Below, piece after piece: positions 1 to 35,472 of a stretch of 35,472 nt of DNA. Origin of the DNA: Candidatus Nomurabacteria bacterium CG1_02_43_90 (GTDB taxonomy: Bacteria; Patescibacteriota; Minisyncoccia; Phycocordibacterales; UBA1550); NCBI GenBank assembly GCA_001871765.1, contig MNVN01000018.1, positions 1 through 35,472 of the forward strand. The letters are read 5' to 3'. The stretch's first letter is position 1. Each line of letters opens with the position of its first letter. The position numbers and the translations under genes were made by a program. The notes under the pieces are model-generated. The model saw only the letters and a program-made list of their open reading frames with translations, was not told the origin of the DNA and ran no database searches.

Positions 1-438
1 ACGAGAACTAAGGCTCCAAATACAGATATCTGCCCTGCTTTCAGTGTCCTCAACAACCGCTGTCGCTGTTTCTCTATTTAGAATTGGTAAAGTCATTTCC
101 ATCTGCAACGCCAACGCATACTGCAAAAGCACCGCGCGGGTTTTTGCCGACTTTGGATATTCCTTAAAAATAGCGAGCTCCACGTCATCACGGATACCGT
201 TTCTGTTTGCATCAACACCTACAACGGTTTTGTCGGCTTCAGCACCTGGGTCGGGAGGCAAGTTTTTCCCCATTACGTCATCGAGAGTAAGCTTTGTTGC
301 GTGGATTTTTACGACCTGTTCGGCAGTCTTTTTATTCTGGAGATAAAACGGAAGGCGCAAAAGCATTGCGAATATAAAAATAAGTATACCCCACACGATA
401 ACCTTCTTCACAATATTCCACACTTTATGTGTTTCCAT
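1..438 (-). CDS. Membrane-anchored hypothetical protein (C-terminus cut by window edge)
   Basis: Reading the minus strand from an ATG at 438 gives an open frame of about 146 codons that runs off the window start, so it is partial. After a short charged N-terminus (METHKVWNIVKK) there is one hydrophobic segment of about 20 residues (roughly 12-32), then a hydrophilic domain likely outside the membrane. Around residues 65-85 the sequence GVDANRNGIRDDVE resembles a calcium-binding DxNxNGxxDDxE loop of the thrombospondin-3/dockerin kind. The ORF-track entry at 44..346 on the plus strand is its antisense shadow. I do not recognise the family. The anchored topology is seen; calcium binding is an inference from the loop. 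Confidence 0.65.
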   Translation of the reverse strand, partial: METHKVWNIVKKVIVWGILIFIFAMLLRLPFYLQNKKTAEQVVKIHATKLTLDDVMGKNLPPDPGAEADKTVVGVDANRNGIRDDVELAIFKEYPKSAKTRAVLLQYALALQMEMTLPILNRETATAVVEDTESRADICIWSLSSR

Positions 439-549
439 TTTTTAAATTTGTATGTATAAAAATTTTTAATAACTTATTCCAGTGTACCACGCAACATAAA
501 AAATAATCATGAAACAACCATAATTTTTTAGAAAACTGTGGATAACTCT

Positions 550-572
550 CCAGGAAGGCCCGGCCTTCCTGG
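550..572. repeat. REP-like palindrome copy 1
   Basis: A 23-nt inverted repeat with core GGAAGGCC-C-GGCCTTCC flanked by CC/GG. It lies just past the 3' end of the RAYT gene. A half copy (GGCCTTCCTGGATTA) follows at 578-592 as a direct repeat with a 16-nt period and overlaps the transposase stop codon. Confidence 0.85.
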
Positions 573-577
573 ATTAC

Positions 578-592
578 GGCCTTCCTGGATTA
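578..592. repeat. Half REP copy (direct duplication of copy 1 right arm)
   Basis: GGCCTTCCTGGATTA at 562-576 is repeated exactly at 578-592. This looks like a partial tandem duplication of the palindrome's right arm, ending at the stop codon of the transposase. Confidence 0.75.
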
Positions 593-1267
593 TGTTTTTT
601 CTTCCCTGAACGTAAGCCAGTCATTCACAAAATCATCAAACTCTTTTACTGTTTCAAAATATTCAGGAGAGGCATCACTACTCAAGACTTTTGATTCCGT
701 ACGAGGTTCTCCTTGCCAGTCGGGATAGCTTGAGTATTCATAATCCTTCAAAAAGTTTTGTGCTGCAACGCGATCATGAATACCATTTTCTTTCCACTTT
801 GGGTCAATAATTTTCACGGGATTCAAGTGTATGTACGCAAAAAGATATTTCAAATACTCATCAGTATTAGCATACTTTGCCTTAAAACGCCCCTCAAACA
901 AGGATCCTGTTCGTGCATTTTTATTATTGAAATACATAGAGTAGGCAGTGGATAACTTACCCATAAACTTTGTGATTCCGCCTTCTGTTTTTTCGCGAAT
1001 TAAAATATGAAAATGATTTTGCATGAGACAATAAACAACAATGTCCACAAGCGTTTCCTCTCTTTCGATGCCGAAAAGCTCCAGGAAGGCCCGGCCTTCC
1101 TGGAGGTGCGTATTCATGTCTACGGGCTTGACACTATTACAAACATACAAGAGTGCGACGAATCGTCGGTGATCATGTCCGTCAATAAAAATGGCTCTTT
1201 TCTCTGTGCCACGATTATAAATATGGTAATACTCACCCACTGAAAAAGATATTTTTCGACTGCTCAT
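590..1267 (-). CDS. REP-associated tyrosine transposase (RAYT, IS200-like Y1_Tnp domain)
   Basis: A 225-residue protein of the IS200/IS605-like Y1 HUH single-strand transposase superfamily, RAYT branch. The HUH motif is visible as NHFHILI (His85, His87), and the candidate nucleophile is Tyr145 in YLFAYIHLNP. Conserved RAYT stretches include HIYNRG near the N-terminus, FMGKLSTAY, RTGSLFEGRFKAK and YSSY. Family members bind and nick REP hairpins. Here five GGAAGGCC/GGCCTTCC palindromes lie in and around the gene: one overlaps the start codon, one is just past the stop, and one is translated in frame as residues 55-63 (LQEGRAFLE). The frame is intact, so the gene may be active. The start at 1267 is supported by the family N-terminus; no clear Shine-Dalgarno is visible because the hairpin occupies that position. 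Confidence 0.9.
   Translation of the reverse strand: MSSRKISFSVGEYYHIYNRGTEKRAIFIDGHDHRRFVALLYVCNSVKPVDMNTHLQEGRAFLELFGIEREETLVDIVVYCLMQNHFHILIREKTEGGITKFMGKLSTAYSMYFNNKNARTGSLFEGRFKAKYANTDEYLKYLFAYIHLNPVKIIDPKWKENGIHDRVAAQNFLKDYEYSSYPDWQGEPRTESKVLSSDASPEYFETVKEFDDFVNDWLTFREEKT
1079..1105. repeat. REP-like palindrome copy 2, inside the RAYT coding sequence
   Basis: A 27-nt perfect palindrome (apart from the centre base) with the same core as copy 1, extended by CTCC/GGAG. It lies inside the transposase gene and spans exactly nine codons in frame (LQEGRAFLE). Confidence 0.9.
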
Positions 1268-1295
1268 TTTTAGGAAGGCCGGGCCTTCCTAAAAA
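1267..1295. repeat. REP-like palindrome copy 3, over the RAYT start codon
   Basis: A 29-nt perfect palindrome: TTTTT, then AGGAAGGCC-G-GGCCTTCCT, then AAAAA. Its left end coincides with the first base of the transposase start codon, so the mRNA would carry a strong hairpin where the ribosome binds. This may limit translation of the transposase (inference). Confidence 0.9.
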
Positions 1296-1351
1296 TTATA
1301 TCATGGAATGCATGCTAGTATGAAATTCCATATAACCCTTGTGCTCTATAC

Positions 1352-1378
1352 CCCCAGGAAGGCCGGGCCTTCCTGGGG
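1352..1378. repeat. REP-like palindrome copy 4
   Basis: A 27-nt palindrome, CCCC-AGGAAGGCC-G-GGCCTTCCT-GGGG. Its outer arms differ from the other copies while the 17-nt core is conserved, as expected when the core is the recognised element. Confidence 0.88.
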
Positions 1379-1413
1379 AGGGTGGTGCACATACGCACAT
1401 ACACATACAAAAC

Positions 1414-1450
1414 AAAAAGCCCCGACTTCCTTGCGGAAGCGGGGCTTTTT
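1414..1450. terminator. Bidirectional terminator-like hairpin
   Basis: AAAAAGCCCCG / CGGGGCTTTTT arms enclose a second short stem (CTTCC/GGAAG). T-runs follow the stem on both strands. It lies between the S-layer gene (minus, upstream) and the RAYT and would stop read-through from the S-layer transcript into the transposase. Confidence 0.75.
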
Positions 1451-1568
1451 GTTGAATTGAGGTTTGATGATTATCGTGTCGTATCTGATTGGAATAATTT
1501 TTCTCAATCAAGAAATTGACGGACTATCTTCTCCCCTCTTTTCATTTCGAACCGTCTACCTAATCTCC

Positions 1569-1585
1569 GGAAGGCCGGGCCTTCC
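1569..1585. repeat. REP-like palindrome copy 5
   Basis: The 17-nt core GGAAGGCC-G-GGCCTTCC with non-matching flanks. It begins ten bases beyond the stop codon of the large surface-protein gene. Confidence 0.85.
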
Positions 1586-1594
1586 TAGGAATGA

Positions 1595-4500
1595 CTAGTT
1601 AGAACGAGTCTGGAGGAGACCACCTGCTGGAAGACCTGCAACACCGTAACCATTTGTCCAATCAAGATATGTGAGAGGAGATGTTGTGGTTGCATTGCCT
1701 GACCAAATGAGGCTGTTTGCTGCTGCAATTGTTGCTGCTGCAGAAACTGCCACACCTGCTGTTGCGTCACCGAGGAGATTCGTCGTAATTGATGAACCAA
1801 CGGTTCCGCTTGTACCTGTACCACGGAGTTCGAAGTAGTACGTTACACCTGCAGGGATTTCAACTGCTGCTGCTGGGGTAATCGTAACTGCTCCACCTAC
1901 ACCTGGAACGATGTTTGCAGCGCTGTTTACCATACCTGAGGTAAGGCCTGCAATCGTTGATGAGTATGATGCATCTGTGTAACCGTAAAGGTTAACGTTT
2001 GCAACACCTGCAATACCAGTTGAGGTTGCAATGGTGAACTTGAATTGTCCAAGACCTACGCCACCATTTGAGTTGGCAGTAACCTTGAAGCGCATAAGTT
2101 TACCATCTGCAGCACCTGTCGTTGTAAGAGCGTCAGCTGATACAACAGGGAATGACTTGAAGAGGCGGATGCCTGATACTGCCGTTGAACCTGTTGCATT
2201 AACTGTTGTACCTGAGTTTACTCCTGTACCTTGTGCGGCGTAGAAGTTAACTGATACCGTGTCGCCCTGAACACCTGTGAATCCAGTACCAATCTGAGCA
2301 AAGTCTACCTTAACGGTAATGTCCTTGTCAGCATCCTTAGGAAGTGCGAGTGTTGAAGTCAACGTTGAAGTTGCTTGCGTCGATGCTCCTGTGAATGTTG
2401 CAGTACCTACCTGAGTAGCACCATCCCAAAGCGAAACCTGTACGAGATCACCTGTTGATCCAGTAAGAGTAAGCCCGAGTTGTGAAAGGTTTGTACCTTC
2501 GTTTACTGAACGGAAACGGATAACGCCAACGGTGTTACCTGTCGAACCTGCAGCCGCTACTGCGAATGAAGGAGTCGAAGGTGAAGTTGAAACTACGAGT
2601 GAACCAGCACCAACAGTCTGTGTTGCGCTTGATGGCGTTGGAGCACCTGTTACAACAACAGTTGATCCTGAAACAACACCTGTTGTTACTGGAGCGGTAG
2701 CAACGTTCCATGCGTACGTACCCGTAGCGCTTGAAGAAACATTACCCTTGAGAGTCAAGGTCTTTACCGTGTTCTTTGAAACGATAAGAGCTTGGTCAAA
2801 AGTAATGGTTGTTGCTGCTGCTGAAACTACAACGTTTGAACCCGTGTTCAATGCTGTTGCACCGTCGAAGAGCTGCATGCTCGTAACGTTTGCAAACTGA
2901 CCAGCACCTGTAAAGGTGAGAGGAATTGAACTGAGGCGAACGTCTTCACCAGATTGACTTGCGTCAAGCTGAATGTTTGCCAAGACTACACCTTGTCCAC
3001 CGGCAACAACGAATTGTGCTGCTGGGTTTGTTGACATGGTAAGTGCAAGAGCTGCTGACTTAACGGTCATGGTGTTCATTATAAAGCCGAGAATTGGGGA
3101 AGCAATTGTGTTTCCTGTTGTCTGGCCCATAATGTTCCCCATAGAAGTTGCGACAGTTGAGTACGTAACACCATTGAGAACCCCTGCTGCAACTTTACCC
3201 TTTAGGGTGTAAACATGCTTGCCGAGGGGGTAAGTAACGGTATCAGTAAACGTAACGGTCTGTGTTGTACCACCAGTTGAGACTGCGTCTACTGGACCTG
3301 CAACAACCGCACCGTTCTCATTGTAGAGAGATACGCTTGTTAGCGTGTATCCAACATTTGATGCTCCACTGTTTGTAACCGTGAAAACATGATTCTGTAC
3401 AGAGATAGTTTCTCCTGTAATGTCCATAGTGTAACCACCGAGAACCTGGCCTGCGAGGTTAATCGCAATGTTCTGTGCAGCTACTTCTGTTGCCTTCGTT
3501 ACTGAAGTGAATGAACCTGCTGAAACGGTAATCGTGTTACCCTGGAGAGAAGGAGTTGCGTTTGCGATTGTGCCACCCGCGATAATTCCTTGACCGTAGG
3601 TCTCACCCATAACGTAGAGGTCGGTGTTCTTCTGGATGTCGAAGCGGATCGTACGACCTGCTGCGCCTGAACCAGTGATGTCACCTTGAATCCAGATGTC
3701 TTTTGCAAGACCACGTGAAATCACGATACCTGAACCAAAGTTTGCTGAATAGTAACGATCCGTTGATACCGTATCGTAAGGGGTACCATCAACGTAGATC
3801 TTTACATTTGAAAGATCTGCTGCTGATACTGAACCTGCCTGGTAGAAACGAATTGACTTCAAGCGAACATCTTCTGCTGAACCAGCAGTAAGGCGAACGC
3901 CACTAAACTTGTAAGCTGATGTACCAATTGCTTTGGTTGCATCTACTCCTGGAGTGTAGGTTGACAATGAACCAACTGCAGTACCAATGGTCAACGTACC
4001 GTTGATCGTGTGGTATGCGCCCGTGATAGGAAGTGAGCCTGAAACAGTTCCTGTGGTATTAACCGCAACAACTGAGATAGCTGCAACCTGTCCTGCGCTT
4101 GTTACAAGACTTGCATTCATGTTACCTGCTACGGTCAATGTTAATGACGTGTTTGCAGGAACAACGAACGTACCACCGACGATTGTCTGGTGATTAGAAC
4201 CAAAGGTCTTTGCAATATCGAGCTGAGTACCATCCTCCTTAAGGAGAACGATGCCTGCAAAGTTCGAATCGATTGCAGCACCCGTGCGCTCTACCGTAAG
4301 GCCGTTTACGACAACATCCGAAGATCCTGCAGTAAGGGTAACCTTGGTAAATGCAACGCGTGATGCGTTCTGGATTGCGAGACCATTAACTGGCTGTGTT
4401 GCTGAAGCGATGGTAAGACTTCCTCCTACTGTAGAAGTAGATGTTGTCGTAGTCGTCGTTGAAGCGTCACACTTCTGACCATTTACTGGACTGAAGCCTG

Positions 4501-5005
4501 TGGTTGAAGTACAACCAGCAACGGTACTTGTCGTAGCAGTTGTTGTCGTTGTCGTAGCCTCACACTTCTGACCATTTACTGGACTGAAGCCTGTTGCTGA
4601 AGAACAACCATCTGGCAATGACGTCGTGCTTGTTGAAGCGCTTGTAGCGTTCAAGTGCGCACGCGTTGATGCACCAACGAACCCTGTACCCTTGGTCAAA
4701 CCAACGGGTGCAAGAATGTCAGATGCATACTTTTCCTGGAACTTAATAACTGCAGCTTTCGTTGCGGGTCCAAAGTAGGAAGTTTCCTTTCCTGGTGAAC
4801 CTGCACCTACTGATGCAACTTGAGTGTCAGCGTTCATGTTCAAAACCACTTGGAGGTTTTTAACATCAGCGCTGGTGCTGCCTTGCTTGAGGTTTGTTGT
4901 GAATGTAGCAGCTGATGCGGTGGTTGCGATCATCGCAAACCCAGCAATCAGTCCTACCAAACCTGCAGCAATTTTTGCAGACTTTGATGAAATAATTTTA
5001 TTCAT
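1595..5005 (-). CDS. Candidate S-layer / surface protein with N-terminal peptidoglycan-binding domain
   Basis: The ORF opens at 5053, but the internal ATG at 5005 gives a normal signal peptide (MNKIISSKSAK, hydrophobic core, TASA before about residue 33) and a 1136-residue protein, so I use that start. Residues about 35-120 look like a PG_binding_1 domain (LKQGSTSADVKNLQ, YFGPATKAAVIKFQ). Then come two copies of a Cys-x-Cys motif containing GFSPVNGQKC separated by poly-Thr linkers, and about 900 residues of Thr/Ser/Ala/Gly/Val-rich beta-type repeats. The C-terminus has a WSGNATTTS...DWTNGYGVAGLPAG signature that I associate with large CPR surface proteins. Cysteine is nearly absent outside the two motifs. 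Likely role: the main surface-layer protein, anchored to peptidoglycan. This rests on composition and layout, not on a matched family. The long leader and the strong -10 fit high expression. Confidence 0.75.
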   Translation of the reverse strand: MNKIISSKSAKIAAGLVGLIAGFAMIATTASAATFTTNLKQGSTSADVKNLQVVLNMNADTQVASVGAGSPGKETSYFGPATKAAVIKFQEKYASDILAPVGLTKGTGFVGASTRAHLNATSASTSTTSLPDGCSSATGFSPVNGQKCEATTTTTTATTSTVAGCTSTTGFSPVNGQKCDASTTTTTTSTSTVGGSLTIASATQPVNGLAIQNASRVAFTKVTLTAGSSDVVVNGLTVERTGAAIDSNFAGIVLLKEDGTQLDIAKTFGSNHQTIVGGTFVVPANTSLTLTVAGNMNASLVTSAGQVAAISVVAVNTTGTVSGSLPITGAYHTINGTLTIGTAVGSLSTYTPGVDATKAIGTSAYKFSGVRLTAGSAEDVRLKSIRFYQAGSVSAADLSNVKIYVDGTPYDTVSTDRYYSANFGSGIVISRGLAKDIWIQGDITGSGAAGRTIRFDIQKNTDLYVMGETYGQGIIAGGTIANATPSLQGNTITVSAGSFTSVTKATEVAAQNIAINLAGQVLGGYTMDITGETISVQNHVFTVTNSGASNVGYTLTSVSLYNENGAVVAGPVDAVSTGGTTQTVTFTDTVTYPLGKHVYTLKGKVAAGVLNGVTYSTVATSMGNIMGQTTGNTIASPILGFIMNTMTVKSAALALTMSTNPAAQFVVAGGQGVVLANIQLDASQSGEDVRLSSIPLTFTGAGQFANVTSMQLFDGATALNTGSNVVVSAAATTITFDQALIVSKNTVKTLTLKGNVSSSATGTYAWNVATAPVTTGVVSGSTVVVTGAPTPSSATQTVGAGSLVVSTSPSTPSFAVAAAGSTGNTVGVIRFRSVNEGTNLSQLGLTLTGSTGDLVQVSLWDGATQVGTATFTGASTQATSTLTSTLALPKDADKDITVKVDFAQIGTGFTGVQGDTVSVNFYAAQGTGVNSGTTVNATGSTAVSGIRLFKSFPVVSADALTTTGAADGKLMRFKVTANSNGGVGLGQFKFTIATSTGIAGVANVNLYGYTDASYSSTIAGLTSGMVNSAANIVPGVGGAVTITPAAAVEIPAGVTYYFELRGTGTSGTVGSSITTNLLGDATAGVAVSAAATIAAANSLIWSGNATTTSPLTYLDWTNGYGVAGLPAGGLLQTRSN
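4467..4594. repeat. In-frame tandem duplication in the S-layer gene
   Basis: An identical 35-nt stretch beginning TCACACTTCTGACCATTTAC occurs at 4467-4501 and again at 4560-4594. The 93-nt offset is exactly 31 codons. It encodes the repeated GFSPVNGQKC motif plus its poly-Thr linker. Exact DNA identity suggests a recent duplication or ongoing slippage/recombination. Confidence 0.85.
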
Positions 5006-5084
5006 AAATAATAGTAATTTTACTAATCGCACATTAATGTGCCTTATGCACACCTTCGCGCAAACTTAATTTGACGTCGACGGT

Positions 5085-5153
5085 GAGGGCACACCGCACA
5101 GGAATCTTTTGCTCTTTTTTTGTATGAGTAAAATTTCTCTGCGGTATGCCCTC
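5085..5153 (-). promoter_or_regulatory. Leader hairpin upstream of the S-layer gene
   Basis: GAGGGCACACCGCA (5085-5098) and TGCGGTATGCCCTC (5140-5153) pair with one mismatch across a 41-nt loop. It sits inside the long untranslated leader of the S-layer gene. It could stabilise the mRNA or control translation; there is no direct evidence of function. Confidence 0.5.
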
Positions 5154-5382
5154 TCCTTGTCAAGATGTTTACGCTTCTCATTTTCGATCTATCATATGTC
5201 GGTCATGCGGTAGTGCTTCGACCTGCTTAGGGTGAAGTCAAGGGAAACTGAAAATGCACCGTATTGTGTGATGCGATTTTCTATTTAGTTTTCAATGACC
5301 TCGCTCCGGGCATGCAATCTATCGTAGACAGGAGCTTTCTTTTTGAAGTAGCGACAATGTGAACACTGCCTCTACACCTAAA

Positions 5383-5414
5383 TTCAGGGTGGTGGAAAAT
5401 TCCATCACACTGAA
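5383..5414 (-). promoter_or_regulatory. Imperfect palindrome at the predicted 5' end of the S-layer transcript
   Basis: TTCAGGGTGGTGGAA and TTCCATCACACTGAA form an inverted repeat matching at 13 of 15 positions, separated by two bases. It begins within a few bases of the expected transcription start (about 5417), so it is either an operator or a 5'-end stem-loop that protects the mRNA. Confidence 0.5.
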
Positions 5415-5423
5415 CTTAATCTT

Positions 5424-5452
5424 ATTATATAGAATGCAAGATAAATCTGCAA
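5424..5452 (-). promoter_or_regulatory. Putative promoter of the S-layer gene
   Basis: On the minus strand TTGCAG (5447-5452) is followed after 17 bases by a perfect TATAAT (5424-5429). A start near 5417 would give a leader of about 410 nt before the ATG at 5005. The -10 is strong and the -35 is half-consensus. Confidence 0.6.
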
Positions 5453-5530
5453 AGTATATACGTGTGGATAACTCAAAAAGAGCTATCCATACAGAGGAAG
5501 TATACCAGAAATCATCTAAAAAGTCCATCA

Positions 5531-5584
5531 ACAAAAACAGAAGACCGCCCTTCGCATGTGCGAAGGGCGGTCTTCTGTTTTTGT
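5531..5584. terminator. 54-nt perfect inverted repeat, bidirectional terminator
   Basis: Arms of 27 bases (ACAAAAACAGAAGACCGCCC... and its exact complement) give a very long GC-rich stem with A-rich and T-rich ends on both strands. It starts two bases past the stop codon region of the HTH gene and separates it from the S-layer promoter. Confidence 0.88.
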
Positions 5585-5585
5585 G

Positions 5586-6479
5586 TTAGGCGAGCGCGTA
5601 GCGTGACCACCTCCGCTCTCCAAATTTCTTAAGGACACCACTATCGGACATTGCGAGAAGTTCACGCTGTATCGTCTTCTCAGACAGATCGGGGAAGTGT
5701 GCAACAATGTCCTTTATCGCAACTTCACGATTGTCTTTTATCAATTTTAAAATTTGTGCCCGCCTACTCTGTTTCGCAATCTCAGTGTTGGCGCGAGTGT
5801 TCGATACTACGTGAGTATTCGTATTTTCTGGCTTCACCTTATCTCCTTTTATTTTACTATCGGACATTACAAATGTTCTTTGAGGGAGGTCATGTCCTTT
5901 AGGAAAATGCTGCTCGGTCGCCTGACCATAAAGCTTTGTGCTTGTGCTCGAAGTTTTCGTACGAGGAACGGCGTCGTCTTCCGTCTCGGGTATGTTAAAA
6001 AAGGTATCACCGAGGAGTGTGTCTGTAGAAGATTCTTGTGCATCTTTTTTTGCGAGTACTGCATTCCTGAGTGAAGCATACTCTTGTTTTAAAATAGTAA
6101 AATTCATCTCCGAGACAAGTCCGGCGATAAGTGATATTTCGAGAAGGGTGAGTGTCTCGTTTATGTTCTCTTGAATTGTTTCAAAAACTTTTTTTTCACT
6201 CCCTTGTGTACTTCGGTGTCCTGTCAAAAATTCTTTAAGGAGGGTGAGTGAGAGGTCTCTCAGGCGTAACTTCATCGGCTCGTTGTCCGATAGAAAATCA
6301 GTGACAAGATAAATCGCTGTTGCGAGACGTTCGCCCTTTTTTGAAAAAACAGTGCCAAAGATATTTATAGAAGAAGAATGACTAACCTGTAGGGCGGTAC
6401 GGTGTCCAATAAGAAGACCTCCGCTACTGGTTGGTTGTGCAAAAATTCTCTCTTCTTTTGTGTCTTTTTTGATGTCCAT
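5586..6479 (-). CDS. DeoR-like HTH transcriptional regulator
   Basis: A 297-residue protein. The last 65 residues form a winged-helix HTH of the DeoR type (RRAQILKLIKDN...VAIKDIVAHFPDLSEKTIQRELLAM...GVLKKFGERRWSRYAL). The N-terminal 140 residues are predicted mostly helical and amphipathic (AIYLVTDFLSDNEPMKLRLRDLSLTLLKEFL), and could be a dimerisation or sensor bundle. A low-complexity, Ser/Thr/Lys-rich linker joins the two. No ligand pocket or enzymatic domain is recognised. Its promoter (TTGACT, 18 bases, TATAAT) is overlaid by a 40-nt palindrome, which is typical of autoregulation. The gene is divergent from ftsK, so it may also affect ftsK. DNA binding is well supported; the regulon is unknown. 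Confidence 0.75.
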   Translation of the reverse strand: MDIKKDTKEERIFAQPTSSGGLLIGHRTALQVSHSSSINIFGTVFSKKGERLATAIYLVTDFLSDNEPMKLRLRDLSLTLLKEFLTGHRSTQGSEKKVFETIQENINETLTLLEISLIAGLVSEMNFTILKQEYASLRNAVLAKKDAQESSTDTLLGDTFFNIPETEDDAVPRTKTSSTSTKLYGQATEQHFPKGHDLPQRTFVMSDSKIKGDKVKPENTNTHVVSNTRANTEIAKQSRRAQILKLIKDNREVAIKDIVAHFPDLSEKTIQRELLAMSDSGVLKKFGERRWSRYALA

Positions 6480-6534
6480 TTGTTTGTGTCTTTTATGTGT
6501 CCTTTAACGCCAGAGATGTCTTTTATGGCACCTA

Positions 6535-6574
6535 TTTTTTTGTATGTCCATTATATAACGGACATACAAAAAAA
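6535..6574. promoter_or_regulatory. 40-nt operator-like palindrome over the HTH promoter
   Basis: TTTTTTTGTATGTCC (6535-6549) and GGACATACAAAAAAA (6560-6574) are exact inverted repeats of 15 bases. The centre TTATATAA is itself palindromic, so only one base pair of the 40-nt element is mismatched. It spans the -10 and spacer of the HTH promoter. Confidence 0.8.
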
Positions 6575-6579
6575 GTCAA
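6550..6579 (-). promoter_or_regulatory. Promoter of the HTH regulator gene
   Basis: On the minus strand TTGACT (6574-6579), 18-base spacer, TATAAT (6550-6555). This is near consensus and embedded in the operator palindrome. The start codon lies about 70 bases downstream. Confidence 0.7.
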
Positions 6580-6609
6580 TGATTTTCAATGTCTTTTACG
6601 TATTTCTAT

Positions 6610-6638
6610 TTGGGAATACCTCTATTTTCTGGTACTAT
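6610..6638 (+). promoter_or_regulatory. Putative ftsK promoter
   Basis: TTGGGA (6610-6615), 17-base spacer, TACTAT (6633-6638). A start near 6645 gives a leader of only about ten bases before the ATG at 6655, consistent with the lack of a Shine-Dalgarno there. Confidence 0.5.
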
Positions 6639-6654
6639 ATCTTGATATACACTT

Positions 6655-8904
6655 ATGGCAAAAGACATTCGCACAAACAAAAGAAACGGTAAGGAAACGA
6701 TTATAAAAAAAGTGACCAAAATAAAACAAGAGAATCCTGCACCTTCGTTCCGTTTTTCTTTTCTGGATGGTCTCTCTGATGAGACGCGCCATAGTGTCAT
6801 TGCAATCCTCTTTTTTGTTATTGGTATCTTTTTCTTAGCCGCGCCTTTTGGAAAAGGTGGTCTTATGGGCTCCTCTATTTATGGTGGGTTTGAATACCTT
6901 CTTGGGGTCGGGTATTTCGCACTCCCTATTCTCCTCTTCCTCCTTGGTATCTCTTTCTTTCGTGAGTCCCGTCCCAACGTTGCCATGACTGCGAGTGTTG
7001 GTGCTTTTCTTTTTCTTTTCTCTGTTCTTGGACTCGTTAATATCTTTTCTGGTGATGCTGAAGGAGGGCTTCTTGGGCAAGCGGTTTCCTATCCTCTGGT
7101 TAAACTTTTTGATACCTATGTTGCAACGCTCTTCCTTCTTTCTTTCCTCGCAATATCATTCCTTATTATGTTCAACGCCAAACCAAATTTTGGCGCACTC
7201 CTCTTTTGGCGAAAAGAGTCAGAGGAGATAGAGGAGGACGAAGATATTCAGATAAAAGAAAACGAGGACACAAAACAGAAACCCAACGACACAAAACAGG
7301 AACAACTCCTCGAAGAAGAGAAGCCTTCGAAGCTTGCACAAGTTGCAGCAAAAATAAAAGACTTACCCAAGAAAAACGAAGGGATGGGTGAAGGGATGCC
7401 TCTCAACCAAGTCATGAACACCGCGTACACCCCTCCCCCACTTTCCATACTTCAGGGTGACCGTGGTAAGCCTGGTGTCGGTGATATTAAGGCGAACGCA
7501 AACATTATCAAACGCACACTCTCGCAATACGGTATCACTGTTGAAATGGACGAGGTTTCCATCGGACCATCGGTTACTCGCTACGCGCTGAAACCTGCCG
7601 AGGGGGTAAAACTTTCTCGCATTGCCGGACTACAAAGTGAACTCTCGTATGCACTGGCGGCACACCCTATTCGTATCGAAGCACCGATCCCGGGACAGTC
7701 GCTCGTGGGTATCGAAGTACCGAACTCCACAAAAACCGTCGTTGGTCTTCGTACACTCTTTTCATCTGATGAATTCCGCGAATCACCAAAACATCTCCTC
7801 CTCGGACTTGGTCGTGGCATCTCGGGAAAACTCTATTTTGCTGACCTTGCAAAGATGCCTCATGTCCTCATTGCAGGTGCCACGGGTTCGGGAAAATCGG
7901 TAACGATTCATGCCATCGTAAACTCACTACTCTTCCGTAATGCACCCGAGAATCTTCGTTTCATTATGATCGACCCAAAGCGTGTTGAGCTGACCCTCTA
8001 CAACAAAATCCCCCACCTCCTCACCCCCGTTATTACCGATGCAAAGAAGGCAATCCTTGCACTCAAGTGGGCAGGAAAAGAAATGGATCGTCGCTACAAC
8101 GTTCTCGAGTCTCATTCGGTCCGTGATATCTCTTCGTACCACAAAAACATTCTCGAACCCGCACTCAAGAAAATGAAGACGGGATCCATTACCGACGAGG
8201 ACATGCCCGAGCGTATGCCTTACATTGTGGTCGTAATAGATGAACTCGCCGACATTATGCAAGCATTCCCCCGCGAACTCGAGAGTGCTATTGTGCGCCT
8301 TGCTCAAATGAGCCGTGCGGTGGGTATTCACCTCATCCTCTCGACTCAACGTCCTTCGGTAAATGTTATTACCGGGCTCATTAAGGCAAACATCCCTGCT
8401 CGTATTGCACTCCAAGTATCGTCACAGATTGACTCGCGTACGATTCTCGATGCTTCAGGGGCAGAAAAGCTCCTTGGTGCGGGCGATATGCTCTATATCT
8501 CGGGAGAAATGTCCAAACCAACACGTATTCAGTCGGCATACATGTCCGAAACGGAGCTCAAAGCTGTCGTAACATACCTTACGAGCCTTCCTGCTAACAA
8601 CAATCTCCCTGATCAGATAAATCTTTCCCAAGGGAGCGTGGGGACGGATCGGGACACTATTTTTAGTTCTTCGTTTGAAGAAGATGAGGAAAATGAGGAT
8701 GATGACCTCTATGAAGATGCACGTATGATTGTTATCGAGGCAGGTAAGGCTTCCACTTCCTATCTCCAGCGTCGTCTCAAGGTGGGCTATGCCCGCGCAG
8801 CACGCCTTATGGACATGCTTGAAGAACGCAGTGTTATTGGTCCTGGAGATGGCGCAAAGCCTCGCACGGTACTTGAAAAGGCAGGGACGGAGACCAACGA
8901 GTAG
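6655..8904 (+). CDS. ftsK: DNA translocase FtsK/SpoIIIE
   Basis: A 749-residue septal DNA translocase. Residues about 45-180 carry four hydrophobic segments; an acidic, Lys/Glu-rich linker follows (about 185-265). The FtsK alpha domain starts near IKRTLSQYGITVEMDEVSIGP. The motor contains Walker A GATGSGKS (about residue 407-414) and Walker B VVVIDELADIM, plus QRPSVNVITGLIKANIP and SRTILDASGAEKLLGAGDM. The C-terminal gamma winged helix is present (ARMIVIEAGKASTSYLQRRLKVGYARAARLMDMLEE). The linker is short, giving a compact version compared with E. coli FtsK. It pumps sister chromosomes apart at the division septum and would activate XerCD recombination where that exists. It is divergent from the HTH regulator and upstream of recA. 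Confidence 0.97.
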   Translation: MAKDIRTNKRNGKETIIKKVTKIKQENPAPSFRFSFLDGLSDETRHSVIAILFFVIGIFFLAAPFGKGGLMGSSIYGGFEYLLGVGYFALPILLFLLGISFFRESRPNVAMTASVGAFLFLFSVLGLVNIFSGDAEGGLLGQAVSYPLVKLFDTYVATLFLLSFLAISFLIMFNAKPNFGALLFWRKESEEIEEDEDIQIKENEDTKQKPNDTKQEQLLEEEKPSKLAQVAAKIKDLPKKNEGMGEGMPLNQVMNTAYTPPPLSILQGDRGKPGVGDIKANANIIKRTLSQYGITVEMDEVSIGPSVTRYALKPAEGVKLSRIAGLQSELSYALAAHPIRIEAPIPGQSLVGIEVPNSTKTVVGLRTLFSSDEFRESPKHLLLGLGRGISGKLYFADLAKMPHVLIAGATGSGKSVTIHAIVNSLLFRNAPENLRFIMIDPKRVELTLYNKIPHLLTPVITDAKKAILALKWAGKEMDRRYNVLESHSVRDISSYHKNILEPALKKMKTGSITDEDMPERMPYIVVVIDELADIMQAFPRELESAIVRLAQMSRAVGIHLILSTQRPSVNVITGLIKANIPARIALQVSSQIDSRTILDASGAEKLLGAGDMLYISGEMSKPTRIQSAYMSETELKAVVTYLTSLPANNNLPDQINLSQGSVGTDRDTIFSSSFEEDEENEDDDLYEDARMIVIEAGKASTSYLQRRLKVGYARAARLMDMLEERSVIGPGDGAKPRTVLEKAGTETNE

Positions 8905-8958
8905 TTCCCCTTCAGACAAAGAAGCCTCGCACGAGTAATTCAAAACACTATATAACCT

Positions 8959-9357
8959 ATGGATGGACGGACAATAATTAAAAGGATTCTTGTGTGGATA
9001 ACGATTGCCATTATTTTAGGGTATTCAATGTTCGCACTCTATGGGTATTTTCGTGGACCCCGTATCCTCTTTCTGAGTCCTGAGAGCGGGTTCTCGACCT
9101 CGACCCCCGTGGTTTTAGTTGAAGGGAAAGCGATTCATATTGCCACACTTACCATAAATGATGCAGAGGAACCTACGGACCTTGAGGGTAACTTCCGGAG
9201 TCGATTGCTACTCTCTGAGGGCTATAATATAATAAAGGTTGCGGCAAAAGATCACTATAATCGCACCGTAGAAAAAACAATTGAGATTACCCTCTTACCA
9301 CAAGTCGTGGCGACGAGTAGTCGACAAATGGGGACAACAACTGTAAGGAAATTTTAA
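8959..9357 (+). CDS. Small membrane-anchored protein with an Ig-like extracytoplasmic domain
   Basis: A 132-residue protein with one N-terminal transmembrane segment (about residues 10-30, ILVWITIAIILGYSMFALYGYF). A compact beta-rich domain follows (LFLSPESGFSTSTPVVLVEGKA...LLLSEGYNIIKVAAKDHYNRTVEKTIEITL), similar in pattern to the glucodextranase-B/bacterial Ig-like folds. It sits between ftsK and recA with short gaps on both sides, so it may be cotranscribed with them. No enzyme motif is seen. A role at the cell surface or septum is a guess from context. Confidence 0.75.
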   Translation: MDGRTIIKRILVWITIAIILGYSMFALYGYFRGPRILFLSPESGFSTSTPVVLVEGKAIHIATLTINDAEEPTDLEGNFRSRLLLSEGYNIIKVAAKDHYNRTVEKTIEITLLPQVVATSSRQMGTTTVRKF

Positions 9358-9402
9358 ATTAACTATGTTAGGAAAAACTTTATTCATTAAGCAAAATCAA
9401 CC

Positions 9403-10434
9403 ATGGCGTTAGCAAAAAAACCGTTAAAAGATAAGAAGGAGATGGGTGCGAACATTGAAGACACCATAAAAGCAATTCAAGCGAAATTTGGTGAAGGTTC
9501 TATTATGAAATTAGGAGATAAGCCGAAGGTTGGCGTTGATGCCATCTCTACGGGCTCGATAGGGCTCGACTATGCACTCGGCGTAGGAGGTCTCCCCCGT
9601 GGCCGTATTATTGAAATCTTTGGACCGGAATCTTCAGGAAAGACGACGCTCTCTCTGCATGTTGTTGCTGAAGCACAGAAACTTGGTGGGATTTGTGCGT
9701 TTGTGGACGCAGAACACGCTATGGACCCTGATTATGCGGGAAAACTTGGGGTAAATATCAATGAACTCCTCATTTCTCAGCCAGACAATGGTGAGCAAGC
9801 GCTTGAAATTGTAGAAAGCTTGGTGCGTTCAGGAAAAATGGATGTTATCGTGGTTGATTCTGTAGCAGCCCTCACCCCCAAGGATGAAATCGAGGGGGAT
9901 ATGGGTGCACACCACGTGGGAAAACAGGCGCGCCTCATGTCCCAAGCACTCCGCAAGCTCACAGCTATTGTAGCAAACTCAAAGACTGTTGTTATTTTCA
10001 TCAACCAAATCCGTATGCAGATTGGAGTGATGTTTGGCAACCCCGAAACGACCCCTGGAGGTAAAGCGCTCAAGTTTTACACTTCAGTTCGCCTCGACAT
10101 TCGTCGTACTGCACAAATTAAAAAAGGCGAGGATGTGATTGGGGGACGCATTAAGGTAAAAGTAGTTAAGAACAAAGTTGCTGCACCATTCAAACAAGCG
10201 GAGTTTGATCTTCTCTATAATAAAGGTATTTCACAAGAAGGCGAAATCCTTGGTCTTGGTGAAAAATTTGATATTTTGCAAAAATCGGGTTCGTCGTATT
10301 CCTATGGCGAAGTGAAGATTGGTCGCGGGTATGACTCGGCAACCATCTTTCTTGCCGACAAAGAGAACAAAGCGGTACGCACTTCGCTCTTGAAAGAAAT
10401 TCGTGAGAAGCTAAAAGAGGTTGAGACTCTCTAA
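9403..10434 (+). CDS. recA: Recombinase RecA
   Basis: A full-length RecA (343 residues). Walker A is GPESSGKT (74-81), Walker B is in [10 protein letters not shown], and the L2/ATP-cap region is intact ([37 protein letters not shown]). It forms the ATP-dependent strand-exchange filament used in homologous recombination and SOS-type responses. The C-terminus ([12 protein letters not shown]) is short and less acidic than in E. coli. The start ATG at 9403 fits the family, with the usual [13 protein letters not shown] following. No LexA-type box was recognised upstream. A strong terminator lies about 130 bases downstream. Confidence 0.98.
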
Positions 10435-10564
10435 ACAAGAGTAAACAATAAAGGTTCCCCGCGCCAAGCGGTGAGGTATTATACCTATATTAACTCCTCA
10501 GCTCGAACATATAAAAGACTACTTTTTGTATGTTGCTCGCTTTACGTCCTTAATAAAAACAATT

Positions 10565-10607
10565 CAAGGCGACTTCCTCTGGAAGTCGCCTTGTGTTTTG
10601 CCTTTTT
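10565..10607 (+). terminator. Rho-independent terminator after recA
   Basis: CAAGGCGACTTCC - TCT - GGAAGTCGCCTTG, a perfect 13-bp stem followed by TGTTTTGCCTTTTT. Confidence 0.85.
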
Positions 10608-10826
10608 ATGGCTTTTTTTGTTTTTTGGGCGGTCGACGGACCGCGCCTAAAACATGTCGGTCTGCGACTTCGTTAAATGCTTCGACACAGTAGACGGCCG
10701 AATCCTTTATGACAGGCAACCGACGCATCCTGCGATGGCTACGTAGAACAAAATGTCATACAAAATCATTCCTCCCAGGAATGTCATGCTTATGTTTTCC
10801 ATTTTCCTCGCCCTCCTTTGGGGTTA

Positions 10827-10856
10827 TTGACACAAAAAATTAAAAGGAACTATTCT
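10827..10856 (+). promoter_or_regulatory. Distal promoter candidate for efp
   Basis: Perfect TTGACA (10827-10832), 18-base spacer, TATTCT (10851-10856). Two small hairpins follow: CTCGTA/TACGAG at 10877-10890 and TTGAATTAAGTA/TACTTAATTCAA at 10905-10936. Confidence 0.5.
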
Positions 10857-10904
10857 TTTTCTTTTTCATACCTACTCTCGTAAATACGAGTATTAGTATG
10901 AAAG

Positions 10905-10936
10905 TTGAATTAAGTAGTTTACTTTACTTAATTCAA
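10905..10936 (+). promoter_or_regulatory. 12-bp perfect stem-loop in the efp leader
   Basis: TTGAATTAAGTA and TACTTAATTCAA pair perfectly across an 8-base loop. It lies between the distal and proximal efp promoter candidates and could be an operator or an RNA element. There is no T-run, so it is not a terminator. Confidence 0.5.
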
Positions 10937-10949
10937 GGTGTCAACCCAC

Positions 10950-10978
10950 TTGGCTTTTTCTAAAAAAGCGAGTAGAAT
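10950..10978 (+). promoter_or_regulatory. Proximal promoter of efp, implying a near-leaderless mRNA
   Basis: TTGGCT (10950-10955), 17-base spacer, TAGAAT (10973-10978). A start near 10985 would come after the first ATG (10979), which favours the ATG at 10988 as the true start. Confidence 0.5.
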
Positions 10979-10987
10979 ATGAGGATT

Positions 10988-11563
10988 ATGGCAATAATAG
11001 ATTATAATGAAATTAAACCAGGGAAATGTATTGTTTTAAAAGGTGAGCCTTATGAGGTTCTGTCTTCGCATGTTGCACAAAAGCAGAAGCGTCGCCCAAC
11101 CAACCAGACCAAACTTAAGCACCTTATCACAGGCCGTGTTGTCGAAGAAACTTTTCAACAATCAGACCGCGGAGTGGAGGCAGATATTGAGACAAAGGAA
11201 ATCAAATATCTTTATTCTGGAAAAGGTGAATCGTGGTTCTGCTCGGTAAAAGACCCTTCAGACCGTTTTTCTTTAAAAACAGAGGTACTTGATGGTAAAG
11301 AAGGGTTCCTTAAGGCGAATACCCTCGTTACAGCGATGCTCTTTGACGATAACGTCATTAGTGTTCGCCTTCCTATTAAAGTTGAGCTCCTCGTAAAAGA
11401 AGCTCCTCCTGCAGTTCGCGGAAACACCGTATCTGGTGGTTCAAATACTGTTACTCTCGAAACAGGCGCAACTGTGAACGTGCCAATGTTCATTCACGAA
11501 GGCGACCTCATTCGCATCAACACCGAGACAGGTACCTACGCAGAGCGCGTAGACAAAAAATAG
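10988..11563 (+). CDS. efp: Elongation factor P
   Basis: EF-P rescues ribosomes stalled at polyproline. All three beta domains are present in 191 residues: IDYNEIKPGKCIVLKGEPYEVLSS (KOW-like domain I), DIETKEIKYLYSG (domain II), and GNTVSGGSNTVTLETGATVNVPMFIHEGDLIRINTETGTYAERV (domain III with its signature). I take the second ATG (10988) because the -10 box abuts the first one and because MAIIDYNEIKPGK fits the family. With that start, the lysine corresponding to the modified Lys34 of E. coli is Lys34 here. The tip around it reads KQKRRPT instead of the common PGKGQAF, so the tip loop is divergent. No epmA/epmB-like gene is in the window. Confidence 0.95.
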   Translation: MAIIDYNEIKPGKCIVLKGEPYEVLSSHVAQKQKRRPTNQTKLKHLITGRVVEETFQQSDRGVEADIETKEIKYLYSGKGESWFCSVKDPSDRFSLKTEVLDGKEGFLKANTLVTAMLFDDNVISVRLPIKVELLVKEAPPAVRGNTVSGGSNTVTLETGATVNVPMFIHEGDLIRINTETGTYAERVDKK

Positions 11564-11570
11564 CAAAACA

Positions 11571-11606
11571 AAAAAACACAACCTTTTGGTTGTGTGTTTT
11601 TTTGTT
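11571..11606. terminator. Bidirectional terminator between efp and rpsR
   Basis: CACAACC - TTTT - GGTTGTG with A-run and T-run flanks. It is eight bases past the efp stop and just past the rpsR stop on the other strand, so it serves both convergent genes. Confidence 0.82.
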
Positions 11607-11611
11607 GTTAA

Positions 11612-11824
11612 CTATTTCGCTACAAAAGGAAGTAGGGACATAAAGCGGGCGCGCTTTACTGCAGAAGCAAATTGACGCTGGTGCTTTGCACACATACCGG
11701 TACGTTTGCCTGCAATCATACGCGCGTGCGGATTGAGGAATTTCTTCAAAAGATCCACATCTTTATAGTCGATGAGCTTCACATTATTTGCCGAAAAATA
11801 GCATTGATTGTTTGTTTTTTTCAT
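11612..11824 (-). CDS. rpsR: 30S ribosomal protein bS18
   Basis: A 70-residue S18 with the conserved core YKDVDLLKKFLNPHARMIAGKRTGMCAKHQRQFASAVKRARFMSLLPF. It binds with S6 on the 30S platform. It is the last gene of rpsF-ssb-rpsR. No rplI (bL9) follows, which is its usual neighbour; the next gene is efp on the opposite strand. The 141-nt gap from ssb is long for this operon and holds an elaborate inverted-repeat structure. No Shine-Dalgarno is seen before the ATG. Confidence 0.96.
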   Translation of the reverse strand: MKKTNNQCYFSANNVKLIDYKDVDLLKKFLNPHARMIAGKRTGMCAKHQRQFASAVKRARFMSLLPFVAK

Positions 11825-11867
11825 GATTAATTTAAAGGAGTGGAGCGACTATTAAAATCATTACCCG

Positions 11868-11926
11868 GTTAAATGCGATTTTTCAAATCGCGATTTCAAA
11901 TTTGCATAAATTTGAAATCATTTAAC
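11868..11926 (-). promoter_or_regulatory. Three-way-junction-like RNA structure between ssb and rpsR
   Basis: An outer stem GTTAAATG (11868-11875) / CATTTAAC (11919-11926) encloses two hairpins: GCGATTT/AAATCGC (11875-11891) and GATTTCAAATTT/AAATTTGAAATC (11892-11919). All arms are perfect. Its position just upstream of rpsR within the operon suggests control of S18 expression, mRNA processing or attenuation (inference). Confidence 0.6.
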
Positions 11927-11965
11927 TAAGCAAATAATCTAATGTCGCTATGCTCGTTATCTTAT

Positions 11966-12418
11966 TTAGAACGGAATATCATCCGGGTTAATATCTTCTT
12001 CTGGATATTCAATCGTAGCAAGGGCTTCTGGTGCTTCCTGAGGTGCTGATGCGCCCTTTGGTGAAGTAGGTGCTGATGACGGCGCTCCCCCTGTAGAACG
12101 AGGGCCGAATTGCATCGTGTCAGCAACAATTTCCATGCGGTATTTTTTGCCCGTTGCGTCGTCCCAACTCCTTGTTTGCATACGCCCTTCGATAAATACT
12201 CCTGATCCTTTTTTGAGATACTGCGCAGCGAGTTCTGCAAGTTTGGAAAAAAGTACGATATTGTGATAATCAACACTTTCCTGTTTTACTCCACTCTTGT
12301 CCTTCCATACGCGATTCGTTGCGAGACTAAAACTTGCAACTTGTTGTCCTGAAGGAAGCGCGCGCATTTCTGGGTCACGCGTTAAATTTCCATAAACGAT
12401 TGCTTTGTTGATGTACAT
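11966..12418 (-). CDS. ssb: Single-stranded DNA-binding protein
   Basis: A 150-residue bacterial SSB. The OB fold is recognised by MYINKAIVYGNLTRDPEMRALPSGQQVASFSLATNR, YHNIVLFSKLAELAAQYLKKGSGVFIEGRMQTRSW and YRMEIVADTMQF. A Pro/Ser/Ala-rich linker and the acidic tail EEDINPDDIPF follow; that tail is the usual docking site for partner proteins such as RecO, which is also encoded in this window. The start overlaps no neighbour: it is 39 bases after rpsF, in the standard S6-SSB-S18 order. Confidence 0.97.
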   Translation of the reverse strand: MYINKAIVYGNLTRDPEMRALPSGQQVASFSLATNRVWKDKSGVKQESVDYHNIVLFSKLAELAAQYLKKGSGVFIEGRMQTRSWDDATGKKYRMEIVADTMQFGPRSTGGAPSSAPTSPKGASAPQEAPEALATIEYPEEDINPDDIPF

Positions 12419-12457
12419 TCCGTTAGAAGTTTTAACTGATAAATTATTACTACCCTC

Positions 12458-12949
12458 TTATGCTACCAATTTTTCAATAGCTTTGTCTATCTCATCACCC
12501 TCTGGCGCTTTTTCAATAACTTCTTCAATATTTTCTTCAATTATTTCTTCTGTAACAAGTTCTTCTTGTCCTTTTACTTTCACGGAAGCAAATTTCTTTG
12601 CAATGAAGGTATCTTCGCGAAGAGTTTTTACCACGAGGTAGCGGAGGACATTATTGTCCTTCTTGAGTCCTTCCTCAAGCTCTGCGATTCCTTTTGGTTC
12701 TGCTTCAAACTTAATCCACCCGAAGTAAGCTTCGTCAAAACGCTTATTCTTGTGTTCGACTGTTTTTACAATCTGATAGGCGAGGTCGATAAATACAGGT
12801 AATTCCTCGGCAATAATGTCCTTGGAAATCCGTTCAATCATACCACGCACGGCTCCCGACGCTGCAGGGATTTGCTCCTCGGCAAGCGTTGGAATAAGAT
12901 GGTAGCCAAGCTCATAAATACGTGGCTCCGTGTGTTCTTGATGATCCAT
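12458..12949 (-). CDS. rpsF: 30S ribosomal protein bS6 with acidic C-terminal extension
   Basis: The first ~110 residues match S6 (YELGYHLIPTLAEEQ, GMIERISKDI, LAYQIVKTVEHKNKRFDEAYFGWIKFEAE, LEEGLKKDNNVLRYLVVKT). The protein continues to 163 residues with a Glu-rich tail (TEEIIEENIEEVIEKAPEGDEIDKAIEKLVA), well beyond the roughly 95-130 residues common for S6. E. coli S6 also has an acidic tail that RimK extends with glutamates, so a tail is not unprecedented. First gene of the operon, behind a leader of about 195 nt with paired ends. Confidence 0.95.
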   Translation of the reverse strand: MDHQEHTEPRIYELGYHLIPTLAEEQIPAASGAVRGMIERISKDIIAEELPVFIDLAYQIVKTVEHKNKRFDEAYFGWIKFEAEPKGIAELEEGLKKDNNVLRYLVVKTLREDTFIAKKFASVKVKGQEELVTEEIIEENIEEVIEKAPEGDEIDKAIEKLVA

Positions 12950-12960
12950 ATTTTAATTGC

Positions 12961-13117
12961 GAACCTAGTTTTAAAATAGTTACTACTGCGTTTGGCAAAA
13001 TCCTACTACAAACCTTCGTAATACTCGTCATTGTGCCTCGGCACATTTCCTCCCATTTCTCGGTTTTCGCTACGAATTTTGCAAAAGTCGCTACGCAATT
13101 ATTTTAAAACCAAGTTC
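12961..13117 (-). promoter_or_regulatory. Structured rpsF leader closed by an 18-base inverted repeat
   Basis: GAACCTAGTTTTAAAATA (12961-12978) and TATTTTAAAACCAAGTTC (13100-13117) are complementary at 16 of 18 positions and enclose about 120 nt. Inside lies a perfect small hairpin, TGTGCC-TC-GGCACA (13033-13046). The RNA reads GUGCCGAGGCAC there, so a CCG is exposed. Published S6:S18 leader motifs depend on a CCG-containing element, so feedback by S6:S18 is plausible here (inference). Confidence 0.5.
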
Positions 13118-13152
13118 TGTAGGGTTTCCCCCGTTAACCTGATAACTTTCGT

Positions 13153-13181
13153 ATAGTAGCAGAGCGAGGGTCAAAAGTCAA
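13153..13181 (-). promoter_or_regulatory. Promoter of the rpsF-ssb-rpsR operon
   Basis: Minus-strand TTGACT (13176-13181), 17-base spacer, TACTAT (13153-13158). The start would be near 13146, about 195 nt ahead of the rpsF ATG. Confidence 0.6.
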
Positions 13182-13189
13182 AAATCAGC

Positions 13190-14020
13190 TTACACGTTTA
13201 CCCCAAATACCCGCATTGCATTCTGTACCATCGCCACGCGAACCGTTTCAAAATCCTCGCTACGGATTTCGGCTATTTTCTTTACCACCTCTTCTACAAG
13301 AATAGGTTCATTGCGTTTACCACGATAGGGCACTGGCGCCACGTAAGGACAGTCAGTTTCGGACATTATTTTGTCGAGGGGTGCAAGACGGACGACCTCG
13401 TCGTACTCATGTGAAAAAGTAATCACCCCCGTAAACGAAATCGTAAAATCGAGGGAAAAATATTTCCGCGCTATATCAATTGTTTGTGAAAAAAAATGCA
13501 CATTGCCTCGCAATTTTTCGCCAAATTCTTTTTTCTTTTCAAGAAGTATCGCCAATACGTCACGGTGTGCGTCCGCAACTACCTTATCATTATCGCGAAC
13601 ATGAAGCATGAGAGGGAGATTGTGTGCGACCGCAAAATCAATCTGTTGTTCAAAAAGTGCGCGTTGCCGAACTTTCTCTTTCTGAATATCGGGAACATCG
13701 ACAAGGCGAGAATAATCAATCCCGCACTCACCTACTGCCACGACTCCTTTCCCTTCGAGAAGGTCCTCAAAAAATTGCTCTCGAAAAAGTGCATCTCGGT
13801 CATCGATAGGGTGCACACCAATAGCAGAAAAAATACCATCGTCGATAAAAGATGCCATCATTGCAGAATCTTGAGAACTCTTATAATCCGTCCCTACCAT
13901 AATGCCAAAAACTCCGCGCTCCCGCATTCGTGCAAGTACCTGTGTGCGGTCATCGTCAAACTGAGTATCGTTGACGTGTGTGTGAATATCAAAAAATTGA
14001 GGAAGAGTGGGTTCAGTCAT
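13190..14020 (-). CDS. tatD: TatD-family metal-dependent hydrolase
   Basis: A 276-residue TIM-barrel hydrolase (TatD/YcfH DNase family). Metal ligands are visible as DIHTH (His13, His15), the Glu in VGECGID, LMLHVRD, NVHFFS and the Asp in SETDCPYVAP. Family members show 3'-5' exonuclease or D-aminoacyl-tRNA deacylase activity. The usual HCFSG is HFFSQ here. The track start at 14074 abuts metG; the ATG at 14020 is preferred because it gives the family N-terminus directly and has GGAGGG upstream (14032-14038). It is downstream of metG on the same strand; metG-tatD linkage is common. Confidence 0.9.
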   Translation of the reverse strand: MTEPTLPQFFDIHTHVNDTQFDDDRTQVLARMRERGVFGIMVGTDYKSSQDSAMMASFIDDGIFSAIGVHPIDDRDALFREQFFEDLLEGKGVVAVGECGIDYSRLVDVPDIQKEKVRQRALFEQQIDFAVAHNLPLMLHVRDNDKVVADAHRDVLAILLEKKKEFGEKLRGNVHFFSQTIDIARKYFSLDFTISFTGVITFSHEYDEVVRLAPLDKIMSETDCPYVAPVPYRGKRNEPILVEEVVKKIAEIRSEDFETVRVAMVQNAMRVFGVNV

Positions 14021-14074
14021 TCGTTCATAATAACCCTCCGTAGAAAAAATACAAAATCTATTTTGAAAGCACAC

Positions 14075-15640
14075 TTATTTTCTCATAAACAAAGGTTCAG
14101 ACGGTACGTTGGAAGAAAAAGTTATGTCCCCTTCTTTTCCTACCTTCGCCCCCAAAAGTTCTGAAATCTTTTCTGCAGTTTCTGGCATCATCGGCGCAAG
14201 CATGGTACTTATTTCTCGTAATCCATACAAAAGACCCCACAAAACTTTTTCTGTTGCTTCTTTGTCTGTCTTAATAAGTTTAAATGGCTCGTAATCAGTA
14301 ACAAACTGATCAAGGTGCCCTACAAGCTCCCAAATAGCATCTGCAGCCTTATTTACTTCATATGCCGTCATATGAACATGATAGCGAGGAAGAATGTCAC
14401 TCGTTATTAAGTACGGAAGGGTTAACCCCGGCAAATCACCAAGCGCTTCGACTTCTTGAATACGCGTGCGAAGAGGTGGAACACTCGTAGTATCCCCTTT
14501 CACTTCACCCTCAAAGTATTGTTCCGCCATTTTTAACGTTCTTGAGACCAAGTTCCCCAAACCATTTGCAAGGTTCGCATTGTAGACTTCTTTGAATTTT
14601 TCACGGGTGAGATCCCAATCCTCACCAGTCGAAACCTCCCGTGCAAGATAGTATCGTAAAGAGTCAAGTCCATATTCAGAAATGAATTCTCCAGGACTTA
14701 GTACGTTCCCTATAGTTTTTGACATTTTTTTACCGCCTGAAGTCACGAAACCATGAACTAAAAGCTCTTGCGGAAGGGGGAGTTTTGCAGAAAGGAGGAA
14801 CGCCGGCCACAAAAGTGCATGGAAACGTAGAATATCTTTCCCGAGAACCTGTACATTTGCTGGCCAAAACTTCTTAAAGTTCTCATCATCTTTCCTTCCA
14901 TATCCCAATGCAGTTATATAGTTCGAAAGCGCATCACACCAAACATACATAAGCTGATTTGGTTCATTAGGCACGGGAATACCCCAAGGAATTGCGCGTT
15001 CAGGACGAGAAATACTCACATCGTTTAAAACACCGCCCTCCTCCCCTGCTTCAATGAGGGCAATCACTTCATTAACTTTTGATTTTGGGGTAATTTTTAA
15101 TTCCCCACTTTCGAGAAGTCTTTTAATCTCGGGTGCATATTTTGAAAGCTTAAAAAAATAATTCTCCTCCTCTATTTTTTCGGGAACAGAATCATGGTTC
15201 ACGCATTTCCCCTCAACGAGTTCTTTCTCGGTAATAAATGCCTCGCACCCAACACAATAAAGTCCTTTGTAAATACCCTTATAAATATCTCCTGCTTCTT
15301 CGAGCGCATGCCAAAGTTTTGTAACTCCCTGCCAATGGTGCTCTTTGTCAGAAGTTCGGATAAAGAGATCGTTCGAGACGTTAAGCTCTTTGATGAGTTC
15401 CTGCATTTTTGCAACGTTCGCATTCACGAAGGCTTGTGGACCCATATCCTGCTTTTGTGCCGCACGCACAATCTTATCACCATGCTCATCTGAACCCGTA
15501 AGAAAAAAAGTCTCATCTCCAATTCCGCGATGATAGCGTGCCAAAATATCTGACAAAATTAACGTATACGTGTGCCCTAAATGAAGCTCGGCATTCGCGT
15601 AAAATATTGGCGTCGTAATATAAAATTTTTTTGTATCCAT
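14075..15640 (-). CDS. metG: Methionyl-tRNA synthetase
   Basis: A 521-residue class I synthetase charging tRNA-Met. HLGH (20-23) is the HIGH signature and KMSKTIGN (about residue 304) the KMSKS loop. The connective insertion has one clear knuckle (YCVGCEAF) and only a degenerate second one (GKCVNHD), so zinc binding may be reduced or non-standard. The anticodon-binding helical domain ends near residue 515. There is no C-terminal dimerisation (tRNA-binding) domain, so it is the short form. It lies 12 bases after the permease gene on the same strand, with tatD following. Confidence 0.96.
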   Translation of the reverse strand: MDTKKFYITTPIFYANAELHLGHTYTLILSDILARYHRGIGDETFFLTGSDEHGDKIVRAAQKQDMGPQAFVNANVAKMQELIKELNVSNDLFIRTSDKEHHWQGVTKLWHALEEAGDIYKGIYKGLYCVGCEAFITEKELVEGKCVNHDSVPEKIEEENYFFKLSKYAPEIKRLLESGELKITPKSKVNEVIALIEAGEEGGVLNDVSISRPERAIPWGIPVPNEPNQLMYVWCDALSNYITALGYGRKDDENFKKFWPANVQVLGKDILRFHALLWPAFLLSAKLPLPQELLVHGFVTSGGKKMSKTIGNVLSPGEFISEYGLDSLRYYLAREVSTGEDWDLTREKFKEVYNANLANGLGNLVSRTLKMAEQYFEGEVKGDTTSVPPLRTRIQEVEALGDLPGLTLPYLITSDILPRYHVHMTAYEVNKAADAIWELVGHLDQFVTDYEPFKLIKTDKEATEKVLWGLLYGLREISTMLAPMMPETAEKISELLGAKVGKEGDITFSSNVPSEPLFMRK

Positions 15641-15652
15641 AAAAAGAGAGTC

Positions 15653-16729
15653 CTAGGCACGAGTTTTTTTCTGTTTTTCAATATCATTCACAAATTCCAT
15701 GAGCGCAGCGGCAACGGGCACAGAAATAAGGATGCCCAGGAATCCTCCAAGTTCAGCTCCCGCAAGAAGGGCGAGGATAACAAGGATAGGTGGCACACCG
15801 ACGACTTTTCGAACAACGAGTGGGTAAATGAGGTGACTCTCAAACTGCTGGACAAGGATATAGAAACCAGCAATCATAATCGCAAGGCTTGCCCCGCCGG
15901 TAGTAAATGCAAGGATAACCCCTGGAATGGCCGAGATAATTGGTCCAAAGACCGGAATGATTTCGAAAAGCCCTGCAAGAAGTGCGAGTAACATTGCGTA
16001 AGGAATGCCAAAAATGGTAAGTCCGAGATATACAAGAACAAAAATGAGCACCCCGAGGAGTAGCTGACCTTGCATCCATTTCCCTATTTTTTCCTTTGAG
16101 CGTTCCCAGAGGTTGATTGCGTATGCTTCGTTACCAAAAGGAATAACGATCTTTAGAAAATTCTCAATACCACGTTCCTGCATTGCAAAATAAAAAGAAA
16201 GAACAACAATAAGGATAAAGCTGAGAGCACTGCCCAAAACGATATTCGCAGTACCTAAAACTCCGCGAGAAGTTGCCCCTCCTATTCCAGAAACACTCTT
16301 TATGATCTCTTCAAAAAAAGGATTTGTACTATTTGCTGATGTAGCTTGTCCCGTTTGAGAAAAAGCAGGGGTAAGAAGACTGTTTCCCCCGAAAAGACTT
16401 TGATCAACTGAATGAATCATGCTGGGAAGGTTTTGCGAAACTTCGGCAAACTCATTAATAATAGGCGGAATAAAAATGTACGCGACCCCAAAAAACAACC
16501 CCGCGAGTCCAGCATACGTGACAAGCACTGCAGGAATACGGTGAACGCGGTACTTCCCTAAAAACTTAATGCCTGGCTCAATAGAAGATGCCAAAATAAC
16601 TGCGGTAATAACAATGAGCGCAAGGTCACGCAAAACCCACAACGCCCAAACAACGGCAAGGATGATGATTGCTTTTATAATCGTCCCAGTCGTAATCGAA
16701 ATAGTTGTTTCAGTCTTAGAATCTTTCAT
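15653..16729 (-). CDS. AI-2E (PerM/YhhT) family transporter
   Basis: A 358-residue polytopic membrane protein with about seven to eight hydrophobic segments. The AI-2E pattern is clear: TIIKAIIILAVVWALWVLRDLALIVITAVILASSIEPGIKFL, a cytoplasmic/central polar loop, then GQLLLGVLIFVLVYLGLTIFGIPYAMLLALLAGLFEIIPVFGPIISAIPGVILAF and a C-terminal YPLVVRKVVGVPPILVILALLAGAELGGFLGILISVPVAAALMEF. Family members include TqsA and sodium/proton antiporters; the substrate cannot be read from the sequence. The ATG at 16729 (MKDSKTE) is preferred over 16747. Same strand as metG with a 12-base gap. Confidence 0.9.
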   Translation of the reverse strand: MKDSKTETTISITTGTIIKAIIILAVVWALWVLRDLALIVITAVILASSIEPGIKFLGKYRVHRIPAVLVTYAGLAGLFFGVAYIFIPPIINEFAEVSQNLPSMIHSVDQSLFGGNSLLTPAFSQTGQATSANSTNPFFEEIIKSVSGIGGATSRGVLGTANIVLGSALSFILIVVLSFYFAMQERGIENFLKIVIPFGNEAYAINLWERSKEKIGKWMQGQLLLGVLIFVLVYLGLTIFGIPYAMLLALLAGLFEIIPVFGPIISAIPGVILAFTTGGASLAIMIAGFYILVQQFESHLIYPLVVRKVVGVPPILVILALLAGAELGGFLGILISVPVAAALMEFVNDIEKQKKTRA

Positions 16730-16847
16730 GGTTGTATCGTACCACAAAATCTACCTTAGGGGAACCCGTAGAAAATAGATCCTCAAAAAGGCTACTTGAA
16801 GCGACAAAGCTTTCTTTTTTGCAATAAGTCTCGAGAAATCCTCTTCT

Positions 16848-18116
16848 CTAAAATTTCAAAAGTTTTTTAAAAGAATTACCCTCTTTCGTTGGACCAATAA
16901 GTGCCAGATTACAATTTTTATCTACAAAAATAATACGCGCTATTTTTTGTATATCTTCCGCCGTTACTGCTCGAATTTGCCACTCACGCTCTTGAGGTGT
17001 TACAATTTCACGACGAAAGATCTCCTGCATGCCATAGTACTCAGCAAGGTCTTCAGACGACTCGAGTCCGAGATACATCATACCGACGAGGTGTTCCTTC
17101 ACTTTTGCAAGTTCTTCTTTTGAGACGAGCTCTTCTTTCATACCTTTGAATTCTGTCATGACAGCCTGCAATACTTCTTCAAGGCGATCGTTGGCAACAC
17201 CTGCTGAAACTGAGAAGTAGCCACTATCAGTCGAAGTACTGTTCCCCGCACGGACATAATACCCGACCCCCATTTCGTCACGCAATTTTCTAAAAAGACG
17301 CGAAGACATACCACTTCCCAATATCCCCCCAAGGACTGCGACTATCGGATTTCTCTCGTCATACAGAGGGAATGAACGCACGCCAAGAATAAAATGGGTT
17401 TGATCAGTCTCCTTGAACTGTGTAGCAATTTGTGGAGATACTTGTTTTGTCGTTGTTCTTTTTTTACCTTTCTTTTTACTTTCGGAAACCCCTTTAAACT
17501 TTTTTGTGATTTCCTTGAAAGCCTCTCTCTCGTCGATATTCCCCGACACGATGACCGTAGTCGCAGAAGCTACATAATGAGCCTTGCGGTACGCGATAAA
17601 ATCTTTGCGATTCATTCCTCGTACAATGTCCCGCGGACCCGCAATCGCCCACCCTGCAGGTTGGTCGCCATACAAAAGACTCATCCACACCTCATGGACT
17701 TTTTGCATCGGCATATCGTCGTACATATTGATCTCATCCACGATAACTCCTTTTTCTTTTTCAATTTCAGATTCTTTGAGGAGGGGGTTGAGGTAGAGAT
17801 CGGAAATGATATCAATAAGTTTTAGGAAATCTGAGGCCTTCCCTTTTGCGTAAAAACCCGTGAATTCCTGTCCGGTAAACGCGTTGAATTCACAACCAAG
17901 CGTATCGAGCTCTTTTGACAAATCACTAGTGTTGGGGCGGTTGATTGTACCCTTGAAACACATATGTTCAAGAAAATGAGAGACTCCATTCTTTGCCTTT
18001 CTCTCATATTTTGAGCCAGCCTCCACCAGCACCAATACGGTTACTGTAGGATTGTCCGCCATAGGAATCGTAATCATACGCAAACCGTTGGGTAATGTTT
18101 TTTTCTTGAATTTCAT
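16848..18116 (-). CDS. M16-family zinc peptidase (insulinase-like)
   Basis: A 422-residue M16B-type peptidase. The inverted zinc motif HFLEH occurs at residues 47-51, with the distal Glu in EKEKGVIVDEINMYDDMP. The partner domain contains the RxxxY-like substrate signature region (LRDEMGVGYYVRAGN). It resembles the processing peptidase / PqqL / YmxG group. It has a single peptidase half, so it probably dimerises. It likely degrades or processes peptides in the cytoplasm or at the envelope; no signal peptide is seen. A terminator upstream isolates it from the glycyl-tRNA synthetase group, and 118 nt separate it from the permease gene. Confidence 0.93.
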   Translation of the reverse strand: MKFKKKTLPNGLRMITIPMADNPTVTVLVLVEAGSKYERKAKNGVSHFLEHMCFKGTINRPNTSDLSKELDTLGCEFNAFTGQEFTGFYAKGKASDFLKLIDIISDLYLNPLLKESEIEKEKGVIVDEINMYDDMPMQKVHEVWMSLLYGDQPAGWAIAGPRDIVRGMNRKDFIAYRKAHYVASATTVIVSGNIDEREAFKEITKKFKGVSESKKKGKKRTTTKQVSPQIATQFKETDQTHFILGVRSFPLYDERNPIVAVLGGILGSGMSSRLFRKLRDEMGVGYYVRAGNSTSTDSGYFSVSAGVANDRLEEVLQAVMTEFKGMKEELVSKEELAKVKEHLVGMMYLGLESSEDLAEYYGMQEIFRREIVTPQEREWQIRAVTAEDIQKIARIIFVDKNCNLALIGPTKEGNSFKKLLKF

Positions 18117-18154
18117 AAAGGTAGTCTAGCATAAACTATACCCAACAAACAAAA

Positions 18155-18198
18155 AGCCCCTCAATTCTTTATGGAAATATCCATGAAGAATTGAGGGG
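18155..18198 (-). terminator. Terminator downstream of the small membrane-protein gene
   Basis: GCCCCTCAATTCTT and AAGAATTGAGGGGC pair, with an inner ATGGA/TCCAT stem. On the minus strand the stem is followed by TTTTTG. It ends the transcription unit arriving from the glycyl-tRNA synthetase side before the M16 gene. A second small hairpin (ACCATCCT/AGGATGGT) sits at 18202-18222. Confidence 0.75.
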
Positions 18199-18320
18199 CA
18201 ATACCATCCTCACTGAGGATGGTGGGGGGGGCGCGTAACCGGAAAGAAAGGACTTTTCTTTGTATGAGAAGAACCGCAGAATAAATAAAGAAAAGCACGG
18301 GGTTCCGGGCTTTTTGTGAT

Positions 18321-18629
18321 TTACGAGATGAGAGCTGATTCATCTTTCAAGCGACGACTACCTTTAACCGCAAGTGCGAACATCACCGCAAAAAACAACT
18401 CGAGAAAAGACCACGCCATGTCCCCGATTAAGAAGTCCCAACAGGAAATACTAATGGAAAACAGAAAAAGTACTGAGAGCAACAACGTTATCTTCTTTTT
18501 TACAAATTCTGCCACACACGTTGTTACTTTCGGATAGTACGCAGAGAGTAACTCATACGCTACCACAAAAACCAAAAAAATAAGCACTACCACGAATAAT
18601 TCCTGGTAATACTGGACAATTAGCAACAT
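18321..18629 (-). CDS. Small membrane protein, unrecognised
   Basis: A 102-residue frame with three hydrophobic segments: about residues 10-30 (ELFVVVLIFLVFVVAYELLSAYY), 47-65 (ITLLLSVLFLFSISISC) and 70-90 (MAWSFLELFFAVMFALAV), ending in a short basic tail. It starts about 50 nt after the glycyl-tRNA synthetase gene on the same strand and a terminator follows about 120 nt beyond its end. Hydrophobicity pattern, position and terminator support a real gene, but I recognise no family. Confidence 0.55.
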   Translation of the reverse strand: MLLIVQYYQELFVVVLIFLVFVVAYELLSAYYPKVTTCVAEFVKKKITLLLSVLFLFSISISCWDFLIGDMAWSFLELFFAVMFALAVKGSRRLKDESALIS

Positions 18630-18678
18630 ACGCCCTCTCTTTACATGGTAAACGCTACAAAAACAAAACTAAAACTGA

Positions 18679-20094
18679 CTATAAAATAACGCTCCTTATA
18701 TAGTTTGTCAACTCACTAATTGACATACGCTGTTGCTCCCCTGTATCGCGATCGCGAATAGTGACCGTGTCTTTGAGTGCAGGAGTCTCGCCTAATGTAT
18801 CAAAATCGATAGTTACGCAGAACGGTGTGCCAATTTCGTCTTGGCGACGATAGCGCTTGCCGACATTGCCATTGTCGTCAAACTCACACATAAAGTCTTT
18901 GCGGAGCAAAGCAAAAACCTCGCGCGCTTTTGCCACGAGTTCTGGTTTGTTTTTCAAAAGTGGAAAGACGGCGCATTTGATAGGTGCGAGTTTTGGAGGA
19001 AATTTCAAAAATACTCGCGTATTATCCCCTTCGCCGACTTCGGTATAAGCGTTATCGAGGAACATCAAGAAAAGTCTCCCGAGACCAACTGAGGTTTCCA
19101 TAATATGCGGAACGAATCGTATCTTCGTCTCTTCGTCAAAATAATCGAGAGATACACCAGAGAACTTTGCATGCTGAGTTAAATCCCAATCCCCACGCGC
19201 ATGAATACCCTCAACCTCTTTGAACGATCCTCCAAAAAAAGCGTATGCATACTCAATGTCATACGCATCGCTCGCATAGTGCGCAAGTTTTTCGTGTTTA
19301 TACCAGCGAATCTTTTCCGCGGGAATACCCAAGGAAAGGAACCACTGCCAACGAACCTCTTTCCACATTTCGTACAGCTCTTTCGTTTGCGTAGGGTTAT
19401 GAAAATACTGCATCTCCATTTGTTCAAACTCACGCGTTCTAAAGATATATTGGCGAGCGGCGATTTCGTTACGAAAAGCCTTTCCTACTTGCGCAATACC
19501 GAACGGCAATTTTGGGTGAAGTGAATCAAGCGTGTTTTTATATTCCAGATAAATACCCCCACAGGTTTCGGGGCGGAGGTACATGACGTTCTCCTCCGTT
19601 AAACTATCTACCGGCGAGCCGAGGTTTGACGTTACCATCATGGAAAAAGACTTTGCGGGAGTAATGTCCGCGGAGCCACATTTTGCGCAGACAAGCTTTT
19701 TCTCCGCGCGCAATTTGTCGAGCTCTGTATTCAAAAAATCAAGGGGCATTTTATCTGCAGGAATACCAAAACCTTCGAGGATATGGTCCGCACGATAGCG
19801 TGATTTGCAATTGCGACAGTCTACCTGCGGGTCGTTGAATCCACCCACATGCCCCGAGGCAACCCATGTTTGTGGATGCATGAAGATAGCACTATCGAGG
19901 CCATATACATCATCACGAAGTTGCACCATACTCTTCCACCACTCACTCTTGATATTCTCTTTGAGGAGAACGCCGTAGTGCCCATAGTCGTATACACCAG
20001 CAAGCCCTCCGTAAATCTCAGAGGATGGGTACACGAAACCACGCCGTTTTGCGAGCGAAGTGATTTTTTCCATTACTTCAGTTAAGGGGTTCAT
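18679..20094 (-). CDS. glyQS: Glycyl-tRNA synthetase, homodimeric class II type
   Basis: A 471-residue class II synthetase of the GRS1 (alpha2) type. Recognised by MEKITSLAKRRGFVYPSSEIYGGLAGVYDYGHYGVLLKENIK, SGHVGGFNDPQVDC, two CxxC pairs of a zinc ribbon (CRNC, CAKC), motif 2-like AFRNEIAARQYIFRTREFEQMEMQYF and motif 3-like ETSVGLGRLFLMFL. The HGTP-type anticodon-binding domain is at the end (IKCAVFPLLKN...DFDTLGETPALKDTVTIRDRDTGEQQR). It charges tRNA-Gly. Shorter than the mitochondrial/eukaryotic forms and normal for bacteria. It follows the large extracellular-protein gene on the same strand by 29 nt. Confidence 0.96.
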   Translation of the reverse strand: MNPLTEVMEKITSLAKRRGFVYPSSEIYGGLAGVYDYGHYGVLLKENIKSEWWKSMVQLRDDVYGLDSAIFMHPQTWVASGHVGGFNDPQVDCRNCKSRYRADHILEGFGIPADKMPLDFLNTELDKLRAEKKLVCAKCGSADITPAKSFSMMVTSNLGSPVDSLTEENVMYLRPETCGGIYLEYKNTLDSLHPKLPFGIAQVGKAFRNEIAARQYIFRTREFEQMEMQYFHNPTQTKELYEMWKEVRWQWFLSLGIPAEKIRWYKHEKLAHYASDAYDIEYAYAFFGGSFKEVEGIHARGDWDLTQHAKFSGVSLDYFDEETKIRFVPHIMETSVGLGRLFLMFLDNAYTEVGEGDNTRVFLKFPPKLAPIKCAVFPLLKNKPELVAKAREVFALLRKDFMCEFDDNGNVGKRYRRQDEIGTPFCVTIDFDTLGETPALKDTVTIRDRDTGEQQRMSISELTNYIRSVIL

Positions 20095-20123
20095 AGAGGT
20101 GACGAGTGGTCTTTGTTACTAGC

Positions 20124-22034
20124 TCAATTTACCACAGTTACTTGGTTTTGACCAACTTGAGGGTCTGAAGAGAGGTAAGTCGTTAAAGGAGGTTTTTGGT
20201 CGCGTAATTCCGTCTTCGTAAAATCATCGGTACCCAGAAGAACAACGTCTCCCGTAAGTTTTGGTGCCTGTCCTACCTGACTGAGACTTGGCAAGAAAGA
20301 GATTTGGAAGGAAACATCACGTGTGCCCCCTGCCGGGATGCGCCCCGCATTCCACGTCACTTCGGAGTTCACGTCAGTGTAGATTACCCCTTCACCTTCA
20401 GGAGAGATTTTGTTCAACCACTTTACGTAAATTGGTAAGGTGGTTTTAACAACAGCATTTGAAACACTATTCGAAGAATTGTGTACCGTGAAGGAAACAG
20501 TGTAGGTTGTTTCCTTGTCTACCTTGGGAGGTAGTGCTCCCGTGTTTTTAAAAGGACCAGAAAAATATGTCGCGCGCGCGCCAAGACGAAGGTCCGTATC
20601 AAACTTCACCGTACGCGAAGCAAAGGTGGTGATGTCTTCTGAGCTCCCTGAAGTAGACGTGCGCTGTGCATGAGCCTGAACATCAAAGATTACCTGTGGA
20701 TTTTTTATGATTGAGGTCGTGTTCGCATCAAGTGCCCGCGGAGAAAAACTGAAACCAACGGACCCTCTTGCTCCTGGTTCGACAAGGCGGAGCTCTGGAT
20801 TTCCTCGTTTGTCCCAAACGATAGTATCGTCAATGGATCGATAAAACCCGCCGATTGAAGCGTACACTGAATAGCGATTAAGTACTTCACCATTGAGTTT
20901 TGCTTCAATTACGACGTTGCTAAGTGGTGCGGGATTGTTATTTTGCCAAGAAATAACTGCTTGCACCGTTTCCCCGAGTCCCATAACATACTCAGGAGAA
21001 TGCTCGTTGTTGACCGTGAGGTCGAGCCCGAGAAAAGGCTTAGTTATTACCGTTGACTCACTAACAGAATCATAGATAATTCCAATCAATCTTTCATCTC
21101 TTGTACTCTGTGTCCCTACAGAAATTTTTGTAATTTTTTCTTCGTTTTCTTGGCCTTCGAGGATACCATGGATTTTAATAATGCGCGTTTCCTCAGGAGC
21201 AAGGTTCGCTATCTGCCAACTATTCGTATTGTATGTTGGCGAAGGATCAGCACTTTTGAAGCTGAATCCCACGGGATATTCTGCGGTAACAATGAGGGCT
21301 CCCGTGGGGTCTTTTGTATTAGAACTGACGCTTAGGTCAAACTCAGCTTCCTGTCCTGAATTTGCTTCTTTGCGAGCTCCGAGAATTATATTGACCGGGG
21401 ATGAGGATACTTTGATGGCGTAGGTTTTTGATTTCTTTAATGTTGCATTTGACCCCGCCATACGGTACTCCAAAGTTACGGTCACTTCTTTGCTTGTGTT
21501 TTCTTGTCCGTATAGAAGCGCGGGTACTTTTTCTGTGATGACCTGTCCTGGGAGAATTGCGCCTACATCTTGTGAGTTCCGCAAAAGTTCCGATTTATCA
21601 GTTGAGGAATAGAAACCAGAAGGATATTCAACGAGAAGTGTTGCTGAGTCAACGGAAACCTTATTTCCATTGGTTATCACAAAATTCGTATCAAAGGGCT
21701 CCCCTCCAGCAATAGCAAGGGGGGCAGAAATATCAATGTTAATATTTGTACCAGAAACAACATTAAGTCCTTTCCACCAAACAAAACTTGTAACGAGTGC
21801 AGCGATAAAGAAAAAACCTGCTGAGAATAGTGTAATTTTTTTCATCATACGATGTCGTTTTTCTTTACGTGCCTCTGCTTCTTCGAGAGAGAGGGCGTCT
21901 GTTTTTGCATCCCACGATTCCCCTACGGAGATTTCTTTATGCGTAAGCACGTTTTCTTCAGTGAGGGGCTTGAAATCTTTTGAATACAGCTCCTTCTCGA
22001 GCTCCTCAATTCTACTTTTTACATCATCTGCCAT
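20124..22034 (-). CDS. Large single-pass extracytoplasmic protein with repeated beta-sandwich (DUF11/CARDB-like) domains
   Basis: A 636-residue protein. Residues 1-66 are charged and partly coiled-coil (SRIEELEKELYS, LEEAEARKEKRHRMMKK). One transmembrane helix lies at about 67-87 (ITLFSAGFFFIAALVTSFVWW). About 540 residues of external beta-sandwich repeats follow, with phrases typical of DUF11/CARDB/Ig-like domains: FVITNGNKVSVDSATLLVEYPSGF, ILPGQVITEKVPALLYGQENTSKEVTVTLEY, YTVSFTVHNSSNSVSNAVVKTTLPIYVKW, VTWNAGRIPAGGTRDVSFQI. It is probably a surface adhesin or scaffold; the partner is unknown. It sits between recO and the glycyl-tRNA synthetase gene on one strand with short gaps. Confidence 0.8.
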   Translation of the reverse strand: MADDVKSRIEELEKELYSKDFKPLTEENVLTHKEISVGESWDAKTDALSLEEAEARKEKRHRMMKKITLFSAGFFFIAALVTSFVWWKGLNVVSGTNINIDISAPLAIAGGEPFDTNFVITNGNKVSVDSATLLVEYPSGFYSSTDKSELLRNSQDVGAILPGQVITEKVPALLYGQENTSKEVTVTLEYRMAGSNATLKKSKTYAIKVSSSPVNIILGARKEANSGQEAEFDLSVSSNTKDPTGALIVTAEYPVGFSFKSADPSPTYNTNSWQIANLAPEETRIIKIHGILEGQENEEKITKISVGTQSTRDERLIGIIYDSVSESTVITKPFLGLDLTVNNEHSPEYVMGLGETVQAVISWQNNNPAPLSNVVIEAKLNGEVLNRYSVYASIGGFYRSIDDTIVWDKRGNPELRLVEPGARGSVGFSFSPRALDANTTSIIKNPQVIFDVQAHAQRTSTSGSSEDITTFASRTVKFDTDLRLGARATYFSGPFKNTGALPPKVDKETTYTVSFTVHNSSNSVSNAVVKTTLPIYVKWLNKISPEGEGVIYTDVNSEVTWNAGRIPAGGTRDVSFQISFLPSLSQVGQAPKLTGDVVLLGTDDFTKTELRDQKPPLTTYLSSDPQVGQNQVTVVN

Positions 22035-22087
22035 GCTTTCTAGTATACCACTACGGAGTTAGAAAGTTAAAAGTTTTTGGGGAATGA

Positions 22088-22675
22088 TTAGAGATGTGAT
22101 GCGCTGAGTGCTTCGTTAATAAGGGGAAGTACTTTTGAGCGCAACGGTTCGAAACCTTCAAGGATCTCCTTCGTCCAGACTCCCGACTCAAGAAAAATAT
22201 CGTAACCTGTTGCATCAAGGTATCCCAAATGCGCCAACACGCGCATCGCAACCAGCGTCTCAAAAGAAAGCACGAGTTCGAGGGGTAGTGGTTGCTCCTC
22301 CAAAAAACTGACTGCACCAACGAGATCATTAAATACTTCATCTTCCCTCCCCTCGCCCTGCAAAAGTCGCACGAGAAGTGTGCAGTACCGCGCAAAAAGT
22401 TTGAGCGAGGTACTATTATTTTTTATATGCAAAAGCGGGCGCCACTCCCCCGCGCTCGTAATTCGCCACACTTCCTTCCCACGCACAAGGTCAAGGTGGA
22501 CAAAAGAAAAATCTTGGAGAACATAGCGGAGTTTTGACTTTTCCTCGCGTACTGATTGAGCAGAGGCGCTTACGAGCCCGAGCTCTTCGGTAAAAATTTT
22601 ATAAAAACGGTTTGACTCACCAATCGCTACACTCCCCAGAATAACCCCGCGTGTATGATACACCTGATATGCCAT
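22088..22675 (-). CDS. recO: DNA repair protein RecO
   Basis: A 195-residue RecO, shorter than the ~240 of E. coli. The N-terminal OB fold is seen in MAYQVYHTRGVILGSVAIGESNRFYKIFTEELGLVSASAQSVREEKSKLRYVLQDFSFVHLDLVRGKEVWRI, followed by the helical part. No zinc-binding cysteine cluster is visible. RecO loads RecA on SSB-coated DNA; both partners are in the window. The ATG at 22675 is used because it gives the family N-terminus and comes two bases after the ileS stop; the track's 22696 start would overlap ileS by 19 bases. Confidence 0.9.
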   Translation of the reverse strand: MAYQVYHTRGVILGSVAIGESNRFYKIFTEELGLVSASAQSVREEKSKLRYVLQDFSFVHLDLVRGKEVWRITSAGEWRPLLHIKNNSTSLKLFARYCTLLVRLLQGEGREDEVFNDLVGAVSFLEEQPLPLELVLSFETLVAMRVLAHLGYLDATGYDIFLESGVWTKEILEGFEPLRSKVLPLINEALSASHL

Positions 22676-22677
22676 AG

Positions 22678-25600
22678 TTATTTCTCGAGCGTGCACACAA
22701 AAGAAAGGTCGTCAACGGTAATCGACTTACCTTCCATCTCCCCAAAAATAATTTCACTAATAAGTGCAGTTTTTTTGATTTCTGACGCAAACTTTTCTAC
22801 GAGTGCTTGCCCGTCCGCATCTGTCTGAATACGCAAAACAACCACATCTGCAGGGGTAAGTGCCATCTTCTTGCGAAGTTCCTGTACACTTCGCAAGAAA
22901 TCACGGAACTGTCCTTCTTGTTTGAGCGCAGGGATGATTATCGTATCCAAAAGTACTTCCTCCTCACTTGCAGAATTAAACGATAATTCCTTAATATTTA
23001 TTTCGTCAAGAATAATAGACCGATATCCCTCGTCATCTTTTAAGAGTGCGTTTTTTACCGTAATGAGCGCAAGCGGTTGACGAACCTTGATACCGACTTT
23101 CGCGCGAACCTCAAGAGCGAGCGAAACGATGCGTCGCGCCTCTTCCATCTTTGCAAGGAGACTCTGATCTTCCTGTGCCTTGAGATTTTCTGGCCATGAT
23201 TCGAGGTGCACACTTTCCTTCTCGCCACCGACTCTCCCATAGATATGCTCCGCCAAAAACGGCATCACCGGTGCAAGCACTTTTGAAAATTCAAGAAGTA
23301 TAGTGCGGGTAGTTGCAAGCGCTTGTGCTCGGTCGAGAACATCGTCTGCCTTGAAGCGCTCACGGGAACGGCGCAAGTACCACGTGGAAAGGTCATCGAC
23401 AAAAAGATTGAGAGGCTTCATTGCGCGGTCAAGCTCGTAAGTATCAAACGATGCCGTTGTCTCCCTTACCACTTCGGCAAGTCGCGTGAGAATCCACTGA
23501 TCAAGAATATTTTGCGATCCCCCCTCTGTTTGTTGTACACCCTTCTCTGCATACAATTCATAGAAAGAGAGCACATTCGTAAGGCGCATGATAAATTTTT
23601 TAACGACCTCATCAACGCCCTTCTCTGAAAATGCCATGTCCTCGGCATGAACGATAGGAGCAGACAACAAATAGTAGCGTATCGCGTCAGCGCCATACGT
23701 GTTGAGGAGCATCCAGGGGTCAGGGTAATTCCTAAGCTTCTTCGACATCTTCTGTCCATCTTCGGCGAGAATTTGCCCATTCACGACCACTTGCTGAAAT
23801 GGCGCCTTATTAAAAAGTCCGACGGACAAAACGAGCATATTATAAAACCAGCCACGGGTCTGGTCGACCCCTTCACCAATAAAGTTTGCAGGAAAATTCT
23901 TTTCAAAAAGTTCGGCATTTTCAAATGGATAATGAAATTGCGCATAGGGCATCGAGCCCGATTCAAACCAACAATCAAAAACGTATGGCACGCGCTTCAT
24001 ATCACTACCACATGAGCAACCTACCGGGACTTTATCAATATAGGGACGATGAAAATCAAATTCAAAATCTGCGTTATGAGGAAAGAGAACAAAAGGAAGG
24101 TCACGAGCTGTTCCCGTCTCAACAAAATCGTCCGGCCCTTCTTTGAGCAACGTTGCCTCGTCCTTATTCATTCCCCGTGTTCCCGCTTCCAGCATCCATA
24201 CGCCATATTCATGGGTAATAATCAAAATCGTTTTACCCAGATATTTCGATTCTAATTCTTCAAGAAGGTTCATGACCCGATACTTCATTTCCATGAGTGT
24301 CTCTCCACCTTCGGGGCAACGATCAAACTTTTCACGAATCGTGGTAAATGTCTTGTGATATTCTTGCCCACTTTTCCCATCAAGAACGCCAAAGCCAATC
24401 TCGCGCAAACGATTATCGAGGATAATCGCCTCTTCTTTTATACCAATCGTTTCAGCAACAATTTTTGCGGTATCGTGGGTACGCTTGAGCGGTGAAGCAA
24501 CAATGAGGTCGATATTTTTCCCTTTGAGTGTTTCCGCAGTCTTGTGTACCATCTTGGTCCCCTCTTCGGTAAGTCCAAGCTTCCCCCCGCATCCTTCGAT
24601 ACTTGCGCACAGAATATTTTGCACATTGCTCTCTGCTTGCCCATGACGCATCACGATATAGGTATTGCCTGACTTCTTCGTATGCTCGGCAAGTTCGGCG
24701 CGACTGCCCAAAACTTTTTCGGTAGTGCACGTCTCGCATTTCCATACGGGAAGTGGTGCACCCCAGAAACGAGAACGCGAGATAGCCCAATCGCGCGCGC
24801 CCTCGAGCCATTTTCCAAAACGCCCGTCACGCATATTTTTTGGTACCCAATTTGTCTCTGCATTTTGGGCGAGGAGCTTTTCCTTGAGTGCGGAAACTTT
24901 TACAAACCATGACTCCGCTGCATAGTTCAAAAGCGGTGTATCGCATCGCCAACAATGTGGATATGCGTGCACCATTTTTTCTTTTGCAAAAAGCGCGCCC
25001 ATGCCGGCAAGGTGTTTAATAATTAAAATGTCGGTGGACTGGTGTCCATCCTTTTCTTTTGCCTTTGGTTTTACTGATACCCCCGCAAAATCACGTACTT
25101 CGTTTTTCATTACCCCATCCATTCCCACGTGTTGCACAAAGGGCAGATTTTCTTTTTTCCCGAGAGCCATATCATCCTCGCCAAAAGCAGGAGCAATATG
25201 CACAACTCCGGTACCACTCTCCATGGTCACAAAATCGGCACCATAAATCTTCCAGCCATTTTCTTTGTACGGAAGATTTGCTTGAGCGGAATAATAATCA
25301 AAAATCGGAGTGTATGACTTCCCTATCAAGTCCGTCCCGCGGATTGTTTCAATAACAACATATTCTTTATCTTTAAATACTGTTTCTAAGCGCGCAGAAG
25401 CAAGGATATAGTGAACTTCCCCTGAAGAAATTTTTACATACTCCTCAACAGGGTTCACTGCAAGCGCAACATTGCCCGGCAATGTCCACGGCGTCGTCGT
25501 CCATACGAGCACAAAGGTGTTTGGCTCGCCCACGAGTGCAAACTTAGCGGTGACCGAAATATCGGTAATGTCTTTGTATCCATCGGCAACTTCATTACTC

Positions 25601-26178
25601 GAAAGAGTCGTCTCACAGCGAGGACAAATGTGCATCGACTTGAACCCTTGGTAGATGAGCCCTTGATCAAAAAGATTTTTGAAAGCCCACCAAATGGATT
25701 CCGTGTAGTTGGCATCCATCGTGCGGTACGAATGCTCCATATCAATGAAGCGCCCAATACGGGGGATTATTTTTTTCCATTCGGTATCATAGCGTACCAC
25801 CGAAGCACGCGCTGCTTCGTTAAACTTTTCAAGGCCATACGCCTCGATGTCTTTTTTGTGCCCCAGGCCAAGCTCCTGCTCAATCAAGTTTTCTACGGGG
25901 AGACCATGACAGTCCCAGCCCCATACACGACGCACGTAGCGACCACGCATGGTCTGATAGCGTGGTATAACATCTTTGATTACCGAGGTAAGAATATGTC
26001 CATAGTGAGGCAACCCTGTCGCAAAAGGAGGCCCGTCATAAAATGAAAAGGGTTTTCCGTCTTTCGTCTGCTCGAGTGTTTTCTCAAAAATATGCAGGGT
26101 CTCCCAGCGCGCAAGAGTTTCCTCTTCGCGACGTGCTATTTCAGAAAGTTTATTTGGTTCTTTTTCCTCTTCGTTCAT
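22678..26178 (-). CDS. ileS: Isoleucyl-tRNA synthetase with an inserted histidine-phosphatase (phosphoglycerate-mutase-like) domain
   Basis: From the ATG at 26178 the protein is 1166 residues. The IleRS parts are complete: HIGH variant HYGH (58-61), editing domain TWTTTPWTLPGNVAL and GTGVVHIAPAFGEDD, CP tail ARDWAISRSRFWGAPLPVWKCETC, KMSKK (about 811), and an anticodon-binding domain to the end. Between GSRAELAEH and HRPYIDKVPVGC, about residues 500-697 form a histidine-phosphatase domain with the catalytic RHGQAESN, LGLTEEGTKM, ASPLKRTHDTAKIV, LREIGFGVLDG and the second catalytic His in ITHEYGVWMLE. One uninterrupted frame covers all of it, so this is a true insertion, not two genes. The inserted domain has all the catalytic residues that I can check. 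recO follows after two bases. Confidence 0.95.
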   Translation of the reverse strand: MNEEEKEPNKLSEIARREEETLARWETLHIFEKTLEQTKDGKPFSFYDGPPFATGLPHYGHILTSVIKDVIPRYQTMRGRYVRRVWGWDCHGLPVENLIEQELGLGHKKDIEAYGLEKFNEAARASVVRYDTEWKKIIPRIGRFIDMEHSYRTMDANYTESIWWAFKNLFDQGLIYQGFKSMHICPRCETTLSSNEVADGYKDITDISVTAKFALVGEPNTFVLVWTTTPWTLPGNVALAVNPVEEYVKISSGEVHYILASARLETVFKDKEYVVIETIRGTDLIGKSYTPIFDYYSAQANLPYKENGWKIYGADFVTMESGTGVVHIAPAFGEDDMALGKKENLPFVQHVGMDGVMKNEVRDFAGVSVKPKAKEKDGHQSTDILIIKHLAGMGALFAKEKMVHAYPHCWRCDTPLLNYAAESWFVKVSALKEKLLAQNAETNWVPKNMRDGRFGKWLEGARDWAISRSRFWGAPLPVWKCETCTTEKVLGSRAELAEHTKKSGNTYIVMRHGQAESNVQNILCASIEGCGGKLGLTEEGTKMVHKTAETLKGKNIDLIVASPLKRTHDTAKIVAETIGIKEEAIILDNRLREIGFGVLDGKSGQEYHKTFTTIREKFDRCPEGGETLMEMKYRVMNLLEELESKYLGKTILIITHEYGVWMLEAGTRGMNKDEATLLKEGPDDFVETGTARDLPFVLFPHNADFEFDFHRPYIDKVPVGCSCGSDMKRVPYVFDCWFESGSMPYAQFHYPFENAELFEKNFPANFIGEGVDQTRGWFYNMLVLSVGLFNKAPFQQVVVNGQILAEDGQKMSKKLRNYPDPWMLLNTYGADAIRYYLLSAPIVHAEDMAFSEKGVDEVVKKFIMRLTNVLSFYELYAEKGVQQTEGGSQNILDQWILTRLAEVVRETTASFDTYELDRAMKPLNLFVDDLSTWYLRRSRERFKADDVLDRAQALATTRTILLEFSKVLAPVMPFLAEHIYGRVGGEKESVHLESWPENLKAQEDQSLLAKMEEARRIVSLALEVRAKVGIKVRQPLALITVKNALLKDDEGYRSIILDEINIKELSFNSASEEEVLLDTIIIPALKQEGQFRDFLRSVQELRKKMALTPADVVVLRIQTDADGQALVEKFASEIKKTALISEIIFGEMEGKSITVDDLSFVCTLEK

Positions 26179-26241
26179 ATTTCTCAACAATACCACAAAA
26201 ACAACCATCCAACAAAAACCCCTTGTGAGACAACGGAATTT

Positions 26242-27993
26242 TTACATTCTCTCGGGGGATGAAATACCCAAAACCCATAAACCTTCTTTTAAGACAGTTT
26301 TCGCTCGTCTCGTAATCGCAAGATGATGTTCCGTTTTTTCCTTGTCATCGGTAATGATTTGCGTGTTCGCATAAAAACCATTAAAGAGTTGTGTAACCTC
26401 AAAAAGATATGTTACCAATTTTTGCGGAGCAATATTTTCGATTGCATCAGTAAGTAAAACCTCAAAATAGGCGAGTTCTCTTTCAAGATTTGTAGCAGGA
26501 ATATTTTTAAATACCGGTTCATATCCTTTCTCTTTCCCCTTTTCAAGAAGTGAAGCACATCGTGCATGTGTATACAAAAGATACGGACCAGAATCCCCCT
26601 CAAAAGAAAGTGACATCTCTGGGTCAAAATTAATACTCATACCTGGCTTCGAACGCAAGACTGCGATACGAAGAGCCGAAAGTGCGATTTCTCGTTCAAG
26701 TTTCTTTTTCTCTTCCGCACTCAAGTGAGCAATCTTCTCCCCTGCTCGCTCACGCACCTCTTCTTCGACCACACCGATAACGTCAAGTGCAAGCGGAATA
26801 CCGCCAAGACGGCTCGACATCTTTTGTCCTTTAAAAAGCATGCGACCGTGAGGGACATGTGTACTCTTTTTTACATAGTCAATCCATTCATCTCCTAGTT
26901 TATTTGCGGCATCAAACACTACTTTAAAATGAGGAACTTGCTCAACATCAGTGATCGAAAAAGACATATCTGGGAAAAAATTTTTTATGCCAACGGTTGC
27001 GAGTCTTTCAAATTTAATCTTAAGTAATCCGAGGTCTTTTGCTTCATAGGTTGGATACCCCTGGCTATTAACAAATACTGCTGTATTAATATCCTTTCTT
27101 TCCTCACTGGGTGTATACACAATAGCACCTTCACTTTCTTTAAAAACCTTTCCTTCTCCGGTATTTTCTTGAACGATTTTTTTGCCTTCATCCCCTGCCC
27201 AGCCTTCATACACAAACGCATCGATTTCTGAACCTATCTCGCTGAGTATTTTCTTAAAATAAGACTCGTTCACTTTTTTAGTTGCCACCACAAGATCATA
27301 AAAGGTATCGTCTACAAGGTGGTACATCTTATCGAGAACTTTTTTTGCACCTTGAAGGCTTTCTTCGTTTTTCTCACACTCTTTGACCCCGCGCACATAT
27401 GCATCACCTAAATACTTTATAACGTCATTTTCTTTGTTATTTTGAAAATAAGTAAGGTCTATCTCCCCCGCCTTCATATCTTTCTCTAAGATAAAAAGTG
27501 CTTTGGCGATACCCAAAGAGACATCCGAAGGGAATGACATACTTTTTACTTTTCCTCCACTTATCTTTGCGCCACGAACAATAAATTCTCCAATAAAATT
27601 ATTCATCAGGTGCCCGATAGAAAATGGCTTAAAAAGATTTGGGGATGAGTGCTCAACAAGAATATTTTTGCCAGCATAACAAGTAATGAGTGAGCTCTTT
27701 TCTTTTGCGTTCTCGTTTCTTATTGCATCATCCGAAAGTTTGAAGTTTATAAACCCCGGTCCTGCAATCGTAATGTCCTTAATCTCCTCAATCTCCTGTT
27801 CACGGATTTTTTCTACCATTTTTTCCGCAAGCTCACGAGGAGAGAGCCCAGCCTCCTTTGCACAGGCAAGCGCCACATTCGTCGAATAATCTCCGTGGGT
27901 AATATCCGCAGGGCGTTCTATCACAACGCCATTTACCTCAATGCTGAGAGCGCGAAGAGCTTCTCGAACGATTATTTCTAGTTTCTCCTTCAT
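26242..27993 (-). CDS. argS: Arginyl-tRNA synthetase
   Basis: A 583-residue class I synthetase. The N-terminal Add-1 domain region is ADITHGDYSTNVALACAKEAG...IAGPGFINFKL. The HIGH variant is SIGHL (125-129, within EHSSPNLFKPFSIGHLMNN), and GQKMSSRLGG (about residue 393) is the KMSKS-equivalent. The DALR-type anticodon-binding helical domain ends HHLAITRRAKTVLKEGLWVLGI. It charges tRNA-Arg. NLFKPFSIGH replaces the usual NxxKPxHxGH; the first His of HxGH is Ser here. It leads the argS-ileS-recO run on the minus strand, 63 bases ahead of ileS. Confidence 0.95.
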   Translation of the reverse strand: MKEKLEIIVREALRALSIEVNGVVIERPADITHGDYSTNVALACAKEAGLSPRELAEKMVEKIREQEIEEIKDITIAGPGFINFKLSDDAIRNENAKEKSSLITCYAGKNILVEHSSPNLFKPFSIGHLMNNFIGEFIVRGAKISGGKVKSMSFPSDVSLGIAKALFILEKDMKAGEIDLTYFQNNKENDVIKYLGDAYVRGVKECEKNEESLQGAKKVLDKMYHLVDDTFYDLVVATKKVNESYFKKILSEIGSEIDAFVYEGWAGDEGKKIVQENTGEGKVFKESEGAIVYTPSEERKDINTAVFVNSQGYPTYEAKDLGLLKIKFERLATVGIKNFFPDMSFSITDVEQVPHFKVVFDAANKLGDEWIDYVKKSTHVPHGRMLFKGQKMSSRLGGIPLALDVIGVVEEEVRERAGEKIAHLSAEEKKKLEREIALSALRIAVLRSKPGMSINFDPEMSLSFEGDSGPYLLYTHARCASLLEKGKEKGYEPVFKNIPATNLERELAYFEVLLTDAIENIAPQKLVTYLFEVTQLFNGFYANTQIITDDKEKTEHHLAITRRAKTVLKEGLWVLGISSPERM

Positions 27994-28049
27994 ATAAACA
28001 TGAGCATATCACGGAGGACACAAAACAAAAAATGTTCCCTTAATTTTTT

Positions 28050-28096
28050 ACCATATACGTATGGTAAACTATAGTATCATATACGTCTATGGTTAA
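28050..28096 (-). promoter_or_regulatory. argS promoter with flanking inverted/direct repeats
   Basis: Minus-strand TTAACC (28091-28096), 17-base spacer, TATAGT (28068-28073). An inverted repeat TTACCATA/TATGGTAA at 28048-28067 lies over the transcription start, and CATATACGT occurs twice (28052 and 28078), 26 bases apart. These repeats could be a regulator site. Confidence 0.55.
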
Positions 28097-28154
28097 AATG
28101 TATGACAGTACCCGTCCCCCCCCACACGGGGAACCGAGGAGTGCCGTCTCGTCT
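28097..28154. other. glyA-argS intergenic segment with a C-run
   Basis: A short gap after glyA holding an eight-base C homopolymer inside a CCCC-GTGT-GGGG-type hairpin (minus-strand sense). No T-run follows, so it is a weak terminator at best. Confidence 0.4.
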
Positions 28155-29333
28155 TTAGTTTTTTGTCCGCAGAGCGTCGTCTATCTCTCGAGCTATTTTT
28201 ATAAAATCTTTTTCCTTTTTGCCACGCGTGGTTTCTGCGGCAGTGCCAAGTCGGATACCCGAAGGGTCAGTAGGTGGGCACGTGTCAAACGGGATAGCAT
28301 TTTTGTTTACAATGATACCCACTTTTTCAAGTCGATCACTTGCTTCCCCTCCCCCCATACCTTTGCCATCCATCGACACATCTACCAAGAAGAGGTGGCT
28401 ATCCGTGCCCCCCGAAATAATTCTCCAGCCAAGTTTTGAAAGCTCACCAGCAAGCGCTTGTGCATTCTTCACTACCTGTTTTGCATATTTTTTAAAATCA
28501 CCTATCGATGCTTCTTTGAGTGCCACAACAACTCCTGCTATCTGGTTTATGTGGGGGCCACCTTGAAGCCCCGGAAAGACCGCCTTGTCTATTTTCTTGC
28601 CCAGCTCACGTACATCCTTTTTTGCAAAAATGAGGGCTCCACGGGGACCACGGAGCGTCTTATGGGTGGTTGTGGTTACAATATCTGCATACGGAAACGG
28701 TGAAGGATACACACCTCCTGCCACAAGCCCTGCCGTGTGTGACATATCCACCACAAGGTATGCACCGACGCTATCCGCAATCTCCCGAAACTTTTTCCAA
28801 TCAACAATACGTGCGTATGCCGTGAACCCTGCGATAATCATTTTTGGTTTTTCTCGCTTTGCAATTTTCGCAAGTTCTTCGTAATCAAGTTGCTCCGTTT
28901 CTTTCGAGAGCCCGTACGGCACTTGCATCCAAAATTTCCCCGTCGCGGATGCCTTGTGTCCGTGCGTTAAGTGTCCCCCTTGATCAAGCGACATGCCCAT
29001 CACTTTGCTCCCCAAAGGCAAGAGCGCTGTATAGACTGCCAAGTTTGCCGGCGACCCCGAGAGCGCTTGCACATTGACGTGCCATTCTTCTTTTTTAAGT
29101 TTAAATAATTTCAATGCGCGTGCAATGCAGAGGTTTTCTATTTTATCCACCACGGTATTCCCGCCATAGTAGCGCTTGCCTGCGTACCCCTCGGCATACT
29201 TATTAGTAAACTCTGAACCAAGTGCCATGAGCACATCTTTTGAAACATAGTTCTCCGACGCAATAAGGTTAATCACTTTTTTTTGTCGCGCCTTTTCTGC
29301 TTGAATAAGTTTTTCGATTTGTGTGTCGTTCAT
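28155..29333 (-). CDS. glyA: Serine hydroxymethyltransferase
   Basis: A 392-residue PLP enzyme converting serine and tetrahydrofolate to glycine and methylene-THF. Signatures: INLIASENYVSKDVL, FTNKYAEGYAGKRYYGGNTVVDKIE, NVQALSGSPANLAVY, VVDMSHTAGLVAGG and the PLP lysine in TTTTHKTLRGPRG (about residue 224), then GLQGGPHINQIAGVVVAL and RLGTAAETTRG. It is slightly shorter than the ~415 residues of E. coli GlyA. It follows dut by 14 bases. Methylene-THF is the one-carbon donor for ThyA, encoded next door on the other strand, so the neighbourhood is consistent. Confidence 0.97.
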   Translation of the reverse strand: MNDTQIEKLIQAEKARQKKVINLIASENYVSKDVLMALGSEFTNKYAEGYAGKRYYGGNTVVDKIENLCIARALKLFKLKKEEWHVNVQALSGSPANLAVYTALLPLGSKVMGMSLDQGGHLTHGHKASATGKFWMQVPYGLSKETEQLDYEELAKIAKREKPKMIIAGFTAYARIVDWKKFREIADSVGAYLVVDMSHTAGLVAGGVYPSPFPYADIVTTTTHKTLRGPRGALIFAKKDVRELGKKIDKAVFPGLQGGPHINQIAGVVVALKEASIGDFKKYAKQVVKNAQALAGELSKLGWRIISGGTDSHLFLVDVSMDGKGMGGGEASDRLEKVGIIVNKNAIPFDTCPPTDPSGIRLGTAAETTRGKKEKDFIKIAREIDDALRTKN

Positions 29334-29347
29334 TTTTAAAAAAATGA

Positions 29348-29770
29348 TTACTTCCCTGTACTTCCAAAACCACCTTCCCCGCGTGTGGCATCTGAGAGAT
29401 TTTCCACTTCCACTATCTCTGCGTGCTCCACTTTTTGAATAAGCATTTGCGCAACTTTGTGCCCTACAACAATCGTATAGTCCTCATTGCTCAAATTTAT
29501 CATTCCCGCTTTTATTTCCCCCCGATATCCTGCGTCGATTACCCCACCGAGATTTTTCAATCCGTGCTTTATCGAAAGTCCGCTTTTGTCCCATATAAGA
29601 CCGACATACCCGTCAGGAATCTCTATCGCTATCCCCGTACCGATAAGTACCCGTGCGCCTACGGATATAGTCACTGTCTCCGTCGCGAACAAATCAAACC
29701 CCGCATCGCCATGGTGTGCATAGGTGGGGATTTTTGCATCGGGGTGAACTTTTTTTATGTTGAGTTGCAT
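29348..29770 (-). CDS. dut: dUTP diphosphatase (trimeric dUTPase)
   Basis: All five dUTPase motifs are visible: DAGFDLFA, WDKSGLS, IDAGYRGEIKAGMIN, KVAQMLIQ and the C-terminal RGEGGFGSTGK. It hydrolyses dUTP to dUMP, keeping uracil out of DNA and supplying dUMP for thymidylate synthase. I use the ATG at 29770 (140 residues): a perfect TATAAT at 29778-29783 overlaps the earlier ATG (29779), and family proteins start with a short lead before the first motif. This makes the transcript almost leaderless. dut precedes glyA in one transcription unit. Confidence 0.95.
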   Translation of the reverse strand: MQLNIKKVHPDAKIPTYAHHGDAGFDLFATETVTISVGARVLIGTGIAIEIPDGYVGLIWDKSGLSIKHGLKNLGGVIDAGYRGEIKAGMINLSNEDYTIVVGHKVAQMLIQKVEHAEIVEVENLSDATRGEGGFGSTGK

Positions 29771-29777
29771 AACAGAC

Positions 29778-29783
29778 ATTATA
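29778..29783 (-). promoter_or_regulatory. -10 box of the dut-glyA unit
   Basis: Minus-strand TATAAT at 29778-29783, a few bases before the chosen dut start. The -35 is weak. It faces the divergent ThyA-like promoter only 14 bases away, so the two could interfere with each other. Confidence 0.45.
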
Positions 29784-29796
29784 TCACAACAAAATA

Positions 29797-29824
29797 TTGA
29801 CAAATGTATACTTTCTGATATAAC
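29797..29824 (+). promoter_or_regulatory. Promoter of the ThyA-like gene
   Basis: Perfect TTGACA (29797-29802), 16-base spacer, TATAAC (29819-29824), with TTTCTGA just before the -10. The HIT gene has nearly the same sequence. Confidence 0.75.
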
Positions 29825-29881
29825 TCAGTCAGTAACTGAAGTTCATTATCAATCACAAACATCAACCAAATGGAGGCACTC

Positions 29882-30796
29882 ATGGCCAATCCACCTGTTG
29901 CAAACTATCTCCCCCTCGAACAGAGGGTTCCTGATTTTCAAATAAGGAACTTGCTTGAACACATCATGAAGGAAGGCCGTATCGTCCACCCCATACAAGG
30001 TGGCGAAGCACGGATGATTGTAGGTGCGCAATGCCACTTCAAAATGGCAAATGGAGCTCCTGTCATAAACTTACGTGATATTTCTGGATCCATGTTCTAC
30101 GGAGCAATCGCCGAGCATATCAGCTTCCTTAATGGCGCACAGACACTTGAGGAACTCGTTTCGTACGGCATGAACCCTCATTGGTGGGACCGCTGGGTAA
30201 CAAAGAAAAAATGTGCAGACTTCGGGCTTCCTGAGGGAAACCTTGGGACAGCTTCATACGGCGCTGTTTGGACAAGGTTCCCTACAAGGGACGGTGGTTT
30301 TTTTAACCAAATCACCGCAGTCATCGAGCAAATCAGGCGTGCACCACATTTGCGTACTCACAAAATCACCCCCTGGTTCCCTCCTGAAATTATCGGGCCA
30401 CCAGGGACACGGAAAGTGGTTGTTGCTCCTTGCCACGGAGAAGTGCACATCATCGTTGACCCCGAAACCAAGGAACTCATTGTGCATCATGTGCAAAGAA
30501 GTGGCGATCTCGCTGTTGGTGTGAAGTTTAATATCGTCCAGTACACATCACTCGGAATGATGTTGGCACAAATACTCGGATACACTTTTTCGGAGCTCGT
30601 GTATACATTTTCTGATGTGCACATCTATGAGGTGCAGTATCCGTTTGTTGAAGAACTCATCTCGCGTGAACCTTTCCCTTTCGGCAGAATCACTCTGCAA
30701 GAAGGGATAATGGATATTCATGATTTCCTGCCAGAGCACTTCACACTGTCGGAGTATCAAGCACATCCAAGGATGAACATTCCTACACCTGTTTGA
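29882..30796 (+). CDS. ThyA-family (thymidylate synthase-like) protein, divergent
   Basis: A 304-residue protein; the start is the ATG at 29882, five bases after TGGAGG (29871-29876). ThyA-type landmarks: WWDRWV, GNLGTASYGAVWTRF (compare GDLGPVYG-WR), FNQITAVIEQIRRAPHLRTHKITPW (compare DQ...NPDSRR...W), the catalytic Cys in VAPCHGEVHIIV (about residue 184), HHVQRSGDLAVGVKFNIVQYTSL (compare QRSxDxxLGxPFN) and DVHIYEVQ. So it should use a dUMP or dCMP substrate with a folate cofactor. Differences are notable: only one Arg of the SRR pair is kept, and the N-terminal DRTGTGT loop reads HPIQGGEARM. It could be a thymidylate synthase or a hydroxymethylase-like relative; I cannot decide by eye. A strong terminator follows. 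Confidence 0.85.
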   Translation: MANPPVANYLPLEQRVPDFQIRNLLEHIMKEGRIVHPIQGGEARMIVGAQCHFKMANGAPVINLRDISGSMFYGAIAEHISFLNGAQTLEELVSYGMNPHWWDRWVTKKKCADFGLPEGNLGTASYGAVWTRFPTRDGGFFNQITAVIEQIRRAPHLRTHKITPWFPPEIIGPPGTRKVVVAPCHGEVHIIVDPETKELIVHHVQRSGDLAVGVKFNIVQYTSLGMMLAQILGYTFSELVYTFSDVHIYEVQYPFVEELISREPFPFGRITLQEGIMDIHDFLPEHFTLSEYQAHPRMNIPTPV

Positions 30797-30810
30797 TATA
30801 TTTTCTATTT

Positions 30811-30846
30811 TGTCCCCGACCTTCCAAGGTCGGGGACAAATTTATT
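30811..30846 (+). terminator. Terminator of the ThyA-like gene
   Basis: TGTCCCCGACCTT - CC - AAGGTCGGGGACA, a perfect 13-bp stem followed by AATTTATTT. Confidence 0.82.
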
Positions 30847-30857
30847 TAACGAAAACA

Positions 30858-30885
30858 TTGACAAAATCATATTTTCTGATATAAA
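30858..30885 (+). promoter_or_regulatory. Promoter of the HIT gene, twin of the ThyA-like promoter
   Basis: Perfect TTGACA (30858-30863), 16-base spacer, TATAAA (30880-30885). ATTGACAAA and TTTCTGATATAA are shared with the promoter at 29797. Confidence 0.75.
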
Positions 30886-30929
30886 TCACTTAGTGTTCTT
30901 TTTATAAAAAACAACGAGGAGTACATCTC

Positions 30930-31409
30930 ATGCCAGAAGACAGTGCCGTAAACCTCGCGCACGCGCGAGGAAAAACAAAAGAGGTCTACGAAAAGATTAT
31001 GAAAGATAAGACTTGCCCCTTCTGCACAGACTTTTCAAAAAGAGGGGTGGCCCCGCAGTATCACACAAAGCCAATTATCACTGATGGAAAGTACTGGGTT
31101 CTCACGGAAAACTTCAACGCGTACAAAGGGGCAAAGTATCACTTTTTGATCGTCCATCGCAAGCATATTACCTCTTTTTCTGAATTAAAACCGGCAGCAC
31201 TCAAAGAGCTCGTGACCATCACCAAAAGGCTCAAGGAAGAGTTTAGTCTTCCTGCTGGCGTTCTCCTTTTTCGTTTTGGCGACACGGAGTACACAGGCGG
31301 AAGTGTGAACCATTTCCATGCGCACTTCATTCTCGGAGCAAAGTGTGTAGATGGCGGGGAAAATAAACCACTGCTCTTGTATGCAGGGTATGCATCTCCA
31401 GATACATAA
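30930..31409 (+). CDS. HIT-family protein (histidine triad nucleotide hydrolase/transferase-like)
   Basis: A 159-residue protein with the histidine triad HFHAHF (His128, His130, His132) preceded by TGGSVNHF, and upstream conserved His residues (YHFLIVHRKHI). Near the N-terminus CPFC (29-32) resembles the zinc-knuckle arm of some HIT proteins. HIT proteins hydrolyse or transfer nucleoside monophosphates from dinucleoside polyphosphates, AMP-lysine or NMP-sugars. The substrate here is unknown. A good Shine-Dalgarno (GAGGAG, eight bases before the ATG) is present. It shares its promoter pattern with the ThyA-like gene, which suggests a joint response. Confidence 0.93.
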   Translation: MPEDSAVNLAHARGKTKEVYEKIMKDKTCPFCTDFSKRGVAPQYHTKPIITDGKYWVLTENFNAYKGAKYHFLIVHRKHITSFSELKPAALKELVTITKRLKEEFSLPAGVLLFRFGDTEYTGGSVNHFHAHFILGAKCVDGGENKPLLLYAGYASPDT

Positions 31410-31426
31410 AAACTGCACAAAAAATA

Positions 31427-31458
31427 AAGGCTAGCGAATAAATCCGCTAGCCTTTTGT
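31427..31458 (+). terminator. Terminator of the HIT gene
   Basis: AAGGCTAGCG - AATAAATC - CGCTAGCCTT followed by TTGTCTTG. It also faces the end of the deaminase gene on the minus strand. Confidence 0.8.
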
Positions 31459-31477
31459 CTTGCCCAAAATACATCAT

Positions 31478-32332
31478 TTAGGTTTCGACATAAATTAGCT
31501 CAACCCCCTGATCACGCAAATCCTTCACCCCGTTCAAGTTCGAGTATCCGCCAGTAAAAAATACCCGTTGTATACCCGAAACAGAGATCTGACTCGCACA
31601 AATTGCACAAGGGAATGTCGTGACGTAGAGGTCTGCACCCTCAACAGAGATACCTCTTTTTGCTGCCTCAGTAATAATGGCGGCCTCTCCATGAATTGAA
31701 GTATAGAGCTCAACGTGTTCTCCTGGACCAAAATTATTCCTGGGGTCACCGTCAATATAGGGGGCGTATTCATTCGGCAGATGTTTATTGTAGGCAACAA
31801 TAATTTGCCCATTTTTACATCGAGCCATCGCTGCGACCTGTCGCCACCAGTCAGAACTTTTTGCTTGCTCTTGAGGAAGTATTCGCATATACCGCGAAAT
31901 TTCTTCTGCTTCAGGAGAACCTTTGTGGATAATTCTGTCTGCATCGGGAATCGCAGGAGTAAATCCAACTGACCTGCTCCAATCCCACCGCAAAAAAGTA
32001 GTGACGAAGGTTACTTCTGCTCCCTCAAAATGCCTTGCATACACCACGCGCGAAATATCTTCGTCCGGCATTACCAAAACAACGTCTTCTGTTGATTTCT
32101 CAAGGGTACCTACCGCACGGGAAAACCGCCGAACGTTGTACCCAAAACACTCAAGAATTTTTGCAGTTTCCTCAAAGTGTAGCGCCCGAATTTCCCGTAC
32201 AAAACGAGTGAGGTCAGGAACATCAGACGCCTCTAAAAGAAAAATATCCTTTACCCCACTTTCCTTCAGGAAATCCATATATCCCCTATGTAACACGGGG
32301 ATATAGGCAACAACTACCTTGGTTTTTTTCAT
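31478..32332 (-). CDS. Deoxycytidylate-deaminase-like protein with a degenerate nucleotidyltransferase-like N-terminus
   Basis: A 284-residue two-domain protein. Residues about 170-284 are a zinc-dependent CDA/dCMP-deaminase domain: HGEAAII (zinc His and catalytic Glu, about residue 212) and TTFPCAIC (zinc Cys pair, about 241-244), then the GIQRVFF...GYSN tail. The first ~110 residues (VVVAYIPVLHRGYMDFLKE..GVKDIFLLEASD) line up in pattern with the HxGH nucleotidyltransferase encoded next to it (VVLTQGVFDLIHEGHGKYLERA), but the HxGH is HRGY. The catalytic motif is therefore lost while the Rossmann-like pattern remains. The start overlaps the upstream gene by four bases (ATGA), so translation is coupled. 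Likely dCMP to dUMP, feeding ThyA; other deaminase substrates are possible. Confidence 0.85.
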   Translation of the reverse strand: MKKTKVVVAYIPVLHRGYMDFLKESGVKDIFLLEASDVPDLTRFVREIRALHFEETAKILECFGYNVRRFSRAVGTLEKSTEDVVLVMPDEDISRVVYARHFEGAEVTFVTTFLRWDWSRSVGFTPAIPDADRIIHKGSPEAEEISRYMRILPQEQAKSSDWWRQVAAMARCKNGQIIVAYNKHLPNEYAPYIDGDPRNNFGPGEHVELYTSIHGEAAIITEAAKRGISVEGADLYVTTFPCAICASQISVSGIQRVFFTGGYSNLNGVKDLRDQGVELIYVET

Positions 32333-32931
32333 GACTTAACCCCCATTTCTCGATAGTACCGCTGTATCACTTCATTGATCTCTGCTTCCAATCCTGAGAC
32401 TCCATCAATCATGAGACCACGAATTCGAGCAGTGCTTGATGTTTCTGCTTGAGGCTCAAAAATCTCGACCCGCCCAACATGCTGTTCGGTTTCTCTTTGT
32501 TTCTCGAGGGGAAAGTCGTTGGTCGTCGTAGACATCACGAACACATCAGGATGAAGCGCTTTATGAAGATAGTCAACGTCTTGCTCCGATGCTTGAAGAG
32601 TCCTGAGGGTGACGATGTCCACTGACCGTAAAAACGTGAGCATCCTGAGTCGTTCTGATTCCGGAACAACTGGACGATTGTCCCCCTTGCGCTTACGTGT
32701 GTATTCGTCAGTATCCACACCAACAATAAGGACATCTCCTTGAGCTCTTGCTCGCTCGAGATACTTTCCATGCCCTTCGTGAATCAAGTCAAACACTCCT
32801 TGCGTAAGAACAACCTTGTAGCCCGCATCTTGCAATGCCTTTGTAATAAGCTTAAGTTCCTCGAGGTTAGGGATAAACCTTTCCTCAAAAGACGCAGCTG
32901 GTGAAAGAATACTTCGTATACTGGTAGCCAT
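32329..32931 (-). CDS. Cytidylyltransferase/RfaE-like nucleotidyltransferase
   Basis: A 200-residue protein of the HxGH cytidylyltransferase superfamily. Motifs: TQGVFDLIHEGHGKYLERA (His51, His54), DVLIVGVDTDEYTRKRKGDNRPVVPESERLRML, and SSTARIRGL (the ISSTxI-type motif). It resembles the ADP-heptose-synthase/glycerol-3-phosphate cytidylyltransferase type that activates a phosphorylated substrate with a nucleotide. The start at 32931 is chosen because AAGGAGG lies six bases upstream, the strongest Shine-Dalgarno in the window; the track's 32952 start would include that site. The substrate is unknown. It is coupled to the deaminase gene and probably acts in the same pathway. Confidence 0.88.
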   Translation of the reverse strand: MATSIRSILSPAASFEERFIPNLEELKLITKALQDAGYKVVLTQGVFDLIHEGHGKYLERARAQGDVLIVGVDTDEYTRKRKGDNRPVVPESERLRMLTFLRSVDIVTLRTLQASEQDVDYLHKALHPDVFVMSTTTNDFPLEKQRETEQHVGRVEIFEPQAETSSTARIRGLMIDGVSGLEAEINEVIQRYYREMGVKS

Positions 32932-33001
32932 TTGATACCTCCTTCTCTGCATTTAGTTTTAAATAACGATATTTCTACGTTGGATACTACGGTAAAGAGA
33001 C

Positions 33002-33049
33002 GCGAAAGTAAAGGGCGACAACCGTGCGGTTGTCGCCCTTTACTTTCGC
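33002..33049. terminator. Long terminator-like hairpin 1 (22-bp stem)
   Basis: GCGAAAGTAAAGGGCGACAACC and its exact complement around a GTGC loop (33002-33023 / 33028-33049). It lies between the L11 gene and the nucleotidyltransferase gene. It has no T-run, so it may be an RNA-stability stem or a relic of a terminator. Confidence 0.65.
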
Positions 33050-33055
33050 CAAATT

Positions 33056-33101
33056 AATCCAAAAGAAAAATCCGCCCGCGGGCGGATTTTTCTTTTGGAT
33101 T
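33056..33101. terminator. Long terminator-like hairpin 2 (46-nt perfect palindrome)
   Basis: AATCCAAAAGAAAAATCCGC... and its complement meet at CCCG/CGGG with no loop. It starts eight bases beyond the rplK stop and carries T-rich tails on both strands. It ends the secE-nusG-rplK transcript. Confidence 0.85.
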
Positions 33102-33108
33102 TTTAAGA

Positions 33109-33531
33109 TTACTTCACCTCGATTCCTGCGCTTCGTGCGGTACCGGAAATGATTTTCATTGCTGCTTCCACATCGTTGGCGGAAAGGTCAGGGAGCTTCT
33201 TTTCTGCGATTTCGCGGAGCTGTGCTTTAGTGATGGATGCAACAACGCTGGTTCCTGGTTTCTTTGAACCACTGGTTATCCCTGCAGCTTTGAGAACCAA
33301 GCCTGAAGCAGGAGGTGTCTTCATAACAAAGGAGAAGGTTCGATCCTCGTAGACGGTAATAACTACCGGTACCATGTCTCCCATTTTGTCCTTTGTTGCA
33401 TCGTTAAATTTTGTAACAAATTCACCAATGTTAACCCCTGCTTGTCCGAGTGCAGGCCCTAAAGGAGGCGCTGGTGTTGCCTTACCTGCGGGAATAACAA
33501 CCTTTACCTTTTTTGTAATTTTCTTTGCCAT
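33109..33531 (-). CDS. rplK: 50S ribosomal protein uL11
   Basis: A 140-residue L11 with [72 protein letters not shown] and the C-terminal [29 protein letters not shown]. It forms the GTPase-associated centre and is the last gene of secE-nusG-rplK here. The usual rplA (L1) does not follow; a double hairpin and an unrelated gene do. The leading sequence has no Shine-Dalgarno that I can see. Confidence 0.97.
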
Positions 33532-33579
33532 AATAGTTTAGTAAGTCTACCTTAGTTTTCGGAATTTTTCAAGTATAAA

Positions 33580-34125
33580 TTAAATCTTCTTGATTTGAAG
33601 GAAATCAAGCTCTACGGGTGTATCGCGACCAAACATCGAAACGAGCACCTTCGCGCGACCACGTTCATTGTCCACTTCAGCAACTTTCCCTTCAAGATCC
33701 TTGAAAGGTCCGTCCACAATAGAAACCTGATCACCTACCACAAGATCAATATTGTGTTTTGGAGTACTGTCTGCCATACGACTGAAGAGTGCGTCCGCTT
33801 CTTCTCTTGCAAGAGGCACGGGGGTGACACCTGCTCCCACAAATCCCGTCACCCGAGGAGTGTTGCGTACCACATACCACGAATCATCAGTCACAATCAT
33901 GTCCACGAGAATATACCCGGGATAGATCTTTTCTTCCACTTCAACGCGCTTCCCTCCCTTCACTTTGATTTTTTTCTCCAAAGGAATGAGTACGTTAAAA
34001 ATCTTGTCCTCCATGCCGAGAGACTCAATACGCTGTTTCAAGTTACGAAGTACGGCATTCTCGTATCCTACATAGGTATGAATTGCATACCAATTGCGCT
34101 CTCCAGTTGTTTCTTGTTTTGCCAT
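33580..34125 (-). CDS. nusG: Transcription termination/antitermination factor NusG
   Basis: A 181-residue NusG. The NGN domain is seen in RNWYAIHTYVGYENAVLRNLKQRIESLGMEDKIFNVLIPLEKK...YPGYILVDMIVTDDSWYVVRNTPRVTGFVG, and the KOW domain in GDQVSIVDGPFKDLEGKVAEVDNERGRAKVLVSMFGRDTPVELDFLQIKKI. It couples RNA polymerase to ribosomes and Rho. The order secE-nusG-rplK is standard; gaps are 12 and 48 bases. Confidence 0.97.
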   Translation of the reverse strand: MAKQETTGERNWYAIHTYVGYENAVLRNLKQRIESLGMEDKIFNVLIPLEKKIKVKGGKRVEVEEKIYPGYILVDMIVTDDSWYVVRNTPRVTGFVGAGVTPVPLAREEADALFSRMADSTPKHNIDLVVGDQVSIVDGPFKDLEGKVAEVDNERGRAKVLVSMFGRDTPVELDFLQIKKI

Positions 34126-34137
34126 GAGATTAAAAAA

Positions 34138-34320
34138 TTAGCGAACAAAGAAGTTTTTAATAAGGGTCGTGAACAACGTATCAAAAGCACCGAGGTACAA
34201 CGAAGTTGCCACCGAGAGAATGATAACGAGTAGAGTAAACGCAATAGCCTGGTTGCGGGTTGGCCACGAGACATGTGCAAGTTCACCTTTTGATTCTTTG
34301 ATGTATTCAATAAATTGCAT
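34138..34320 (-). CDS. secE: Protein translocase subunit SecE
   Basis: A 60-residue SecE with one transmembrane helix: amphipathic FIEYIKESKGELAHVSWPTRNQA, then membrane segment FTLLVIILSVATSLYLGAFDTLFTTLI. It clamps SecY in the translocon. First gene of secE-nusG-rplK, 12 bases before nusG. Confidence 0.95.
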   Translation of the reverse strand: MQFIEYIKESKGELAHVSWPTRNQAIAFTLLVIILSVATSLYLGAFDTLFTTLIKNFFVR

Positions 34321-34354
34321 GGTAGTTTTGATTATTTTATTCTTCTCCTATCTA

Positions 34355-34380
34355 AAAAACCGCCCCGGAGGGCTTTCTTT
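34355..34380 (-). promoter_or_regulatory. Attenuator-like hairpin in the secE leader
   Basis: The minus-strand RNA reads AAAGCCC-UCCG-GGGCGGUUUUUU: a short GC stem with a UNCG-type tetraloop and a run of six U. It lies only about 5-25 nt after the predicted transcription start, before the secE ATG. It looks like a leader terminator (attenuator). Confidence 0.55.
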
Positions 34381-34381
34381 G

Positions 34382-34410
34382 ACTATACTCTCTCATGGAT
34401 GAGAAGTCAA
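34382..34410 (-). promoter_or_regulatory. Promoter of secE-nusG-rplK
   Basis: Minus-strand TTGACT (34405-34410), 17-base spacer, TATAGT (34382-34387): near-consensus. Confidence 0.75.
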
Positions 34411-34500
34411 GATACAGGGCAATCCATATATTGACTCCTCGGCTCAAGAATCAAAAAGATTACTTTTTCATTCTCCTCGGATCTACGTCGCCAATAGAAA

Positions 34501-34526
34501 TGCCCCGCAAGCAAGCTTGCGGGGCA
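34501..34526 (-). terminator. Terminator-like hairpin after the two-repeat protein gene
   Basis: TGCCCCGCAAGC - AA - GCTTGCGGGGCA, a perfect 12-bp stem. The minus-strand tail TTTCTATT is only moderately T-rich. It separates this gene from the secE promoter. Confidence 0.65.
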
Positions 34527-34556
34527 GAATTCCCTCCTATCGGTCCTTTCAGCCGA

Positions 34557-35381
34557 TTATTTTGGTTTGAGGAATGCGAGAAGCGCCTGACACCCAGCGT
34601 GGTTCAGCGTCTTCCCGTTGGTGATCAGGTCATGGGGCACAAACGTGCCTTTGGCGACCTTACCGAACAGAGGGTGCTTAGAATTAATCTCCATCACCTC
34701 AACGGCAAGGACTGCTGTTTTGTGACCTTTGCCGAGACGGCGAGGGTGGATTTCGTAAACAGCCAGCACGATGCGGTCCTCACCTTTCCCTAAGACATAT
34801 TTGCCAGGAGTTCCAGCAAGGATAACACTGAGAGTCGCATCGTCAGCGTGTGCCATTGCTTTTTGCTCTGTCTTCACGACATGGGCAACGGGCGCTTCCA
34901 CCAGCTTCACGACGGGTGCATGCGGGGGTTCTTTGACCCCTTGCGCGATGAGTGCGTCGTTGAGGATGTGAAAAAAGAACTCTTGAATGGCACGCTTATT
35001 CGAGCCTTCAGACAAGCCCGATTCAAAGCGAGGCATGTGTAACTGACGAACCAGCACATACATATCCTTTGGAGCACAGGATAAAATATTTCCCTGTGGA
35101 GCGCTGTGAACAAAAATGGCACGGGTATCCTTTTCAGGATTAATTTTTCGTACCGCCACGCAGACACCGTTGCCGAGGTCATACAAGCCACAAAACCCGC
35201 GAAACAGATGTTCCAAGTTGTCGGAAACAAGTTCCGGCTTTGTATTCTGTTTTGGCTTATAGCTAGCAGGCACGAGGCCTTTCGGCTTTGGTGGCTTCAC
35301 GTACTTCGGCTGATTGGCCACTGGTTTTACAGCGCTCTTATTTTGATTGGCTTGTGCTTGTTTCTTCTGGGTATTTGACAC
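34557..35381 (-). CDS. Unrecognised protein with two similar halves
   Basis: A 274-residue protein starting at a GTG (35381), supported by AAGGAG six bases upstream. Residues 1-45 are Lys/Gln/Pro-rich and probably disordered. Two ~80-residue segments then show the same layout: YDLGNGVCVAVRKINPEKDTRAIF...PKDMYVLV...NKRAIQEFFFHIL and YVLGKGEDRIVLAVYEIHPRRLGKGHKTAVLAVEV...PHDLI...NHAGCQALLAFL. They are joined by a Val/Ala/Pro-rich linker. This suggests an internal duplication of an alpha/beta domain. No known motif or membrane segment is seen. I do not recognise it. Confidence 0.75.
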   Translation of the reverse strand: MSNTQKKQAQANQNKSAVKPVANQPKYVKPPKPKGLVPASYKPKQNTKPELVSDNLEHLFRGFCGLYDLGNGVCVAVRKINPEKDTRAIFVHSAPQGNILSCAPKDMYVLVRQLHMPRFESGLSEGSNKRAIQEFFFHILNDALIAQGVKEPPHAPVVKLVEAPVAHVVKTEQKAMAHADDATLSVILAGTPGKYVLGKGEDRIVLAVYEIHPRRLGKGHKTAVLAVEVMEINSKHPLFGKVAKGTFVPHDLITNGKTLNHAGCQALLAFLKPK

Positions 35382-35438
35382 GTCGTTCTCCTTTGAAAAA
35401 GTTGAAAAAGTTTTTTACAATGTTCGAAAGCTAATATG

Positions 35439-35466
35439 AGCATAGCAGATTATAGGATTTTGTCAA
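35439..35466 (-). promoter_or_regulatory. Promoter of the two-repeat protein gene
   Basis: Minus-strand TTGACA (35461-35466), 16-base spacer, TATGCT (35439-35444), about 60 bases ahead of the GTG start. Confidence 0.55.
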
Positions 35467-35472
35467 GGGGCG

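Follow-up and report, generated by a model that had tools for sequence, protein, structure and literature searches.

Genes at the locus

The window, meaning the whole 35,472-nucleotide stretch of DNA that was analysed, carries a gene for a two-domain protein (hereafter the fusion) in a cluster with a nucleotidyltransferase, a HIT-family protein and a thymidylate synthase (ThyA), flanked by dUTPase and glyA. The features are as follows.

28155..29333, minus strand: serine hydroxymethyltransferase (glyA), named by eye from the sequence
29348..29770, minus strand: dUTPase
29870..30796, plus strand: divergent thymidylate synthase, catalytic residues retained, dUMP-phosphate Arg21 and Arg127' substituted
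30930..31409, plus strand: HIT-family protein of the cassette (PF01230, E 7e-8)
31478..32332, minus strand: the fusion, 284 aa, N-terminal pseudo-nucleotidyltransferase and C-terminal dCMP-type deaminase
31979..32332, minus strand: N-terminal domain (residues ~1-118), HIGH-superfamily nucleotidyltransferase fold by AlphaFold model and nearest PDB folds
32279..32290, minus strand: HRGY (residues 15-18), where HxGH is expected
31982..31993, minus strand: LRWD (residues 114-117) past the last strand, at the site of the S-[ST]-T-x-x-x-R motif in transferases
31481..31930, minus strand: C-terminal Zn-dependent deaminase domain (residues ~135-284)
31685..31693, minus strand: HGE (residues 214-216), the catalytic HxE motif
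31598..31612, minus strand: PCAIC (residues 241-245), the zinc-binding PCxxC motif
32329..32931, minus strand: stand-alone RfaE/TagD-like nucleotidyltransferase, 200 aa, overlapping the fusion gene by 4 nt
32770..32781, minus strand: HEGH, the intact HxGH of the stand-alone transferase

The fusion protein starts with MKKTKVVVAYIPVLHRGYMDFL, and its N-terminal VVVAYIPVLHRGYMDFL parallels VVLTQGVFDLIHEGHGKYL of the neighbour; the upstream gene contains KVVLTQGVFDLIHEGHGKYL. Both HRGY at the deaminase N-terminus and HEGH in the neighbour are present as the initial annotation had them, and the four-base overlap that it reported is exact (32329-32332, ATGA). The ATG at 32931 is the transferase start preferred by relatives, while an ATG at 32952 is open too. 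In Pfam, the deaminase domain matches dCMP_cyt_deam_1 (E 2e-13) and the neighbour matches CTP_transf_like (E 6e-17); the neighbour scores 103.7 bits against the heptose-1-phosphate adenylyltransferase equivalog, below the cut-off of 181.5. The glyA product, as named from sequence, would provide methylene-folate. Elsewhere in the window, a pair of strong, GC-rich inverted repeats that are likely terminators lies between rplK and the transferase gene (33000-33100), and an ORF at 590-1267 looks by eye like a REP-associated (Y1) transposase.

Fold and descent of the N-terminal domain

The initial annotation had proposed that the N-terminal domain is a duplicated, dead copy of the neighbouring transferase. 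Within the single window protein, the likeness of the two motifs does not exceed chance: the HRGY site was not selected by an ungapped profile made from the transferase motif. The N-terminal domain of this protein has no Pfam match. A 22-sequence profile-profile comparison of the N-terminal domain with the transferase was likewise no better than shuffled columns, and the likeness became significant only when the wider family and the structure were added. Since the rows of a whole-protein VIA search were filled by deaminases, the domain was modelled alone (residues 1-120, AlphaFold, 48 sequences), giving a model with pLDDT 90, pTM 0.85 and the order b-a-b-a-a-b-a-b-a-b. The first six rows of its VIA search are all transferases of the HIGH type or a HIGH-like type (Z 7.7-8.4, aligned over 103-111 residues), led by TagD/GCT (2b7l, Z 8.4, 3.7 A over 103 residues) and including Fom1 cytidylyltransferase (5x3d, Z 8.3), B. 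subtilis GCT (Z 8.0) and HldC (5xf2, Z 7.7). FAD synthetases, NadM and numerous CoaD structures follow lower down; a Z of 8 is modest. Foldseek also places transferases in its best rows, but none falls below E 0.001. Structure prediction thus returned a TagD/HldC-type fold and not the unrelated fold that would have spoken against the initial annotation.

A bridging subfamily (f123) connects the two families. Five of its members (L055-L059) have N-terminal domains that match NCBIfam rfaE_dom_II at E 3e-6 to 5e-4, and its members reach 17-18.5 bits against a curated family-profile cut-off of 21. Its profile matches the rest of the N-terminal domain family with a probability of 99.2% (E 2e-19) and scores 35.7 against the cassette transferases, where the best of 300 shuffles reached 21.9. 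We conclude that the domain descends from nucleotidyltransferases, because the AlphaFold model, the bridging subfamily and four members that retain HxGH all indicate it. Nevertheless, the bridging profile scores 57-58 (E ~3e-9) against other, non-cassette RfaE-type transferases of the same class, and hence, of the proposed duplication, the transferase fold holds while copying of this particular neighbour finds no support. Divergence between the N-terminal domain and the transferases is too high for a tree.

A probable conserved pocket in a degenerate transferase

Conservation was counted over 126 sequences of the N-terminal domain. At the HRGY site, H15 is kept in 120 of the 126, whereas the second His is Tyr in 118, and the family lacks both the Lys motif and the Ser-Thr/Arg motif of transferases; by comparison, H51, G53 and H54 are invariant in the stand-alone transferase of the cassette. 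R115 occurs in 124 of 126 sequences (the other two have gaps), and W116, R49 and P12 are near-invariant. Conservation of this kind indicates selection on a pocket rather than simple decay, and in the model the conserved residues appear to sit at the C-terminal strand ends, which would be the ligand edge of the fold. HxGH is intact in four members (L158 and L171, and the actinobacterial L197 and L204), and not every member need therefore have a dead domain; the initial annotation was right about a degenerate HxGH motif, and its word "dead" would apply to most of the family rather than to all of it.

The deaminase domain

The C-terminal domain has the fold of the S-TIM5 dCMP deaminase (4p9e, Z 17.4), with the HxE and PCxxC zinc motifs present, and it scores 45.6 bits against the NCBIfam ComEB equivalog, whose cut-off is 219.45. 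The G(Y/W)N(A/G) motif, which binds dCTP and dTTP in dCMP deaminases (PMC12088426), occurs in none of 122 fusions. Ordinary deaminases of the same class have GYVG, not GYNG, at this site, and therefore the argument from the missing allosteric motif is supportive but not decisive and rests on a wider set of differences. The Asn of HAExN, present in those ordinary deaminases, is missing from nearly all 122 fusions. The window's genome has a second small PF00383 deaminase on contig C13 (L070:3996-4460, 154 aa), which adjoins murC and by eye is not a typical TadA or ComEB.

A conserved gene cassette

Full-length relatives of the fusion occur in 22 of the 99 related genomes; across the class, about 33 of 285 genomes have one. 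In a phylogenetic profile with the transferase called at E<1e-30, all 22 relatives with the fusion have the transferase, as against none of the 77 without it. The tie to the neighbouring active transferase is obligate, in line with the initial annotation. Gene order in 48 loci is transferase, fusion, then convergent HIT, often DHFR, and ThyA, with some loci rearranged. The transferase adjoins the fusion or sits in the cluster at all loci whose contig permits: it is non-adjacent but elsewhere in the same cluster at two loci, and one further locus is a contig end. HIT and DHFR are themselves fused in three loci (L019:480-1442, L040:2397-3347 and L054:341-1303). At the last of these, the fusion gene (L054:1408-2196) is apparently frameshifted near its C-terminus, the match going on in another frame.

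Scanning named genomes with the alignment of the transferase as query gave 80 loci, nearly all from Patescibacteria (Yonath-, Taylor-, Nomura-, Kaiser-, Adler-, Uhr-, Moran- and Saccharibacteria), together with Trebonia kvetii and another actinobacterial assembly. The deaminase adjoins the transferase in all but a few loci at contig ends, and in some loci the called deaminase gene covers the N-terminal part only. The phage and plasmid matches examined were ordinary deaminases only, and phage G gp316/gp317, considered as a split fusion, proved not to be one.

Replacement of ordinary deaminases and an altered thymidylate synthase

ThyA is found in each of the 22 genomes with the fusion. When genomes that encode ThyA are compared, few of those with the fusion have a Dcd or ComEB-type deaminase (3 of 22), as against most of those without it (35 of 39; Fisher p 3e-9, uncorrected for relatedness of the genomes); the cassette replaces the ordinary dCTP/dCMP deaminase. 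In Trebonia kvetii (9.3 Mb draft), the sole ThyA match is the cassette ThyA, and a search of the draft found neither ThyX nor Dcd, so that the cassette is the only thymidylate route found in this genome. Because of this gene content and the complementarity with Dcd/ComEB, the fusion very probably carries out the cytosine-deamination step.

The cassette synthase is itself altered. Four arginines, among them Arg21 and Arg127', hold the dUMP phosphate in ThyA (PMC6005164), and every cassette ThyA examined has lost Arg21, Arg127' or both (in the window, Arg21 is Ile and Arg127' is Thr), while Cys146, Asn177, Asp169 and Arg166 are retained. Of 19 canonical ThyA compared, 17 have both arginines and two have His at both sites. 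The cassette ThyA form one clade (100/99), and therefore the Arg loss is one event; repeated independent loss of Arg21 was considered and rejected, given this single clade and the three members that keep Arg21. The substitutions are suggestive of an altered phosphate environment. A distinct ThyA group near dCTP deaminase genes (L108-L112) has Asn177 changed to Asp, PCH to PCP and QRS to [VI]RS, changes that suggest a cytosine nucleotide as its substrate.

Function of the cassette

We favour, at slightly better than even confidence, a reading in which the fusion is a dCMP-type deaminase feeding the adjacent ThyA and its pseudo-transferase is a ligand-binding or docking module that replaces an allosteric site. 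The fusion would deaminate a cytosine deoxynucleotide, most likely dCMP to dUMP, and this dUMP would feed the adjacent synthase. The N-terminal domain, a degenerate HIGH-superfamily transferase in which transfer has presumably been lost in most members, keeps what appears to be a conserved pocket (H15, G17, R49, D/E90-92, R115 and W116); it would bind a ligand and dock, possibly in a physical complex, with the separately encoded active transferase, and would stand in for the allosteric dCTP/dTTP site of ordinary dCMP deaminases, which is missing in this family. Such a regulatory or docking role fits both the conserved residues and the lost allosteric motif. Docking alone would not account for the HIT protein and altered synthase that accompany the pair.

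One may argue that the N-terminal domain is a structural remnant or an oligomerisation scaffold, with the transferase retained close by because it serves the same regulon in an unrelated capacity. The degenerate fold and the tight packing of many Patescibacterial genes are compatible with this, but near-invariant polar pocket residues, and perfect co-occurrence with the transferase across very distant genomes and rearranged gene orders, are difficult to reconcile with it, and we consider it unlikely. A bifunctional protein, in which the N-terminal domain is a still-active nucleotidyltransferase with an altered active site, would account for the four members with intact HxGH and for the conserved set of charged residues; the Tyr that takes the place of the second His in most members and the absent transferase motifs make it very unlikely. 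That the fusion is an AvcD-like anti-phage dCTP deaminase is hardly credible: although its deaminase part weakly matches that of NF041025 and of the PADLOC dCTPase, the NF041025 score is 52.9 bits against a cut-off of 400, the N-terminal domain has a transferase fold rather than a P-loop, and the ThyA cassette is housekeeping-like.

A more far-reaching alternative, which we regard as decidedly unlikely, is a carrier-linked pathway in which the transferase would make dCDP-X from dCTP and X-P, the fusion would bind dCDP-X through its pseudo-transferase domain and deaminate it to dUDP-X, ThyA would methylate the product, and the HIT protein would free dTMP. It offers a step for each conserved co-occurring gene (transferase, fusion, ThyA and HIT), and it could accommodate both the absence from the fusion deaminase of the HAExN Asn that local canonical enzymes have and the loss of Arg21 or Arg127', which belong to the four dUMP-phosphate ligands, from a synthase with intact catalytic residues. 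However, we know of no carrier for such a pathway, the cassette ThyA retain Arg126' and Arg166, a dUMP-making dUTPase adjoins the synthase, and the Arg loss, confined to one clade, does not count as repeated independent evidence. In addition, a Vibrio ThyA that naturally lacks Arg127' still uses dUMP (PMC6005164).

Whether as a regulated dCMP-type deaminase, the reading we prefer, or as part of a carrier-linked route, the cassette has wider implications. Bacterial thymidylate routes are thought to be well charted. Within this conserved gene set, across Patescibacteria and in the isolate Trebonia kvetii, ThyA always comes with a nucleotidyltransferase, a pseudo-transferase-deaminase and a HIT protein, which points to a hitherto undescribed mode of operating or controlling an essential synthesis. 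Either a dead transferase has become the basis of a rebuilt deaminase control, or a pathway with a novel intermediate exists, and the latter, if true, would add a third mode of making thymidylate. Our search of the open-access literature found no paper on a pseudo-transferase-deaminase architecture or on a carrier-linked pathway.

Comparison with known systems

The fusion resembles dCMP deaminases (DCTD/ComEB; cyanophage S-TIM5, T4 and S. mutans) in its C-terminal fold, its HxE and PCxxC motifs and its adjacency to ThyA, and differs from them in the extra transferase-like N-terminal domain, the constant transferase partner, the lack of G(Y/W)N(A/G) and, mostly, the lack of the HAExN Asn. Its N-terminal domain shares the fold of RfaE/HldE domain II, HldC and TagD, of which the neighbouring gene encodes an intact member; unlike these, it has HRGY, has lost the other catalytic motifs and is attached to a deaminase. 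AvcD (NF041025) is also a two-domain deaminase with a nucleotide-related N-terminus, which in its case is a P-loop, and it belongs to defence whereas the fusion belongs to a ThyA cassette. CDADC1 is a dCTP deaminase of vertebrates whose N-terminal domain is dead (PMC12088426); it and the fusion are both nucleotide-metabolism deaminases in which the N-terminal domain is, or in most fusions would be, inactive, but that of CDADC1 is itself a deaminase and that of the fusion a transferase. As for the synthase, the naturally Arg127'-less ThyA of the Vibrio VAAP clade shares with the cassette ThyA both this loss and the change of Lys48 to Arg; unlike the cassette ThyA, it keeps Arg21, and no link to a transferase or fusion deaminase is reported for it (PMC6005164).

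Other fused deaminases were seen alongside this family. At L062:383-1396, L063:4008-5024, L064:4666-5676 and L065:4678-5685, an N-terminal dUTPase-like domain is joined to a dCMP-type deaminase domain at the C-terminus, in proteins of about 336 aa; in L062 and L063 an ordinary dCMP deaminase gene follows directly. A separate transferase-deaminase fusion (L073:4571-5404, also L075 and L076), whose RfaE-type domain is clear (TIGR02199, E 1.5e-13) and which has NIEH in place of HxGH, occurs in three genomes; in one of them the cassette fusion is present as well.
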